This document shows, piece by piece, positions 1 to 64,000 of a stretch of 64,000 nucleotides of DNA. The notes under the pieces are model-generated. The model worked only from the letters and a program-made list of their open reading frames with translations. It was not told the DNA's origin and searched no databases. The position numbers and the translations under genes were made by a program. This DNA comes from Conexibacter arvalis. Its GTDB lineage: Bacteria; Actinomycetota; Thermoleophilia; Solirubrobacterales; Solirubrobacteraceae. Each line of letters starts with the position of its first letter. Within the stretch, counting starts at the first letter, position 1. The stretch covers positions 1,156,182 to 1,220,181 of the forward strand of contig NZ_JACHNU010000001.1 in NCBI RefSeq assembly GCF_014199525.1, read 5' to 3'.

Positions 1-142
1 CCGCGATCCACGAGGTCCGAAGCGACAGGCGCCCGGTCGTGCGAGGGGGCGCGTTGACGCCGCGATCGTATAACGGGCGCTCGGCGGCCCGCTCCGCGGC
101 AGCCGGCGGGCATGACGCACGAGCGGCCTCGGTCGCTGCGCG

Positions 143-1630
143 ATGAGAGCGCGGGAAGAGCCGGACCTCGACGGGACGCTGACGTCGCCGGAGGCCGGGA
201 ACCGGGCGATCCGGGGCGGCGCGATCCGCGTCGCCGGCTACGGCGCCGGTCTGTTGCTGACGGCGCTCGTGACGCCGTTCCTGCTGCGCCACCTCGGGGT
301 CGCCGAGTTCGGCCAGTACACGACCGTGATCGCGATCGTCACGATGGTGCAGGGGTTCACCGACGCCGGGTTGACGATCGTCGGCCAGCGGATCTACGTC
401 CACGCCGACGCGGCCGGCCGCCGCAGGCTGATGGGCGACCTGCTCGGTATGCGGCTCGTGCTGACCCCCGTCGGGATCGTCCTCGGCGTGCTCTTCTCCG
501 TCGTCGCCGGATATCCGAACGCGATCGTGAGCGGCACGATCGTCGCCGGCATTGGGACGATCTTCGCGGTGCTCGCGGCGGCGCTCGCGATGCCGCTCGG
601 CGCTGAGCTGCGGTTCGGCGCGGTGACGGCGATCGACTTCTCGCGCCAGCTGGCGATCGTCGTGGGCATCACGGTGCTGGTGATCGCCGGCGCCGGGCTG
701 CTGCCGTTCTTCTTCGTCTACATCGTCGCCGGCCTGGTCGCGATCGCCGTCGCGCTGGCATGTCTGGGCACCTCGAGCTGGTTCATGCCGCGCTTCGACC
801 TGCGAGATTCGATCGCCTTCCTGCGCGAGGCGCTTCCGGTCGGGCTCAGCCTCGTCGTCAACACGAGCTACGTGCGGGCGCTGATCGTGATCTGCTCGCT
901 GCTGGCGACCGAGGAGCAGACCGGCCTCTTCTCGGCGTCGTACCGGATCTCGGAGATCCTCCTCGGCGTTCCGCAGATGATGCTCGGCGCCGCCTTTCCG
1001 ATCCTCGCCCATGCCCACGCCGCCGATCGCGACCGGCTCGCGTACGCGCTCCAGCGGATGGGCGAGGCGGCGCTTCTGGTCGGCGTCGCGGTCGGACTCG
1101 TGCTCGCGGTCGGTGCGGTGCCGATCATCGCCGTGCTCGGAGGCAGCGAGTTCGGCGGCGCAGCCGATGCCCTGCGGATCCAATCGGTCGCGATCGCGGG
1201 AGCCTTCATGACTCAGGTCGGCACGACCGCGTTGATCGCCGTCCACCGGCAGCGCGAGCTGCTGCTGGTCAACCTGTTCGCGCTCGTGGTCGTCGTCGTC
1301 TTGGGCGTCACGCTCATTCCGGCGTGGGGCGCCGACGGCGCGGCGTTGGCGGCGAGCATCGGCGAGGTGGCGCTGGCGGTGGTCGCGCTGACGCTGCTGT
1401 CGCGCGCCGAGCCGGAGCTGCGACCGCGCTTGATGTACGTGCCCAAGCTGCTCGCCGCCAGCGGCGTGGCGATGCTGTGCCTGCTGCTGCCGGGCTCCGA
1501 CGCGATCGCCGCGGTCGCGGCGCTCGCCGTCTACCTCTCGCTCGCGTGGCTGCTGAGAGCCGTCCCGGATGAGCTGCTCGCGGCGCTGCCCCGGCGCGGC
1601 CGGGCCGGGGCACCGCACGCTGGGCCGTGA
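143..1630 (+). CDS. Wzx-like polysaccharide flippase (MOP superfamily)
   Basis: A 495-residue polytopic membrane protein of the oligosaccharide/lipopolysaccharide flippase type, expected to move lipid-linked glycan units across the cytoplasmic membrane. After about 25 hydrophilic residues it carries roughly 12-14 hydrophobic segments. The opening segment (RVAGYGAGLLLTALVTPFLL followed by RHLGVAEFGQY) is typical of the Wzx/RfbX family, where 'LG...FG.Y' follows helix 1, and the length matches the family. The ATG at 143 is chosen because it precedes the first helix by a normal distance; no strong ribosome-binding site is visible. It converges on the methyltransferase to its right, with only 4 bases between stop codons. 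Its substrate cannot be read from sequence; the surrounding glycosyltransferases make a surface polysaccharide likely. Confidence 0.85.
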   Translation: MRAREEPDLDGTLTSPEAGNRAIRGGAIRVAGYGAGLLLTALVTPFLLRHLGVAEFGQYTTVIAIVTMVQGFTDAGLTIVGQRIYVHADAAGRRRLMGDLLGMRLVLTPVGIVLGVLFSVVAGYPNAIVSGTIVAGIGTIFAVLAAALAMPLGAELRFGAVTAIDFSRQLAIVVGITVLVIAGAGLLPFFFVYIVAGLVAIAVALACLGTSSWFMPRFDLRDSIAFLREALPVGLSLVVNTSYVRALIVICSLLATEEQTGLFSASYRISEILLGVPQMMLGAAFPILAHAHAADRDRLAYALQRMGEAALLVGVAVGLVLAVGAVPIIAVLGGSEFGGAADALRIQSVAIAGAFMTQVGTTALIAVHRQRELLLVNLFALVVVVVLGVTLIPAWGADGAALAASIGEVALAVVALTLLSRAEPELRPRLMYVPKLLAASGVAMLCLLLPGSDAIAAVAALAVYLSLAWLLRAVPDELLAALPRRGRAGAPHAGP

Positions 1631-1634
1631 GCGC

Positions 1635-2555
1635 TCACGCCGGTCGCCGCAGCGCGAGGGTGTAGCTGGCGCCGCGCATGCCGCGGCGCTCGAGCGGCGC
1701 GACGATGCGACAGAGCGCGTGGCCGCAGCGCTGCAGCCAGCGCGCGACGCGCTCGTCGCGGCTGCTGCGCGCGAATGAGACGGCCCAGCCGAAGTCGTTG
1801 GAACGGCGCCCGTCCTCGTCGGAGGCGGTCGCGTGGACGAGCTCGAGGCCGTTGCGGGCGCCCTCCGCCGCGAGCGCGTCGTGCGGCAGCAGCGCGAGGT
1901 GACGCGGCGCGTCGACGTGCGCCCAGCGCGGTCCGAGCAGGCGGAGCTGCAGCGAACGCGGGTTGGGGGCGATCAGCACGAGCGCTCCTCCGGGAGCGAG
2001 CGCTGCGGCGGCGCGTTCGATGAATCGCGCCGGCTCGGCGAGATGCTCGACGACGTGCCACATGACGATCGCGTCGTAGGGACCTTCGATCACGCTCGCG
2101 GGGTCGTCAGACTGCGTGACGGCGATCCCGAGCACCTCCGCGATGAACCGGCAGCTGACGTCGTCGAGCTCGACGCCGGAGACGTCGTAGCCGGCCCGGC
2201 GCGCGAGCTCGAGGAAGCCGCCGGTCATCGGGCCGATCTCGAGCAGCCTGCCCGCGGGGACGAGTCTCCGCACCAGCTCCAGGCGGTGGAGGGCGTTGCG
2301 GTCTCGTGCGATCGCCTCGTCAGCCGACGCGGGCATCCCGTAGTAGTCGGGCGGGTAGTACGGACCGAGGTCGTCCGGAACGTTGGCGAGCGTCAGCGTC
2401 CCGCACGGGCAGGCGACATAGTCGAACCGCTCGTCGGAGATCCGTCGGTTGCGGTCGCAGGTCGTGAAGGCGTGCTCGGTGGGACGGCCGCAGAGGCGGC
2501 ACGCGACGGCCGGGGGACTCTGTTGCGGGTCGGCTGAGGTCAAGGCTTGCTCCAT
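1635..2555 (-). CDS. Class I SAM-dependent methyltransferase with N-terminal Cys cluster
   Basis: A 306-residue protein. Residues about 15-50 hold a Cys-rich segment (CRLCGRPTEHAF, then CPCG) like the zinc-binding entry domain of sugar/lipid methyltransferases. A Rossmann methyltransferase domain of the Methyltransf_23 kind follows: motif I LLEIGPMTGGFLELA, an acidic residue after strand 2 (SGVELDD), then WHVVEHL and a GGALVLIAPNP segment. The frame stays open further upstream to 2720, but that part is Arg-rich and overlaps the next gene, so I use the ATG at 2555. The gene sits in the glycan cluster on the same strand as the following glycosyltransferase (33-base gap) and probably methylates a sugar or polysaccharide end. 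The acceptor is unknown. Confidence 0.85.
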   Translation of the reverse strand: MEQALTSADPQQSPPAVACRLCGRPTEHAFTTCDRNRRISDERFDYVACPCGTLTLANVPDDLGPYYPPDYYGMPASADEAIARDRNALHRLELVRRLVPAGRLLEIGPMTGGFLELARRAGYDVSGVELDDVSCRFIAEVLGIAVTQSDDPASVIEGPYDAIVMWHVVEHLAEPARFIERAAAALAPGGALVLIAPNPRSLQLRLLGPRWAHVDAPRHLALLPHDALAAEGARNGLELVHATASDEDGRRSNDFGWAVSFARSSRDERVARWLQRCGHALCRIVAPLERRGMRGASYTLALRRPA

Positions 2556-2587
2556 TCTCGGCGGCATACCCGTGGGTCGCAGGTGGG

Positions 2588-3784
2588 CTAACGGCAGCCA
2601 GGCCGCGGCGCCACGTCTCGCGGGCCGTCGTCTCGTGCGCCGCCCTCGCCGCCGTACGCCTCCGCGACGACATCGAGCGAGGAGGCGAGCGACAGCCGGG
2701 GCACGTTGCGCTCGAACCACTCGGCCGTCCGCCCTCGCAGCTCCGGACCGGCGGCGCGGACGCGCAGGATCGCCTCCGCGAGCGGCTCGGGCTCCACCGA
2801 CTCCGCGACGACGCCGTTCGCGCCCTCGTCGACCAGTTCGACCGCGGCGTTGTCGGGCGCGTCGACGACGACGCTGGGGACGCCGTTTGAGGCAGCTTCG
2901 ACGACGACCAAGCCGTAGCCCTCACGCGACGAGGGCAGGACCATGCAGAGCGCGCCGGCGAGCGTCGCCTCGAGCTTCTCGGTGGGGACGAAGCCGGGGG
3001 CGCTGGCGACCGCGTCGAGCCCCTCCTGCGCGATCGCCTGGAGGACCCGCGGCCGCTCGGGCCCATCGCCGAGGATCGCGAGCCGCAGCTCCGGCGCTTG
3101 GCGGTGGACGTGCGCAAAGGCGTGCACCAGCGCCGGCACCCGCTTCTCGGGGATGTGGCGGCCGGCGTAGACGACGAGCGGCTGCGCGGGCGCGGGATCG
3201 GGCCGCTCGGTCGAGCCGTCGTAGAGGCCGGTCAGCAGCTGCGGCTCGCTGCGCATCCCCTCGGCGTGCAGACGCGCGGCGTGCAGCCGCGAGAAGCAGA
3301 AGGCGTGCTGTGGCACGCGGGCGCACAGTCGCTGGACGAACGCGCCGATCGAGCCGCCGACGCGGCCGAGATAGCCGCGCCAGTAGTCTCGCGACCAGAC
3401 CTCGAACCAATCGACGACGAGGCGGTAGCGGTGCAGCGGGCGCGCGAGCGCCGCCGCCAACAGCGAGAAGTACGGGAACGCGGCGGTGTGGACGACGTCG
3501 TAGCGGCGACCGTGACGCAGCAGGTGGAGCAGCACGCCGAGGCCGAAGACCAGCGGCGGCGCGATCCGCCGCCGGCCGCCGACGTACAGCTCCATCCGCG
3601 GGCCGACGACGCGGACGTCGACGCCGGCGAGGTCGGGCTCGACATCGCGGTCCCACTGTCGCAGGGTGAGGTACGTGACCTCGTGGCCCTCGGCCGCGAG
3701 GCGCTCGGCGAGCGCCCGGTACCACCGTTCCCCGCCGCCGATCGTGTAGGGGAAGAGGCAGTCGTAGATGAGGCAGATGCGCAT
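2588..3784 (-). CDS. Glycosyltransferase family 4 (GT-B)
   Basis: A 398-residue retaining glycosyltransferase of the GT4 type. The N-terminal half starts MRICLIYDCLFPYTIGGGER, the usual Gly-rich acceptor-domain loop (GGGER); the C-terminal half carries PLVVYAGRHIPEKR and the donor-binding ExxxxxE region (PSSREGYGLVVVEA). Length is normal. The start is the ATG at 3784, since the family signature begins at residue 1; the extra 34 codons upstream look non-coding. It lies upstream of the methyltransferase on the same strand and is divergent to the GT2 gene at 3920, leaving about 135 bp for promoters. Sugar donor and acceptor are unknown. Confidence 0.9.
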   Translation of the reverse strand: MRICLIYDCLFPYTIGGGERWYRALAERLAAEGHEVTYLTLRQWDRDVEPDLAGVDVRVVGPRMELYVGGRRRIAPPLVFGLGVLLHLLRHGRRYDVVHTAAFPYFSLLAAALARPLHRYRLVVDWFEVWSRDYWRGYLGRVGGSIGAFVQRLCARVPQHAFCFSRLHAARLHAEGMRSEPQLLTGLYDGSTERPDPAPAQPLVVYAGRHIPEKRVPALVHAFAHVHRQAPELRLAILGDGPERPRVLQAIAQEGLDAVASAPGFVPTEKLEATLAGALCMVLPSSREGYGLVVVEAASNGVPSVVVDAPDNAAVELVDEGANGVVAESVEPEPLAEAILRVRAAGPELRGRTAEWFERNVPRLSLASSLDVVAEAYGGEGGARDDGPRDVAPRPGCR

Positions 3785-3919
3785 TCCCGGCGGCACCCTA
3801 GACGACGGCGGAGCCGGGCGGCTGCCGGACGGTGCGCTAGCCTTGCCGCGAAACCGCGCGACTTTTCCCGGTCGGGCGCGTTGCACCCCTTAGGAAGCGG
3901 CAAGCCAGCCGCACTCTCC

Positions 3920-5098
3920 ATGAGCGCGATCGACGACACCATCAGCGTTGCCGCCAACGGACGCGAGACCGACGGTCTGCGCGTCTCCGTCGTGATCCCC
4001 TGCCTCAACGAGGCCGAGAACATCGAGCAGTGCATCGCCGCCGCGCGCGCGGCGCTCGAGCGCAACGGCATCCCTGGTGAGGTCGTCGTCGCCGACAACG
4101 CCTCCGAGGACGGAAGCGCCGAGCTGGCCGAGGCGGCCGGAGCGCGCGTCGTGCGGGAGCCCCGCCGCGGCTACGGGAGCGCCTACCTCGCCGGCTTCGC
4201 CGCAGCGCGCGGGGAGTACATCGTGATGGGCGACGCCGACCTCACCTACGACTTCGACGAGATCCCGAGATTTCTCGGCGAGCTGGAGGACGGCGCCGAC
4301 ATGGTCATCGGCGACCGGATGAAGAACATCCATCCGGGCGCGATGCCGTGGCTGCACCAGTACATCGGCAACCCGCTGCTGTCGGGCTTCCTCAATCTGC
4401 TGTTCAGAACTGGCGTCAGCGACGCTCACTGCGGCATGCGCGCGGTGCGGCGCGACAAGCTGCCGCAGCTCGACCTGCGCACCACCGGGATGGAGTTCGC
4501 CTCCGAGATGGTGATCCGGGCGGCGAAGGAGAAGCTCGACATCCGGCAGTTCCCGATCGAGTACCACCCGCGCGGCGGCGAGTCGAAGCTCTCCAGCTTC
4601 CGCGACGGCTGGCGCCACCTGCGCTTCCTGCTGGTCCACTCGCCGACCCACCTCTTCATCCTCCCTGGCGCCGTGATGGCGCTGCTCGGCGCGCTCGTGG
4701 CGCTGACCGTGCTCGCGCAGATCAGCATCTTCGGTCGCGAGTGGGACCTCCACGCGCTGATCGCCGGCTCGTTGCTGCTGATCGTCGGCACGCAGGTCGT
4801 CGCGCTCGGACTGTGCGCCCACGCCTACGGCACCTACTTCATGAACGAGAAAGATCCGTGGTTCGACCGGATGCGCAGACGCTTCCGGCTCGAGCACGGG
4901 CTCCTGCTCGGCGGCGGGATCGCGATCGCCGGCTTCCTCGCCGCGGCCGTGATCGTGATCGAATGGATCGACCGCGGCTTCGGCAGCCTCGGCGAGGAGC
5001 GCCTCGCGGTGCTCGCGATGACGCTCGTCATCGTCGGGATCCAGATCTTCTTCTCGTCGTTCCTGCTGTCAATCCTGGGCCTTCGACGCCGGTCCTGA
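3920..5098 (+). CDS. Glycosyltransferase family 2, polyprenyl-phosphate sugar type
   Basis: A 392-residue GT2 enzyme with a C-terminal membrane part. The catalytic domain has VSVVIPCLNEAENIEQC, the nucleotide-sugar binding VVADNASEDGS, the DxD-like MGDADLTYDF, and SDAHCGMRA, which is typical of dolichyl/polyprenyl-phosphate glucose or mannose synthases. After about residue 250 come about four hydrophobic helices. The start at 3920 follows 'ctctcc' and gives a 15-20 residue leader before the GT fold; a longer open frame upstream is antisense to the GT4 gene. It is followed after 1 base by the gene at 5100 and so probably heads an operon with 5100 and 5738. It likely loads sugar onto a lipid carrier for the membrane GT-C-like partners. 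Confidence 0.88.
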   Translation: MSAIDDTISVAANGRETDGLRVSVVIPCLNEAENIEQCIAAARAALERNGIPGEVVVADNASEDGSAELAEAAGARVVREPRRGYGSAYLAGFAAARGEYIVMGDADLTYDFDEIPRFLGELEDGADMVIGDRMKNIHPGAMPWLHQYIGNPLLSGFLNLLFRTGVSDAHCGMRAVRRDKLPQLDLRTTGMEFASEMVIRAAKEKLDIRQFPIEYHPRGGESKLSSFRDGWRHLRFLLVHSPTHLFILPGAVMALLGALVALTVLAQISIFGREWDLHALIAGSLLLIVGTQVVALGLCAHAYGTYFMNEKDPWFDRMRRRFRLEHGLLLGGGIAIAGFLAAAVIVIEWIDRGFGSLGEERLAVLAMTLVIVGIQIFFSSFLLSILGLRRRS

Positions 5099-5099
5099 C

Positions 5100-5741
5100 A
5101 TGCGCGTGCGCGTCGTGCTGGGCGTGGCGCTCGCGCTCGTCGCGATCGCGGTCGTCGTCGCCCTGTCGCAGCGGGGCGACCGCCTCGCTGGCACGAACTT
5201 CGTCCACGTCGCGGGCGTGCCAGTCGAGCTTCCGGGCGGGAGACGGGCATGCCAGGTCACCCGCCTGGTCGACGACGCGCAGCGTGTGGAGCTTTTCGTC
5301 GACACGGGCGGGAGGCGTGCGCCGTCGCTGGACGTCACCTTCACCGACCCGGGCGGTGCGATCGTCGCGCGCGGCAACCATCGCGCAGGAGCGGACCCGG
5401 GCGAGGTCGTCGTGACGCTCGACCGGCGCGTGGACGGCAATCATTCCGCCACGTTCTGCGTTCGCAACGAGGGCGCCCGCCGCATCGGGCTCGGCGGTGC
5501 TCCGGCCGCGCCGGATGCTGCCGCCACGATCGGCAGAAGACCGACCGCCGGCGTGATTGCCGCCCGCTACCTGCGACCCGGACGCGAGACGTGGTGGGAC
5601 CTGCTGCCGACGATCGCGAGCCGCTTCGGCATCGGCAAGGCGCCGGTCTTCGGCGCGTGGACGCTGCCGGTCGCGGCGCTGCTGCTGCTCGCCGCGTGGG
5701 CCGGCGCGATCCGGCTGCTGCTGCGCGGGAGCGGATCGTGA
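5100..5741 (+). CDS. Uncharacterised membrane-anchored extracytoplasmic protein
   Basis: A 213-residue protein of unknown function. It has an N-terminal membrane segment (residues about 3-22, VVLGVALALVAIAVVVAL), an extracytoplasmic domain rich in beta-type segments containing two Cys (around residues 50 and 119), and a C-terminal helix (VAALLLLAAWAGAIRLLL) ending in basic residues. This resembles small companion proteins found between a GT2 and a membrane glycosyltransferase in actinobacterial clusters, but I do not recognise the family. It starts 1 base after the stop of the GT2 gene, and its stop overlaps the GTG of the next gene (GTGA), so all three should be translationally coupled. A role in glycan assembly is inferred from context only. 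Confidence 0.75.
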   Translation: MRVRVVLGVALALVAIAVVVALSQRGDRLAGTNFVHVAGVPVELPGGRRACQVTRLVDDAQRVELFVDTGGRRAPSLDVTFTDPGGAIVARGNHRAGADPGEVVVTLDRRVDGNHSATFCVRNEGARRIGLGGAPAAPDAAATIGRRPTAGVIAARYLRPGRETWWDLLPTIASRFGIGKAPVFGAWTLPVAALLLLAAWAGAIRLLLRGSGS

Positions 5742-7222
5742 CGCGCGCGCTGATCGCCCAGCTGCGTCGCATCCCCGCGGCCGCCCGCGCGTGCGCGCTG
5801 ATCGCGCTTCTCAACGCCGTCGTCTGGGCCGTCGTCGTGCCGCCGTTCCAGGTGCCGGACGAGATCACCCACTTCGGCTACGCGCAGTACCTGGCGGAGA
5901 CGGGTGAGCCGCCACCGGCGAAGGAGGGCACCGCACAGTACTCCGACGAGCAGCAGCTCACGCTCGAGCGCCTCGGCTTCTTCGGTGTGATCGGCAGAGC
6001 GGACCAGCGCGGGATCTGGACGACGCCTGACGATCGGGCGCTGCGAGACGCGCTCGCGTCGCATCCTAGCCGGCAGGGCGAGGGCGGGCCGAGCTCGGCG
6101 ACGAACCAGCCGCCGCTTTACTACGCACTGACCGCTGCCGCGTACTGGCTCTCGCCTGGCCACGACATCCTCACGCGGTTGTATGCCATGCGGCTGGTCT
6201 CCGCGCTGTTGGCAGCGCTGACCGTCCTCTGCGTGTTCCTGTTCGTGCGCGAGCTGCTCCCGGGGACGCCGTGGGCGTGGACCGTCGGTGCGTTGGCTGT
6301 CGCGTTCCAGCCGACGTTCATGTTCATCGCCGCCGGCGTGCACGGCGACAACCTGCTGTTCTTCGCCTCGGCGGCCGTGCTGGCTGCGCTGGCGCGCGCG
6401 TTCCGCCGCGGGCTGACACGGCGCCGCGCCGTCGCGATCGCGCTGGCGACCGTCGTCGGAGCGCTCGGCAAGCTGACCTTCCTCGCGTTCCTGCCCGGCA
6501 TCGCGCTCGCATTCCTGCTGCTGCTGTGGCGGGCGGCGCCCGACCGCCGGCGTGACGCGCTGGCGAGCACCGGCATCGCGGCGGCGATCGTCGCCGTACC
6601 GGTCGTCCTCTACACGGTGATCAACACGGGTGTATGGGATCGCGGCGGTGGCGCGACTGGCGGCGTCGCCGTCAACTCGTCGCGCGCGATTTCGATCAAG
6701 GAGCGGATCGGCTACACCTGGCAGCTGTTCCTGCCGCGTGTGCCGGGCATGCACGACCAGTTCGACTACGTCCCGCTGTGGGAGACGTGGTTCAAGGGCT
6801 TCATCGGTCGCTTCGGATGGCTCGACTACGCGTTCCCGGAGTGGGTCTACGGCGCCGCGCGGGCGATCTTCGCAGCGGTCGGCGGGCTCGCGCTCGTCGA
6901 GTTGGTGCGTCGGATTCGCGCGATCGGGCTCGCCCGCCTCGACTGGCGCCTCCCGTTCGGCGCAGTGGTGGCGGCGATGGCGATCGGCCTCGCGGTCGCG
7001 ATCGGCTGGCAGGGGATCGGCTATCGGGCCGACACCGGCTTCACGTTCGAGCAGGCGCGCTACCTGCTGCCACTGCTCGCACCCTACGGTCTCATCGTCG
7101 CGCTTGCCGCGCGCGGCGCGGGCCGCCGCTGGGGGCCGGCCGTCGGCGCGCTGCTGGTCGTGGTGGCGATGACGCACGGGCTGTTCGCCCAGCTGCTCAC
7201 CATTTCCCGCTACTACGGATAG
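5738..7222 (+). CDS. DUF2142-type polytopic membrane protein, probable GT-C glycosyltransferase
   Basis: A 494-residue protein with about 10-12 hydrophobic segments. After helix 1 it carries VPPFQVPDEITHFGYAQYL, matching the P-x-D-E-x-x-H-F loop of DUF2142/GT39-like proteins; the acidic loop residues there are the usual GT-C catalytic candidates. A large periplasmic loop follows (residues about 55-125, with SSATNQPPLYYALT, another family hallmark). The start is GTG at 5738 overlapping the previous stop; nothing upstream in frame is convincing. It probably transfers a sugar from the polyprenyl-phosphate donor made by the gene at 3920 onto an extracytoplasmic glycan. Donor and acceptor are inferred, not shown. 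Confidence 0.8.
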   Translation: MTRALIAQLRRIPAAARACALIALLNAVVWAVVVPPFQVPDEITHFGYAQYLAETGEPPPAKEGTAQYSDEQQLTLERLGFFGVIGRADQRGIWTTPDDRALRDALASHPSRQGEGGPSSATNQPPLYYALTAAAYWLSPGHDILTRLYAMRLVSALLAALTVLCVFLFVRELLPGTPWAWTVGALAVAFQPTFMFIAAGVHGDNLLFFASAAVLAALARAFRRGLTRRRAVAIALATVVGALGKLTFLAFLPGIALAFLLLLWRAAPDRRRDALASTGIAAAIVAVPVVLYTVINTGVWDRGGGATGGVAVNSSRAISIKERIGYTWQLFLPRVPGMHDQFDYVPLWETWFKGFIGRFGWLDYAFPEWVYGAARAIFAAVGGLALVELVRRIRAIGLARLDWRLPFGAVVAAMAIGLAVAIGWQGIGYRADTGFTFEQARYLLPLLAPYGLIVALAARGAGRRWGPAVGALLVVVAMTHGLFAQLLTISRYYG

Positions 7223-7227
7223 GCGGC

Positions 7228-7256
7228 GGCGCGACGGACTGATCGTGCGTCGCGCC
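7228..7256. terminator. Inverted repeat between convergent genes
   Basis: Perfect 9-bp arms GGCGCGACG (7228-7236) and CGTCGCGCC (7248-7256) with an 11-base loop lie in the 41-bp gap between the stops of the convergent genes ending at 7222 and 7264. There is no T-run, as is common for terminators of high-GC actinobacteria. It probably acts in both directions. Confidence 0.5.
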
Positions 7257-7263
7257 CCAGCCG

Positions 7264-9387
7264 TCAGCCGACGCCGAGCGCCGCCTCCCGCTCGGCGAGC
7301 GCGTGCCGCAGACCGAGCTCCACCTCATCGGTCGCGCGGTCCCACGAGTGGGCGGCGGCGAACTCGATTCCGGCGCGCGCGCGGCGCTCCCACAGCTCAC
7401 GGTCGTCGAGCAGCCGTTCGATTCCGGAGGCGAGCGCGTGCGGCTCCAGGTCGGCGAGTTCGAGCGCGCCGTCGTCGCCGAAGATCGACTCGGCGCTGAC
7501 GCCGGACAGCTCGACGCACGGCAGCCCGCACGCGAGCATCTCCTTCGGCATCAGCGAGAAGTTCGTCAGCGACAGGCACAGACCGACCGTCGCTTCGGCG
7601 AACAGCGTCGCCAGCTGCGGCTGGCTGAGGACGCCGAGGTGCTCGTACGGAAAGGCCGTCCGCGGCGGAACGTCGTCGCCGAACAGCACGATCCGCACGT
7701 CGGGTCGCCGGCGGTGCAGCTCCTCGAGCGCCATCAGGCCGATCGGGACGGCTCGCCGCGGGGTCGAGTGGCGTCCGTAGTAGACGACGGTGTCGCGCCG
7801 GCGCGGGACGTCAAGCGGCCGGTAGATCGCATGGTCGACGCCGTAGTTGAAGGCGTCGGCCGAGGCGCCGTAGATGTCGGTCAGGAGGTCGCGCAGCCAC
7901 GGGCTGCCGGCGATGCAATGCATGCCGTAGCGGTAGGTGTCGGCCGCCAAGCGCGATTCGGTCGAGGTCGCGAAGAACTCCGGCTCGTGGTCGTTGACGA
8001 GATAGGCGCGAGCGCGGCAGCCTTCGAGCAGCAGCGTGGGATGGACGGTCTGCCAGCCGGTCGCGACGACGATGTCCGCGCCGTGCCAGTCGTCGAAGCC
8101 GTAGTGGACGGGACCGTCGAACGGCGCGAACCAGTCGTTGATCTGTCTGCGCAGGACGCCCGGCCAGAAATCGCTCATCTCGCCGAACAGGTCACTGACC
8201 CAGATGCTGCAGACATGGCCGCGGCGCTCGAGACGCGACATCACCTGGAAGAGGATGTTGTGGCCGCCGCTGCCACGCTGCCACGGTGGAACCACCATCG
8301 CTATCCGCAACTGTTCGCGCTCGGCGGATCCAGGCACCGGATCGAGCAGCGCCGCGGGTCCGTCGCGCAGCACGCGCGCTGCCGCCTCGTAATCCTCGTG
8401 CGCGCGCGAGGCGTCGACATGCCGCGGCGCCGGCAACGCGGCCGGCGCCCTGGGCGGTCTCGACGGCGTGCGGGCGTCGTCGCGTCGCTCCAGGGAGAGC
8501 CGCCGCCGCAGCGGTTTGGGAACCCGCTCCGCGCGCGAGCCCAGCGCCGAGAAGACTCGCCGCCCGCTGTGATGGACGGTCGACCGAGCCGCCCAGCGGG
8601 CCCGCTCGGCGATCGGCAGCCCCTCACGGGCCATCCAGCGCAGGTCTGCGGTCGTCTGCGATCCCGTCCAGCGCAGGACCTCCAAGGGCCGGAACCTCTC
8701 GACATGCCCGAGCGTCTCGCGAAGGCCGCGGTACTCGTCGAAGTAGCGGCGCATGAACTCCAACGCACCGTAGTCGTGCGCATGGAGCACGGCGGCGTCC
8801 GGCACGTAGGCCTTCAGCCAGCCGGCGCTGAGCGCGTCGCGTCCGAACGCCTGGTCCTCGGAATACGGCAGGTCGCGGAAGCGAACCTCCTCCCAGCATG
8901 CTCTGCGATAGCAGGCGTTGACGTTGGAGAGGAAGGTCGGGTCGCCAGCGCGCTGGATCGCCGGGCCGCCGTCTGGGCCGGCGAAGCCGGCGAAGAACTC
9001 CGTCAGCTCGCGCGCGATCATCGGGCTGGTCTCCGGCCGCGGCAGGTGCGGGCCGTAGGCGACGCCGATGCGTTCGTCGAGTGCCAGTGCCGCGCGGAAC
9101 GCGTCGAGGGCGCCCGGGGCCGGTGTCGCGTCCTGGGTCAGGAACCAGATCAGCTCGCCGCTCGCCCGCTCGGCGCCGAGGTTGCGTGTGCGGCCGTGTC
9201 CGAACTCCGCGGGTGGGATCTCCAGCGGCTCGACGCCGGCAGCCCGCGCGATCTCCAGCGAGCGGTCGCTCGAGCCGGAGTCGATCACGATCAGCTCGTC
9301 TACGCCCTCGCGCCGCAGCGCGTCGAGCAGCTCAGCGAGGTAACGCTCCCCGTCCTTGACGGGGATGACTGCGGTGACGCGGCTCAC
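7264..9387 (-). CDS. Two-domain glycosyltransferase, GT2 fused to GT4
   Basis: A 707-residue fusion. Residues about 1-270 are a GT2 domain: VTAVIPVKDGERYLAELLDA, then VIDSGSSDRSLEIA, a QDATP DxD-like site, and NVNACYRRACWEEV. A linker of about 70 residues rich in Arg, Pro and Ala follows. Residues about 345-707 are a GT4-like domain (IAMVVPPWQRGSGGHN, TVVYYGRHSTPRRA, MPKEMLACGLPCVELSG), related to proteins of the rhamnan/WsaF kind. The start is GTG at 9387, overlapping the TGA of the coiled-coil gene (GTGA). The frame is open much further upstream, but that part is antisense to the exporter genes. It lies downstream of Wzt, Wzm and the coiled-coil gene, so it probably builds the chain that the ABC exporter moves. 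Confidence 0.88.
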   Translation of the reverse strand: MSRVTAVIPVKDGERYLAELLDALRREGVDELIVIDSGSSDRSLEIARAAGVEPLEIPPAEFGHGRTRNLGAERASGELIWFLTQDATPAPGALDAFRAALALDERIGVAYGPHLPRPETSPMIARELTEFFAGFAGPDGGPAIQRAGDPTFLSNVNACYRRACWEEVRFRDLPYSEDQAFGRDALSAGWLKAYVPDAAVLHAHDYGALEFMRRYFDEYRGLRETLGHVERFRPLEVLRWTGSQTTADLRWMAREGLPIAERARWAARSTVHHSGRRVFSALGSRAERVPKPLRRRLSLERRDDARTPSRPPRAPAALPAPRHVDASRAHEDYEAAARVLRDGPAALLDPVPGSAEREQLRIAMVVPPWQRGSGGHNILFQVMSRLERRGHVCSIWVSDLFGEMSDFWPGVLRRQINDWFAPFDGPVHYGFDDWHGADIVVATGWQTVHPTLLLEGCRARAYLVNDHEPEFFATSTESRLAADTYRYGMHCIAGSPWLRDLLTDIYGASADAFNYGVDHAIYRPLDVPRRRDTVVYYGRHSTPRRAVPIGLMALEELHRRRPDVRIVLFGDDVPPRTAFPYEHLGVLSQPQLATLFAEATVGLCLSLTNFSLMPKEMLACGLPCVELSGVSAESIFGDDGALELADLEPHALASGIERLLDDRELWERRARAGIEFAAAHSWDRATDEVELGLRHALAEREAALGVG

Positions 9388-9683
9388 GAGGCGCCGGTGA
9401 GCTTGCGCTTGTAGCCCTTCAGGCGCCAGCCGAACCGCCGCAGGCGCCGCATGACCGCCCGCACGGCGCGGACAGCGGCCCGGAACTCCTCCGCTCCCGG
9501 CTTGCGCATCAGCGCGTTGAGGTCGACGTGCCAGCGTTCGAGCCAATAAAGCTGCTCTTGGGCCTCCGCGACGACCCGGGCCGATCTCTCGGCCTGGTCG
9601 ACAAGCTCGCGCTCGAGCTGCGCGACGCGGGCGCGCAACCGCTCGATCTCCTGCTGTTGTTGCTCGATCGTTGGAGTCGTCAT
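9384..9683 (-). CDS. Small coiled-coil protein between Wzm and glycosyltransferase
   Basis: A 99-residue hydrophilic protein starting MTTPTIEQQQQEIERLRARV. Residues 6-50 show regular heptads (predicted coiled coil), followed by LYWLERWHVDLNALMRKP and a basic C-terminus. The 'YWLERWHVDLN' stretch recalls the coiled-coil tails of glycan-cluster methyltransferases and glycosyltransferases, so this may be a free-standing chain-length or scaffold element. It has no catalytic motif. An alternative GTG start at 9698 abuts the permease stop at 9699; I prefer the ATG at 9683. Its stop overlaps the GTG of the next gene, so it belongs to the wzt-wzm operon. The function is inferred from neighbours. Confidence 0.65.
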   Translation of the reverse strand: MTTPTIEQQQQEIERLRARVAQLERELVDQAERSARVVAEAQEQLYWLERWHVDLNALMRKPGAEEFRAAVRAVRAVMRRLRRFGWRLKGYKRKLTGAS

Positions 9684-9698
9684 CGTGGATGACAACAC

Positions 9699-10541
9699 TT
9701 ACAGGTTCTCGGCGATTCGGGGCGCCTCCCGCGAGAAGACCCACAGGCCGAGCGCGAAGACCGCGGCGATGATGATGAGGGGCACCAGCACGCGCAGGCC
9801 GCCGCCGGTGGCGCTGATCAGGCCGGGCGCGTACGGGTCGATGAAGGCGCGGCGCATCTGCGTCAGCAACGCCGCGATCGGGTTGGCCATCACGGCCGCG
9901 TGCTCGAAGTCCTCGTACTGGGCCGAGACGTAGAGGATCGGCGAACCGTAGAAGAGGATCTGCGACAGCACCTCCCAGATCGGCTGGATGTCGCGGAAGC
10001 GGACGAACAGCACGCTGAGCAACATCCCGATGCCGATCGCGAACACCGCGAGGGCCGCGATGATCGGGACCATCTCGATCCAGGTCCAGCGGAGCTCGAC
10101 GCCTGAGGCGAGCGCGAAGACGAGCACCGCGATCAGGTTGGTGCCGAGGTTGAACAACGCGGTCAGCGCGACCGACAGCGGGATGACGAGGCGCGGGAAG
10201 CGCATCTTGCGCAGGAGCCCCTCGCGCATGATCAGGCACTGCACGCACGCGTTGGTCGTGTCGACGAAGAAGGTCCAGAGGATGATCGACGTCAACAGGT
10301 AGACCGGGTAATGCTCGATGTCGCCGCCGAAGCGCAGCACCTGCGTGAAGACGACGTAGAGGACGCCGAAGAACATCAGCGGTCTCGCCAGCGACCAGAA
10401 GTAGCCGAGCACCGAGCCGAAGTAGCGCAGCTTGAAATCGGTCGTCGCGAGCGTGACCGTCAGGTTCCAGAAGCGGCGGAAGTCGTCGCCGAAGGCGGAC
10501 GGCGCGTGACGATGCCGCGTCGACTCCGTCGTCGCGCTCAT
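9699..10541 (-). CDS. wzm: ABC-2 type polysaccharide exporter permease
   Basis: A 280-residue membrane subunit of a Wzm/TagG-type exporter. A cytosolic amphipathic start (FWNLTVTLATTDFKLRYFGSVLGYFWSLARPL, split here only by my line) is diagnostic for ABC-2 polysaccharide permeases; six hydrophobic segments follow, the last being VLVPLIIIAAVFALGLWVF. The length is normal for the family (about 260-290). It starts with an ATG that overlaps the stop of the ATPase gene (ATGA), which argues for a stoichiometric complex. Together the two would export an undecaprenyl-linked glycan to the outer face of the membrane. The polymer is unknown. Confidence 0.92.
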   Translation of the reverse strand: MSATTESTRHRHAPSAFGDDFRRFWNLTVTLATTDFKLRYFGSVLGYFWSLARPLMFFGVLYVVFTQVLRFGGDIEHYPVYLLTSIILWTFFVDTTNACVQCLIMREGLLRKMRFPRLVIPLSVALTALFNLGTNLIAVLVFALASGVELRWTWIEMVPIIAALAVFAIGIGMLLSVLFVRFRDIQPIWEVLSQILFYGSPILYVSAQYEDFEHAAVMANPIAALLTQMRRAFIDPYAPGLISATGGGLRVLVPLIIIAAVFALGLWVFSREAPRIAENL

Positions 10542-11797
10542 CCGCCGCGCTCGATCGTGAACTCGTGGGGCACGTTGACCACGCCGCCGGTGAAGTGGCC
10601 GCCGTGGATGACGACCGTGGCGAGGTCCGCGCGCAGGTCGAGCGCGTCGGCACCGCTGCCGGCGCGTGCGATCGACGGCGTGAGGCGGTACTCGCTGGCG
10701 ACGAGCATGTTCTGGAACTCCATCCGCACGACGACGGTCTCGCCCGCTCTGAACGAGCCCGTCGGCTCGTGCGTCAGGTCGGTGGTCGTGGCGAAGATCG
10801 TCGTGCCGACCTGGTTGCGCAGCGTGAAGCCGAAGATCGGGTCGTCGATGTCGGCGTGGAAGCGTGCCTCGATGACGGCGCGGACGGGCGTGCCGTGTGC
10901 GGCTTCGACGATCCGTTCGCCGTCGCGGCTCTCGAACCAGGCGTCGACGATCTGCGCCTCTTGGTCGCCGAAGCGCTCCTCGTCGTCGCCCGGGAGCTGA
11001 TGGACGGTGCGACCGAAATTGAGCTCGTTGTAGCGGCGCCCGATCGCGGCCGGCTCCCCGAGGTCGATCATTCTGCCCTTCTCCAACAGCACGGCGCGGT
11101 CGCAGAACCGCTCGACGGCGCTCATGTCATGGGTGACGAAGAGGATCGTGCGGCCGGCCTCCTTCATCCGCTGGAACTCGGCGAAGCACTTCTGCTGGAA
11201 GGCCGCGTCGCCGACGGCCAGCACCTCGTCGATCAGCAGCACCTCGGCGTCGACCTGGATCGCGACCGAGAAGGCGAGCCGGACGGTCATGCCCGACGAG
11301 TAGTTCTTCAGCTTGAGGTCGAGGAACTCCTCCAGCTCGGCGAAGGCGATGATGTCGTCGAAGCGCTCGCGCGCCTGCTGGCGCGTCAGTCCGAGCATGA
11401 TCGCGTTGATCATCACGTTGTCGCGCGCCGTCAGGTCCATGTTGAACCCGACGCCGAGTTCGATGAACGGCGACAGCCGGCCGTTGACCTCGAGGTGGCC
11501 TTCGTCGATGTCGTAGATCCCGGCGAGGCACTTGAGCAGCGTGCTCTTGCCCGAGCCGTTGCGCCCGACGATTCCGAAGAACTCGCCCTCGGCGACCTCG
11601 AAGCTGACGTCGTCGACCGCCTGCAGCACGTCGTAGGTGGTCGTCCTGAACGGGTGCAGGACCCGCTCCTTCAGCGTGCTGTACTGCTGATGCGGGAGTC
11701 TGAACGCCTTGCGGACGTCGCGAACCGAGACTGCGGGCCCAGCACTCGTCGCAGTCGCCGCGGCCGCTGCCGACGGGTGAGATGTGAGGCTCGTCAA
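10538..11797 (-). CDS. wzt: ABC exporter ATPase with glycan-binding C-terminal domain
   Basis: About 419 residues. The ATPase domain (residues about 20-265) shows Walker A GRNGSGKS, a short signature YSSGM, Walker B VLLIDEVLAVGD and the H-loop FVTHDM. This is the TagH/Wzt pattern. Residues about 280-419 form a beta-rich domain like the Wzt C-terminal domain, which in characterised systems recognises the finished end of the polysaccharide. The frame runs to 11965 without a convincing upstream ATG; I choose TTG at 11797, which gives a short Ala/Thr-rich leader before VSVRDVRKAF. The start is therefore uncertain by up to about 25 codons. It is divergent to the gene at 11974 and heads wzt-wzm-coiled coil-GT. 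Confidence 0.9.
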   Translation of the reverse strand: MTSLTSHPSAAAAATATSAGPAVSVRDVRKAFRLPHQQYSTLKERVLHPFRTTTYDVLQAVDDVSFEVAEGEFFGIVGRNGSGKSTLLKCLAGIYDIDEGHLEVNGRLSPFIELGVGFNMDLTARDNVMINAIMLGLTRQQARERFDDIIAFAELEEFLDLKLKNYSSGMTVRLAFSVAIQVDAEVLLIDEVLAVGDAAFQQKCFAEFQRMKEAGRTILFVTHDMSAVERFCDRAVLLEKGRMIDLGEPAAIGRRYNELNFGRTVHQLPGDDEERFGDQEAQIVDAWFESRDGERIVEAAHGTPVRAVIEARFHADIDDPIFGFTLRNQVGTTIFATTTDLTHEPTGSFRAGETVVVRMEFQNMLVASEYRLTPSIARAGSGADALDLRADLATVVIHGGHFTGGVVNVPHEFTIERGG

Positions 11798-11973
11798 AGC
11801 GTTGGAAACGTAGCAGTGGGGAGAAGCCGCCGACGTCGCCGCCCAAGGTGTCGCAGCGTCCGCGAAGGCGTGAGCGCGACGCCCCGCTCTGCGCGCCGCC
11901 GCAGCACGTCGATCGGCCGCTCGACGTCGCGCACATCCGCGTGGAGCGGCGCCGTGGCGCATCACGCTCTAGG

Positions 11974-13161
11974 ATGTCCGCGATGCCGCACGACGTCGAC
12001 GAGTTGCGTCAACGCGTCGACGAGCTCGAGCGCGAGCTTCGGGCGCAACGAGATGAGGCCGAGAGGGGCTGGGGGAGCTACCACGACCTCCGTCGCCGCC
12101 GGATCGTCCGTGCGGCGCTCGCTGCGGCGCGAGTGCGGGAGCTCGCCGCCCGTCGCCTCGTGGGCCGCGTGCGGAAGCGCGTGCCGGTTACCGCGCAGAG
12201 TTCCGAAGCCGCGCCTGCGGAGGCGACGCCGCCGGCGGATTCCGCGACGGCTCCCGCGGGCGCCGCGGCGGCCGCGGTCACGGCTGGAGACGAGCTCGCC
12301 CACGCTGGCGACGACGAGGTCGCGCACGTCTGGCCGCTCGGTCACTTCTATTCCCCGGTGCCGGACACGCGCGAGCTCGCTCGCGAGCCGGCGCGCAGCC
12401 GCGTCTGGCCGTGCGAGCCGCGTGAGATCGTCGGCATCGACTGGCGCGAGGAGGAGCAGCTCGCCCTGCTGCGCAACCTCCAGAGTCAGGACGTGCTGAC
12501 GTTACCGTCGGAGCCTTCGGACGATCCGACGGTCTACCACACGGCCAATCCGAACTTCTCGCACCTCGACGCGTGGACGCTGCAGGCGATGCTGCGCCAC
12601 TTCCAGCCCAGGCGCGTGATCGAAGTCGGCTGCGGCTGGTCGTCCCTCGTGACCGCGCGCGTCAACCGCGAATGCCTCGATCTGGCGGTCGATGTCACCT
12701 GCATCGAGCCGTACCCACCCGAGTTCCTGAGCGAGCGTTCGATCCCCGGGATGAGCCGCCTTGTCGTCTCGCCGGTGCAGGAAGTCCCGCTGGAGCGCTT
12801 CCTCGAGCTCGACGCTGATGATGTGCTGTTCATCGATACCGCGCACGTCATCAAGACCGGGGGCGACGTCCAGTTCCTCTTCCACGAGGTCGTTCCGCGG
12901 CTGCGTCCGGGGGTCATCGTCCACGTGCACGACATCTTCCTCCCGTGGGACTACCCACAGGAATGGGTGCTGGGCGGTCGGGCCTGGAACGAGCAGTACC
13001 TGCTCCGGTCGTTCCTCAGCTTCAACGACGCGTTCGAGGTGCTGTTCGGTGTCGCGTGGATGACCCACCACCACCGCGAGGCGTTGGTGGCCGGCCTGCC
13101 CGGCGGGGAGGCGGCGATGCGGGACGGCGGCGGCTCGTTCTGGATGCGCCGGCGCCGGTAG
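11974..13161 (+). CDS. Coiled-coil plus class I methyltransferase domain protein
   Basis: A 395-residue protein. Residues about 5-35 form a short coiled coil (DVDELRQRVDELERELRAQ), followed by an Ala-rich linker. The C-terminal 220 residues are a Methyltransf_24-like Rossmann domain: RRVIEVGCGWSSLVTARV as motif I, VTCIEPYP for the acidic residue after strand 2, DDVLFIDTAHVIK and VIVHVHDIFLPWDYP. ATG at 11974 and ATG at 11983 are both possible starts. The coiled coil resembles that of the small protein at 9384 and may dock to the same complex. It is divergent to wzt, with about 175 bp between the chosen starts. The likely job is O-methylation in glycan assembly; the substrate is unknown. Confidence 0.8.
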   Translation: MSAMPHDVDELRQRVDELERELRAQRDEAERGWGSYHDLRRRRIVRAALAAARVRELAARRLVGRVRKRVPVTAQSSEAAPAEATPPADSATAPAGAAAAAVTAGDELAHAGDDEVAHVWPLGHFYSPVPDTRELAREPARSRVWPCEPREIVGIDWREEEQLALLRNLQSQDVLTLPSEPSDDPTVYHTANPNFSHLDAWTLQAMLRHFQPRRVIEVGCGWSSLVTARVNRECLDLAVDVTCIEPYPPEFLSERSIPGMSRLVVSPVQEVPLERFLELDADDVLFIDTAHVIKTGGDVQFLFHEVVPRLRPGVIVHVHDIFLPWDYPQEWVLGGRAWNEQYLLRSFLSFNDAFEVLFGVAWMTHHHREALVAGLPGGEAAMRDGGGSFWMRRRR

Positions 13162-13199
13162 CGTCGCGCGACCGATCCCGTCGCGGCGACGGCGGCGGC

Positions 13200-16100
13200 C
13201 TATGCGCCCAGATCGAGGAGGGTGCGCAGGCGCTCCCGCATCACGTCGACAGACGCGGTCTGCCGCACGACCTCCTGCCCCGCCGAGGAGAGGCGTCGCC
13301 AGAGCCCGTCGTCCTCGTACAGCTCCACGATCCGCGCGGCGATCCCTTCAATGTCGTCGGCGACGAGCATGTTCTCCCCGTCGACCGCACCGAGCCCCTC
13401 GGCGCCCGTCTCGGTCGTCACGACCGGCAGGCCGGCGCCGAGGCTCTGGGTGACCTTGCCCTTCATGCCCGCGCCGTAGCGCAGCGGTGCGGCGAGCAGA
13501 CGTGAGCCGTCCAGCAGCGGCTGGAGTTCCTCAACCCACCCGGTCACGTCGACGTTCGGTCCGGCGAGCGCCTCGATCTCGGGCGTCGGCTTGGATCCGG
13601 CGATCGTCACGCGCACGTCGCCGAGCCGCTGCCAGACGATCGGCATGATCGACTGGATCAGCAGCAGTGCCGCGTCGACGTTCGGCGGGTGCTCGAAGCC
13701 GCCGACGAAGAGGATGCCCGTTCGTCCCTCCGGCGGCGGTACGACCGCGGCCACCTCGTTCGCGTTCGGGACGACGAGCACCGTCGCCTCCGGCGCCGCC
13801 TCCTCGATCGGCGGCCGCTCCTCGTCGCTGACGACGAGCGTCGCGTCGCTGCCACGCACGATTCCGAGCTCGAGTGCTTCCATCGTCGCCGCCTTGCGGA
13901 CGGCGTGTGGCTCGCCGAGCTCGGCGCGTCGTCGCTCACGCACGAAGTGGAGGTCGACCGTGTCGTAGGCGATCACCGCGCCCGGAGCGTGCTCGCGGAT
14001 CAAGTGCATGTGCTTTGGGGCGACGTACGGGCGGCTTACGATCGCGAGCTTGAGGTGCGGCCCGATCCGCGCGATCTCCTCGCCGACCCACGCGTCGCCG
14101 TAGACCACCTCGATCCCGCGCGACTGCAGCTGGGAGGTGTACGGCTCGATCGGATTGAGGTCGTCGGGGACGAACGTGACGCGGCACCCAAGGTCGAGGA
14201 GCGTCTCGAGCAGCCGGAACATCCGCAGCGAGCCTGAATCCTGGTCAGGCGTCGGGACGCGGTGGTCTATGACCATCACGTGCGGGCCCCGGTTGCGGTT
14301 GCTCGCGCGGGGGACGTTCGAATGCGCCATCCGCAGGTGGTCGGCCTCCAGCTGCGCCTTCCACTTTTCGACGAACTTGTGCTGGTTGATCGCCTGGTAG
14401 CGCTTGCCGCCGGTCGTGAGGTCGGTACCGGCCGACGCGCCCTCGTGGTGAACGACGTGCGCCGTCGGCTCGTACATCACGCGGTAGCCCTTCGCCCGCA
14501 GCGAGAAGCAGAGGTCTGTGTCCTCGTAGTACATCGGCACGAACCGCTCGTCGTAGCCGCCGAGCTCCGCGAACAGGTCGCGCCGCACGAGCAGGCAGGC
14601 GGCCGATCCATAGTCGACCTCGCGCACGTAGTTGAACTCGTGGTGCTCCGGAGGCCCGCCGTTGCCGAAGTTCCAGCCGCTCCCGTCGCGGAAGACGATC
14701 CCGCCGGCCTCCTGCACGCGTCCGTCGGGGTACAGGAGCTTGGGCGCGACCGCGCCGATGTCATCCGCTGACGCGGCGCGCGCGACCAGGGCGCGCAGCC
14801 AGCCAGGCGAGACCTCCACGTCGTTGTTCATCAGCACGAGGTATCTGCCGCGCGCCTGGGCGGCGGCGCGGTTGACACTCCGCAGGTAGCCGGTCCCCGG
14901 GGAGTCGTCGAGGATGCGAGCCCCGCGCACTGCCGCCCAAAGGCGTGCGTTCTCCTCGTCGCCGGCGTCGTCGACGACGATCACTTCGAACGACGGGCCC
15001 TCGGTGCGGGAGGCGATCGATCGGAGGCAGGCCTCGGTGATGTCCGCACCGATGTACGCGGGAATCACCAGCGACACGAGCGGTTGCTCGGAGGTCGGCA
15101 GCTCGATCGGCGCAATCGGGGTTGCGTCCTGCTTGTGCTCCGGCGGCGAGGAACTGCGGCCGACCGCTCGCGCTGCCGTGCGCAACGTCCACTGAACGGC
15201 GCGCCCCCGCCGAGAGTCGCGGCCTCCGAGCGTGCGGTACAGCACGCCGCGCACCCGTTGGAAGCCGTTCCAGACGACCGATTCGCGGATGCGATGCAGC
15301 TCGGCGACCTCGCCTGCGTGCGCTTCGATCAGCCGGCGTGTCTCCAATCTGGCGGCTTCGATCTGCCGTGACTGCTCCGCACAGCGGTCGTAGCTCGCGT
15401 CGAGCTCGGCCCGCAGGCGGGCTGTTCGTTCCTCGACGGCCCGCTCGGCGAGCGCGCGCGCCGTCTCGGCCTCCTCCAGCCGGCGTTGCGCGAGCGTCGC
15501 CTCCTGCCGTGCATTCGCCGCACGGTCGACGTACTCGTTGATGATGCCGAGCTCGAAGTCATTGAGCTGAGACTCGGCGGGCAGCTCCGGCAGATCGCCT
15601 TGAGCGGCGACGCCGACGAGATACATCGCCGGCGGCGGACTCGCCAGGTGCCACTCCTGGCCGACTCTGCGCACGGAGAATCCGCGGAACTCCGGTCGCT
15701 CGACCGCCTCGAGCGATGCGATCCGAGACCCCGCTGCTGCGCGTTGACCGTAGAGCCGCACCGCGGGAAAGCGCTCGCTCAGGAGCGCGTGGAACTCGCT
15801 CACGGTCAGCTCGTGCTCATGGAACGGGTTGCGCTGCCCCGTCGCATCTGTGTACATGCGTCGGTCGGGCGTCGACATGACGACGATCCCGTCGGGTGCC
15901 AGCAGGCGCGTGATGCCTTCGAGGACCCGGACATGATCGTCGACGTGCTCGATCAGCTCGAACGCGACGACCATGTCGAACTCGCGTGGCGCGAGTGCCT
16001 CGAGTTCGAGCGCCGAGCCCAGGCGGTACTCGAGATTCCGCGCGGCGTAGTTCAGCCGCGCGTGCTCGACGGTCAGCTCGTCGACGTCTATGCCGAGAAC

Positions 16101-16307
16101 GGAAGCAGCCGACCCGGCGAGGATCGCGCTGCCGAAGCCCTCTCCGCTCCCGATGTCGAGCACCCGGCGACCGTCCGCGAGTTGCGCGGCCCAGAGATAC
16201 CGGTGGTAGTGCTCGTAGATGACCTGGACGTCGGGCGCCCACGGCACACAGCGCTCGCCGGTCCAGTCGATGAGGCGGGGTGCCCCTGCGCGACGCTCGA
16301 CCTCCAT
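13200..16307 (-). CDS. Methyltransferase - coiled coil - GT2 - GT4 multi-domain enzyme
   Basis: A 1035-residue protein with four parts. Residues about 1-230 are a class I methyltransferase (VLDIGSGEGFGSAIL, then VLGIDVDELT, FELIEHVDDH). Residues about 270-350 form a long charged coiled coil. Residues about 400-640 are a GT2 domain (PLVSLVIPAYIGADITEACL, VVDDAGDEEN, LMNNDVEVSPGWL, MYYEDTDLCFSLRAKGYRV). Residues about 675-1035 are a GT4-like domain (HVMVIDHRVPTPDQDSGSLR, ILFVGGFEHPPNVDAALLL, PLRYGAGMKGKVTQSLGAG). The start is ATG at 16307; ATG at 16376 would add 23 residues. Such chain-terminating methyltransferase plus glycosyltransferase architecture suggests synthesis and capping of a polysaccharide in one polypeptide. 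It converges on the methyltransferase gene that ends at 13161. Confidence 0.88.
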   Translation of the reverse strand: MEVERRAGAPRLIDWTGERCVPWAPDVQVIYEHYHRYLWAAQLADGRRVLDIGSGEGFGSAILAGSAASVLGIDVDELTVEHARLNYAARNLEYRLGSALELEALAPREFDMVVAFELIEHVDDHVRVLEGITRLLAPDGIVVMSTPDRRMYTDATGQRNPFHEHELTVSEFHALLSERFPAVRLYGQRAAAGSRIASLEAVERPEFRGFSVRRVGQEWHLASPPPAMYLVGVAAQGDLPELPAESQLNDFELGIINEYVDRAANARQEATLAQRRLEEAETARALAERAVEERTARLRAELDASYDRCAEQSRQIEAARLETRRLIEAHAGEVAELHRIRESVVWNGFQRVRGVLYRTLGGRDSRRGRAVQWTLRTAARAVGRSSSPPEHKQDATPIAPIELPTSEQPLVSLVIPAYIGADITEACLRSIASRTEGPSFEVIVVDDAGDEENARLWAAVRGARILDDSPGTGYLRSVNRAAAQARGRYLVLMNNDVEVSPGWLRALVARAASADDIGAVAPKLLYPDGRVQEAGGIVFRDGSGWNFGNGGPPEHHEFNYVREVDYGSAACLLVRRDLFAELGGYDERFVPMYYEDTDLCFSLRAKGYRVMYEPTAHVVHHEGASAGTDLTTGGKRYQAINQHKFVEKWKAQLEADHLRMAHSNVPRASNRNRGPHVMVIDHRVPTPDQDSGSLRMFRLLETLLDLGCRVTFVPDDLNPIEPYTSQLQSRGIEVVYGDAWVGEEIARIGPHLKLAIVSRPYVAPKHMHLIREHAPGAVIAYDTVDLHFVRERRRAELGEPHAVRKAATMEALELGIVRGSDATLVVSDEERPPIEEAAPEATVLVVPNANEVAAVVPPPEGRTGILFVGGFEHPPNVDAALLLIQSIMPIVWQRLGDVRVTIAGSKPTPEIEALAGPNVDVTGWVEELQPLLDGSRLLAAPLRYGAGMKGKVTQSLGAGLPVVTTETGAEGLGAVDGENMLVADDIEGIAARIVELYEDDGLWRRLSSAGQEVVRQTASVDVMRERLRTLLDLGA

Positions 16308-16532
16308 CAGGCCGGCAGCGTAGCGGGCGGCGGACGACAATGCCTCGCCACCGCCTGGAGCGCGTCGAGGCGCCATGAACGCTACGATCCGCGGCTTGGC
16401 GGCGAAGGAAGCACCCCTTGCGGCGGATAGTGAGCTGGTCGGGCTGGCGCGTCGCGCGGATCTGAAGGCGTTGCGGGATCGGCTGACGCCCCACGGTCCG
16501 CACGACGACAACGGCCGGGACGTCCTCGATCG

Positions 16533-18452
16533 GTGACGGGCAGTGGAGTTCGGGGCGACGCACGCCCATCGCTGCTGGAGCGCCTCCCACGGCTGCCTCG
16601 TCGGCGGCTTCCAGACGATCTTCGCCAGCCGGCGCGGCCTGACGCCGTGCGGTCGGCATCGAGCCGCCGTGGCGACGATCGGGCGCGGCGGGCCGCGCTG
16701 CTCGGTGCGGCCGGAGTCGTGCTGCTCGTCGTGCTCGCGATCCACGGCTTTCTTCCCGGTCAGCTGAATGACGGGCCGTGGGGCCTGTTGCTCGAAGGCG
16801 ATCTGCGTTGCCTGGATCGGATGGGGCTCGACGCACTGCGTGGTAGCTGCGACCAGGTCGGCGTGCCGGCCGGCTACCCCTTTCTGACGAGCGGCCCATT
16901 CATCGCCGTCGGATCGCTCGTCATGCGCGTGCCCGGAATCGGGTCGTACGAGGCATACCTGATCGCCGGCGGCCTCTTCGACGCGCTCGCCCTCGCCGGC
17001 GGGTATGCGCTGATGCGGACGCTCGGCGCGGGCCGCGCCGTCGCGCTCGCCACCGCCGGCGCGTACCTTGTCACGCCGTCGATCGTCGGAATCGGGTCGT
17101 TCGGCGGAACCTTCACTGGCTTCACCTTGCTGCCCGCGTTCGCGTTCCTCGACATCTGGACGATGCGGACGCTCGAGCGCGCCGGCCGCCGAGGAGCGGT
17201 TGCCGTGATGGTCGCCTATGCCGCGACGAGAGTCGCCGCGCTCTTCCTCGACGGCTATTCGTTCGTCGCCGCGGCGCTCGTCACGGCCGCCCTCTGGCTC
17301 CCGTGGCTGCTGCGGCGCTCGATCGACCTGCGGATTCGCCTCATGGGCGCGGCCACGGTCGTCGGATCCCCGCTGATCGCCTATCTGCTCTACCGCTGGT
17401 ACGCACCGGCGCTGGTCGACCCGGCGCCGCTCGAGCTGTTCCGCGCGATGGGGCTCGACCTCTGGACGCTCGTGCGACCGTCTCAGTACCTTTGGCTGGC
17501 GGACGGCCTCGGTGTGTCGACCCCCCACGCGCACTTGTGGGGTGACGGGACCAACGCGCAGTTCAACTACGCGGGCTTCGCATGCGTCGCGTTGGCCGCC
17601 GTGGCGCTCGGGCGCCGGTGGCGTGCCCCGCACGTCGCCGGGATCGCCGCCGCAGGCGCTGTGGCGTTCGTGCTTGCGCTCGGCCCCTCGCTGAAGGTCG
17701 ACGACGCTCGCCCCCATGCGCTTGACATCTCGCAGGTGACCTACGAGAGCTACCTGATGCCGGCGAGCGCGGCAGACCTCTCGCTTCCGTGGGACGGTGC
17801 GTTCGCCGCCGTGCCCGGCCTCGAGCACATGCGCGCCGTCTATCGATGGAGCATCGTGACCCGCATGAGCATGGTCGTCTTGGCAGGTCTCGCGGTCGCC
17901 CTGCTCCTGCGGCGGAGTCGATTGCTCGGCCTCGCGGTCGCGTGCATCGCGATCGCCGAGCTCGCCCCGAACGTCCCACTGCTGCTCGACCAGCACCGCG
18001 CGCGGCACGAGCAGCGGGTCGCGTTCGCGAACGCCGTACTGCCCGAACTCGAGGACGCCACGCGGAGCGGCGAGCGCGTGCTGTTCCGCAGCGCGGCGCC
18101 GACCGGCGTCGACTACGTGGTCAACTTCCTCGCGGCCAGCGCGGGCGTCCGCTCCTACAACGCCGGTGGCGACAAGAACGCCGTCCATGCCGCCGCGTCG
18201 CGACCGCCTGAGGTCGCGGCCGTCGCGGCGCAGGACGCGGCGCCGGACACCGTGGCGTCAGCCTTCGCGACCGGAGGCCTCGATGCGCTCGTGCTCACCG
18301 ACTTCGATCTGCGGCTCGCCGCATACGCATGGCCGCCCGAGCCGTCCCAGCGGTCCGCGACGCGGGAGGCGTTCGCGGCCGTGATCGCCGATCCGCGATT
18401 CGCGGTGGACCGCCGCGAATGGTTCACGGTCGTCCGGTCAGCGGATCGCTGA
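16533..18452 (+). CDS. Large polytopic membrane protein, possible GT-C transferase
   Basis: Up to 639 residues with about 11-13 hydrophobic segments between residues 50 and 480, then a soluble C-terminal domain of about 150 residues with no recognised motif. After helix 1 (AALLGAAGVVLLVVLAIHGF) comes an acidic loop (LLLEGDLRCLDRMGLDALRG), and FLTSGPFIAVGSLVMRVPGIGSYEAYLI resembles the first luminal region of GT-C mannosyl/arabinosyltransferase-like proteins. The start is uncertain: GTG at 16533 gives 38 low-complexity basic residues, while GTG at 16647 (VRSASSRRGDD) starts just before the first helix and may be the true one. It is divergent to the 1035-residue enzyme and closes the glycan cluster. 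Function is inferred. Confidence 0.72.
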   Translation: MTGSGVRGDARPSLLERLPRLPRRRLPDDLRQPARPDAVRSASSRRGDDRARRAALLGAAGVVLLVVLAIHGFLPGQLNDGPWGLLLEGDLRCLDRMGLDALRGSCDQVGVPAGYPFLTSGPFIAVGSLVMRVPGIGSYEAYLIAGGLFDALALAGGYALMRTLGAGRAVALATAGAYLVTPSIVGIGSFGGTFTGFTLLPAFAFLDIWTMRTLERAGRRGAVAVMVAYAATRVAALFLDGYSFVAAALVTAALWLPWLLRRSIDLRIRLMGAATVVGSPLIAYLLYRWYAPALVDPAPLELFRAMGLDLWTLVRPSQYLWLADGLGVSTPHAHLWGDGTNAQFNYAGFACVALAAVALGRRWRAPHVAGIAAAGAVAFVLALGPSLKVDDARPHALDISQVTYESYLMPASAADLSLPWDGAFAAVPGLEHMRAVYRWSIVTRMSMVVLAGLAVALLLRRSRLLGLAVACIAIAELAPNVPLLLDQHRARHEQRVAFANAVLPELEDATRSGERVLFRSAAPTGVDYVVNFLAASAGVRSYNAGGDKNAVHAAASRPPEVAAVAAQDAAPDTVASAFATGGLDALVLTDFDLRLAAYAWPPEPSQRSATREAFAAVIADPRFAVDRREWFTVVRSADR

Positions 18453-18513
18453 ACGGAGCCGCACCGTCAGCCGGCGCGCCGTCGCCGTCCGCCGTGCGTC
18501 ATCCTGTAGGACC

Positions 18514-19506
18514 GTGCTGGACCGTCTCCCCACGTTCTCGGTCGCCCAGTTCAGAAAGCTGACCTGGGTCGCGCTGTTCTTCCTCACCGCCGTCGTGCTG
18601 ACCGGCGCGGCGGTGCGGCTGACCGGATCGGGGCTCGGCTGCCCCGACTGGCCGCAGTGCCACGGCAGAGCGGTGCCGCCGCTGGGCTTCAACACGTTCG
18701 TCGAGTACGGCAACCGCCTCTTCTCGGCCGCGATCGGCTTCATCTCGCTGTTCGTCTGGTTCGCCGCCTGGCGTCGCCGGCCGTACCGCCGGGACCTCTT
18801 CCTCGTCGCCGCGCTGCTCCCGCTCGGCTGCCTTGGGCAGGGCGTCCTCGGCGGCTTCACGGTGATGAACCACCTCGCGCCGGGCTTCGTGATGGCGCAC
18901 TTCCTGCTGTCGATGCTGATCCTGATCGCCGCCGTCTGGCTGGTCTGGCGGGCGCGCTACGAGGACGACGACGAGCGGCCGCGCAGCGAGGATCCGTGGA
19001 CGGTCTGGCTCGTGCGCGCCTGCGCCGTGCTCGGCGCCGTCGTGATCGTGCTCGGCACGCTCGCGACCGCCGCCGGTCCGCATCCGGGCGACAACGACGG
19101 CGAGCTGGTCCACCGGCTCGACTTCAAGGGCGTCGAGACGCTCGTCTGGCTGGTCCACCGCCATGGCGTCGCCGCGACGACGCTCGGCCTCGCCGTGATC
19201 GCGGCCTGGTTCATGGCCCGCCGCCGCACGACCAACGCTCAGCTGACCGAGTCGCTCACGCTCTGCGGCATCCTGATGGCCGCCCAGGGCCTCGTCGGCT
19301 CCGTCCAGTACGCGCTCAAGCTGCCGGCCGACTTCGTCTGGGTCCACGTCACGCTCGCGACGATCACGTGGATAGCGCTGCTGTGGGCGGTCGGCGCCGC
19401 CGGGCGCGTCGGGACCCCCGTCGCCCGCCGCGGCGACGACGCCGGCGCTCCGTCGGTCGGCGCCGAGGCGATCGCCAAGCCGGTCCCGCCCGCGGCGCTG
19501 CGGTAG
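18514..19506 (+). CDS. ctaA: Heme A synthase (COX15/CtaA family)
   Basis: A 330-residue membrane protein with eight hydrophobic segments. It oxidises the C8 methyl of heme O to make heme A for aa3-type cytochrome c oxidase. The first extracellular loop has the Cys pair C43 and C49 (GCPDWPQCHG), and E64-Y-G-N-R68 matches the actinobacterial version of the catalytic Glu motif, with Asn where the Bacillus enzyme has His. Later His ligands fit MNHLAPGFVMAHFLLSM, VHRHGVAAT and WVHVTLAT. The length is normal. The start is GTG at 18514. The usual neighbours ctaB and the oxidase genes are not in the window; the next gene, 100 bp on, is a response regulator. Confidence 0.93.
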   Translation: MLDRLPTFSVAQFRKLTWVALFFLTAVVLTGAAVRLTGSGLGCPDWPQCHGRAVPPLGFNTFVEYGNRLFSAAIGFISLFVWFAAWRRRPYRRDLFLVAALLPLGCLGQGVLGGFTVMNHLAPGFVMAHFLLSMLILIAAVWLVWRARYEDDDERPRSEDPWTVWLVRACAVLGAVVIVLGTLATAAGPHPGDNDGELVHRLDFKGVETLVWLVHRHGVAATTLGLAVIAAWFMARRRTTNAQLTESLTLCGILMAAQGLVGSVQYALKLPADFVWVHVTLATITWIALLWAVGAAGRVGTPVARRGDDAGAPSVGAEAIAKPVPPAALR

Positions 19507-19606
19507 ACGCGGCGGACCGCTTCCTGCTCTCCCAGAGCGGTGGCCGGAGCACGCCGCGAGAGAGCGCGCGGAAACCGCCCCCGACCGATCATCTAGCATC
19601 GATCCC

Positions 19607-20347
<741 letters not shown>

Positions 20348-20355
20348 GGAGCGCG

Positions 20356-21858
20356 ATGCGGCGCCTCGGCGCGCTCGGCGGACTCGGCGCGCTGGGCCTG
20401 CGCGGACGGATCGTCGGCGCGCTCGTGCTGACCGCCGCCGTCACGCTCGCGGTCGCGGCGCTCGGCCTGCTGCCGCCCCTGGAGCGCCGGCTGCGCGACG
20501 CCGAGCTGCGTGCCCTCGTCGACAAGGCGGTCGAGCTGAGAGGCGGCTTCGAGTCGCTCGACGGCCACCAGCTCGCGATCAACTCCAACGCGCTCGGCGG
20601 CCTCGGGCTGGAGCTGGTGCGCACCAGCGGCGCCTCGGAGGTCTACCTGCTCGACTCCGCGCACGCGCTGCGGCTGCGCACCGCCGACCGCGCGACCGCC
20701 GCCGCCGACCCCTTCGACGACGTCGCCGAGGCCCGGCGAGGGCGCCGCCTCGTCGCCAGCTCGGTGACGCACGAGGGCGACGAGGTCGTGCGCGTCGCGA
20801 TCCCGCTGCGGATCGACGGCGGCCTCTACGTGCTCGCCGCGCGCAAGCAGGTCTCTGAGATCCGCGACGCCGTCGGGGTCGTCCGGCGCGCCTTCGGGAC
20901 CGCGGCGCTGAGCGGGCTGGCGATCGCGCTGCTGCTCGGGCTCGGCCTCGCGGCGACGCTCGTGCGGCGCCTGCGACGGCTGCGCGACGCGACCGTCAAC
21001 CTCGCCGAGCACGGCCCGGTCGACGAGGTTCCGGCCGACCGCAACCGCGACGAGGTCGGCGACCTCGCCCGCTCCTTCGCGGCGATGCAGCGCCGGCTCC
21101 ACCAGCAGGAGGAGGCGCGGCGGGCGTTCGTCGCGACCGCCTCGCACGAGCTGCGCACGCCCGTCGCCTCGCTGCGCGGGATGCTGGAGCTGCTCGACGA
21201 CGAGCTGGCCCACGGCGAGGTCGACGGCGAGGAGGCCCGCCGTCAGGTCGCCCGCGCGCTCGCGCAGGCGCGCCGCCTCGGCCGTCTCGCCGCCGACCTG
21301 CTCGACCTCAGCCGCATCGACGCCGAGGTCGCGCTGCGCAGGGAGCCGGTCGAGCTCGGCGAGCTGTCGCGCGCGGTGCTGGCCGAGTTCGAGCTCGGCG
21401 CCGGCCCCGGCGAGCGGCGCCCGGCGCCGGTGCTCGACGAGGACGGCCGCGGCGAGGACGGCGTCTGGGCACTCGCCGACCCGGGCGCGGTCGCGCAGAT
21501 CCTGCGGATCCTGCTCGACAACGCGATGCGCGCCAGCCCCGACGACACGCCCGTGCACGTCTCGCTGCGGCCGCCGCCCGGCGACGGGCCGGCGGCGCTG
21601 ATCGTCCGCGACGAGGGGCCGGGCGTGCCGCCGCAGGAGCGCGAGGCGGTCTTCCGGCGCTTCTCGCGCGGGACCGGCGCCAGCGGCGGCGGCTTCGGCC
21701 TCGGCCTCGCGATCGGCCGCGAGCTGGCCGAGCGGATGGGCGGCTCGCTCGTGCTGGAGGAGGCCGGTCCGCCGGGCGCGACCTTCACGCTGCGGCTGCC
21801 GGTCCCTCCGCCGCACGACCACGACGGCGACGACGACGGCGGCGCGGCTTCCGCTTAA
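20356..21858 (+). CDS. Sensor histidine kinase (HAMP, HisKA, HATPase)
   Basis: A 500-residue membrane kinase paired with the response regulator just upstream. Order: helix 1 (about residues 18-40), an extracytoplasmic domain of about 130 residues, helix 2 (AALSGLAIALLLGLGLAATLV), a HAMP linker, and a dimerisation domain with the phospho-His box ATASHELRTPVASLRGMLEL. The ATPase domain follows with N-box LLDNAMRAS, G1 VRDEGPGVP, an F-box region and GGGFGLGLAI. The tail is rich in His and Asp (HDHDGDDDGG). All catalytic residues seem present. ATG at 20356 is preceded by 'ggga'. It converges on the SDR gene with 4 bases of overlap. The stimulus is unknown. Confidence 0.94.
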   Translation: MRRLGALGGLGALGLRGRIVGALVLTAAVTLAVAALGLLPPLERRLRDAELRALVDKAVELRGGFESLDGHQLAINSNALGGLGLELVRTSGASEVYLLDSAHALRLRTADRATAAADPFDDVAEARRGRRLVASSVTHEGDEVVRVAIPLRIDGGLYVLAARKQVSEIRDAVGVVRRAFGTAALSGLAIALLLGLGLAATLVRRLRRLRDATVNLAEHGPVDEVPADRNRDEVGDLARSFAAMQRRLHQQEEARRAFVATASHELRTPVASLRGMLELLDDELAHGEVDGEEARRQVARALAQARRLGRLAADLLDLSRIDAEVALRREPVELGELSRAVLAEFELGAGPGERRPAPVLDEDGRGEDGVWALADPGAVAQILRILLDNAMRASPDDTPVHVSLRPPPGDGPAALIVRDEGPGVPPQEREAVFRRFSRGTGASGGGFGLGLAIGRELAERMGGSLVLEEAGPPGATFTLRLPVPPPHDHDGDDDGGAASA

Positions 21859-22730
21859 GCGTCGACCTGCGAGCGGCGCGCGACCGACGCGAAGCGGTCG
21901 TTGAGGAGCCGCATCGCCAGCTCGTAGGCGGGCGGGAAGAGGCGCTGCGCGAGGTGGCCGACGCGGATGTCGGCCGAGGTGTAGACCAGATAGCGGTCGC
22001 GCTCGATCCCGTCGAGGATCCGCTCGGCGACCTGCTCGGGACTCTTGGCGTGGCGCTCGAACTGCCGCACGAGCGCGGCGGCGGCCGGCTTGGTGCGGTC
22101 GACGCCGACGATCTCGGTCGTCTGCACGATCGGCGTGCGGACGCCGCCGGGGCAGACGAGGCTGACGCCGATGCGGTGGCGGCGCAGGTCGAAGCGCAGC
22201 ACCTCCGAGACGCCGCGCAGGCCGAACTTCGCGGCGCTGTAGGCGGCATGCCACGGCAGCCCGAAGAGGCCGGCGGCCGAAGAGACGTTGACGACGTGGC
22301 CGCCGCGGCCGGCGGCGATCATCGGCGGCACGAACTGCTCCAGCACGTGGATCGGTCCCATCAGGCTGACGTCGACGGTGCGCCGCCAATGGCGGTGCTC
22401 GAGCCGCTCGATCGGCCCCCAGACCGATATCCCGGCGACGTTCATGACGACGTCGACGCTGCCGTGCGCGCCGTGGACCTCCTCCGCGAGCGCGACGACC
22501 GCGTCGTGGTCGGCGAGGTCGGCCGCTCCCGACCAGGCGACCGTCCCGCCGGCCCGCGCGACCCGCGCGACCGTCTCGGCCAGCCCCTCCTCGTTCACGT
22601 CGGTCAGCAGCAGGACGGCGCCGCGGCCGGCGGCGGCGAGCGCCGTCGCGCGGCCGATCCCGCTCGCCGCGCCGGTGATCAGGCAGCGCCGGCCGCGCAG
22701 CTCCGGAACCGGCGCCCGCCGGCGGCTCAT
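21855..22730 (-). CDS. Short-chain dehydrogenase/reductase
   Basis: A 291-residue classical SDR. It shows the NAD(P)-binding CLITGAASGIGRATA, the NNAG variant MNVAGIS, catalytic Ser in VVNVSSAAGLFG, and the Y-x-x-x-K pair in HAAYSAAKFGLRG. An extended C-terminus (HLAQRLFPPAYELAMRLLN) is like actinobacterial lipid/steroid-type SDRs. The substrate is unknown. Its ATG overlaps the stop of the carboxymuconolactone-decarboxylase-like gene (ATGA), so the two are co-translated and may act on the same compound. The C-terminal codons overlap those of the kinase gene on the other strand by four bases. Confidence 0.9.
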   Translation of the reverse strand: MSRRRAPVPELRGRRCLITGAASGIGRATALAAAGRGAVLLLTDVNEEGLAETVARVARAGGTVAWSGAADLADHDAVVALAEEVHGAHGSVDVVMNVAGISVWGPIERLEHRHWRRTVDVSLMGPIHVLEQFVPPMIAAGRGGHVVNVSSAAGLFGLPWHAAYSAAKFGLRGVSEVLRFDLRRHRIGVSLVCPGGVRTPIVQTTEIVGVDRTKPAAAALVRQFERHAKSPEQVAERILDGIERDRYLVYTSADIRVGHLAQRLFPPAYELAMRLLNDRFASVARRSQVDA

Positions 22731-23338
22731 CGCGCCCCGCCCCGCCCGGCGAGCAGCCGCAGCCGGCCGCGCAGCCCGCCGCCCGACGGCGAAGGCGGCG
22801 GGTCGAGCGGGACGCGCAGCGAGTTGAGCGTCATCGCGAGCATCTCGTAGTGGCCGACGAGCAGGCAGAGCTCGATCAGCTCGCGCTCGTCGAAGGCGGC
22901 CGCCAGCTCGTCCCACAGCTCCTCGCCGATCGCGCCGTCGGCATGGAGCGCGTCGGCCGCGCGCAGCACGAGCCCCTTGCGGCCGCGCCAGGACTCGCCG
23001 ATCGTCTCCTCGGCCCGCACCCGCGCGATCTCCTCGGCGGTCAGCCCGGCGCGGCGGCCGATCCGCTCGTGGTGGTCCCACTCGTAGTCGCAGCCGGTGT
23101 TCGCGGCGACGCGCAGGATCGCCAGCTCGGTCTCCGCGCGCGCCAGCGTGCCGCCCGGCATCAGCCCGCCGGCGAAGATCAGCCAGCGGCGGAACAGCCC
23201 GCGGTGGCGGGCGAGCGTCGTGAAGATGTGCGGCACCTCACGGCCGATCACGGCCCCGGCGACGCGCACGAGCACGGTGTTGACGAGCCCGATCTCGCGG
23301 CGTCCTCCAGGCGCGATCCGGGGCGCGGGCGCAGACAT
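22727..23338 (-). CDS. Carboxymuconolactone decarboxylase (AhpD-like) family protein
   Basis: A 203-residue alpha-helical protein of the CMD/AhpD family. The core (residues about 45-130) reads RHRGLFRRWLIFAGGLMPGG, then LARAETELAILRVAANTGCDYEWDHHERIGRRAGLT. The family 'ExxxxxxxxxxxxCxYEWxxH' arrangement is clear, but only one of the two Cys of a peroxiredoxin-reducing AhpD (CxxC) is present, so simple AhpD activity is unlikely. Members of this subgroup are often paired with SDRs and P450s. It overlaps the SDR gene by 4 bases. The start is ATG at 23338, with the divergent membrane-protein gene beginning 162 bp away. Confidence 0.85.
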   Translation of the reverse strand: MSAPAPRIAPGGRREIGLVNTVLVRVAGAVIGREVPHIFTTLARHRGLFRRWLIFAGGLMPGGTLARAETELAILRVAANTGCDYEWDHHERIGRRAGLTAEEIARVRAEETIGESWRGRKGLVLRAADALHADGAIGEELWDELAAAFDERELIELCLLVGHYEMLAMTLNSLRVPLDPPPSPSGGGLRGRLRLLAGRGGAR

Positions 23339-23500
23339 GGCGGAGGATGGTACTCGCGCGTACCGAGGGTGTCAACGCGCAAGGCACCGGCGGCGGTCGC
23401 GCGGCGCCGCGCCGCCCTGGCGCGCGGACGCCCGCGGCGGTCGTTCGCCGCGATCGTCCGCGACCACGATCGGCGGGCCGCTTCTCTAGGGTTTCGGGGC

Positions 23501-25588
23501 ATGCCGCTCCCCGCCCGCGCACGCCCGCTGCGCCTGCGCGCGCTCGTCCTCCTCCTCGCCGTCGCCGGCTGCGCGTGCCTGCTCGCCGCGCTCCCGGCCC
23601 GCGCCGCCGCGGAGCCGAGCGCGGTGCTGGCGCTGATGCCGCTCTCGCCCGACACGCCGGCCGGCGTCGAGCCGCTGCCCGACCAGGAGCCGCCGGAGGG
23701 CGCGGGGCTGCCGGAGGTGCTCGGCTACCTCAACGGCCACCCGGAGTTCGCGCTCGGCGCGATCAGCGCGACGCAGTCCGGCTACAGCCAGGTGCAGGCG
23801 CTGCTCGACATCACCGCCGGGACGCGCACCTCCAAGAGCACCTACGACCCCTCGACGCCGCCGTCGCTGCGCTTCGTCCAGGACGGCGACGGCGGCCTGA
23901 TCGTCGACTGGATCTCGGCCGTCCTGCGCGCCGACAGCGCGCCGGCCGACATCACGCCGGGCCTGCTCGCAAGCTCGATCCCGGGCGGCGTCGGCTACGT
24001 CGGCATCGACGAGCAGCCCAACCTCGAGGCGGTCGCGGCCGCGAACCGGGACGGCGCGATCCCGTCGGTCTCGATCGGCCCCGGCTGGTCGGTCGCGCTG
24101 CGCGTCAAGGAGATGCTGAGAGAGCACCGCTTCGTCGTCGCGCTGCTGCCGCCCGGCTTCGACGGCGACCGCCAGCTCGACCAGCTGATCGCCGACCGCG
24201 CCCCCGACCAGCTGCTGATCGCCGAGCAGGCGCCGCCGCCGTTCCGCGGCCCGCAGTTGCTGTGGGCGGGGATCGCCGGGCTGCGCGAGGGAAGCGGCGG
24301 CAGCTTCACCTCCGCTACCACCCACCTCGACGGCGTCGCTGCCGGCATCGACCTGCTGCCGACCGTCCTCGACCACCTTGGCGTCGAGGTCCCCGACGGC
24401 GTCCGCGGCCAGCAGATCCGCCTCTCCGGCACGCGCGACGCGGCGGTGATACACGACCTCGACGACCGCCTCAGCGTGATCTCGGCGCGGCGGATGCCGG
24501 CGCTGCAGACCTTCCTCTACACCTGGCTGGCGGTCGTGCTGCTCGCCGGGATCGTGCGCGACCGCGCCGGCGTGCGCTACGCGCTGCGGCTCGGCGGCCT
24601 CGCGATGATGTGGCTGCCGTTCATGGTGCTCGTCACCGCCGCGTTCGCGCCCTCCAGGCAGGCGGAGCTGTTCACGCTCGCCGGCGGCTGCTTCCTGCTG
24701 GCTCTGCTGACCGACCGCCTCGTCCCATGGCCGCGCGGGCCGGCGGTGCCGGCGATCGCCGGCCTGCTCGCCTACGCGGCCGACCTCGTCAACCACTCGC
24801 ACCTCATCATCCGCTCGCTGCTGGGTCCGAGCCCGCGCTCGGGCTCGCGCTTCTACGGCCTCGGCAACGAGCTGGAGATCGTGCTGACGGTCCTGCTGCT
24901 GATCGCGATCGCGGCGGCGCTGCGGCGGCGCGAGCGGACCCGAGGCGGCGCGATCGCGTTCGTGCTCGGCGGGATCGTGCTCGCGGCGGTGATGGGCTCC
25001 GGCCGGCTCGGCGCCGACGTCGGCGGCATCTTCACGGTCGCCGGCGGCGCGGCGGTCGCGACGCTGCTGATGCTGCCGGGCGGGGTGACGAAGAAGGCGC
25101 TCGGGATCGCGGCGCTGACGCCGCTCGCCGGCCTCGCCGCCCTCGCCGCGATCGACCTCGTCTCCAGCGGCGACGGCCACTTCACGCGCACCGTCCTGCA
25201 CGGCAGCGTCAGCGACCAGATCGACACGTTCGAGCGCCGCTACACGCTCGCGTGGAACATCCTCAAGAGCGGCTACGCCCCGCTGCTGCTGTTCCTCTGC
25301 ATCCTCGCGGTCACCTACGCCTACAAGTACCGCAGACGGATCTACGGGCTGAGGGTCGAGGCCGACCCGGTCTGGCGCGCCTGCCTCTTCGGCGGCCTCG
25401 GCGCCGCCGTCTCCGGCTCGCTCTTCAACGACTCCGGCCCGGTGCTGCTGTTCATCGGCGTCGTCGCGCTCGTCTTCCTCACGACCTACCTGCGCGCCGG
25501 CCCGGACGGCCCGGCGGCCGCCGGCGCCGCGCCGCCCGGCGAGACGGGGACCGCGGCGCCGCCGGCGCCGGTTCCGGCCGCGCCCTAG
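23501..25588 (+). CDS. Membrane protein with alkaline-phosphatase-like outer domain
   Basis: A 695-residue protein. It has a signal-like first helix (residues about 8-32, LRALVLLLAVAGCACLLAAL), then an extracytoplasmic domain to about residue 330. That domain holds a TTHLDGVAAGIDLLPTVLDH segment followed by LGVEVPDGVRG, which is how the C-terminal part of alkaline-phosphatase/sulfatase-fold proteins looks ('DxxPTxLxxLGxxxPxxxxG'). The usual metal-binding Asp/His residues are not obvious, so the domain may be degenerate. From about residue 335 there are 8-9 membrane helices and a Pro/Ala-rich tail. ATG at 23501 is the only start that puts the signal helix at the N-terminus. A role in envelope lipid or phosphoglycerol-type transfer is possible but unproven. 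Confidence 0.72.
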   Translation: MPLPARARPLRLRALVLLLAVAGCACLLAALPARAAAEPSAVLALMPLSPDTPAGVEPLPDQEPPEGAGLPEVLGYLNGHPEFALGAISATQSGYSQVQALLDITAGTRTSKSTYDPSTPPSLRFVQDGDGGLIVDWISAVLRADSAPADITPGLLASSIPGGVGYVGIDEQPNLEAVAAANRDGAIPSVSIGPGWSVALRVKEMLREHRFVVALLPPGFDGDRQLDQLIADRAPDQLLIAEQAPPPFRGPQLLWAGIAGLREGSGGSFTSATTHLDGVAAGIDLLPTVLDHLGVEVPDGVRGQQIRLSGTRDAAVIHDLDDRLSVISARRMPALQTFLYTWLAVVLLAGIVRDRAGVRYALRLGGLAMMWLPFMVLVTAAFAPSRQAELFTLAGGCFLLALLTDRLVPWPRGPAVPAIAGLLAYAADLVNHSHLIIRSLLGPSPRSGSRFYGLGNELEIVLTVLLLIAIAAALRRRERTRGGAIAFVLGGIVLAAVMGSGRLGADVGGIFTVAGGAAVATLLMLPGGVTKKALGIAALTPLAGLAALAAIDLVSSGDGHFTRTVLHGSVSDQIDTFERRYTLAWNILKSGYAPLLLFLCILAVTYAYKYRRRIYGLRVEADPVWRACLFGGLGAAVSGSLFNDSGPVLLFIGVVALVFLTTYLRAGPDGPAAAGAAPPGETGTAAPPAPVPAAP

Positions 25589-25619
25589 CGCGAGCTGCTC
25601 GGCGCCGAGACGACTGCCC

Positions 25620-25820
25620 CTACGGCCGTGCGGCGCCGTCCGCGGAAGCCGGACGGGTTCGACGCGATCGGACAACGGCGTCGTCTCTGATGCGCAGACC
25701 GAGGGCCTCCCGCTCCCGCTGCTCGTCGCGGATTGCCTGCACCTTGAGGCGCCAGCCGTCGCCACGTGCACGGCGCTCGGTTGCCGAAGTGCGTCGGGGG
25801 ATATCCCATGCTTCCGCCAT
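25620..25820 (-). CDS. Small charged protein downstream of the proteasome-like gene
   Basis: A 66-residue hydrophilic protein beginning MAEAWDIPRRTSATERRARG and rich in Arg, Glu and Asp (RDEQREREALGLRIRDD); I do not recognise it. Support: it starts 23 bases after the stop of the gene at 25844 on the same strand, and a GGGAG ribosome-binding site lies about 9 bases before the ATG. Base composition is lower in GC than the flanks, as for its neighbour. It may be an accessory partner of that gene. Against: it is short and no family is known to me. Confidence 0.45.
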   Translation of the reverse strand: MAEAWDIPRRTSATERRARGDGWRLKVQAIRDEQREREALGLRIRDDAVVRSRRTRPASADGAARP

Positions 25821-25843
25821 TGGCCCAGTCTCCCACGAAAAGC

Positions 25844-27025
25844 TCAAGAGGCACTCAGGTTCGGACGCTTCGCCCACCGAAGCGGTCCGCCAGGCGCCAG
25901 GACGGCAACGGAGATCGTGCCGCCGACGGTTTCGAGTGTTCCCCGCATTCGTTGCCACAACGCCGTGATCGAGACCAAGCTCTCGGCGATCTCGCAGAGA
26001 TCGGGAGGCGGCATGACGTCGAGGGTGTCGAGGATCGGCAACGTTCGTTGCTCAAGCCAGCGACGACGAGCGTCGCCCAGCGCCTCGTCGATCTTGTCAG
26101 CGTCCAAGCCGACCGACTCGAGTCGGTCGTAGAACGAAGCCAGCAGAGCGGGGTGGACCCCATTCATCATCGTGCTCACACCGTCTGCTTGCGCGAACGC
26201 CTTGACCAGCGCGTTACGCGGGCCGTGGCAGCCGCCTGTTGCGATCTCCCAGTAGCGGAGTCCTGGAATGCCCACGCCGTCGAACGTGAACTCGACGTAT
26301 CTCGGCCAGAACGCGCCATCCGGGAAGCTGACCAGGACCAGCCCGCCTGCCGTCGGGGAACCGACGTCGTTGGGTGTGCGACGGGTCAGGGACAGCAACG
26401 CCACATCCTCGATCGCACGAGAGGTCGACGCGTCGACCGGCACGTCGGAGAGGACGTCTCGCCGGACATCGGCGATCAATCGCCGATGTCTCCTGTGGAG
26501 TGCGCTCTCGGCTGCGGCGTCGAGCCCGGGAAGTCGCTCGGACGCCCTCCACGCCCGTCGCTCGATCGCGACGATCTCTCTCAGCTGCTCGGCTACCCCA
26601 GCCGGCACTGGCTCGTCCGACTCTGCTTCCATCGATTCCTGCATGAAGCGGTCCTGCGCTTCGTGCAGAAGCGTCGTGACGAGGCCGGCCGTTCGTGCCC
26701 GGCGCAGTTCGGGCCCTGCCGTCGCGATCCGCTCGGCGAGGCGTGCGTCGAGGAAAGAGAGGAGATGCTCTGCCTGCTTCACGATGTCTTCGTGCGCGTC
26801 GCCACCGAACTTGTGGCGATACTCGCTGAGGAGCGTTCCCCACGGGACGTCGATGAGCGTCGCGAGACCGTAGACCAGCGCTGCGGTCGGCTCATTGTCC
26901 GAAAGCGGGTGGATCTTCTCGACGCCGGTGTAGACCTTCTGGCCGGCGGGACCCGAGATCGTGACCGCGCTATCGGCAGCAAGGACAGCGCAAGCAGAAG
27001 TCATGATCGCGACCTGTGCCGTCAT
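25844..27025 (-). CDS. Proteasome-fold (Ntn hydrolase-like) protein of unknown function
   Basis: A 393-residue protein. From the ATG at 27025 it begins MTAQVAIMTSACAVLAADSA. If Met is removed, Thr becomes residue 1 and AADS puts Asp at mature position 17, the same spacing as T1 and D17 of HslV and 20S beta subunits. The VEKIHPL segment aligns with K33 (3-residue insertion). Next come AALVYGLATLIDVPWGTLLS and EYRHKFGG, which I recall from an uncharacterised bacterial family. LVLVSFPDGAFWPRYVEF looks like a later proteasome strand. The remaining C-terminal part is helical and unassigned. An in-frame ATG at 27064 would bury the Thr, so 27025 is preferred. GC is visibly lower than the flanks, suggesting transfer. 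It follows iolB on the same strand but is unrelated. Confidence 0.7.
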   Translation of the reverse strand: MTAQVAIMTSACAVLAADSAVTISGPAGQKVYTGVEKIHPLSDNEPTAALVYGLATLIDVPWGTLLSEYRHKFGGDAHEDIVKQAEHLLSFLDARLAERIATAGPELRRARTAGLVTTLLHEAQDRFMQESMEAESDEPVPAGVAEQLREIVAIERRAWRASERLPGLDAAAESALHRRHRRLIADVRRDVLSDVPVDASTSRAIEDVALLSLTRRTPNDVGSPTAGGLVLVSFPDGAFWPRYVEFTFDGVGIPGLRYWEIATGGCHGPRNALVKAFAQADGVSTMMNGVHPALLASFYDRLESVGLDADKIDEALGDARRRWLEQRTLPILDTLDVMPPPDLCEIAESLVSITALWQRMRGTLETVGGTISVAVLAPGGPLRWAKRPNLSAS

Positions 27026-27074
27026 CCAGGCGAACCTATCGACCTCCTGGGAGCGGCGTCGCATACAACAACAC

Positions 27075-27989
27075 TTATCGGTGCAAAGGTGGCGCCGCCG
27101 TCGGCGCCACCGGGCCGCGGGCGTCGGCCATCGGCAGGCGCGGGTCGGTCGGCTGACCCTCCCAGCTGGCGCGGACCCAGGCGTGGGCCGGGTCGTCGAA
27201 GAAGGCGAGCGAGCGCGCGCCCGCGGGGCCGGCGAGGACGTTGAGGTAGTAGAGGTCGTAGCCGGGCAGCGCCACGCACGGACCGTGGTAGCCGCGCGGG
27301 ATCAGGAAGGCGTCGCCGTGGCCGACCTCGACGGTCGCGTCGATCTCGCCGTCGGCGGTGTAGGTGCGGTGGAGGCCGACGCCGCCGGGCGAGCGCAGCT
27401 CGAAGTAGTAGATCTCCTCCAGCACCGCCTGGCCGCGGCCGCTCGGCTCGTCGTCGTCGTGCTTGTGCGGCGGGTAGGAGGAGGTGTTGCCCTCCGGCGT
27501 CAGCAGCTCGACGCAGGTCAGCCGGTCGGTCTCGAACGCGTCCGGGTGGAGGAAGTTGTTGACCTGGCGGGTCGCCGAGCCGGCGCCGCGCACCTCGACC
27601 GGCACCTCCTCGGCCGGGCCGTAGCGGACCGGCAGCCGTCTGCGCGCGTTCGCGTACGGCAGCGCCAGCCGCGCCGGCGCCGACCCGCGGTTGACGATCC
27701 GCGCCACGCAGTCGCGCGGGAGGTAGGCGAAGTCGGTCACGCGCGCGAACGGGTCGTCGCGGCCGATCAGCTCGATCCGCTCGCCGTCGGCCTCGACGAC
27801 GATCGCGCCGCCGGCGAGCGGCAGCACGGCGTGCTCGTCGGCCTCGGTCTCCAGCGTGCGGGCCTCGCCCGGCGCCAGCTCGACGACGCGCAGGCCGCAA
27901 TGGGCCCAGCCGGCGTCGGCCGGCGCGATGTGGAGCGGGTCGTCGCCGTCGCGGGCGCTGCCGGCGGGGCGGTGGAGGGGATGGGTCAC
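27075..27989 (-). CDS. iolB: 5-deoxy-glucuronate isomerase
   Basis: A 304-residue bicupin enzyme that converts 5-deoxy-D-glucuronate to 2-deoxy-5-keto-gluconate in inositol catabolism. Family signatures include RQVNNFLHPD, LLTPEGNTSSYPPHKHDDDE (metal-binding His and Glu), EEIYYFELRSPGG and DAFLIPRGYHGPCVALPGYD. The length is normal (about 270-300). The start is GTG at 27989, overlapping the TGA of iolC, so it is the last gene of a fully overlapping operon. The stop is 10 bases before the longest possible start of the proteasome-like gene, which could be transcribed by read-through. Confidence 0.95.
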   Translation of the reverse strand: MTHPLHRPAGSARDGDDPLHIAPADAGWAHCGLRVVELAPGEARTLETEADEHAVLPLAGGAIVVEADGERIELIGRDDPFARVTDFAYLPRDCVARIVNRGSAPARLALPYANARRRLPVRYGPAEEVPVEVRGAGSATRQVNNFLHPDAFETDRLTCVELLTPEGNTSSYPPHKHDDDEPSGRGQAVLEEIYYFELRSPGGVGLHRTYTADGEIDATVEVGHGDAFLIPRGYHGPCVALPGYDLYYLNVLAGPAGARSLAFFDDPAHAWVRASWEGQPTDPRLPMADARGPVAPTAAPPLHR

Positions 27990-28930
27990 AGGTGGGCCTC
28001 GACTTCCTCGGCGGTGGGCATGGCGGCGGCGCACAGGAGGCGGCCGGCGACGATCGCGCCGGCGGCCGAGGCGAAGCGCAGCACGCGCTCCAGCGGCCAG
28101 CCGGCGAGCAGTCCGTGGCAGAGCGCGCCGCCGAAGGCGTCGCCGGCGCCGAGGCCGCAGACGACCTCGACCGGCGTCGCCGGCAGCTCGACGACCTCGC
28201 CGGCGCGCGTCGCGCCGAGCACGCCGGCCGGTCCCTGCTTGACGATCGCGATCTCGGGACCGAGCTCCAGCAGCGCCTGCGCCTGCTCGCGCGGCGGCAG
28301 GTCGCCGACGGCGACGGCCGCCTCGGCGCGGTTGCCGACGACGACGGTCGCGTGCCTGACCGCCTCCGCGGACCAGTCGGCGTGGCGCTCGCCCTCCGGC
28401 CACAGCATCGGGCGGTCGTCGAGGTCGTGGACGGCCAGCCGGCGGCGCCCCTCGCCGGTGCGGAGGTCGAGCGCCGTCAGCACGGCGGTGCGGCTCGGTT
28501 CGCGCGAGAGCCCGGTGCCGGTCGTCCACACCAGCCCGGCGGCGGCGATCGCGTCGGGGTCGAGCTGCTCGACCGACACTTCGAGGTCGGGCGCCGTCGG
28601 CTCGCGGTAGAACAGCAGCGGGAAGTCGTCGGGCGGGTGGACCTCGCAGAAGGTGACCGGCGTGCGCAGCCGCGGGTCGGTGCCGACCCAGCGGGCGTCG
28701 ACGCCGTACGCGGCGAGCGCCTCGCGGCAGTAGACGCCCCACGGGTCCTCGCCGACGCGCGTCACGACCGCGCTGCGGCGGCCGAGCCTCGCGGCGGCGA
28801 CCGCGACGTTCGTCGCGCTGCCGCCGAGGCCCTTGCGGAAGCTCTCGACGTCGGCGAGGCGGCGGCCGTGCTGCTCGGGGTAGAGATCGACGCCGATGCG
28901 GCCGATCGCGATCACGTCGAGCGCGCTCAC
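27986..28930 (-). CDS. iolC: 5-dehydro-2-deoxygluconokinase
   Basis: A 314-residue PfkB/ribokinase-family kinase that phosphorylates 2-deoxy-5-keto-gluconate. The N-terminus VIAIGRIGVDLYPEQHGRRL is the typical IolC opening, followed by FRKGLGGSATNVAVAAARLG and the anion-hole motif VCGLGAGDAFGGAL with the catalytic Asp. It lacks the C-terminal DUF2090 aldolase-like extension found on some IolC proteins. The start is GTG at 28930, overlapping the stop of iolE (GTGA). The downstream aldolase (IolJ) and IolA are not in the window. Confidence 0.94.
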   Translation of the reverse strand: MSALDVIAIGRIGVDLYPEQHGRRLADVESFRKGLGGSATNVAVAAARLGRRSAVVTRVGEDPWGVYCREALAAYGVDARWVGTDPRLRTPVTFCEVHPPDDFPLLFYREPTAPDLEVSVEQLDPDAIAAAGLVWTTGTGLSREPSRTAVLTALDLRTGEGRRRLAVHDLDDRPMLWPEGERHADWSAEAVRHATVVVGNRAEAAVAVGDLPPREQAQALLELGPEIAIVKQGPAGVLGATRAGEVVELPATPVEVVCGLGAGDAFGGALCHGLLAGWPLERVLRFASAAGAIVAGRLLCAAAMPTAEEVEAHL

Positions 28931-29808
28931 GCCGCCACCTCGCTCAGCAGCGCCCGCATCCGCTCGGCGCTGCGCCGCACGTCGACGACCGGGCCGCCGC
29001 CGGCCGGCGGCTCGGCGTCGAGCATCACGTCCTGCTCCAGCACGTACCAGCCGTCGTAGCCGGCGCCCTCCAGCAGCGCGACCAGCGCGGCGACGTCGAC
29101 GTCGCCGTCGCCGAGCGGCCGGTAGATGCCGGCGCGGACGGCCTCCGAGTAGGGCAGCTCGCCGCCGGCGACGCGCGCCGCCAGCGCGGCGTCGACGTCC
29201 TTCACGTGCACGTGCGCGACGCGGTCGGCGGCGGCCCGCGCGAGCGCGACCGGGTCGGCGCCGCCGACCATCAGGTGGCCGGTGTCGAGGCACAGCTCGA
29301 CCGCCGACCCCTCCAGCACGCGCTCGACCTGTTCGCGGCGCTCGACCAGCGTGCCGGCGTGGGGATGGAGCGCGCAGCGCACGCCGGCCTCCGCGCACAG
29401 CTCGCGGGCGGCGTCGAGGCCCTCCAGCAGCGCCGTCCAGCCGGCGTCGTCGAGCGCGCCGGCGGCGTCGTAGCCCTCCTCGCCGGTCGTTGCCGACAGC
29501 ACCAGCATCCGCGCGCCGGCCTCGGCCAGCAGCGCGGCGGCGCGGCGGACCGGCGCCAGCCCGCCGGGCAGGTGGAGCGCCGCCGGCACGAAGGCGCCGA
29601 CCAGCGCCATGTCGCCGCGCGCCAGCAGCGCGGCGGCGGCGCGCGGGTCGGTCGGCAGGAAGCCCTCCGGCCCGGCCTCGGTCGCGTGCAGGCCGAGCGC
29701 GCGCATCTCCTCCAGCACCCGCGCGGGCTCCAGCTGGACGCCCCAGCCGGGCACCTCGCAGACGCCCCAGGAGATCGGCGCCGCGGCGATCCGCTCGACG
29801 GCGCTCAT
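28927..29808 (-). CDS. iolE: Inosose dehydratase-like TIM-barrel protein
   Basis: A 293-residue xylose-isomerase-like TIM barrel. It begins with RIAAAPISWGVCEVPGWGVQ, the IolE hallmark, and carries metal-binding residues in CALHPHAGTLVE, ELCLDTGHLMVGG, VAHVHVKDVD and WYVLEQD. IolE dehydrates scyllo-inosose (2-keto-myo-inositol) to the trione used by IolD. Length and position in the operon agree. The start ATG at 29808 overlaps the stop of the dehydrogenase gene (ATGA). An isomerase role (IolH/IolI-like) is a less likely alternative, because the N-terminal signature favours IolE. Confidence 0.88.
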   Translation of the reverse strand: MSAVERIAAAPISWGVCEVPGWGVQLEPARVLEEMRALGLHATEAGPEGFLPTDPRAAAALLARGDMALVGAFVPAALHLPGGLAPVRRAAALLAEAGARMLVLSATTGEEGYDAAGALDDAGWTALLEGLDAARELCAEAGVRCALHPHAGTLVERREQVERVLEGSAVELCLDTGHLMVGGADPVALARAAADRVAHVHVKDVDAALAARVAGGELPYSEAVRAGIYRPLGDGDVDVAALVALLEGAGYDGWYVLEQDVMLDAEPPAGGGPVVDVRRSAERMRALLSEVAA

Positions 29809-30860
29809 GCGGCGCGCGCGAGGTCGACGACGGCCTTGACGACGCTGTCGCCGCGGACCGCCTCCAGCGTCGCCGGCAGCTCGTCGAGGCCGACCCAGTG
29901 GGAGATCAGCGGCGTGAGGTCGACGACGCCCGACTCCAGCAGCCGGATCGTCGCCGGGAAGGTGTGGTCGCCGATGTAGGTGCCGAAGACGACCAGCTCG
30001 CGGCGGGTGATCTCGACCTGCGGCACCTCGCCGTGGGCGCGCGCGTCCATCCCGAACAGCAGCACCCGTCCGCGCGGCGCGGCGTGCCCGATGGCGGCCG
30101 GCAGCTGGCTGCCGACGGCGTCGACGACGACGTCGGCGCCGACGGCGGTCCCGAGCGCGGCCTCCAGCGCCTCCGCGAAGCCCTCCGCGCGCGGGTCGAG
30201 CGCCGCGCTCGCGCCGATCCGCAGCGCGATCTCGCGGCGCAGCTCGCCCGGCTCGACGACCACGACGCGGCTGGCGCCGCCGGCGCGCAGCAGCGCCGCG
30301 AACATCAGCCCGATCGCGCCGGCGCCGAGCACGACGGCGGTCTCGCCGGGGACGAGGCGGGCCTGCTCGATCCCGTTGTAGACGCACGACAGCGGCTCGA
30401 CGAGCGCGGCGACCCGCGCCGGGAGCGCGTCGGAGATCCGGTGGCAGGCGTGGGCCGGCGCGACGACGTGCGACGCCATCCCGCCGTCGCGGAAGATGCC
30501 GATCGTCGTGAACCGCTCGCAGTGGGCGAGCAGCCCGCGCTTGCAGGCGTCGCAGCCGCCGCAGTTGAGGTTGGGGGCGACGACGACGCGGTCGCCGACG
30601 GCGACGTCGAGCGCCTCCGGGCCGACCTCCGCGATCCGGCCGACCAGCTCGTGGCCGAGCACGCAGCCGGCCTTCGCCGGGTGGCCGGGCGGGTCGGCGA
30701 GGATGTGGACGTCGGTGCCGCAGACGCCGCACGCCTCGACCGCGATCAGCACCTCGTCGGGCGCCGCGATCGCGGGCACCGGCCGCTCGCCGAGCACCAG
30801 CCTGCCGGGGCCCTCGAAGATCGCGGCGCGCATCGTGCGCGCCGAGGTGGCGGTGGTCAT
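29805..30860 (-). CDS. Zinc-dependent medium-chain dehydrogenase in the inositol operon
   Basis: A 351-residue MDR alcohol dehydrogenase of the sorbitol/threonine dehydrogenase type. Catalytic zinc ligands are in EACGVCGTDVH and GHELVGRI; the structural zinc Cys set is in NLNCGGCDACKRGLLAHC; the NAD-binding site is VVLGAGAIGLMFAALL. It lies between iolD and iolE with 4-base overlaps on both sides. No Gfo/Idh/MocA-type IolG is present in the window, so this enzyme is a good candidate for the inositol or inosose oxidation step (inference). Alternatively it oxidises another polyol that feeds the pathway. Confidence 0.88.
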   Translation of the reverse strand: MTTATSARTMRAAIFEGPGRLVLGERPVPAIAAPDEVLIAVEACGVCGTDVHILADPPGHPAKAGCVLGHELVGRIAEVGPEALDVAVGDRVVVAPNLNCGGCDACKRGLLAHCERFTTIGIFRDGGMASHVVAPAHACHRISDALPARVAALVEPLSCVYNGIEQARLVPGETAVVLGAGAIGLMFAALLRAGGASRVVVVEPGELRREIALRIGASAALDPRAEGFAEALEAALGTAVGADVVVDAVGSQLPAAIGHAAPRGRVLLFGMDARAHGEVPQVEITRRELVVFGTYIGDHTFPATIRLLESGVVDLTPLISHWVGLDELPATLEAVRGDSVVKAVVDLARAA

Positions 30861-32950
30861 CGGGCGACCTCTCTCTCGGTGGCGGTGGATCGGGCGGCGG
30901 CCGGTGCGGCGGCGGGCGGGGCCGGAACGGGGGCCGGCGGGGCGGCGTCGGCGGGCGGGGCGGCGGGGTCGGCGGCGGGTTCGGCCGCGTCGGGGCGCGA
31001 GGCGGTCCCGTCGGCCGGTGGGCCGTGGAAGCGCTGCAGGCGGGCGCGGTCGGCCTCGTACTCGGCCCGCAGCCGCTGCACGACGGGGTCGCCGGAGACC
31101 TCGGAGGGAGCGACGTCCCACCACACGCCGGCGCCCGGCAGGTCGACGTGCGGCAGCGTCTCGGCGACGACCACGGCGGAACCGTCGTGGGCGCGGGCGG
31201 CATCGAGCGCGGCGCGCAGCTCCCGCGGCGTCCGCGCCCGCCAGGCGCGCGCGCCGAGCCCCTCGGCGACGCGCGCGAGGTCGAGCGGCAGGTAGTCGCC
31301 GTCGAGGCGGCCGCCCGCCGTCGCGCCGCCGCTCGCCGCCGCGTCGCCCGCCGCCGCGCCGCCCCCGCTCGCCCCGTCGCGGGCGCGGAACTCGTTGCCG
31401 AACGAGCGGCCGGCCCGCATCATCTGCAGCCGGCGGATCACCTGGAAGCCGTGGTTCTCGCTGATCACGACGGTGATCGGCAGCCGCTCCTGCAGCGCCG
31501 TCGCCAGCTCCGAGGGCGCCATCAGGAAGGTGCCGTCGCCGATCAGCGCGATCACCTCGCCGGCCTCGCCCTGCGCCATCCGCACGCCGAGCGCCGCCGG
31601 CAGCTCGTAGCCCATGCAGGAGAAGCCGAACTCGATGTGGGCGTGGCGGCCGCCGGTCGCGTCCCACGCCTTCAGCACGTCGCCGGGCGGACCGCCGGCG
31701 GCGGCGATCAACGTGTCGCCGGGGCGGGCCGCCTCCTGCAGCACGCCGAGCAGCCGGCCCTGGCTCATCCCCTCCGGCCGGTCCTCGAACAGCGCCGCGG
31801 CGCGGGCCTGCGCCCACGCCGCGGCGCGTTCCTCGACGGCCGCTCGGTACGTCGCCGAGGGTGAGCGGCCGCCGTCGGCGAGCGCCGCGTTCAGCGCTCG
31901 CAGCGTGTCGCGGGCGTCGGACTCGAGCGCGAGCGCGCCCTGCTTATGCGCGTCGCGGCCGTCAACGTTGATTGCGACGAAGCGCACGTCGGGGTGCTGG
32001 AAGAGCGACTGCGACGCGGTCGGGAAGTCGGTCAGGCGGGTGCCGACGGCGATCACGAGGTCGGCCTCGGCGGCGACCGCGTTGGTCGCCGGCGTCCCCT
32101 CCAGGCCGATCCCGCCGAGCGCCCACCAGGCCGCCTCGCGCACGGCGCCCTTGCCGGCGAAGGTCTCGGCGACGGGGACGCCGAACCGCTCGCCGAGCTG
32201 CTCCAGCTCCGCCTGCGCGTCGCTGTAGAGGACGCCGCCGCCGGCGATCGCGAGCGGCCGCTCGGCCCGCGCGATCAGCGCCGCCGCCTCGGCGACCGTC
32301 GCCGGCTCGGGCTGCGGGCGGCCGATCCGCCAGGTCCGCTCGGCGAACAGCTCGGCGGGGAAGTCGTACGCCTCCGACTGGACGTCCTGCGGCAGCGACA
32401 GCACGACCGCGCCGGTCTCGCGCACGCTGGTCAGCACGCGCATCGCCTCCGGCAGCGCGGTCACGAGCTGCTCGGGGCGCTGGATCCGGTCGAACAGTCG
32501 CGCGACCGGGCGGAAGGCGTCGTTGACGGAGAGGTCGAGCGCGCTCGGCGCCTCGAGCTGCTGGAGGACCGGGCCCTGCCGGCGCGTCGCGTAGGTGTCG
32601 GAGGCGAGCAGCAGCAGCGGCAGCCGGTTGATCGTCGCCAGCGCGGCGGCCGTGACCATGTTGGTCGAGCCCGGGCCGATCGAGGCGGCGCACGCGAGCG
32701 TCTGACGGCGGCGGGTCGCCTTCGCGAAGGCGGTCGCGGCGTGGGCCATCGACTGCTCGTGGCGGGCCTGCAGGTAGGGGAGGCCGGCGCCGTGCTCCTC
32801 CAGCGCCTGTCCGAGGCCGGCGACGTTGCCGTGGCCGAAGATGCCGAACAGGGCCGGCACGAGGCGGCGGCGGTCGCCGTCGCGCTCGCTGTGCTGAGCG
32901 GACAGGTACCGCACGATCGCTTGGGCGGTGGTCAGGCGGACGGTGGGCAC
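30857..32950 (-). CDS. iolD: 3D-(3,5/4)-trihydroxycyclohexane-1,2-dione acylhydrolase
   Basis: A 697-residue ThDP-dependent enzyme that opens the inositol-derived ring. It has the N-terminal LFGIFGHGNVAGLGQAL and ARHEQSMAHAA (catalytic Glu), a middle domain, and the C-terminal ThDP/Mg motif from GDGTFLM to ENHGFQVI. Two features are odd: a Gly/Ala-rich insertion (about residues 525-548) soon after the ThDP motif, and an Ala/Pro-rich tail over roughly the last 50 residues. Both look disordered. The start is GTG at 32950 with a well placed GAGGAG. It is the first gene of iolD-MDR-iolE-iolC-iolB; the 156-bp gap to the divergent lmbE-type gene should hold the promoters. Confidence 0.94.
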   Translation of the reverse strand: MPTVRLTTAQAIVRYLSAQHSERDGDRRRLVPALFGIFGHGNVAGLGQALEEHGAGLPYLQARHEQSMAHAATAFAKATRRRQTLACAASIGPGSTNMVTAAALATINRLPLLLLASDTYATRRQGPVLQQLEAPSALDLSVNDAFRPVARLFDRIQRPEQLVTALPEAMRVLTSVRETGAVVLSLPQDVQSEAYDFPAELFAERTWRIGRPQPEPATVAEAAALIARAERPLAIAGGGVLYSDAQAELEQLGERFGVPVAETFAGKGAVREAAWWALGGIGLEGTPATNAVAAEADLVIAVGTRLTDFPTASQSLFQHPDVRFVAINVDGRDAHKQGALALESDARDTLRALNAALADGGRSPSATYRAAVEERAAAWAQARAAALFEDRPEGMSQGRLLGVLQEAARPGDTLIAAAGGPPGDVLKAWDATGGRHAHIEFGFSCMGYELPAALGVRMAQGEAGEVIALIGDGTFLMAPSELATALQERLPITVVISENHGFQVIRRLQMMRAGRSFGNEFRARDGASGGGAAAGDAAASGGATAGGRLDGDYLPLDLARVAEGLGARAWRARTPRELRAALDAARAHDGSAVVVAETLPHVDLPGAGVWWDVAPSEVSGDPVVQRLRAEYEADRARLQRFHGPPADGTASRPDAAEPAADPAAPPADAAPPAPVPAPPAAAPAAARSTATEREVAR

Positions 32951-33106
32951 GACCGGTCTCTCCTCGGACGGGCGGGGTCAGTGACAGCTGACAACAGCTC
33001 TGGACAAAAACTAACACCATGATGTTCGGACGTGGTAGAAGTGTTGCGTCCATGTGAGAGAGATGTGGTCGGGCGCCGGGGCCGACCGGTCCGCGAAGGG
33101 AGATTC
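32951..33106. promoter_or_regulatory. Divergent control region between iolD and the LmbE gene
   Basis: 156 bp containing both start regions. It includes repeated ACAGCT words around 32983-32999 (a near-palindromic TGACAGCTGACA) and AACACCATGATGTT (33013-33026), an imperfect AACA...TGTT inverted repeat that ends in TGTTCGGA. Ribosome-binding sites are clear: GAGGAG for iolD and GAAGGGAG before the ATG at 33107. No good -35/-10 pair is evident by eye. The binding proteins are unknown; the DeoR regulator at 36506 is one candidate. Confidence 0.45.
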
Positions 33107-36100
33107 ATGGAAGGTCGCTGGACAGTCGTACGGAGAGCCGGAGCGCTGGTCGCGCTCGGCGCCGCCGCTGCGCTGGCCGCCGCCGCGTCGCCCGCCGCAG
33201 CGGCGGAGGAGCCGGCGAAGCTCAACGCGATGTTCATCGGCGCCCACCCCGACGACGAGGCCGGCCTGCTGCCGACCTACGGCATCTGGGACGAGGCGTT
33301 CGGGGTCCGCACCGGCGTCATCACGGTGACGCGCGGCGAGGGCGGCGGGAACGCCGCCGGCCTGGAGGAGGGCGCGCCGCTCGGCATCCTGCGCGAGCGC
33401 GAGGAGCGCCGCGCGGTCGGCCGCGCCGGCATCCGCAACATCTACAACCTCGACCTGCAGGACTTCTTCTACACCTACTCGGTCCCGCTCACGAGACAGG
33501 TGTGGAACTACGACGTGGCGCTCGAGCGCACCGTCCGCGTGATCCGCCAGACCCGGCCCGACGTCGTCGTGACGATGAACCAGATGCCCTCCCCCGGGCA
33601 GCACGGCAACCACATCGCCGCCGCCTGGCTCGCCTACGAGGCCTACAACCTCGCCGGCGACCCCTCCGCCTATCCGACGCAGCTCCTCACCGAGGGGCTG
33701 AGACCGTGGCGGATCAAGGCCGTCTACCAGTCCGGCGGCACCGTCACCGGCTCGCCGGCGACCGGCCAGGCGTGCGAGACCACCTACACGCCGGCGCCCG
33801 GCAGCGAGGTCTACCGCGTCTGGCAGGGCCGTCGCTCGACCTCGCCCGACCCGCACAACAGAGGCAAGACGTGGGCGCAGATCGCCGTCGAGGGCAACCG
33901 CGAGTACGTCTCGCAGGGCCGCGCCGGCCGCGCCGACAACGCCAACCCGCCGGAGAGCCTTGGCTGCCAGCAGCTGCGGCTGATGGTCTCGCGCGTCCCG
34001 CACGACCCCGACGTGCGCCGCGCCGACGGCGCGCTCGTCGGCGCCGCCGTCGCGCAGCCGGGCGGCTTCCGCCTCGGCACCGAGCTCGAGCTCGACACGA
34101 GCAGCTACGAGGTGCTGCCGGGCCAGCCGTTCACGCTGACGGCGACGGTCCGCTCGACGCAGGAGCTCGACGACGCGCAGATCCGCCTCGAGCTGCCCGA
34201 CGGCTGGAGCGGCGGCGCCGCGCAGGCCGTCGGCGCGCCCAACCGCGACGGCGAGTCGAAGGTCCGATTCACCGTGACGCCCTCCGACAGCGTCGCCGCC
34301 AACGCCACCACCCGCCTGTACGCGGTGATGGAGCAGGGCGGCCGCAGCGGCCGCAACGGCATCGTCGTGCGCGTCGCGCCGCCGGTGCGCGGCGAGCTGG
34401 AGCCGCGCAGAACGGTCGCCGACTACCGCGCGTGGCTGGCCGACCAGGACCTCGAGCAGCTCGGCGACACCGTCACGCCGGTCTTCTCGCTCGGCGTCGG
34501 CGAGTCCAAGACGGTGAACGTCAGGGTCCGCAACCACTCCGACCAGACCGAGTCGGGCACGGTCAGACTCGACGTGCCGGCCGGCTTCGCCGTCGATCAG
34601 GCGACCAAGCCCTACAGCGGCCTCGCCGCCGGCGAGGAGACCGCGGTCGCGTTCACCGTGACGAACACGGACACGTCGCTTCCGACCGGCAACGTCCGAC
34701 AGGACGGCGAGTCGAGCGCGCCGTCGTACCCGCTCACGATCACGACGACCTCGACGGCGACGCCGGGGAGCGGCGAGATGAGCGGCGCGATCGACCTCGT
34801 CCCGGTCACGGTCGTGCCCAGAGCGGAGGTCGAGCCGACGCTCGACGGTGAGTTCTCCGCCGCCAAGTACCCGGGCCAGCCGATCGACCTCTCCAAGACG
34901 TGGGAGGGCTCGGCCGCCGCCGGCAGAACGAAGGCGAGAGGGGTCGCCCACGCCTCATGGCACGGCGACGCGCTGTACATGCACGTCAGCGTCGAGGACG
35001 ACACGCTCGGCACCGTCCTCGCGCCCGAGGACGCCAAGCGCCACTGGCGCGCCGACGCGGTCGAGATCGCGATCGACCCGCAGCCGGAGTCGTTCGACAC
35101 CGGCACGACGTTCAAGGTCGGCGTCTTCCCGACGACGACCGACGGCAGACCGGCCGCCTACCGCGACGCCGACGGCTACCAGGGCCCGATCTCCGAGACC
35201 GCGCCCGGGATGAGAGTCGTCTCCAGGATCGACACCGAGAACTACCGCGGCTACGAGCTGGAGGTGAAGATCCCGTTCGCCGACCTCCCGGCCGCCGCGC
35301 GCAGCGACTGGACCGGGCTGAACGTCTTCATCTACGACTCCGACACGCAGGACAAGGTCGGGCAGTCGCGCCAGGGCTGGTCGACGTTCGGCGGCGTCCA
35401 GGCCGACCCGTACCGCTGGGGCCACGCCAAGCTCGACGGCTACTCCGCGCCGCCGGAGCTGCCGACGACGCCGGTTGACCCGACGCTCGTTCTGGAGGCG
35501 GCGCAGAGCCTGCTGTCGCCGCAGTCGATCCTGCAGGCGGCCGTCGACGGGACCGGCCTCGGCGGCGCCAAGCGGGCGCCGAGCGACGCGACGCTGCGCG
35601 TCAGCGGCGAGCCGAAGCTCGTCGGCGACGAGGTCGTCGTCTCGCTGGTGGCGACCGGGCCCGGCACGGCGAACGTCTTCGTCACCGACGCCGGCGCCGG
35701 CCGTCCCGACCCGCGTGGGACCGACCCGAACCTCTACGGGGCGGAGAAGGTGCTCGGCTCCGAGACCGGTCTGCTCGTGCCGGCCGCCGGCCGCGTGATG
35801 CAGGTGCGGATCCCGCTCGACGCCGCCGCGCGCGACGCCGTCAGGGCCGAGGGCGCGCTCGTGCTGCTCTCCTACGAGGCGCGCGCGGGCGGCACGACGC
35901 CGCTGGCGATCGGCCTGCCGGCCGACGACGGCTCGGTCCCGCCGGTCGGCGAGCCGGGCCCCGAAGGTCCGCAGGGCCCGGCCGGCCCGGAGGGCCCGCA
36001 GGGTCCCGCCGGCCCGAGCGGCCCCGCCGGCCCGCAGGGCGATCCCGGCCCGGTCGGCGCGACCGGCCTGCAGGGCCCGGCCGGCCCGCAGGGCGCGACC

Positions 36101-36391
36101 GGCCCGCGGGGGCCGGCCGGCAGAGACGGCCGGAACGCCCCGCTGCCGAAGGTCACGTGCAGGCTGGTGCGCAGAAAGCGCGCGGTGACCGGCGTGCGCT
36201 GCACGGTCAAGGCGGCCCGCTCCGCGACGCGCGTCGTCGCCAAGCGCGGCAAGCGGACCGTCGCGAAGGCGTCGGCACGCAAGGGCGTCGCGCGGCTGAC
36301 GCTGCCGGCCCGCTCCAAGCGGGTGACGTTCAAGGCGCTCGACCGCCGCGGCAAGGTCGTCGGCTCCGCGGGGGTGCGCGTCCGCCGCTAG
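33107..36391 (+). CDS. Secreted LmbE/PIG-L-type deacetylase with CBM-like and collagen-like regions
   Basis: A 1094-residue exported protein. A signal peptide (about 1-33, ending ASPAAAA) is followed by a PIG-L/LmbE N-deacetylase domain (about 37-320) with metal site AHPDDE (46-51) and H166-G-N-H169. Then come beta-sandwich regions like NPCBM-associated (NEW3) domains (about 325-560), a CBM9/DOMON-like region (about 565-780; [28 protein letters not shown]), an unassigned region, 21 Gly-X-Y triplets (948-1010), and a basic tail with two Cys. The last resembles wall-associated tails of Solirubrobacterales exoproteins. ATG at 33107 is set by GAAGGGAG and the signal peptide. It likely deacetylates N-acetylated sugars outside the cell, upstream of the amino-sugar operon. 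AGA Arg codons are frequent. Confidence 0.85.
35948..36136 (+). repeat. Collagen-like Gly-X-Y coding repeat, 21 triplets
   Basis: Residues 948-1010 of the LmbE-type protein are an unbroken Gly-Xaa-Yaa run, mostly GPQ, GPA and GPE. The DNA shows a 9-base periodic pattern (ggc ccg ...). It encodes a likely triple-helical stalk, which would imply a trimeric surface protein. Confidence 0.9.
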
Positions 36392-36410
36392 ACCGCCCGG
36401 TCACACGATC

Positions 36411-36444
36411 GCACCGGCCGGGCGCCCATGCGCTCGGCCGGTGC
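36411..36444. terminator. GC-rich inverted repeat after the LmbE gene
   Basis: Perfect 10-bp arms GCACCGGCCG (36411-36420) and CGGCCGGTGC (36435-36444) with a 14-base loop, about 20 bases after the stop at 36391 and before the DeoR gene. It has no U-tract. It probably ends or weakens transcription of the deacetylase gene, separating it from the downstream operon. Confidence 0.5.
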
Positions 36445-36505
36445 CCAACACTTTCGAACAGTTGCTTGTTGACCAGTGAATGAATCTGTGCCCATAGTCC
36501 CGCCC

Positions 36506-37252
36506 ATGCTCCCCGCTCAGCGTCGTCAGAGAATCCTGCAGGCCGTCCGCTCCGGCAGCGCTCACGTCTCAGAGCTCGCCGGCACCTTCGGCGTCTCGGA
36601 GATGACGGTCCGCCGCGACCTGCGCACGCTCGAGCGCGAGGGCAAGCTCGAGCGCGTCCACGGCGGCGCGATCAACGCGACCGACGAGCGCCCCTTCGAG
36701 GAGATCGAGGTCGAGCGCTTCATGGCGAAGGACCGCATCGGCGCCGCCGCCGCCGCGCTCGTGCAGGACGGGCAGACGATCATGGTCGACATCGGGACGA
36801 CGACGCTGCAGCTCGCGCGCCATCTCCACGGCCGCGACATCACCGTCGTCACCACCAGCCTCGCGGTCTACGAGGAGCTGGTCGGCGACGACGCGATCCA
36901 GCTGATCCTCCCCGGCGGCCTGGTCCGCCGCAACTACCGCTCGCTCGTCGGCGTGATCGCCGAGGACTCGCTGCGCCAGCTGAAGGCCGACGTGGCCTTC
37001 CTCGGCACCAGCGGCGTCGACGCCGAGCTCGGCGTGTGGGACACGACGATGGTCGAGGTCCCGATCAAGCGCGCCATGATCGCCGCCGCCGACAGCGCCG
37101 TGCTGCTGGCCGACGCGGCGAAGTTCTCGATGGGCGCCGTCGTGCGCGTCTGCGGCGCCCGCGAGATCGACCACATCGTCACCGACGCCCAGCCGCCCGC
37201 GGCCCACGCGGCGTCGATCACCGAAGCAGGAATCGAGGTAACCGTCGCATGA
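36506..37252 (+). CDS. DeoR-family transcriptional regulator
   Basis: A 248-residue repressor-type protein. The N-terminal winged helix reads MLPAQRRQRILQAVRSGSAH followed by FGVSEMTVRRDLRTLEREGKLERVHGGA, the DeoR signature. The C-terminal sugar-phosphate sensor has VDIGTTTLQLARHL, TTSLAVYEEL, LPGGLVRRNYRSLVG and the family's terminal VLLADAAKF. ATG at 36506 gives the standard N-terminus; GTG at 36476 would add ten residues. It is the first gene of an overlapping operon (ATGA with the GH4 gene), so it likely controls that operon in response to a phosphorylated sugar. A TGTTCGAA word (reverse strand of TTCGAACA) lies in the upstream 36446-36470 segment. Confidence 0.92.
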   Translation: MLPAQRRQRILQAVRSGSAHVSELAGTFGVSEMTVRRDLRTLEREGKLERVHGGAINATDERPFEEIEVERFMAKDRIGAAAAALVQDGQTIMVDIGTTTLQLARHLHGRDITVVTTSLAVYEELVGDDAIQLILPGGLVRRNYRSLVGVIAEDSLRQLKADVAFLGTSGVDAELGVWDTTMVEVPIKRAMIAAADSAVLLADAAKFSMGAVVRVCGAREIDHIVTDAQPPAAHAASITEAGIEVTVA

Positions 37253-38592
37253 AGCTCACGATCGTCGGCGGAGGCGGGTTCCGCGTCCCGCTCGTCTACG
37301 GCGCGCTGCTGGACAAGGCCGAGCGCCTCGGGCTCGACGAGGTCGTGCTGCACGACGTCGACGAGGCGCGCATGGCCCGCATCGCCCCCGTCCTCCAAGG
37401 CCTGGAGGAGGAGCGCGGCGGCCGCCTGCCGTTCCGCGCCACGACCGACCTCGACGACGCGCTCGAGGGAGCCGACTTCGTCTTCTGCGCGATGCGCGTC
37501 GGCAACCTCGAGGGCCGCGTCGCCGACGAGTCGGTCCCGCTCGGCCACGGCGTGCTCGGCCAGGAGACGACCGGCCCCGGCGGCATCTGCTTCGCGCTGC
37601 GCACGATCCCGGTGATGGTCGAGCTGGCGCAGAAGATCCGCGAGCGGGCGCCCGGCGCGTGGCTGATCAACTTCACCAACCCCGCCGGCATGGTCACCGA
37701 GGCCGTCCAGCAGGTGATGGGCGACCGCGTCGTCGGCATCTGCGACTCGCCGTCGGGCCTCTGCCGCCGCGTCGCGACGGCCGTCGGCCGCGACGCCGGC
37801 GAGCTGTGGTTCGACTACTTCGGCCTCAACCACCTTGGCTGGCTGCAGGAGGTGCGCGACGGCGAGCAGCCGCTGCTCGACGGGCTGCTGCGCGACGAGG
37901 CCGCGCTGGCGACGTTCGAGGAGGGGCGCCTCTTCGGCGGCGACTGGCTGCGGACGCTCGGGATGATCCCGAACGAGTACCTCTACTACTTCTACTACGC
38001 CGCCGACACGGTCAACGCGATCAAGCAGAGCCCCCATTCGCGCGGCGCCTTCCTGCTCGAGCAGCAGGCCGCCTTCTACGCGCAGAACGGGCAGGGCCCG
38101 GCCGAGGCGCTCGCCGCCTGGCGCAAGACGCGCCACGACCGCGAGCGGACCTACATGGCCGAGGCGCGCAACGCCGCCGGCGACTGCGGCGAGCACGACC
38201 TCGACGAGAACGCCGGCTACGAGAGCGAGGCGATGGCGGTGCTGGAGGCGATCGCGCTCAACACGCGCGCGGTGCTGATCCTCAACACCGCCAACCGCTC
38301 GGCGCTGCCGTTCCTCGACGCGCGGGCGGTCGTCGAGGTGCCGGCGATCGTCGGCAGAAGCGGCCCGGTGCCGGTCGCGATCGGCGAGGTCCCGGCCCAC
38401 GCCCGCGCGCTCGTGGAGACGATGAAGGACGTCGAGCGCACGACGATCGACGCGGCCCTCTCGGGATCGGAGGAGCTGGCGATCAAGGCGCTGGCGCTCC
38501 ACCCGCTGGTGCCGTCGGTGACGACGGCGCGCGAGCTGCTGGCCGGCTATCGCGCGCGGATCCCCGAGCTGAAGCAGACGTTCGGGTCGTGA
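37249..38592 (+). CDS. Glycoside hydrolase family 4 (6-phospho-beta-glucosidase-like)
   Basis: A 447-residue NAD- and metal-dependent glycosidase. The NAD site is MKLTIVGGGGFRVPLVYGAL; metal ligands are C165 in GICDSPSG and H195 in FGLNHLGW, both typical GH4 positions (the usual Cys-Asn is Cys-Asp here). NFTNPAGMVTEAV and FYYAADTVNAIKQS (with the catalytic-Tyr-like region) are the 6-phospho-beta-glucosidase subgroup pattern. GH4 includes E. coli ChbF, which cleaves mono-deacetylated chitobiose-6-phosphate. With a deacetylase, a sugar kinase and an SIS deaminase nearby, a chitooligosaccharide substrate is a reasonable inference. It overlaps the DeoR stop and the kinase start (ATGA, GTGA). Confidence 0.9.
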   Translation: MKLTIVGGGGFRVPLVYGALLDKAERLGLDEVVLHDVDEARMARIAPVLQGLEEERGGRLPFRATTDLDDALEGADFVFCAMRVGNLEGRVADESVPLGHGVLGQETTGPGGICFALRTIPVMVELAQKIRERAPGAWLINFTNPAGMVTEAVQQVMGDRVVGICDSPSGLCRRVATAVGRDAGELWFDYFGLNHLGWLQEVRDGEQPLLDGLLRDEAALATFEEGRLFGGDWLRTLGMIPNEYLYYFYYAADTVNAIKQSPHSRGAFLLEQQAAFYAQNGQGPAEALAAWRKTRHDRERTYMAEARNAAGDCGEHDLDENAGYESEAMAVLEAIALNTRAVLILNTANRSALPFLDARAVVEVPAIVGRSGPVPVAIGEVPAHARALVETMKDVERTTIDAALSGSEELAIKALALHPLVPSVTTARELLAGYRARIPELKQTFGS

Positions 38593-39524
38593 GCGCCGAG
38601 CCTCCGATCGATCTCGCCTGCGGCGAGCCCTCCTTCGTCGACCTGACCTTCGTCGGGCTCGACGCGGTGCCGGCCGCCGGCGAGGAGCGCCACGCGCACG
38701 ACCTCGTGCGGGGCCCCGGCGGGGCGGCGATCACCGCGATCGGCGCCGCGCGGCTGGGGCTGTCGGTCGCGCTCGCCTCGCCGCTCGGCGACGACGCCGA
38801 GGGCGACTTCGTGCGCGCCGCGCTGGAGGCCGAGGGCGTCCGCTGGACCGGGCGGCGCGTGGCGCGCACGTCGCTGACGGCGGTGATGCCGGCCGGCGGC
38901 GAGCGCGCGATGGCGACCTTCGACAACGGCGCCGAGACCGGCGCCAAGGAGCTTGGAGCGGGCCGGCCGCGCGCTGTCGTGCTGTCGGTCGACCGGCTGG
39001 CGCTCGCGCCGGCCGGCGCCGCCGTCTACGCGACGGTCGGCGACGAGACGGCGCGCCGCTGCGGCGCCTCCGGCGAGCTGCCGGAGGAGGTCGCGACGGC
39101 GCGCGCGCTGCTCGTCAACGAACGGGAGGCGCTGCTGCTGAGCGGCGCCGACGACGCCGAGGCGGCGGCGCGGGCGCTCGCGACCCGCACGCCGCTGGTC
39201 GTCGTCACGTTGGGTCCGCGCGGCGCGCTCGCCGTCGCGGAGGGAGGAGAGCGAGCGGTGCGGGCCGAGGGCGTGCCGGTCGAGGCGGTCGACACGACCG
39301 GCGCGGGAGACCTCTTCTGCGCCGCCTACGTGTGGGCCGACCTCAACGGCGCGCCGCTGCCCGACCGCCTGCGGTGGGCCGTGCTGCACGCGGCCCTGTC
39401 GGTCCGCGTCGCGACCGCTGTGGCGGGCGCGGCGCCGCTGGAGGCGCTTGCCGAGGCGGGGATGCGACGGGGCCTGGTGCTGCCCGACCCGCGCGCGATC
39501 ACATCGATGAAGGAGGAATGGTGA
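38589..39524 (+). CDS. PfkB-family carbohydrate kinase
   Basis: A 311-residue ribokinase-like kinase. It shows the N-terminal Gly motif GPGGAAITAIGAARLGLSVA, ASPLGDDAEGDFV, and the catalytic VDTTGAGDLFCAAYVWADL with GAGD. The substrate cannot be assigned; in this operon an amino sugar (GlcNAc or GlcN) or a disaccharide is likely, giving the phosphorylated form used by the GH4 and SIS enzymes. The start is GTG at 38589, overlapping the GH4 stop. Its last codons overlap the start of the solute-binding protein gene and contain that gene's AGGAGG ribosome-binding site. Confidence 0.9.
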   Translation: MSAEPPIDLACGEPSFVDLTFVGLDAVPAAGEERHAHDLVRGPGGAAITAIGAARLGLSVALASPLGDDAEGDFVRAALEAEGVRWTGRRVARTSLTAVMPAGGERAMATFDNGAETGAKELGAGRPRAVVLSVDRLALAPAGAAVYATVGDETARRCGASGELPEEVATARALLVNEREALLLSGADDAEAAARALATRTPLVVVTLGPRGALAVAEGGERAVRAEGVPVEAVDTTGAGDLFCAAYVWADLNGAPLPDRLRWAVLHAALSVRVATAVAGAAPLEALAEAGMRRGLVLPDPRAITSMKEEW

Positions 39525-40876
39525 AGCTGACGAGGGCGATCATGCTCGCGCTCGCCGCGCTGGTCGCGGCGTTCGCGGTCGGCTGCGGCTCGCCGGGCGA
39601 GTCGTCGGACGACGCGGAGACGACCGCGACGACGAGCGCGACCGAGAGAGTCGACGTCGCCGCGGCCGGCGACGTCACCCTGACCGTGTGGGACCAGGAG
39701 GTCCGCGGCGGCCAGGACGCGCAGATCAGACGTCTCAACGAGCAGTTCCAGGAGAAGTACCCGAACGTCACGATCAGACGGGTCGCGAAGTCGTTCGAGG
39801 ACCTCAACACGACGCTCAAGCTGGCCGTCTCGGGTCCGAGAGCGCCCGACGTCGTGCAGGCCAACCAGGGCCGCCCGGTGATGGGCTCGCTCGTCAGAGC
39901 GAGACTGCTGCGCCCGCTGACCGACTACGCCGAGGTCTACGGTTGGGACGATCGCTACTCGAAGCTGCTCATCGACCTCAACAAGTTCTCGGCCGACGGC
40001 AGGCAGTTCGGCACGGGCGACCTCTACGGCCTCTCGCAGATGGGCGAGATCGTCGGCGTCTTCTACAACAAGAGACTCGTGAGAAGACTGCCCGAGACGC
40101 TCGAGCAGTTCGAGGCGCAGCTGGCCGAGGCCAAGAGAGCCGGTCAGACGCCGATCCAGTTCGGCAACCTCGACAAGTGGCCCGGGATACACGAGTACGA
40201 GACCGTGCTCGGACGCTACGCCTCGCCGCAGGCGGTCTCCGACTTCGTCTTCGCGGCCGACGGCGCGTCGTTCGACACGCCCGAGTTCACCGAGGCCGCG
40301 AGCGCGATCCAGGGGTGGGCGAGAGCGGGCTACTTCACCGAGGACTTCAACGGCGTCGGCTACGACCCCGCATGGCAGCGCTTCACCAGAGGCGAGAGCC
40401 CCTACCTGATCGCCGGCACGTGGCTGGTCGCCGACCTCGCCAGAGCGATGGGCGACGACGTCGGCTTCATGGTCCTGCCGGGCCAGAGCGCCGACGACGA
40501 GCCGGTCGCGCTCGGCGGCGAGGGCCTGCCGTTCACGATCACGACCGCGTCGAGAAACCCGGACGTGGCGGCCGCGTACATCGACTTCATCACCGATGCC
40601 AACGCCGCCAGAGTGCTCGTCGAGACCGACAACCTGCCCGCGATGTTCGTGCCGGAGGGGGTCGCGCCGACCGACGGGCTGATCGGCGACGTCTTCGCGG
40701 CGTGGAGAGCGCTCAACGAGGCGAACGGGATCATCCCGTACCTCGACTACGCCACCCCGACGTTCTACGACGACATCTCCGGCGCGATCCAGGAGCTGCT
40801 CGCGGGCAAGCAGAGCCCGGAGCAGTTCACCGCCGGCGTGCAGTCGAAGTTCAGCGAGTTCACCGGCTCGCTCTGA
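39518..40876 (+). CDS. Sugar ABC transporter solute-binding lipoprotein
   Basis: A 452-residue family-1 extracellular solute-binding protein. A lipoprotein signal (MVKLTRAIMLALAALVAAFA) ends in a lipobox with Cys at residue 23 (AVGCGS). The mature part has VTLTVWDQEV, NEQFQEKYPNVTI, the YGLSQMGEIVGVFYNK hinge-region motif and a normal length. It captures oligosaccharide for the two permeases that follow. ATG at 39518 is preceded by AGGAGG with only one base between; GTG at 39521 is a close alternative. 16 of 26 Arg codons are AGA, whereas the next permease gene has none that I can find. Confidence 0.93.
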   Translation: MVKLTRAIMLALAALVAAFAVGCGSPGESSDDAETTATTSATERVDVAAAGDVTLTVWDQEVRGGQDAQIRRLNEQFQEKYPNVTIRRVAKSFEDLNTTLKLAVSGPRAPDVVQANQGRPVMGSLVRARLLRPLTDYAEVYGWDDRYSKLLIDLNKFSADGRQFGTGDLYGLSQMGEIVGVFYNKRLVRRLPETLEQFEAQLAEAKRAGQTPIQFGNLDKWPGIHEYETVLGRYASPQAVSDFVFAADGASFDTPEFTEAASAIQGWARAGYFTEDFNGVGYDPAWQRFTRGESPYLIAGTWLVADLARAMGDDVGFMVLPGQSADDEPVALGGEGLPFTITTASRNPDVAAAYIDFITDANAARVLVETDNLPAMFVPEGVAPTDGLIGDVFAAWRALNEANGIIPYLDYATPTFYDDISGAIQELLAGKQSPEQFTAGVQSKFSEFTGSL

Positions 40877-40889
40877 TCGGAAGGACCCC

Positions 40890-41879
40890 ATGAGCGCCAT
40901 CGAACCCGCCACGCCCACCTCGCCCGCCTCGGCGGTCGCGGGCGGCGCGGCGGGAGCGGAGGCCAAGCCGGACTGGCCGCTCGGCGGGACGCGCCCGGAG
41001 GCGCGCCCGCCGGGCGAGCCGCGCCGCGTCGGCTACCTCTACATCCTCCCGGCGTTCCTGATCCTCGCCGGGCTCATCCTCTATCCGCTCGGCCACGCCG
41101 TCTACCTGTCGCTGTGGCACTGGGACGGGCTCACGACCGGGACCTGGGCCGGGCTGGAGAACTACGCCGACGTCGTGTCGGACCCGGCGCTGCGCTCGTC
41201 GTTCGCGCACGCGCTGGTGCTGCTGGCCTTCTACGCGCTGCTGCCGGTCGCGATCGGGCTGCTGATCGCCGGCCTCGTCGCGCGGGCCCAGGTGCGCGGG
41301 CTGGCCTTCTTCCGCACCGTCATCTTCCTCCCGCAGGTGATCGCGATGGTCGTCGTCGCGGTCATGTGGCGGATGATCTACGAGCCCGAGAACGGCGCGC
41401 TCAACGAGCTGCTGCGGGCGGTCGGGCTCGGCTCGCTGACGCAGTCGTGGCTCGGCGACTTCGACCTCGCGCTGCCGTCGGTCGGCGGCATCGCGACGTG
41501 GGTCTACTACGGCCTCGCGATGGTCCTGCTGACCGCCGGGGTGCAGAAGATCCCGCAGAGCCTCTACGACGCCGCGCGCGTCGACGGCGCCGGCCCGGTG
41601 CGCGAGTTCTTCGCCGTCACGCTGCCGGGCCTGCGCGGCGAGATCGCCGTCGCGCTGACGCTGACGACGATCTTCGCGCTGCGCAACTTCGACCTCGTCT
41701 ACATCACGACGAAGGGCGGCCCCGGCGACGCCACCTCCGTGCCGGCCTTCGAGGTCTACGACCGCGCCTTCCAGACCGGCCAGGTCGGCTCCGCGGCGGC
41801 GATCGGGATCTCGCTCGCCGTCGTCATCTTCCTCATCTCCGTCCTCATCAACCGCGTCGCCGAGCGAGGTGCACGTTGA
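40890..41879 (+). CDS. Sugar ABC transporter permease (MalF-like)
   Basis: A 329-residue inner-membrane subunit. After a 45-residue Ala/Pro-rich cytosolic leader there are six helices, starting YLYILPAFLILAGLILYPLG. The EAA loop that contacts the ATPase is DAARVDGAGPVREFFAVTLP. The ATG at 40890 is preceded by GGAAGGA. It sits 13 bases after the binding protein gene and overlaps the next permease gene (TTGA). It forms the channel with the MalG-like subunit. Confidence 0.93.
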   Translation: MSAIEPATPTSPASAVAGGAAGAEAKPDWPLGGTRPEARPPGEPRRVGYLYILPAFLILAGLILYPLGHAVYLSLWHWDGLTTGTWAGLENYADVVSDPALRSSFAHALVLLAFYALLPVAIGLLIAGLVARAQVRGLAFFRTVIFLPQVIAMVVVAVMWRMIYEPENGALNELLRAVGLGSLTQSWLGDFDLALPSVGGIATWVYYGLAMVLLTAGVQKIPQSLYDAARVDGAGPVREFFAVTLPGLRGEIAVALTLTTIFALRNFDLVYITTKGGPGDATSVPAFEVYDRAFQTGQVGSAAAIGISLAVVIFLISVLINRVAERGAR

Positions 41880-42694
41880 CCTCCAGAACCGAGCAGACGC
41901 TCACCTACACGATCCTTGGGCTGTTCTCGCTGCTGGCGCTGGCGCCGATCGTCGGGATCGTCTTCACCGCGCTGCAGAACCCCGACAACGTCAACGCGTT
42001 CGGCTCCTTCGACGGGATCCACCTCGGCAACTTCAAGGACGCCTGGGAGCAGGGCAACTTCGGCTCCTACCTGAAGTCGAGCGCGATCGTCACCGTGACG
42101 GTCGTGGTCGTCGCCGGAACGCTGTCGATCCTCTCGGGCTACGCCTTCGGGCTGATGCGCTTCCGCGGCTCGGGCGTGCTCTTCTACGTCTTCCTGCTCG
42201 GCCTGATGGTTCCGATGGAGGCGATGATCGTGCCGCTCTACTACGACCTGCGCGACCTCTCGCTGACCGACACCTACTGGGCGCTGATCCTGCCCCAGAT
42301 CGCGACGTCGGTCGCCTTCGGCACCTTCTGGATGCGCGCCTTCTTCCGCTCGGTCCCGCGCTCGCTCGTCGAGGCGGCGCGGATCGACGGGGCCACCAGC
42401 TGGTTCACGCTCTGGCGCGTGCTGCTGCCGCTCGCCAAGCCGGCGGTGCTGACGATGACGGTGCTGCTGTTCATGTGGACCTGGAACGAGTTCCTGCTCG
42501 CGCTCGTGATGGTCACCGACGAGGGGCTGCGGACGGCGCCGCTGGGCCTCAGCTTCTTCCAGGGGCGCAACACGTCGAACCTGACATTGCTCGCCGCCGG
42601 CTCGGTGATCGTGGCGACGCCGGTCGTCGTCGTCTACATGTTCCTCCAACGCCATTTCATCCGGGGCATGCTCTCCGGTGCCGTGAAGGGATAG
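41876..42694 (+). CDS. Sugar ABC transporter permease (MalG-like)
   Basis: A 272-residue, six-helix permease. It has TYTILGLFSLLALAPIVGIV as helix 1, LMVPMEAMIVPLYYDLRDL, the EAA loop EAARIDGATSWFTLWRVLLP, and the C-terminal FLQRHFIRGMLSGAVKG, a hallmark of CUT1 MalG-type proteins. The start is taken as TTG at 41876, which overlaps the MalF-like stop and follows GCGAGG; no better start exists before the first helix. It works with the MalF-like subunit, the binding protein and the ATPase that starts 3 bases after its stop. Confidence 0.93.
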   Translation: MTSRTEQTLTYTILGLFSLLALAPIVGIVFTALQNPDNVNAFGSFDGIHLGNFKDAWEQGNFGSYLKSSAIVTVTVVVVAGTLSILSGYAFGLMRFRGSGVLFYVFLLGLMVPMEAMIVPLYYDLRDLSLTDTYWALILPQIATSVAFGTFWMRAFFRSVPRSLVEAARIDGATSWFTLWRVLLPLAKPAVLTMTVLLFMWTWNEFLLALVMVTDEGLRTAPLGLSFFQGRNTSNLTLLAAGSVIVATPVVVVYMFLQRHFIRGMLSGAVKG

Positions 42695-42697
42695 CCA

Positions 42698-43798
42698 ATG
42701 GCCGAAGTTCGCTTCATCGACGTCGACAAGCGCTACGGCGGCGTGGACGCCGTGCGCGGCGTCTCGCTCGACATCGCCGACGGCGAGTTCATGGTCTTCG
42801 TCGGCCCCTCCGGCTCGGGCAAGACGACGGCGCTGCGGATGCTCGCCGGGCTGGAGTCGATCAGCGGCGGCCAGATCACGATCGGCGACCGCGTCGTCAA
42901 CGACGTCGCCCCGCGCGAGCGGGACATCGCGATGGTCTTCCAGGACTACGCGCTGTACCCGCAGATGACGGTCTTCGACAACCTCGCATTCGGCCTGCGG
43001 CGCCGCAAGGTGCCCAAGGACGAGATCGCCAGACGGGTCGCGCGCGCCGCCGAGGCGCTCGACCTCGGCAGATACCTCCGGCGCAAGCCCGGCCAGCTCT
43101 CCGGCGGCCAGGCGCAGCGGGTCGCGCTCGGCCGCGCGCTGGTGCGCGACCCGCAGGTCTTCCTGATGGACGAGCCGCTCTCCAACCTCGACGCGAAGCT
43201 GCGGACGCAGACGCGCGGCGAGATCAAGCGGCTCCAGCAGGAGGTCGGCAGAACGACCGTCTACGTCACCCACGACCAGGTCGAGGCGATGACGATGGGC
43301 GACCGGATCGCCGTCATGAACGACGGCGTGCTGGAGCAGGTCGGGACGCCGGAGGAGCTGTACGAGCGGCCCGCCAACCGCTTCGTCGCCGGCTTCATCG
43401 GCAGCCCGGCGATGGCCTTCTTCGACGCCGACGTCGTCGCCGCCGACGGCGGCGCGCGCCTCCGCTGCGGCGCCGTCGACGTCGTCCTGCCGGGCGTCGG
43501 CGGCCTGCCCGCCGAGGTGACCGTCGGCGTGCGGCCCGAGTGCGCGCGGCCGTGGGAGGAGGGCGACGGGCGGCTGGTCGGGCCGGTGAGCGGCGTCGTC
43601 GAGTACGTCGAGGCGCTCGGCCGCGAGACCTTCGTCGGCGTCGACGCCGGCGGCGCCCGCGTCGTCGTCCACTGCGAGGGCCGCGCCGCGCTGCAGCCCG
43701 GCGACGCGATCGAGTTCGGGATCGCGCCGGCCGGCCTGCGCTTCTTCGCGTGCGACAGCGGGCTGGCGCTGCCAACCGCGGTCGAGGCGGCGCGATGA
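42698..43798 (+). CDS. Sugar ABC transporter ATPase (UgpC/MsmK-type)
   Basis: A 366-residue CUT1-type ATPase. Walker A is [10 protein letters not shown]-loop region [14 protein letters not shown], signature [17 protein letters not shown], Walker [13 protein letters not shown], and H-loop [25 protein letters not shown]-fold regulatory domain fills residues about 240-366. Many actinobacteria share one such ATPase among several transporters, but here it is encoded inside the operon. Its stop overlaps the ATG of the SIS gene. Confidence 0.95.
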
Positions 43799-44877
43799 GC
43801 GCGCGTCGTTCTGCGTCCGCGAGCGGCGCCGAGCTGCTGCTCGACGAGATCCGCGAGCAGCCGGCCGCGTGGCGGCGGCTGCTCGAGCGCGAGGAGGAGA
43901 TCGCCGAGCTGGGCGGCCGCCTCGCCGCCGCCGATCCGGTGCTGGTGCGGATCGCCGCCCACGGCACCTCCGACCACGCTGCGGCGTACGCGATGTACGC
44001 GCTGCGGCTGCTGTGCGGCTGGACGGCGATGCGCGACTCGATGTCGCTGCCGCTCTCCTACGGCGCAGCCGCCGCCGCGCCCGGCGAGCTGGCGATCGGG
44101 CTGTCGCAGTCGGGCGAGACGCCTGACGTCGTCGCGTGGCTGGAGGCGGCGCGCGCGGCCGGCGCGACCGCGGTCGCCGTCACCAACGCCGACGAGGGCT
44201 CGTCGCTGGCGCGCGCCGCCGACGGCGTCGTGTCGCTGAGCGCCGGGCCGGAGCGCTCGATCGCGGCGACGAAGACCTACACCTGCACGCTGGCGGCGCT
44301 CGCGCTGCTCGGCGCGCACGCGGCGGGCGGCGAGCGCGGCACGGCGCTCGCCGCGTCGCTGCGCGAGACCGCCGACCTCGCCGAGTCGGCGCTGCCGGCG
44401 CTGGAGGCGGCGGTGCTGCCGGTCGCCGACGTGCTCGCCGGCACCGAGCGCCTCTACTCGATAGCGCGCGGCCTCGAGCTGGCGACGGCGGCCGAGGTGG
44501 CGTTGAAGCTGACCGAGGTCGCCTACCTCTGCGCGAAGGCGCTGACGGCGACGTCGATGGCCCACGGGCCGGTCGCGGCGCTCGACCGCGCCTTCCCGGT
44601 GTGGGCGGTCGCGGCCGACGACGACACGCTCGCCGGGGTGCGGGAGGCGGTGCGGCGGGCCCGAGACGCCGGCGCGCCGGTGATCGCGACCGGGCCCGCC
44701 GCGGCCGCGCTCGAGGGCGCCGCCTTCACGCTGCCGACGCCGGCCGCGCCCGACCCGCTGCTGTCGCCGCTGCTGTCGGTCCTCCCCGGTCAGCTGTTCG
44801 CCCGCGCGCTGGCGCTGGCGAAGGGGATCGACCCCGGCGCCCCGCGCCACCTGCGCAAGGTCACGCTGGCGGCGTAG
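43795..44877 (+). CDS. SIS-domain aminosugar isomerase/deaminase-like protein
   Basis: A 360-residue protein with two SIS domains, similar to the isomerase half of GlmS and to AgaS/NagB-II deaminases. Motifs are RIAAHGTSDHAAAYAMYALR, IGLSQSGETPDVVAWLEAA (phosphosugar-binding Ser loop), AATKTYTCTLAALALL, EVALKLTEVAYLCAKAL and a C-terminal APRHLRKVT. It lacks the glutaminase domain, so it probably releases ammonia from glucosamine-6-phosphate (or a related aminosugar phosphate) to yield a ketose phosphate. That role suits the preceding genes. It is the last gene of the operon; a GC palindrome follows. Confidence 0.9.
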   Translation: MSARRSASASGAELLLDEIREQPAAWRRLLEREEEIAELGGRLAAADPVLVRIAAHGTSDHAAAYAMYALRLLCGWTAMRDSMSLPLSYGAAAAAPGELAIGLSQSGETPDVVAWLEAARAAGATAVAVTNADEGSSLARAADGVVSLSAGPERSIAATKTYTCTLAALALLGAHAAGGERGTALAASLRETADLAESALPALEAAVLPVADVLAGTERLYSIARGLELATAAEVALKLTEVAYLCAKALTATSMAHGPVAALDRAFPVWAVAADDDTLAGVREAVRRARDAGAPVIATGPAAAALEGAAFTLPTPAAPDPLLSPLLSVLPGQLFARALALAKGIDPGAPRHLRKVTLAA

Positions 44878-44894
44878 CGGCGGCGCACGGCGGC

Positions 44895-44910
44895 CGGCCG
44901 GCGCCGGCCG
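44895..44910. terminator. 16-bp perfect palindrome between convergent genes
   Basis: CGGCCGGCGCCGGCCG is a perfect palindrome midway in the 60-bp gap between the SIS gene stop (44877) and the RDD gene stop (44938). A bidirectional transcription end is likely, although a loopless palindrome of GC can also arise by chance in such GC-rich DNA. Confidence 0.35.
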
Positions 44911-44937
44911 TCGCGGCGGGGCTCGGCGCCGGGCGGC

Positions 44938-45624
44938 TCAGCGGCCGGCGCTCGGCGGCAGCCAGCCGTCGCGCACCGGGCGGTCGTCGCGCGGAGGCGC
45001 CGCCGGGGCGGGGGCGGGCTCCGGAACCGGAGCCGGCTCGTGCGCAGCCGGCTCCTGCGGCGCGAAGGGCTCCTCGGCGGCGGGGAAGGCCGGCGCCGCC
45101 TCGCGCGCCGTGAACGAGCCGCCGGGATGGCCGGCGGTCGGCTCCAGCCGCACGACGCGCGTCTGCGCGACCTTGTCGTGCAGGCACTGTCTCGATCTGT
45201 CCCACAGCGGCCACAGGTAGTCGACGACCGCGTAGAAGCCGTAGGTGAAGGCGACCAGCAGCTGGCGCCCGATCACCTCGCGCAGGACCGCGTTGCCGAG
45301 CGTCACCTCCTCGCCGCTCTCGCGCACGACGCGGATTCTCATCACCTGCTTGCCGAGCGTCTGGCCGTTGCGGGCCCCTCTGCGCACCATCAGCAGCGGG
45401 GCGTAGGCGAGGCTGATCGGCAGCACGATCGCGACGCCGATCGTCTCGGCCGCCCGGCGCGCGTCGTCGGCGTCGCTCTCGACCAGCACGATCCCGAACG
45501 CGATCAGGACCGCGAGCGCGACGAAGACGAGCAGGTCGATCAGGTACGCCGCGGCGCGGACGCCCCAGGTCGCGAGCTCGTAGGTGACCGGGCCGCTGCG
45601 CGGCGCGGAGGCGAGCGAGCTCAC
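44938..45624 (-). CDS. RDD-family membrane protein
   Basis: A 228-residue protein with an RDD domain: the first helix follows [20 protein letters not shown] (the conserved R..A..iD), then a second pair of helices and [15 protein letters not shown], the G-x-T-x-G-K signature. A C-terminal tail of about 60 residues is rich in Pro, Ala and Glu and probably disordered. The function of RDD proteins is poorly defined (transport or membrane integrity). The start is GTG at 45624, overlapping the FtsH stop, so it is co-translated with FtsH and may be a partner or substrate. Confidence 0.88.
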
Positions 45625-47819
45625 CGCAGGTCGCCCACTCCCGGGGGCAGCTCGGGACGGCTGAGGTCGCCGCCGGGGCCGTGCCCGTTGGTGCCGGCGT
45701 CGTCGCGGTCGCGCGCGACCCGCTCGGTCCGCTCCGGCTCGGCCGGCGGCGCCGGGCGCATCTCCGGGAGGCCGGCCGCCTCGTAGGCGTCGGCCTCGTC
45801 GAGCGTCTCCCTGTCGAGCAGCGCCGCGACGAGCGAGTCGAGGTTCTCGCGGTGCTCCCTGAGCAGTCTCGTCACGTCGGCATGGGCGCCGTCGACGATC
45901 CGGCGGACCTCCTCGTCGACCAGCCGCTGCGTCGACTCCGACGTCTCCGCGACGCCCGGCAGCAGCGGCCCGGCGCCGTCGGAGGAGAGGACGGCGATCG
46001 GGCCGATCGCGGGGCTCATGCCCCAGCGGCCGACCATCTGGCGGGCGATCCCGGTCAGCTGCTGGATGTCGGACTCGGCGCCGGTCGTGAGATCGCCGTA
46101 GACGACCTCCTCGGCGACGCGCCCGCCGAGCGCGACCTTGATCTTGCCGACGAGGTAGCGCTCGTCGTAGTTGTACTTGTCGGCGTCGGGCGAGGAGAAG
46201 GTGACGCCGAGCGCCTGGCCGCGGGGGATGATCGACACCTTGCGGACCGGGTCGGCGCCGGGCGTGAGCATCCCGACGATCGCGTGGCCGGCCTCGTGGT
46301 AGGCGGTCCGGCGGCGGTCGTCGTCGCTCATCACGACTCTGCGCTCGGCGCCGAGCACGACCTTCTCGAGCGCGTCGGTGAAGTCGGCGCTCTGCACGGT
46401 TCTGTGACCGCGCCGCGCGGCGAGCAGCGCGGCCTCGTTGACGAGGTTGGCGAGGTCGGCGCCGACCATGCCGGGCGTCGTCGAGGCGATCGCCTCGAGG
46501 TCGACGTCGCCGGCCAGCGGGACCGAGCGCGTGTGGACCCTGAGGATCATCAGGCGGCCGTTGCGATCGGGCGGCGCGACCGTCACGCGGCGGTCGAAGC
46601 GGCCGGGGCGCAGCAGCGCCTGGTCGAGGATCTCCGGGCGGTTGGTCGCGGCGATCACGATCACGGCCGTGGAGGGCTCGAAGCCGTCCATCTCGGTCAG
46701 GATCTGGTTGAGCGTCTGCTCGCGCTCGTCGTTGCCGCCGAAGGAGCCGCGGCCGCTGCCGCGCGCGCGGCCGATCGCGTCCAGCTCGTCGATGAAGATG
46801 ATCGCCGGGGCGGCCTCCTTCGCCTGTCTGAAGAGGTCGCGCACGCGGGAGGCGCCGACGCCGACGATCATCTCGACGAACTCGGAGGCCGACATCGAGA
46901 AGAACGGCACGCCGGCCTCGCCGGCGACGGCGCGCGCCAGCAGCGTCTTGCCGGTGCCGGGCTGGCCGCTCAGCAGCACGCCCTTCGGGATCTTGCCGCC
47001 GAGCCGCTGGTACTTGTCCGGGTTCTTGAGGAAGTCGACGATCTCGTTCAGCTCGGCCTCGGCCTCGTCGATGCCGGCGACGTCTCTGAAGGTGACCGGC
47101 GACTCCCCGCCCTCCGAGCGGCGGGCTCTCGAGCGGCCGAACGACATCATCCCCCCGCCGGCCGCGCCGGCCATCCGCCGGGAGAGGAAGACGAACAGCG
47201 CGATGATCAGGATCACCGGGCCGAAGCCGAGCAGGACCGACAGCAGCAGCGACGGGCCGTCGTCGGGCGGCTCGGCGTTGACGACGACGTCGTTCTCCTG
47301 CAGCAGCTTCGTCAGCTGGTCGGGGTCGGCGAAGGCCGGCACCTCGGTCGAGAACTTCGTCGCGGTGACCGAGTCCTCTCTCCCTCTCGGCGGGTAGGTG
47401 ACGTCTCTCTTGAAGTCGCCCTGGATCGACGCGCCGGTCGAGAAGATCTCTCTGACGTTGCCGTCTCTGACCTCCTGGATGAAGTTCGGCGTCTCGGCCG
47501 AGCCGCTGTAGGGCACGCGGACCCGCTCGCTCGGCGACAGCGCGCGCGAGGAGATCCACCAGTTCAGCGCCAGCAGGACGAGGACGAAGATCAGGATCCC
47601 CCAGCGGCCGCCGGGCATCCGCGGCGGTCTGACGCCGCCCCGCTGCTGTCTTCTCGGCGGCGCGCCGCGCCCGTCGGGTGCGGGCGTCACACGCCAGTCG
47701 GGGGGCGAGCCGGCCCCTCTCGGGGCAGGCGGGCGCTGCGGCGAGCTCTCCTGCGGGGAGGTTCGCTCGGCTGGCAGTCGGTCGGCGCTCGGGCGGCGCT
47801 GAGGGGGATCGCCGGACAT
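45621..47819 (-). CDS. ftsH: ATP-dependent zinc metalloprotease FtsH
   Basis: A 732-residue membrane-anchored AAA+ protease that degrades unassembled membrane proteins and regulators. Order: a 75-residue Pro/Arg-rich cytosolic leader (longer than usual), helix 1 ([17 protein letters not shown]), a periplasmic domain, helix 2 ([20 protein letters not shown]), then AAA+ with Walker A GQPGTGKT, Walker [12 protein letters not shown], and [12 protein letters not shown]. The peptidase has the zinc motif HEAGH and the third ligand region in [12 protein letters not shown] Pro/Glu-rich C-terminus ends it. The ATG at 47819 lacks a clear ribosome-binding site. It lies 26 bases downstream of the P450 gene and overlaps the RDD gene. 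Confidence 0.97.
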
Positions 47820-47845
47820 CTGGATGAGAATTCTGTCAGGGCGGG

Positions 47846-49183
47846 CTACACAACGGATAAAGCCGGACGCCGCCGGGCGACGACGACCGCCGCGCCGGCC
47901 TCCGGCGCCCACGTGATCGCGTGACGTCGGATCCGCTCCGGCGCCGGCCGCGCCGGCCGCAGCTCGGTCTCGCGCACGATCGTCGCGAGCACCGTCTTCA
48001 GCTCCAGCAGCGCGAAGCTGGCGCCGAGGCAGCGGCGCGGGCCGCCTCCGAACGGGAGCCACGTGTAGGTGCCCGCCGGGCGCTCCAGGAAACGTTCCGG
48101 CCGGAAGGCATGCGGGTCGGGGTAGAGGTCGGGGCGGCGGTGGGTCAGGTAGATGCACGGGGCGATCTCGGTGCCGGCCGGCAGCGTCCGCCCGCGCAGC
48201 TCGAACGGCTCGGCCGCCCAGCGCGCGACGATCGGCAGGATCGGCCGCAGCCGCAGCGTCTCCTTCGCGACCGCGTCGAGCCAGTCGCCGCCGGCGGGCT
48301 GCTCGGCCAGCTCGTCGCGCAGCCGCCGCAGCGCCGCGGGATGGCGCAGCAGCCGCTCGACCGCCCACGCGAGCGCGGTCGCGGTCGTCTCGTGGCCGGC
48401 GATCAGCAGCGTCACCAGCTCGTCGCGCAGCTCGGCGTCGGTCAGCGCGCCGCCCTGCTCGTCGCGCGCCTGGAGCAGCAGCGACAGCACGTCCTCGCGC
48501 GCGGCGAGCGCCGCCGGCGGCAGCGCGCGGCGGTCGCGCGCCTCGGCGTCGAGCAGCTCGTGGACCGGTCGCAGGACGGCGCGCAGCCCGCCGAGGCTGC
48601 GTGCTCTCAGCGGCGTCGCGGAGGCGAGCGCGAGCGCGATCAGCCGCCGGCGGTCGGCGCTCCAGTCGAGCAGCTCGCGCAGGCGCGCGCGCAGCAGCTC
48701 CAGCCGCGCGCCCTCCTCGACGCCGAAGACGACCCGCGCGATCGCCTCAAGGGTCAGCGCCTGCATCCGGCTCATCAGCGCCAGCGGCTCGCCGAGCGGC
48801 CACGACGCGACCTCGCGCACGGCGAGCGCTTCGATCGCGCCGCGCAGGCGCGCGATCCGCTCGCCGTGGAACGAGGGCAGCATCAGCCGCCGCTGGCGCA
48901 GGTGGCGCTCGCCGTCGAGCAGCAGCAGCGAGTTGGCGCCGAGCACCGGCTCCAGCAGCTGGTTGGCGACGCCGGCGCGCAGCACGCCGGGGTCGGCGGT
49001 GAAGACCTCGCGCAGCGCCTCCGGGTCGGAGACGAAGACCATCGGCGGGCTGTTCAGCAGCCGCACGGTGAAGGTGTCGCCGAAGCGGCGGGCCTGCTCT
49101 TCCATGAACGCGGTCGGACGGACGATCCAGCGGAGCGTCTGCGCGGCGCGCGGAAGGCGCGGTCCTGGCGGGAGCGGATCCAT
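47846..49183 (-). CDS. Cytochrome P450
   Basis: A 445-residue P450. The oxygen-binding I-helix motif is [10 protein letters not shown], the K-helix ExxR is in KETLRLRP, the PERF region is [10 protein letters not shown], and the heme-thiolate loop is [10 protein letters not shown] with the ligand Cys. The N-terminal Pro-rich start ([20 protein letters not shown]) matches bacterial class I enzymes related to the CYP102/110-like clade. The start is ATG at 49183; the extra frame upstream is not P450-like. The substrate is unknown and no ferredoxin gene is adjacent. It is divergent to the cupin gene, with 76 bp between starts. Confidence 0.94.
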
Positions 49184-49259
49184 CGCGTCGCTCCACCGTA
49201 GCGGGCGCCTGGCGCGTTCTTCCAATCGCGACGGGAGCTGGCCGGGTACCGTCCGCGCC

Positions 49260-49682
49260 ATGGAACGAAACGCTGACACGATCCCCGCCGCCGCGAGCGG
49301 CGCCGGCTACACCCGCGTCAACCTGGAAGCGGTCGAGGACAGCGCCGCCAAGCACGGCTTCGGCGACTTCGGCGAGGCCCGCTTCGCGACCGGCGACCTC
49401 GAGGCCGAGCGCACCGGCGTCAGCTTCCACCGCGTCCGCCCGGGCAGACGGCAGTCGTTCGGCCATCGCCACGAGCAGGCCGAGGAGGTCTACGTCGTGA
49501 TCTCCGGCAGCGGCCGCGTGAAGATCGACGACGAGATCGTCGAGCTCGCGCCGCGCGACGCGATCCGCGTCAGCGCGACCTCCGCGCGCTGCTTCGAGGC
49601 CGGCGAGGACGGCATGGAGATGCTCGCCGTCGGCGCCCGCCACGAGGGCGACGGGGAGATCCTCCCCGGTTGGTGGAGCTGA
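49260..49682 (+). CDS. Cupin-domain protein
   Basis: A 140-residue single-domain cupin. Cupin motif 1 is FGHRHEQAEEVYVVISGSG with two His and a Glu that could bind a metal; motif 2 is ELAPRDAIRVSATSARCFEA, where the usual His is replaced by Arg-Cys, so metal binding may be incomplete. The ATG at 49260 lies just after the divergent P450 promoter region. The role is unknown; small cupins of this type serve as isomerases, dioxygenases or sensors. Confidence 0.87.
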   Translation: MERNADTIPAAASGAGYTRVNLEAVEDSAAKHGFGDFGEARFATGDLEAERTGVSFHRVRPGRRQSFGHRHEQAEEVYVVISGSGRVKIDDEIVELAPRDAIRVSATSARCFEAGEDGMEMLAVGARHEGDGEILPGWWS

Positions 49683-49748
49683 GCTCCCGCCCCGGGCTCG
49701 ATCTCGTCGCAGGCGGTCCCTGAGGGCTCGCGCTGCCGGCCGGTCGCG

Positions 49749-51002
49749 CTACGCAGCGGCCGGCGTCTCGACGGCCGTGACCGGCCGCTTCGCCTCGATC
49801 CCGTTGCGGGCGAAGGCGGCCCGCGCGGCGAGGCCGGCGGCGACGGCGACCGCGCCGCCGAGCGCGAAGGCCGCCCGCGGGCCGGCGGCGTTGGCCAGCC
49901 AGCCCATCAGCGGCGCGCCGATCGGCGTCGAGCCGAGGAAGACGACCGAGTAGAGCGCCATCACGCGCCCGCGCATCGCGGGCGCGACGGCGAGCTGGAG
50001 CGCCGAGTTGACGCTCGCCGAGAAGGCGACGCTGGCGGCGCCGATCGGCACGAGCGCGACGGCGGCGACCAGCTCGCTCGGCGCGCCGGCGAGCGCGACC
50101 ATCAGCGCGCCGAAGGCGAGCGACGCGCCGACCAGCATCGCCGGCTTGACGCGGGCGCGCGCGCCGTTCGCGAGCGCGCCGGCTATCGCGCCGACCCCCA
50201 TCGCCGTCGTCAGCGTCGCGTAGACGCCGGCGTCGCCGTGGAAGGTGAAGCTGGCCAACAGCGGCAGCAGGATCTGGAAGTTGAAGGTGAAGGTGCCGAC
50301 GACGGCGGTCAGCGCCAGCGGGATCCACAGCTGCGGCGTCGCGCGCACGTAGCGCAGCGCGCTGCGCACCTGGCCGGGCGCCCGCTCGGTCACCGGCGCC
50401 GGGTTGAGCGCGCGGCGGTCCATCCGGCGCAGCGCGGCGATCATCGCGAGGAAGGAGAGCGCGTTGACCGCGAAGCAGGGCGCGACGCCGACGGTCGTGA
50501 TCAGCACGCCGGCGATCGCCGGGCCGATGATCCGCGCCGAGTTGATCACCGCGCTGTTGAGGCTGACGGCGTTGAGGACGTTGTCGGGGCCGACCAGCTC
50601 GACGAGGAACGCCTGGCGGGCGGGGTTGTCGATCGCCAGCACGACGCCGCGGGCGAAGATCAGCAGGTAGAGCATCCACAGCGCGATCGCGCCGGTGGCG
50701 GTGAGCGTGAAGAGGGCGAGCGCCGGCAGCGCCATCGACAGCTGCGTGATCGTCAGCAGCCGCCGCTTCGGGAAGCGGTCGGCGACCGCGCCGCCCCATG
50801 CGCCGGCGAGCAGCATCGGCGCGAACTGGAGCGCGGCGGCGACGCCGACGGCGAAGCCGCTGTTGGTCAGCTGCAGCACCAGCCACGTCTCGGCGACCGT
50901 CTGGACCCAGGTGCCGGAGACCGAGACGATCTGGCCGCTGAAGTAGCGGCGGTAGTTGGGGATCGAGAGCGAGCTGAAGGAGCGCCGCAGCGCGCCGCTC
51001 AC
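49749..51002 (-). CDS. MFS transporter (EntS/MFS_3-like exporter)
   Basis: A 417-residue, 12-helix major facilitator of the enterobactin-exporter-like group. It opens LRRSFSSLSIPNYRRYFSGQ and then VSVSGTWVQTVAETWLVLQL, followed by LAGAWGGAVADRFPKRRLLT with the signature loop D-R-x-x-K-R-R. The start is GTG at 51002, overlapping the MarR stop (GTGA). Drug or metabolite export under control of the MarR regulator is the natural inference. Confidence 0.93.
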   Translation of the reverse strand: MSGALRRSFSSLSIPNYRRYFSGQIVSVSGTWVQTVAETWLVLQLTNSGFAVGVAAALQFAPMLLAGAWGGAVADRFPKRRLLTITQLSMALPALALFTLTATGAIALWMLYLLIFARGVVLAIDNPARQAFLVELVGPDNVLNAVSLNSAVINSARIIGPAIAGVLITTVGVAPCFAVNALSFLAMIAALRRMDRRALNPAPVTERAPGQVRSALRYVRATPQLWIPLALTAVVGTFTFNFQILLPLLASFTFHGDAGVYATLTTAMGVGAIAGALANGARARVKPAMLVGASLAFGALMVALAGAPSELVAAVALVPIGAASVAFSASVNSALQLAVAPAMRGRVMALYSVVFLGSTPIGAPLMGWLANAAGPRAAFALGGAVAVAAGLAARAAFARNGIEAKRPVTAVETPAAA

Positions 51003-51469
51003 GGCGCCGGCTCCTCCAGCAGCCGCTCCAGCAGCTCGGCGGCTTCGGCGAGCGTCGCCTGCTCCTCCGGCGTCAGCCTCCGCAGGCGCTTCGCCAGGTA
51101 CTCGCTCTTGCGCGAGCGGATCCGCTTCAGCAGCACCCTGCCGGCGCGCGTGATCTCGACGCGCGCGACGCGCCCATCGTCGGGGTCGGCGCTGCGCGAG
51201 ACCAGCTCGCGCTCCTCCAGCTTCGCGACGATCCGGGTCGCCGTCGGGCGCTGGATGCGCTCCGCGTCGGCGAGCGCGCTCGGCGTCAGCGGGCCGCAGC
51301 GGTCGATCGTCGCGAGCGCCGCCGTCAGCGTCGGGGAGATCTCCGGCCCGACCACGCCCGCCTCCTGGCGCAGGCGCCGCGCCATGCGCGTCACCGCCAG
51401 GCGCAGGCGCGTGGCCAGCTCGGGATCGGATGTCGGTGCGGGAGGACGTGTCTGCTCGTCGGTCGCCAT
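50999..51469 (-). CDS. MarR-family transcriptional regulator
   Basis: A 156-residue MarR protein with the winged helix SALADAERIQRPTATRIVAKLEERELVSRSADPDDGRVARVEI (motif only named here by its ends: SALADA to VARVEI) including the DPDDGR wing, flanked by dimerisation helices. It forms an operon with the MFS exporter gene (4-base overlap). Two tandem copies of an inverted repeat lie 9-36 bases upstream of the ATG, so it probably represses its own operon and is released by a ligand exported by the MFS protein. Confidence 0.93.
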   Translation of the reverse strand: MATDEQTRPPAPTSDPELATRLRLAVTRMARRLRQEAGVVGPEISPTLTAALATIDRCGPLTPSALADAERIQRPTATRIVAKLEERELVSRSADPDDGRVARVEITRAGRVLLKRIRSRKSEYLAKRLRRLTPEEQATLAEAAELLERLLEEPAP

Positions 51470-51477
51470 CGCAGGTC

Positions 51478-51505
51478 GTTAGCGAGGCTAGTTAGCGTTG
51501 CTAAC
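51478..51505. promoter_or_regulatory. Tandem inverted repeats, probable MarR operator
   Basis: A perfect repeat GTTAGC-GTT-GCTAAC (51491-51505) and an overlapping imperfect copy GTTAGC-GAG-GCTAGT (51478-51492) are spaced 13 bp apart, just upstream of marR. MarR proteins bind 15-20 bp palindromes of this kind near their own promoters. The AT-rich words stand out in the local GC-rich background. Confidence 0.7.
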
Positions 51506-51586
51506 CATTCTAGCAGCGCGGCCGCGGCCGCCCTGGGGGCGGCCGCGCGAGCGGGCGTCAGGCGGGTCGAGCGGCCCGCGGCGCCG

Positions 51587-51982
51587 CTATCTCTCGTCGA
51601 GCTCCAGCGCCGCGCTGTTGATGCAGTAGCGCATCCCGGTCGGCGCCGGCCCGTCGTCGAAGACGTGGCCGAGGTGGCCGCCGCAGCTCGCGCACAGCAC
51701 CTCGGTGCGCACCATGAAGTGGCTCGTGTCACGCTCGGTCGCGACCGCCTCCTCGCCGGCCGGCGAGGTGAAGCTCGGCCAGCCCGAGCCCGAGTCGTAC
51801 TTCGTCTCGGAGGAGAACAGCTCCGCGCCGCAGCCGGCGCAGCGGTAGGTCCCGGACGCTCTCTCGTTGACGTACCGTCCGGTGAAGGGGCGCTCCGTTC
51901 CCTTCTGGCGCAGCACGGCGTACTGCTCCGGGCTCAGCTGCTCGCGCCACTGGGCGTCGCTCTTGTCGACCTTGCTCGCCAT
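51587..51982 (-). CDS. msrB: Peptide-methionine (R)-S-oxide reductase
   Basis: A 131-residue MsrB that repairs R-methionine sulfoxide in oxidised proteins. Structural zinc Cys are C48/C51 (CAGC) and C97/C100 (CASC); the catalytic Cys is C120 in MRYCIN. Other signatures are [24 protein letters not shown] and [12 protein letters not shown]. The length is standard. The second recycling Cys found in many MsrB proteins (SGCG-to-C pattern near residue 60) is not evident, so reduction may use another mechanism. ATG at 51982 follows a strong inverted repeat at 51998-52020. Confidence 0.96.
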
Positions 51983-51997
51983 CGTCACACCGTCCGT

Positions 51998-52020
51998 TCT
52001 CGAATCGCTCTGATTCGAGA
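51998..52020. promoter_or_regulatory. 9-bp inverted repeat upstream of msrB
   Basis: Perfect arms TCTCGAATC (51998-52006) and GATTCGAGA (52012-52020) with a 5-base spacer, 16-38 bases before the msrB ATG. The AT-containing symmetric sequence suggests a repressor operator, for example of a redox or TetR/MarR-type regulator. An RNA hairpin in the msrB leader is the alternative. Confidence 0.6.
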
Positions 52021-52041
52021 GTAGCGGTGCGGCGGGCGAGC

Positions 52042-52149
52042 TCAGGAGCGGTGGGCCGAGGCCCAGATCATGAGCGCGTAGGTCGCGGCGGCGAGCACGG
52101 CGACGATCGCGCCCGCGACGGTGATGACTGCCTCTTCCATGCCCGGCAT
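52042..52149 (-). CDS. Possible 35-residue single-helix membrane miniprotein
   Basis: A short frame encodes [20 protein letters not shown] and then [15 protein letters not shown]: an acidic start, one hydrophobic helix of about 21 residues and a basic end, which is the pattern of bacterial membrane miniproteins. GC at third positions is high, as in real genes here. A second ATG at 52140 is possible. No clear ribosome-binding site is seen and the function is unknown. It lies between the sigma factor and msrB on the same strand. Confidence 0.4.
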
Positions 52150-52196
52150 GATCGCCCGCCGCGCGCAATATGTGCTCAACGGCACATGAAGCGACG

Positions 52197-53003
52197 CTAA
52201 AGGGGTGTGCTGGACAGGCCGTCGCCGGCGTCCCGCGTGGCCGGTCTCGCCTGCGCGGCGAGCCGCATCCGCGCCAGCGCGGTCCGGATCAGGCGCGAGA
52301 CGTGCATCTGCGAGACGCCGACGCGCTCGCCGATCTCGCTCTGCGTCAGGTCCTCCTCGAAGCGCAGCCGCAGGATCTCGCGCTCGCGCTCGCCGAGGCC
52401 GGCCGCCAGCGTCTCGAGCGTCGCGCGGTCGCGCACGCGCGCCAGCGCGTCGTCCTCGCCGCCGAGCGTGTCGACGATCGCCGGGCGCTCGTCGTCGGCG
52501 TTGCCGGTCGGCGCGTCGAGCGAGAGGGCGCGATGGGCGCCTGCCGCCTCGAGCGCCTCCAGCACCGACTCGACGTCGAGGCCGGTCTCGCGCGCCAGCT
52601 CCGCGGGCGTCGGCGCGCGGCCGCCGTGACGGGAGAGCGCCGCCTCGACCCTCAGCACCGCCTCCTTCAGGTCGCGCGGGACGTGCACCGACCAGCCGCG
52701 GTCGCGGAAGTGGCGCCGCAGCTCGCCGAGGATCGTCGGGACGGCGAAGGAGGTGAAGCTGGCGCCGTGGTCGGGATCGAAGCGGTCGACCGCCTTCAGC
52801 AGGCCGAGCGACGCGACCTGCACGAGATCCTCGAGCGGCTCGCCGCGATCGGCGTAGCGGCGCGCGAGATGGTGGGCGAGGCCGAGGTGGCGCTCGACCA
52901 TCGCGCTCCGTTCGTCGCCATCCGAGCGCGGGTACGTTGACGATCGTCGATGCGACCGCTCTCGACCCAGCCGATCGAGTTCCTCTTCGTCATTGATCGC
53001 CAA
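52197..53003 (-). CDS. SigB/SigF/SigG-type RNA polymerase sigma factor
   Basis: A 268-residue sigma-70 factor with regions 2, 3 and 4: [20 protein letters not shown] then [38 protein letters not shown], a region 3 helix bundle, and region 4 [20 protein letters not shown]. This is the stress/sporulation (B/F) subgroup, usually held by an anti-sigma factor, but no anti-sigma gene is adjacent. The start is TTG at 53003, supported by GGAGG nine bases upstream; the nearby ATG is out of frame. It is divergent to the ANTAR gene, with 119 bp shared. Confidence 0.93.
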
Positions 53004-53122
53004 CGCGCATGCCCTCCGGCCGCAAGGAGCGCCGGGGGTCTGGGGCGCTGCGATGTGCCCGGCGTCGAGCGCCGAGCCGTGGAGCGGAAGTCTAGCCGGC
53101 CGTACAAGGGGAGTCGATCGCT

Positions 53123-53707
53123 GTGAGCGGCCGGACGCTGCGGATCCTGGTCGCCGACGAGGACCTGGCGGCGCTGGAGCGGCTGAGCCTGACCCTCCGC
53201 CAGCTCGGCCATCGGGTCGCGGCCTACGCGATCGAGGTCGGCGAGGTCGCGCGCAAGCTCGTCGGGGAGGATCCCGACCTCGCGATGGTGGTGCTGCACG
53301 CCGACGACGACCATGCGCTCGCGCTGATCGAGGAGATCGCCGCGTACGCGGCCGGGCCGGTGGTCGTGCTGACGCTGCGCGAGGACCCGGAGTTCGTCGC
53401 GCGCGCGGCGGAGCGCGGGATCGACGCGTACGCCCGGCCCGAGACCCCCGACGCGGTCCAGAGCGCGATCGAGCTGGCGCTGCGCCGCCGCAGCGAGCTG
53501 GAGCGCCTCACGACGAAGGTCGACCAGCTCGAGGGCGCGCTGGAGCGGCGCGCGGTGATCGAGCGCGCCAAGGGGATCCTGATGGAGCGCCACGGCATCG
53601 ACCAGCTGACGGCGTTCGAACGGCTCCGCACGCACGCCCGCGCCGGCCGCCGCCGCGTCGTCGACGTCGCCCGCGAGGTCGCCGACGGGGTGCTGGAGCT
53701 GCCGTAG
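53123..53707 (+). CDS. ANTAR-domain regulator with degenerate receiver domain
   Basis: A 194-residue AmiR/NasT-like protein. Residues 5-122 have a receiver fold (RILVADEDLAALERL, with acidic D12-E13-D14), but the phosphoacceptor position in PDLAMVVL is Val57 instead of Asp, and the strand-5 Lys is Arg105 (ARPETP), so phosphorylation at the usual site is unlikely. Residues about 125-190 are an ANTAR domain (LEGALERRAVIERAKGILME, then AFERLRTHA), which binds paired RNA hairpins as an anti-terminator. The start is GTG at 53123, after GGGGAG. It may respond to a partner protein or ligand rather than to phosphate. Confidence 0.88.
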   Translation: MSGRTLRILVADEDLAALERLSLTLRQLGHRVAAYAIEVGEVARKLVGEDPDLAMVVLHADDDHALALIEEIAAYAAGPVVVLTLREDPEFVARAAERGIDAYARPETPDAVQSAIELALRRRSELERLTTKVDQLEGALERRAVIERAKGILMERHGIDQLTAFERLRTHARAGRRRVVDVAREVADGVLELP

Positions 53708-53783
53708 CCAGGGGGCCTCCGCAGGCCTCTGCTTGGCGCCCAGGGTCAACGCTGTCCCCAATCACGACGCCGACGAGAACGCG

Positions 53784-53809
53784 AGAGGGCCGCCCGCAGG
53801 CGGCCCTCT
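53784..53809. terminator. Strong hairpin between convergent ANTAR and nrdJ genes
   Basis: Perfect 11-bp arms AGAGGGCCGCC (53784-53794) and GGCGGCCCTCT (53799-53809) with a 4-base loop CGCA, in the gap between stops at 53707 and 53865. The symmetric arms make it usable in both directions. Confidence 0.7.
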
Positions 53810-53864
53810 GGAACGACGTACGTCACGGCCCGCCCGCCGGGCGGTCAGGCCGTGCGCGCCGGCA

Positions 53865-56729
53865 TCAACCGCAGCCGGTGTTGTTGCCGCAGCTCGAGCA
53901 GGTGTAGCAGGAGCCGGTGCGCTGCATCATGCCGCCGCACTGCTCGCAGGCGGGGCCGAGGTCGAGGCCGAAGTTCCCCTTCGTCATCCGCGCCGGGACG
54001 ACCGGCGGCGTGTCGGTGAGGGCGGAGGCGGCCGGCTGGGCGGCGCCGTTGGCCGGCGCGGCGGCCTGGCCCGACGGCCCGGCGGTGTCGCCGCTGAGCG
54101 AGATCGCCGTCTCCTGCGCGCTCTTGCGGGCGCGCACGGCCGGGGTCAGGATGCCCAGCTCCTCCTGGATCTCCTCGTCGAGGAAGCGGGAGGCGAGCCA
54201 GCGCATGATGTAGTCGGGCATCGACTTCGCGAACGGGATCTCCGGGTTGGAGGTCATCCCCTCCGGCTCGAAGCGCATGTAGCTGAACTTCTGCACGAGC
54301 GTCTCGAGCGGCACGCCGTACTGCAGCGCGATCGAGACCATCGTCGCGAACGAGTTCATCATGCCGCGGAGGGTCGAGCCCTCCTTGCCGATGTCGGTCA
54401 GGAAGATCTCCCCGACCGTCCCGTCCTCGTAGAGGCCGGCGGTGATGTAGCCCTCGTGGCCGGCGAGCGAGAACTTGTGCGTCAGCGACTGGCGCTCGCG
54501 CGGCATCCGGCGGCGGGCCGGCGCCAGCTGCGCCCTCGTCTGCGCGACCGCCTCGGCGACCGCCTGCTCGAGCTCCTCCTCGGTGAACTTCGCGCCGGGC
54601 TTGGCGTCCTCGCCCTTCTGCGCGTCGGTCCGCAGCGCCTGCGCCGTCTTGGAGCCGTCGCGGTAGATCGCCAGCGCCTTGACGCCGAGCCGCCACGCCT
54701 GGATGTAGGCGTCGGCGATGTCCTCGACGGTCGCCGTCTGCGGCAGGTTGACGGTCTTGGAGATCGCGCCCGAGATGAACGGCTGGACCGCGCCCATCAT
54801 CTTGATGTGGCCCATGTGCGAGATCGCGCGCTCGCCGACCGCCACGTCGAAGACCGGCAGGTGCTCGGCCGCGAGGCCCGGGGCGCCGACGATCGAGCCG
54901 TTCTCGTTGATGTACGCCTCGATCTGCTCGATCTGCTCGTCGGAGTAGCCGAGCGTCTGCAGCGCCTGCGGCACGGTGCGGTTGACGATCGTCATCTGGC
55001 CGCCGCCGACCAGCTCCTTGAACTTGACAAGCGAGAAGTCGGGCTCGACGCCGGTCGTGTCGCAGTCCATCAGGAACGAGATCGTGCCGGTCGGCGCCAG
55101 CACCGTCGCCTGCGCGTTGCGGTAGCCGTGCTCCTCGCCGAGCTCGACCGCCTCGTCCCACACGCGGCGGGAGGCGGCGAGCAGCGCCGCGTCGTCGAGC
55201 GAGGCCTCCGGGATCGCGTACGAGGCGTCGCGGTGCATCCGCATCACCTTGTTGTGCGGCTCGCGGTTCTCCTCGTAGCGCTCGAAGGTGCCGACGGCGG
55301 CGGCGATCTCGGCCGAGCGCTTGTAGGCGCGGCCGGTCATCAGCGCCGTGATCGCGGCCGCGGTGCCGCGGCCCGCGTCGGAGTCGTACGGCATGCCGTT
55401 CGACATCAGGTAGGCGCCGAGGTTGGCGTAGCCGAGCCCGAGCTGGCGGAAGGCGTTGGCGTTCTTGCCGATCTCCTCCGTCGGGTAGCTGGAGGCGCCG
55501 ACGATGATCTCCTGCGCGAGGAAGACGACGTCGATCGCGTGCTCGAAGGTCTCGACGTCGAAGCTGCCGTCGGCCTTGCGGAACTTCATCAGGTTGAGCG
55601 ACGCCAGGTTGCAGGCCGAATCGTCGACGTGCATGTACTCCGAGCACGGGTTGGAGGCGTTGATGCGCCCCGAGTTCGGGCTCGTGTGCCACTGGTTGAT
55701 CGTCGTGTCGTACTGGACGCCCGGGTCGGCGCAGCGCCACGCCGCCTCGGCGATCTCGCGCATCAGCTCGCGCGCGTCGACCGACTTGACCGCTCTGCCG
55801 TCGGTGCGGGCGATCAGGTCCCAGCTCTCGCCCTTCTCGACCGCCTGCATGAAGGCGTCCGAGACGCGGACCGAGTTGTTGGCGTTCTGGTACTGGATCG
55901 AGGTGAAGCCGTCACCGTCGATCGACATGTCGAAGCCCGCGTTGCGCAGCGCCTCGGCCTTGTCCTCCTCCCTCGCCTTGCACCAGATGAACTCCTGGAT
56001 GTCCGGGTGGTCGACGTCGAGCACGACCATCTTGGCGGCGCGGCGGGTCTTGCCGCCCGACTTGATCGTGCCGGCCCACGAGTCGGCGCCGCGCATGAAG
56101 GAGACGGGGCCCGAGGCGGTGCCGCCCTTTCTCAGCGGCTCCATCGACCCGCGGATGTTGGAGAGGTTGATCCCCGAGCCGGAGCCGCCGCGGAAGATCA
56201 TCCCCTCCTTCGTGTTCCACGCGAGGATCGAGTCCATCGTGTCGTCGACCGAGAGGATGAAGCAGGCGGAGCACTGCGGCTGCTCCTCGAAGCCGACGTT
56301 GAACCACACGGGCGAGTTGAACGCGGCCAGCTGGTGGAGCAGGATGTGGGTCAGCTCGGCCTCGAAGGCGTCGCCGTCCTCGGCGGTGGCGAAGTAGCCG
56401 CGCTGGCGGCCCCAGTCGGCGATCGTGCCGGCGACGCGGCCGATCATCTGCCTGACCGAGCGCTCGCGCGCCGGGCTGTTGAGCTGGCCGCGGAAGTACT
56501 TCTGGGCGACGATGTTGGTCGCGTTCTGCGACCAGGCCTTCGGGAACTCGACGTCGCGCTGCTCGAAGGAGACCTTGTCGCCGTGGCCGATGCGGGCGTC
56601 TCGCAGCTCCCATTCGACCGCGTCGAAGGGATGCACCCCTGGAGTGGTGAAGTGGCGCTCGATGCGCAGCGCCTCACCCGAATGCGTGCCGATCGTGGTG
56701 GTCGGAGGGGTGTGCGAGAGATGTGCCAT
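53865..56729 (-). CDS. nrdJ: Adenosylcobalamin-dependent ribonucleotide reductase (class II)
   Basis: A 954-residue class II reductase that makes deoxyribonucleotides without oxygen, using B12. Motifs include QLAAFNSPVWFNVGFEEQPQ followed by CSACF, MIFRGGSGSGINLSNIRGSM, the NPCSEYM radical-Cys segment and ACNLASLNLM, then VLAPTGTISFLMDCDTTGVE. The C-terminus carries a Cys cluster (CEQCGGMMQ, CYTCSSCG, ending NTGCG) that acts in re-reduction. The length is normal for long NrdJ. The ATG at 56729 follows AAGGAG. No cobalamin riboswitch is visible in the 281-bp leader, but a 14-bp direct repeat is. Confidence 0.97.
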   Translation of the reverse strand: MAHLSHTPPTTTIGTHSGEALRIERHFTTPGVHPFDAVEWELRDARIGHGDKVSFEQRDVEFPKAWSQNATNIVAQKYFRGQLNSPARERSVRQMIGRVAGTIADWGRQRGYFATAEDGDAFEAELTHILLHQLAAFNSPVWFNVGFEEQPQCSACFILSVDDTMDSILAWNTKEGMIFRGGSGSGINLSNIRGSMEPLRKGGTASGPVSFMRGADSWAGTIKSGGKTRRAAKMVVLDVDHPDIQEFIWCKAREEDKAEALRNAGFDMSIDGDGFTSIQYQNANNSVRVSDAFMQAVEKGESWDLIARTDGRAVKSVDARELMREIAEAAWRCADPGVQYDTTINQWHTSPNSGRINASNPCSEYMHVDDSACNLASLNLMKFRKADGSFDVETFEHAIDVVFLAQEIIVGASSYPTEEIGKNANAFRQLGLGYANLGAYLMSNGMPYDSDAGRGTAAAITALMTGRAYKRSAEIAAAVGTFERYEENREPHNKVMRMHRDASYAIPEASLDDAALLAASRRVWDEAVELGEEHGYRNAQATVLAPTGTISFLMDCDTTGVEPDFSLVKFKELVGGGQMTIVNRTVPQALQTLGYSDEQIEQIEAYINENGSIVGAPGLAAEHLPVFDVAVGERAISHMGHIKMMGAVQPFISGAISKTVNLPQTATVEDIADAYIQAWRLGVKALAIYRDGSKTAQALRTDAQKGEDAKPGAKFTEEELEQAVAEAVAQTRAQLAPARRRMPRERQSLTHKFSLAGHEGYITAGLYEDGTVGEIFLTDIGKEGSTLRGMMNSFATMVSIALQYGVPLETLVQKFSYMRFEPEGMTSNPEIPFAKSMPDYIMRWLASRFLDEEIQEELGILTPAVRARKSAQETAISLSGDTAGPSGQAAAPANGAAQPAASALTDTPPVVPARMTKGNFGLDLGPACEQCGGMMQRTGSCYTCSSCGNNTGCG

Positions 56730-57010
56730 GCCTGCCTGCTCCTTGTGTTTCCCCGCTGTTTCCGCGAACTTCCCTCGGTCTCGGCCCGTCTGAGGGGGTA
56801 ACAGCGAATCGTCCTACATGACCCGGACGGAACTTTGCCCGGGAGGCCGATCCGCCTGCGGCTCGGGGCGGCGCGCGACACGTCGGACCTGTCTCGAACA
56901 TAGCGCTCCTCGCCCCCCTCGCGACGGGTCTTTCCCCGCTGTTTGCGGGATCTTCACGCCGATGCTGGACGGATGGCGCCGACGCGCCATCGCGGCGCCG
57001 GGAGCGGCGC
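56730..57010 (-). promoter_or_regulatory. nrdJ leader with a duplicated 14-bp element
   Basis: 281 bp without a gene. AAACAGCGGGGAAA (read on the nrdJ strand) occurs twice, at 56748-56761 and 56931-56944, 183 bp apart. The distal copy lies within CCCGC-AAACA-GCGGG, a small hairpin. The proximal copy ends a few bases before the AAGGAG ribosome-binding site. No NrdR box pair (AT-rich consensus) and no B12 box were found by eye. The repeat could be a regulator site. Confidence 0.4.
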
Positions 57011-57739
57011 TCAGCGGCCGAGCCGCAGCCAGTCGGAGAACTCGGCCCAGGTGCTCGTGACGCGGAAGCCGGCCTCGCCCCAGGCGTGCCGTGCGCGCGC
57101 CGCCCAGGTCGGGTCCCAGCCGCGCAGCCGCGCCCAGCCCCACACGAGCAGGACGAGCAGCAGCAGCGCTGCGAGCGCGGCGGCGCCGATCACCAGCGGG
57201 GTCGTCGAGCGCTTCTCGCCCGGCGGCTGGACGCCCGGCGTCGTCGTCACCTGCTGGGGCGCCTCCGCCGCCGGCGGCGTCGCCCCCGCGTCGGCCGGTG
57301 GAACGGCGCCCGCGTCGGCCGGTGGAGCTGCCCCCGCGTCGGGCGGGGGCGCGGCGCCGGCGCCGGCGTCGGCCGGCGGGACGGCCCCCGCGTCGGTCGG
57401 GGTCGTCGGCGTCGTCGTGGCGGGCGGCGTCTCCGCGGCGGCCGGTCCGCCGGTCGGCTCGATCCCCTCGCAGTCGCCGGCTCTGTGGGCGGCGATCCCG
57501 TCCTCTATCGCTCTTCTGAGGTCGGGGATGACGCCTTCGAACGCTCTCGGGATCCCGGCCAGCGCCGCCTCCAGGTCGGCCTGCGAGAACCAGCAGGCGT
57601 CGAGCTGGCCGGCGTTCTGCGAGTAGGCGTCCGAGACGCGGTCGTAGGTCGCGCGGTCGGCGAGCGCCGTCGCCGCCGGCAGCAGCAGGAGCGCGGCTGC
57701 GAGCGCGAGCACGCGAAGGATGCGGGCGCGGGACGTCAT
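57011..57739 (-). CDS. Secreted/membrane protein with Asp-Ala-Gly-Pro repeat and C-terminal helix
   Basis: A 242-residue protein of unknown function. It has a signal peptide (RILRVLALAAALLLLPAATA, cleaved near ALA-DR), a short helical extracytoplasmic domain with two Cys (residues about 49 and 90), a low-complexity linker (residues about 112-155) built from DAGAxPPA units, then one membrane helix (PLVIGAAALAALLLLVLLVW) and a 45-residue cytosolic tail. The linker likely spans the cell wall. It lies upstream of nrdJ on the same strand, divergent to galE. I know no family name for it. Confidence 0.8.
   Translation of the reverse strand: MTSRARILRVLALAAALLLLPAATALADRATYDRVSDAYSQNAGQLDACWFSQADLEAALAGIPRAFEGVIPDLRRAIEDGIAAHRAGDCEGIEPTGGPAAAETPPATTTPTTPTDAGAVPPADAGAGAAPPPDAGAAPPADAGAVPPADAGATPPAAEAPQQVTTTPGVQPPGEKRSTTPLVIGAAALAALLLLVLLVWGWARLRGWDPTWAARARHAWGEAGFRVTSTWAEFSDWLRLGR
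57282..57400 (-). repeat. Tandem 24-bp coding repeat
   Basis: Four to five copies of a 24-bp unit (core CCCGCGTCGGCCGG on the + strand), at 57282, 57306 and 57330, then a slightly expanded copy and a partial one at 57384. It encodes the DAGA-x-PPA linker of the secreted protein. Copy number may vary between strains. Confidence 0.85.
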
Positions 57740-57855
57740 CGCGGACGGGGGATGCTAGATGATCGCCCGCGCCGCCCGCGCGGCCCGCGGTCCTCGTCGC
57801 CCCGCGGCACTCGCGATCGCAGGGGGCCGTGAGGCGCGTCTGTTACAAACCCGCC

Positions 57856-58848
57856 ATGAAGCTTCTCGTCACCGGCGGCGCCGGCTACATCGGATCGATC
57901 GTCGCCCAGCAGCTGCTGGACGCCGGGCACGAGGTCGTCGTGCTCGACAGCCTCGAGCGCGGCCACCGCGAGGCAGTCCCCGCGGGGGCGCGCCTGCTGG
58001 AGATCGACCTCTGCGACGGGGAGGCCGTCCGCGACGGCGTCGCCGAGGGCTTCGACGGCGCGCTCCACTTCGCCGCGTACGCGCTCGTCGCGGAGTCGGT
58101 CGCCAGACCGGAGCTGTACTACCGCAACAACGTGCTCGGCACGCTCAACCTGCTCGACGGCCTGCGCGCCGCGGGCGTGCAGCGGTTGGTGTTCTCCTCG
58201 ACCTGCGCCGTCTACGGCGAGCCCGAGGTCGTCCCGATGGACGAGCTGACCCCGACGAGACCGGTCAACGCCTACGGCGCCTCCAAGCTCGCCGTCGACG
58301 GGATGATCGCCGACGAGTGCCGCGCCCACGGGCTCGGCGCCGTCAGCCTCCGCTACTTCAACGTCGCCGGCGCCAGCGGCTGCCTCGGCGAGGACCACGA
58401 GCCGGAGACGCACCTGATCCCGAACGTGCTGCGCGCGGCCCAGGGGCTGCAGCCGGCGGTGAAGATCTTCGGCACCGACTACCCGACGCCGGACGGGACC
58501 GCCGTGCGCGACTACATCCACGTCGAGGACCTCGCGCACGCGCACGTGCTGGCGCTCGACGCGGCGCGGCCCTCCGAGCACCGGATCTTCAACCTCGGCA
58601 GCGGCGACGGCTACTCGGTCCGCGAGGTGATCGAGGCGGTCAGAGCGGTGACCGGGCTCGACGTCCCGGCGGAGGAGGCCGGCCGCCGCCCCGGCGACCC
58701 GCCGAGACTGGTCGCCGCGAACGGCAAGATCCGCGCCGAGCTCGGCTGGGCGCCGCGCAAGTCGCTCAGCGACATGGTCGCCGACGCGTGGGCGTTCGCC
58801 CAGCAGCACCCGCACGGCTACGCGGGCGCCGGCGCCGCCGCGCACTAG
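57856..58848 (+). CDS. galE: UDP-glucose 4-epimerase
   Basis: A 330-residue extended SDR that interconverts UDP-glucose and UDP-galactose, supplying galactose for surface glycans. NAD-binding GGAGYIGSIV, catalytic Ser/Thr in LVFSSTCAVYGEPE, Tyr-x-x-x-Lys in NAYGASKLAVDGM, and the typical SLRYFNVAGAS and FGTDYPTPDGTAVRDYIHVE are all present. ATG at 57856 precedes the nucleotide-binding strand directly; an in-frame upstream start would add nine residues unlike the family. The substrate range (UDP-Glc or UDP-GlcNAc) cannot be fixed from the sequence alone. Confidence 0.95.
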   Translation: MKLLVTGGAGYIGSIVAQQLLDAGHEVVVLDSLERGHREAVPAGARLLEIDLCDGEAVRDGVAEGFDGALHFAAYALVAESVARPELYYRNNVLGTLNLLDGLRAAGVQRLVFSSTCAVYGEPEVVPMDELTPTRPVNAYGASKLAVDGMIADECRAHGLGAVSLRYFNVAGASGCLGEDHEPETHLIPNVLRAAQGLQPAVKIFGTDYPTPDGTAVRDYIHVEDLAHAHVLALDAARPSEHRIFNLGSGDGYSVREVIEAVRAVTGLDVPAEEAGRRPGDPPRLVAANGKIRAELGWAPRKSLSDMVADAWAFAQQHPHGYAGAGAAAH

Positions 58849-58903
58849 CCGGCGCCGGGCGGCGGGGCGCGTCGCCTCGCGGCGCGCCCGACGGCGAACC
58901 GCG

Positions 58904-59806
58904 TCAGCTCGCGCGCGCCCTCGAGTCGGCGTCGCCGCCGGCGCCGACCGGCGCCGTCACCGCGGCGGCGCCGTCGCGCTCGATCGCCGCCAGCATCGCG
59001 TCCTCGACCGGCGCCACGTCTCTGCGGCCGGCGCGGTCGAGCAGCGGCGACAGCGGCCCGCGGAAGAGCAGCGCGGCGCGCACCCAGCCGGGCACGGTGA
59101 TCCAGCGACGGCGCCGCTCGATCCCGTCGACGACGCCGTCGACGCACTCCTCCAGCGACGACGTCTTGCCGAACGGCCCGGCGATCTTCTCGCGCATCCC
59201 GCCGAACTGGGCGCGCTCGTCGGCGCCGCGCACCATGTCGGTGTCGATCCACGAGAAGTAGGCGACGCCGACGTCGACGCCGTGGCGGGCGACCTCGGTC
59301 CGCAGCGAGTCGGCGAGCGCCTCGACCCCGGCCTTGCTGGCGCAGTAGGCCGACATGAACGGCGCGTGCGCGACGGCGGCGAGCGAGGCGATCTGGAGTA
59401 CGTAGCCGCGCCGCGCGATCACGTGCGGGAGCGCGGCGCGGACCGTCCGCCAGGAGCCGAACAGGTTGACCTCGACGACCCGCTCCCACGCGGCCGGGTC
59501 GATCGAGCGGACGGTGCCGCCGGTCGCGATGCCGGCGTTGGCGATCACGACGTCGATGCCGCCGAAGCGCTCGACGGCGCCGGCGACCGCGGCCTCGACC
59601 TGGGCCGTGTCGGTGACGTCGGCCTCGAACCAGGCTGCGTCGGGGCCGCACTCGGCCGCGACCTTCGCCAGCTCGTCGGGCTCCAGCCCGACGAGCGCGA
59701 GCTTCGCGCCGCGCGCCGCGAGCGCGCGGGCGGTTCCGGCACCGATCCCGCGGGCGGCGCCGGTCACGAGCACGACCTGACCTGAGATGGGGCGTCTGGT
59801 AGCCAT
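58904..59806 (-). CDS. Short-chain dehydrogenase/reductase
   Basis: A 300-residue classical SDR with QVVLVTGAARGIGAGTA, acidic D in EADVTD, the NAG loop VVIANAGIATGG, catalytic Ser in LQIASLAAVAHAP and Y-x-x-x-K in SAYCASKAGVEAL. A C-terminal extension (about residues 225-300) resembles actinobacterial SDRs acting on lipophilic substrates, similar in style to the SDR at 21855. Substrate unknown. It is divergent to holB. Confidence 0.9.
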   Translation of the reverse strand: MATRRPISGQVVLVTGAARGIGAGTARALAARGAKLALVGLEPDELAKVAAECGPDAAWFEADVTDTAQVEAAVAGAVERFGGIDVVIANAGIATGGTVRSIDPAAWERVVEVNLFGSWRTVRAALPHVIARRGYVLQIASLAAVAHAPFMSAYCASKAGVEALADSLRTEVARHGVDVGVAYFSWIDTDMVRGADERAQFGGMREKIAGPFGKTSSLEECVDGVVDGIERRRRWITVPGWVRAALLFRGPLSPLLDRAGRRDVAPVEDAMLAAIERDGAAAVTAPVGAGGDADSRARAS

Positions 59807-59931
59807 GCGGGGACGCTACCCAGGCGGCGCGGGCCGAGCGCCGGTCGCGGTGCGCTCCCGCGCGGCTCGGCGGCGTCCCGGTGCGCGCCGCCGGACCGCC
59901 GCGCGAGCGCGTGGGCTACCCTCGCTCGCGC

Positions 59932-61047
59932 ATGACCGCGCTGGCCGGCACCGAGCACCATCCGAACGCGCGCGCGACGCTCGGCGCCGCGCTCGCCCCC
60001 GGCGGCCACGCCTCGCACGCCTACCTCTTCCACGGCCCGTCGGGCAGCGGCAAGCGGACCGCGGCGCGCGCCTTCGCGGCCGAGCTGCTGGCCGACGGCG
60101 CGCCCGATCCCGACGGCGTCCGCTCCCGCGTCCAGCACGGCACCCACCCGGACCTGACGTGGGTGACGCCGAGCGGCGCGCACGAGATGCTCGTCGGCGA
60201 CATCGAGGAGCCGGTGGTCGCCGCGGCGGCGATGACGCCGTTCGAGGCCGCCAGGCGCGTCTTCGTGATCGAGCGCGCCGACACGCTGATCGATCAGGCC
60301 GCCAACAAGATGCTCAAGACGCTGGAGGAGCCGGCGCCGTTCGTCCACATCGTCCTGCTCAGCGACCGGCTCGCCGAGGTCCTGCCGACGATCCGCTCGC
60401 GCTGCCAGCTCGTCCGCTTCGACGCGCTGTCGGCCGAGCAGCTGGCCGAGCGCGTCGGCCGCCACGGGATCCCGCCCGAGCAGGCGCGGGCCTGCGCGCG
60501 GCTGGCGCTCGGCGACGGCGAGCGCGCGCTGGAGCTCGCGCTCGGCGACGGGCCCGCGCTGCGTGCCGGCGGCGAGCGGTTCGCGCGCGCCGCGCTGGCC
60601 GGCGAGGTCGGCGCCGCCAAGCCGTGGAGCGAGCTGCTGGCCGTCAAGAGACGGCGCGGGGAGGATGCGGTCGCGGCGCTGGAGGCGCAGCTGGCCGAGG
60701 AGCTCGAGGTCGTCTCCAGAAGAGAGAGACGGCGGCTGGAGAACGAATACGCGGAGCGGATCCGCCGCACGAGACGGCGCGTCGAGACCGGCGCCCTCGA
60801 TCTCGGCCTGCAGATCGCCTCGCTGTGGTTCCGCGACGTCGCCTGCCTCGTCTGGAGCACCCCTGAGCTGCTCCACCACACCGACCGCGTCGACGCGCTC
60901 CAGCAGGACGCCGACGGCCGCAACGCGCAGAGACTGCGGGCGGCGGTCGAGCTGGTCGAGGAGACCCGGCGGCGCCTGCGCTCCAACGTCACCGAGGAGC
61001 TGGCGCTGGAGACGCTCGCCTACCGGCTCGAGGCGCTGCTGAGCTGA
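59932..61047 (+). CDS. holB: DNA polymerase III delta-prime subunit
   Basis: A 371-residue clamp-loader subunit. It opens with EHHPNARATLGAALAPGG and the P-loop AYLFHGPSGSGKRTAARAF, and has DTLIDQAANKMLKTLEEPAP and the SRC motif TIRSRCQLVRF, both hallmarks of HolB/DnaX-type proteins. The Cys-rich zinc module that normally lies between the P-loop and the HPDL segment (here GTHPDLTWV) is missing its Cys residues, so zinc is probably not bound. The C-terminal half is helical and Arg-rich. ATG at 59932 is the natural family start. Thymidylate kinase, a frequent neighbour, is not present here. Confidence 0.92.
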   Translation: MTALAGTEHHPNARATLGAALAPGGHASHAYLFHGPSGSGKRTAARAFAAELLADGAPDPDGVRSRVQHGTHPDLTWVTPSGAHEMLVGDIEEPVVAAAAMTPFEAARRVFVIERADTLIDQAANKMLKTLEEPAPFVHIVLLSDRLAEVLPTIRSRCQLVRFDALSAEQLAERVGRHGIPPEQARACARLALGDGERALELALGDGPALRAGGERFARAALAGEVGAAKPWSELLAVKRRRGEDAVAALEAQLAEELEVVSRRERRRLENEYAERIRRTRRRVETGALDLGLQIASLWFRDVACLVWSTPELLHHTDRVDALQQDADGRNAQRLRAAVELVEETRRRLRSNVTEELALETLAYRLEALLS

Positions 61048-61073
61048 GCGGCGGACGTCGGGCGCCCTCCTGA

Positions 61074-61091
61074 CGGAGCGCAGGCGCTCCG
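61074..61091. terminator. Hairpin between convergent holB and small membrane gene
   Basis: Seven-base arms CGGAGCG (61074-61080) and CGCTCCG (61085-61091) around a CAGG loop, between the stops at 61047 and 61105. It has no T-run. Confidence 0.45.
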
Positions 61092-61104
61092 ACGGGCGCG
61101 GCCG

Positions 61105-61356
61105 CTAGTAGTAGCCCTCCGGCCAGTGGCCGTGCTCGTCGTAGTAGCGGCGCGCGGCCTCCTCGCGCGAGCGCTCGTCGTTCGACCTGATGCTGAGCCG
61201 GAAGAGGAGGTTGAGCATCAGCACGATCACCGCCGTGCCGATGAGCATCACGCCGAGGCCGCCCCACTTGTCGGCCCGCGTCTCGAGCAGCCACACGCCG
61301 ACCGCCGTCAACACGAGCGGGAGGACGTATCGCACCGCGGGGACGATGACGCGCAT
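61105..61356 (-). CDS. Small two-helix membrane protein
   Basis: An 83-residue protein starting MRVIVPAVRYVLPLVLTAVG with two predicted helices (about residues 8-24 and 34-53, GGLGVMLIGTAVIVLMLNLL), then a charged C-terminal tail ending EHGHWPEGYY. ATG at 61407 would add 17 residues and is possible. No function is known to me. The aromatic, His-containing tail may face the cytoplasm. It lies divergent to the TetR gene. Confidence 0.65.
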   Translation of the reverse strand: MRVIVPAVRYVLPLVLTAVGVWLLETRADKWGGLGVMLIGTAVIVLMLNLLFRLSIRSNDERSREEAARRYYDEHGHWPEGYY

Positions 61357-61498
61357 CACAGCGTGGAGGATGGCACGGACCGGCCCGGCCGCGACGCGCG
61401 GCGTCATCGCGCGACGCGCCGCGGCGGCCGCGTGGCGCGCGGCAGCGGCCGCCGACGCGGGAGCGCGCGGCTGGCGGCGGGCGTCGTGCCGGTCTGCT

Positions 61499-62089
61499 GT
61501 GATCCCGGGCGTGACCCAGCGCGCGGTCGAAGACGAACAGCTGCTCGACGCCGCGCGCGCCTGCGTGCTGGCGGTCGGCGTGCGCCGCACGACCGTGACC
61601 GACGTGGCGCGGCGGGCCGGCGTGAGTCGCATGACGCTCTACCGCCGCTTCCCCGACGTCACGTCGCTGATCCAGGCGCTGATGACGCGCGAGTTCTCCG
61701 CGATCATCGCCGAGGTCGACCGCGACGCCGGTCAGCTCGGAAGCGCCCGCGAGCGGCTCGTGGAGGGGGCGGTGCGCGGCTGCGACCGCCTGACCCGCAA
61801 CCCGCTCTTCCTCCGCATCGTCGACGTCGACCCCGAGCTGCTGCTGCCGTACGTGACGACGCGGCTGGGCAGCTTCCAGAAGGCCGTCGTCGCGTCGCTG
61901 GAGGGCCAGCTGCGCGACGGCGTCGCCGACGGCTCGATCGCCGCCGGCGACCCGGCGATCGTCGCGCGGACGATCGAGCTCGCGCTGCGCGGCTTCGTGC
62001 TGCAGACGCTGGCCGAGGGCGCCGAGGCGGCGCGCGAGCCGGAGCTGGAGCAGCTGCGGCGGATGCTCGACCGCTACCTCGCGCCCTGA
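61499..62089 (+). CDS. TetR-family transcriptional regulator
   Basis: About 196 residues. The N-terminal helix-turn-helix reads LLDAARACVLAVGVRRTTVT then ARRAGVSRMTLYRRFPD, the TetR signature; the C-terminal helical ligand domain is not specific. GTG at 61499 and GTG at 61511 are both possible starts. Its 3' end overlaps that of glpD by 16 bases on the opposite strand. It could control glpD, whose start region has a palindrome, but this is a guess from position. Confidence 0.88.
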   Translation: MIPGVTQRAVEDEQLLDAARACVLAVGVRRTTVTDVARRAGVSRMTLYRRFPDVTSLIQALMTREFSAIIAEVDRDAGQLGSARERLVEGAVRGCDRLTRNPLFLRIVDVDPELLLPYVTTRLGSFQKAVVASLEGQLRDGVADGSIAAGDPAIVARTIELALRGFVLQTLAEGAEAAREPELEQLRRMLDRYLAP

Positions 62090-63666
62090 GCCGCCGCGGC
62101 GGCCTCCAGCGCCTCGCCCGCGGCCGCGAGCGCGCGCTCCCGCCGCTCCGGCACCAGCCCCATGCGGGTGCGCCGGTCGAGCAGGTCCTCCACGGTCAGC
62201 GCCAGCTCGTGCGCGACGGCGAAGTGCAGCTCGGCGCGGGAGACGGGGACGTCGGGCGCGATCGGGTCGAGCAGGCGCCGGTCGCCGTCGGCGAGCGCGG
62301 CGACGCGGCCGGCCTCGGCGCCGTAGCGGCGCACGAGCGGCGGCGGCAGCTCGCCGGCGGCCGGCGCGCTGCCGCGCGGCGGGGCGCCGACGAGCGGCAG
62401 GCGGCGGGTGACGCACGGGCCGGCGCTCGCGCCCGGGCGTGACGCGATCGCGTCGAGCACGTCCTGCGCCATGCGGCGGGCCGTCGTCAGCTTGCCGCCG
62501 ACGACGGTCAGGACGCCGCCGTGGTCGAGCACGGCGTGGCGGCGGGAGAGGTCGGCGGTCGTCTCGTCGGCGGCACCGGCGAGCAGCGGGCGCAGGCCGG
62601 CGTAGCGGCCGACGACGTCGTCGGAGGCGAGCGGCCGGTCGAGCACCCGGCTGACGCTCTCCAGCAGGAAGCGCTCCTCGGCTGCGTCGACCCCGGGCGC
62701 GACCGGCGGGGAGCCGTCGCCGTCGTAGGGGTCGTCGGTGAGGCCGATCAGCACGAGGCCGTCGGGGCGCGGGGCCGCGAAGACGAGCCGCAGCCCGTCG
62801 TTGCCGGGGACCGGCGCGCTGATCGAGGCGCGCGGCTCGCCGAGGCGGTCGGCCCGCACGAGCAGGTGGGCGCCCTTGCTCGGCCGCAGCTCGATGCCGC
62901 CGCTCAGCTCGCCGGCCCAGACGCCGGTCGCGTTGACGACGTGGCGCGCCGAGATCGCGAGCCGGCCGCCGCCGTGCTCGTCGACGACGGTCGCGCCGTC
63001 GGCGGTCAGCCGCTCGGCGCGCGCGTAGGTGAGGATCCGCGCGCCGTGCGCGGCGGCGGTGCGGGCGACCGCGAGGACCAGCCGCGCGTCGTCCTCGATC
63101 TGGCCGTCCCAGTGGAGGATCGCGCCGCGCAGGTTGCGGTCGCTGAGCGCGGGCGCGAGCCGCCGCGCCTCCTCGCCGGAGATGCGCCGCATCGGCGGGA
63201 GCCGGCGGCGGCTCGTGCCCGCGGCGGCGCGCATCCGGTCGCCGATGCGGATGCCGGCCTCCAGCTTGGCGCCGGCGGCGCGGCCGATCGAGTCGCCGAG
63301 CGGCATCAGCATCGGCAGCGCCCGGATCAGGTGCGGCGCGCTGACGTCCATCAGGATCGCCCGCTCGGCGGCCGACTCCCACGCGAGCCCGAAGTCGAGG
63401 TGAGCGAGGTAGCGCAGCCCGCCGTGGGCGAGCTTGCTGCTCCAGCGGCTCGTCCCGCTCGCGAGGTCGCCCCGCTCGACGAGCGCGACCGACAGCCCGC
63501 GCGTCGCGGCGTCGAGCGCCGTCCAGGCGCCGGTGATCCCGCCGCCGACGACCAGCACGTCGACGCTCTCCCCGTCCGCCAGCGCCTCCAGCTCCCGCGC
63601 CCGCCGCCCGGCGTCGAGCGAGTCGGAGCCCGAGGCCGCCGGCAGCCGTGTGCGACGAAGTGACAT
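62074..63666 (-). CDS. glpD: Aerobic glycerol-3-phosphate dehydrogenase
   Basis: A 530-residue FAD enzyme of the inner membrane surface that oxidises glycerol-3-phosphate to dihydroxyacetone phosphate and passes electrons to quinones. The FAD site is VDVLVVGGGITGAWTALDAA, followed by [20 protein letters not shown] with GGLRYL, the GlpD signature. The C-terminal domain has SSRRHAVLDHGG-like and VVGGKLTTARRMAQDV segments. The start is ATG at 63666; the longer frame adds 24 residues unlike the family. A near-palindrome lies 10-32 bases upstream. Confidence 0.95.
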   Translation of the reverse strand: MSLRRTRLPAASGSDSLDAGRRARELEALADGESVDVLVVGGGITGAWTALDAATRGLSVALVERGDLASGTSRWSSKLAHGGLRYLAHLDFGLAWESAAERAILMDVSAPHLIRALPMLMPLGDSIGRAAGAKLEAGIRIGDRMRAAAGTSRRRLPPMRRISGEEARRLAPALSDRNLRGAILHWDGQIEDDARLVLAVARTAAAHGARILTYARAERLTADGATVVDEHGGGRLAISARHVVNATGVWAGELSGGIELRPSKGAHLLVRADRLGEPRASISAPVPGNDGLRLVFAAPRPDGLVLIGLTDDPYDGDGSPPVAPGVDAAEERFLLESVSRVLDRPLASDDVVGRYAGLRPLLAGAADETTADLSRRHAVLDHGGVLTVVGGKLTTARRMAQDVLDAIASRPGASAGPCVTRRLPLVGAPPRGSAPAAGELPPPLVRRYGAEAGRVAALADGDRRLLDPIAPDVPVSRAELHFAVAHELALTVEDLLDRRTRMGLVPERRERALAAAGEALEAAAAAQGAR

Positions 63667-63675
63667 TCTGAGTCG

Positions 63676-63698
63676 CACTGTAACACCGGTGTCCAGTG
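63676..63698. promoter_or_regulatory. Nested palindrome upstream of glpD
   Basis: The perfect palindrome ACACCGGTGT (63683-63692) is flanked by CACTG (63676-63680) and CAGTG (63694-63698), giving an almost symmetric 23-bp element 10 bases before the glpD start. It is a likely repressor site, for a TetR- or GlpR-like protein. Confidence 0.55.
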
Positions 63699-63801
63699 CC
63701 CGCGCAGGCTGCTCCGAGCGCCCGGCCCGGCTCTTCACCCTGCCGCCGCACGCGCCGGTCGGCTACCATGTGCGCCCCGCCGGGTCTGCGCCGGCTGGTC
63801 T

Positions 63802-63874
63802 GCCGACATAGCTCAGCTGGTAGAGCACTTCACTCGTAATGAAGGGGTCCCCGGTTCGAGTCCGGGTGTCGGCT
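63802..63874 (+). tRNA. tRNA-Thr (anticodon CGU)
   Basis: A complete 73-base cloverleaf: acceptor GCCGACA pairs with TGTCGGC, D-arm GCTCAGCTGGTAGAGC, anticodon stem CTTCA/TGAAG with loop CTCGTAA (anticodon CGT at 63835-63837, reading ACG), and T-arm CCGGTTCGAGTCCGG. The discriminator is T and CCA is not encoded. It is followed by a strong terminator and an integrase start. Confidence 0.97.
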
Positions 63875-63882
63875 CCTCAGAC

Positions 63883-63919
63883 GAAAGCCCCGCTGCGGCG
63901 GGGCTTTCGGCGTTTTCGG
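63883..63919 (+). terminator. Rho-independent terminator after tRNA-Thr
   Basis: Perfect 11-bp arms GAAAGCCCCGC (63883-63893) and GCGGGGCTTTC (63898-63908) with loop TGCG, followed by ggcgTTTT. It lies 9 bases past the tRNA end. It is the clearest intrinsic terminator in the window. Confidence 0.9.
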
Positions 63920-63970
63920 GGCCGTGCTCTTTGACGCTCTAAGGGCGTTTTAGGGGCGTTGGGGCAACGG

Positions 63971-64000
63971 ATGGGGCAACGCGGCTCGGTGCGAGAGGGC
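63971..64000 (+). CDS. Start of a probable tyrosine integrase (cut by window end)
   Basis: ATG at 63971 opens MGQRGSVREG, which then runs off the window. Actinobacterial phage and island tyrosine recombinases very often start in this way (M-x-x-R-G-S-V-x-x-R/G). The position, 96 bases past the 3' end of a tRNA gene, is the classic place for an integrase next to its attachment site. GGGGCAACG occurs twice (63961-63969 and 63973-63981), possibly part of an arm site. Only ten codons are seen, so this is tentative. Confidence 0.5.
   Translation, partial: MGQRGSVREG

Follow-up and report, generated by a model that had tools for sequence, protein, structure and literature searches.

How does a bacterium in which no other proteasome gene is recognizable come to encode a protein with a proteasome-like active site, and what would such an enzyme do? 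In the window, a 64,000-nucleotide stretch of the Conexibacter arvalis chromosome, the ORF at 25844-27025 (-) encodes a proteasome-like N-terminal threonine hydrolase of 393 residues that begins MTAQVAIMTSACAVLAADSAVT. An earlier note, made from the sequence alone, read a Thr directly after Met from the ATG at 27025, an Asp at mature position 17 and a Lys equivalent to K33, and suggested an orphan, possibly self-processing enzyme. Another in-frame ATG, at 27064, would lengthen the protein by 13 residues; we took 27025 as the start because a Met-Thr start aligns in all 54 homologue clusters.

A conserved N-terminal threonine site

We counted conservation over 54 clusters at 70% identity, the window protein included. 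Alignments of relatives, used to scan IMG/VR, yielded 125 confirmed loci in one scan and 174 in another, of which 80 were fetched each time; scans with single distant homologues gave no additional viral loci. The three residues named by the earlier note show no variation across the clusters (54/54 each), far beyond chance. Thr2 (codon 27020-27022, -) is the predicted catalytic nucleophile, corresponding to proteasome T1 once Met1 is removed. Asp18 (26972-26974, -) corresponds to D17, and Lys37 (26915-26917, -) corresponds to K33 past a 3-residue insertion. An hhalign comparison with actinobacterial PrcB is weak (P = 0.023) and gives the same T1/D17/K33 register. The full set of invariant positions is M1, T2, A16, D18, S19, K37, P61, V230, G289, V367, G368, G369, V373 and W384. 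G53, the likely equivalent of the oxyanion-hole Gly47, is Gly in 41 of the 54 clusters and Asn, Ser, Gln or Asp in the others. Near the C terminus, an ETVGG motif (residues 365-369; 25919-25933, -) lies close to the D166-S169-G region of 20S beta subunits, with E365 retained as Glu in 51/54 clusters and the Val and both Gly in all. There the family sequence VGGPIDVAVI aligns with SGGMIDVAVI of the Thermoplasma beta subunit, which matches an eight-homologue profile at only E = 0.06. Judged from sequence, the conserved Thr/Asp/Lys site argues for catalysis.

The proposed self-processing has become unlikely because no propeptide is visible ahead of Thr2: the homologues begin Met-Thr, leaving no residues to cleave. 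Methionine aminopeptidase is established to remove Met1 before small second residues such as Thr, and in this family it would expose Thr1 without autocleavage. A survey of proteasome homologues reported no propeptides outside HslV and beta subunits (PMC8665760).

A predicted proteasome fold with two insertions

An AlphaFold2 model of the window protein, built from 39 sequences (mean pLDDT 87, pTM 0.84), adopts the alpha-beta-beta-alpha proteasome fold. The best PDB matches of the model in Foldseek are 20S beta subunits and Anbu, and VIA-align superposes it on these structures over about 190 residues with Z scores of about 15-16 (maximum 15.9) and an rmsd of 3-4 Å, so that residue 2 of the model falls on the first residue of the beta subunits and of Anbu. 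The earlier note had described a further 250-300 residues that no proteasome subunit has, as though they formed a tail. In the model, proteasome elements instead span the whole chain, and DSSP assigns the extra sequence to two helical insertions within one fold, with no C-terminal addition. Helices H1 and H2 (residues 62-73 and 81-95) are predicted to be present; the first insertion follows them (residues ~97-214; 26384-26737, -), the chain rejoins the fold near residue 227, the second insertion lies between H3 and H4 (residues ~309-337; 26015-26101, -), and the protein finishes with the last strands of the fold. Together, the model, the fold searches and the conservation across 54 clusters bear out the suggestion of a separate family of proteasome-fold N-terminal threonine hydrolases, apart from HslV, Anbu and 20S subunits. 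Neither of the outcomes that the earlier note had named as refuting was observed: the predicted structure has the sandwich fold, and the homologues conserve the Thr behind Met. The family shares the core fold and Thr-Asp-Lys site with these enzymes but is twice as long, carries two helical insertions, was seen with no gene for a partner unfoldase and scores below threshold for PF00227. HslV is a compact subunit without insertions that works with HslU, whereas the window protein has 393 residues and two insertions, and no HslU was seen among the annotated neighbours at the homologue loci examined.

Relation to described proteasome homologues

Searched alone, the window protein has no match in Pfam, NCBIfam or the PDB (phmmer), and its relatives score below the Pfam cut-off for PF00227, as other divergent proteasome-like proteins are known to do. 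It does match PHROG 5990 (E = 3e-46), a phage protein family with no assigned function that phage and plasmid homologues match over their full length; the window copy is among its divergent members. Searches with tblastn recovered relatives in phages and plasmids, mostly full-length at 22-29% identity, and the family's hosts include the window's own phylum, Pseudomonadota, Bacillota and Bacteroidota in addition to phages. Elsewhere in the window's phylum we observed a more divergent relative (locus L130, 8716-9954, -; MTSQIVVINQCGIAIASDTLTT...), which keeps the D17 position within a different surrounding motif and may represent another PMI-type group. An N-terminal fragment of a family member (L131, 10001-10309) runs antisense to an annotated hypothetical gene in Rhizobium sp. 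WYJ-E13; most likely the copy has decayed or the strand is misannotated.

A 2021 survey of proteasome homologues by Fuchs, Alva and Lupas defined PMI-4, a 'proteasome homolog with multiple insertions' (representative HDY66466.1; KEGG OC.661505-661513; PMC8665760). Both PMI-3 and PMI-4 carry insertions after H1/H2 and between H3 and H4, and PMI-4 alone is marked as occurring in phages and is abundant, with 501 sequences (PMC8665760). The window protein is probably a PMI-4 member, matched by the published description of architecture and distribution, because its insertions fit PMI-3/PMI-4 and only PMI-4 is both phage-marked and abundant. The likeness extends to the proteasome fold, the Thr1/Asp17/Lys33 site, the missing propeptide and the wide bacterial spread that includes phages. 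The label 'orphan' therefore does not hold for a protein with homologues in many phyla, a PHROG 5990 match, a fit to PMI-4 and, as described below, a small partner gene. The survey assigned no function to the new families and reported no informative gene context (PMC8665760); the small partner ORF and the terminator-bounded cassette are added by the present analysis.

A foreign gene in Conexibacter arvalis

The window copy is chromosomal and lies outside any visible prophage. It stands by itself, with the end of the iol operon on one side and a conserved membrane-protein gene on the other. The earlier note had remarked on a lower-GC patch here, and the composition bears this out: GC is 65-67% in the patch versus 72-79% around it, and GC3 is 0.78 in the gene versus 0.97 in adjoining iolB. 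No homologue of the window gene was found in 100 relatives, and the content of the site differs among them. In one relative, iolB and the membrane-protein gene are separated by an aldehyde dehydrogenase gene and another ORF, and in two others an ftsH-like sequence follows the membrane-protein gene. By its low GC3, its absence from 100 relatives and the differing site content, the window copy is a horizontally acquired, foreign insertion. The earlier note reported no proteasome gene nearby, and this extends to the whole genome: we found no PF00227 match anywhere in it, so the window gene is its only recognizable proteasome relative. Several residues that are near-invariant in the family (for example G233, G235, D372 and RKHYF) are missing from this copy; the catalytic residues are kept.

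These observations bear on the suggestion that the protein is a stand-alone host peptidase or amidohydrolase with a housekeeping role. A chromosomal position without a visible prophage would suit such an enzyme, but absence from 100 near relatives, foreign composition and a sporadic, mobile distribution elsewhere make it very unlikely.

Sporadic cargo of mobile elements

Satellites, prophages and plasmids carry the family, an aspect that the earlier note had missed. In streptococci, the satellites Javan468 and Javan198 carry the enzyme gene as their last large gene, and in the temperate phage Javan85 it is the final gene, behind the lysin. Among 5426 complete E. coli genomes the family occurs in 9, always with the same, almost unchanged 1.46 kb. 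In the two E. coli prophages examined closely, the gene lies antisense between the gene for antiterminator Q and a DNA methylase gene. The same flanks are common in other E. coli, where they enclose nothing, one other gene or a different antisense pair; such variable content between common flanks marks the site as an accessory (moron) slot. The different pair is a two-gene cargo in E. coli MLI104K1 (L218, 3168-4705, +). Prophages, streptococcal phage satellites and plasmids carry the family as sporadic cargo.

The enzyme could instead be a protease for virion maturation or another step of phage morphogenesis, and in a Porphyromonas phage the gene does sit among structural genes, an atypical position for cargo. 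We consider this reading very improbable: satellites carry the gene as their last large one, in E. coli prophages it lies on the strand opposite to the late genes, and copies occur on plasmids and on chromosomes outside phages.

Rhizobial plasmids carry the family close to multiubiquitin/E1 operons and to a gene resembling PD-T4-9_A. Multiubiquitin and ThiF/E1 operons adjoin the family gene at three such loci (L123, 7937-11423; L125, 10699-14210; L011, 4733-6799); the Rhizobium operons also contain DUF6527 and ClpP genes, and Mesorhizobium has the same kind of ubiquitin-like genes in a different arrangement. At L123, three genes separate the enzyme from the ubiquitin-like operon (6662-7859, -), including one for an HTH protein and one similar to PD-T4-9_A (E = 2e-7), a known anti-phage system component. 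We considered and set aside a specific link to ubiquitin operons: the association spans at least two plasmid lineages (a Rhizobium cluster and Mesorhizobium), but a multiubiquitin-like gene is present on 169 plasmids and the family on only 10, so shared cargo or defence islands are the simpler reading. Seven homologues gave no significant match to the defence models of PADLOC 2.0.0. Hotspots of P2 and P4 hold antiviral systems (PMC9122126), which makes defence a natural guess for the family.

A small ORF behind the enzyme gene

A small ORF recurs directly behind the enzyme gene at the homologue loci, mostly overlapping it or at most 26 nt away. Gene-neighbourhood statistics over non-redundant phage loci place an ATG-started ORF of 38-72 amino acids in this position in 33 of 36 cases, compared with 30 of 265 other long ORFs of the same loci (Fisher p = 4e-23). 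An intrinsic terminator lies within 70 nt past the small ORF at 27 of 44 loci versus 23 of 880 random positions, and that of the E. coli cassette has a 12-bp stem. The coupled small ORF and terminator indicate a self-contained two-gene cassette. In related pairs, synonymous differences in the small ORFs far exceed non-synonymous ones, and these ORFs evolve faster than the enzyme gene; because pN lies below pS, we regard them as real proteins. They are Lys-rich (14%) and usually 45-70 amino acids long. In E. coli prophages, where a 49-amino-acid ORF accompanies the enzyme WP_000123148.1, the partner ORF (L101, 13307-13456, and the same position in L100) is unannotated in RefSeq.

In the window, a 66-amino-acid ORF (25620-25820, -) begins 23 nt past the stop of the main gene, a position like that in homologues, and by this position we tentatively designate it the partner. 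Its coding signal is weak (GC1/2/3 of 0.78/0.63/0.72), and no T-tract terminator was found at it.

The small proteins share no common motif, the best candidate, W..xFNP, being limited to 7 of 48. Two further features were rejected as not clearly above shuffled sequences: a [FWY].[LIVM]P motif (6 of 48 versus 1.2 in shuffles) and a C-terminal amphipathic helix (best helical moment 0.53 versus 0.47). When a read-through fusion of the L056 enzyme and its small ORF was folded, the small part reached a pLDDT of only 27-54 and did not dock.

The partner could itself be a substrate. Connectase, a proteasome homologue, acts as a ligase, and insertions change specificity (PMC8665760); the window family likewise carries inserted helices. 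By analogy, the small protein might be bound by the enzyme as an acyl intermediate and then passed to a target, so that the small ORF would encode a tag rather than a regulator, a role that a dedicated Lys-rich partner would suit. We find this doubtful. Connectase lacks H1/H2 and has its insertion between S3 and S4, whereas the window model has H1 and H2 and places its insertions elsewhere, and W..xFNP falls far short of a motif common to all partners.

A small, fast-evolving, coupled partner on mobile elements would also be expected of an addiction pair, in which the small protein inhibits a toxic protease and the pair stabilizes its element, as in toxin-antitoxin systems, with no role in defence. 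Against this, the gene order is the reverse of the usual antitoxin-first arrangement and no partner is seen in two copies, making such a pair quite unlikely. One of the two, L055, has no qualifying small ORF behind the enzyme. At the other (L129, 7029-9568, -), from a different bacterium of the same phylum as the window, a dGTPase-like gene (PADLOC dGTPase, E = 2e-91) follows the homologue within 2 nt, with a NERD-UvrD gene nearby; this may be a different partner that replaces the small ORF.

A proposed role in phage conflict

Genomic location and sporadic spread point to a conflict role among phages, satellites and hosts, and such a role is probably a better account of the family than ordinary protein recycling. 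The most likely reading is a threonine protease or ligase under the control of its small partner, acting in conflict between phages and hosts or among phages. The enzyme would cleave a specific protein, or ligate as connectase does; the Lys-rich, fast-evolving partner would control it as substrate, inhibitor or adaptor; and the cassette would serve its mobile element against competing phages, through defence or superinfection control. We place about even confidence in the combined proposal that this is a horizontally acquired proteasome-like family, carried as a two-gene cassette by phages, satellites and plasmids, whose partner-controlled enzyme acts in phage-related conflict. That the cassette amounts to an undescribed phage-conflict system spread across bacterial phyla, in which a dedicated small protein arms or aims a proteasome-like threonine enzyme, we advance more tentatively, at somewhat less than even confidence. 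If so, it would be, to our knowledge, the first relative of the proteasome to act in conflict between phages or between phage and host.

The fold itself is not new, because the family is most probably the published PMI-4. No functional study of the family was found in the open-licence literature searched, and in that literature the cassette, the partner gene and the cargo biology appear undescribed. A compact, conserved cassette with a small partner offers a testable entry point into the proteasome-homologue families described without function in 2021. Should the enzyme prove to act in defence or superinfection, the known tools of phage conflict would come to include relatives of the proteasome; should it instead ligate a dedicated tag, the pair would be a new system of protein modification and might serve as a reagent.
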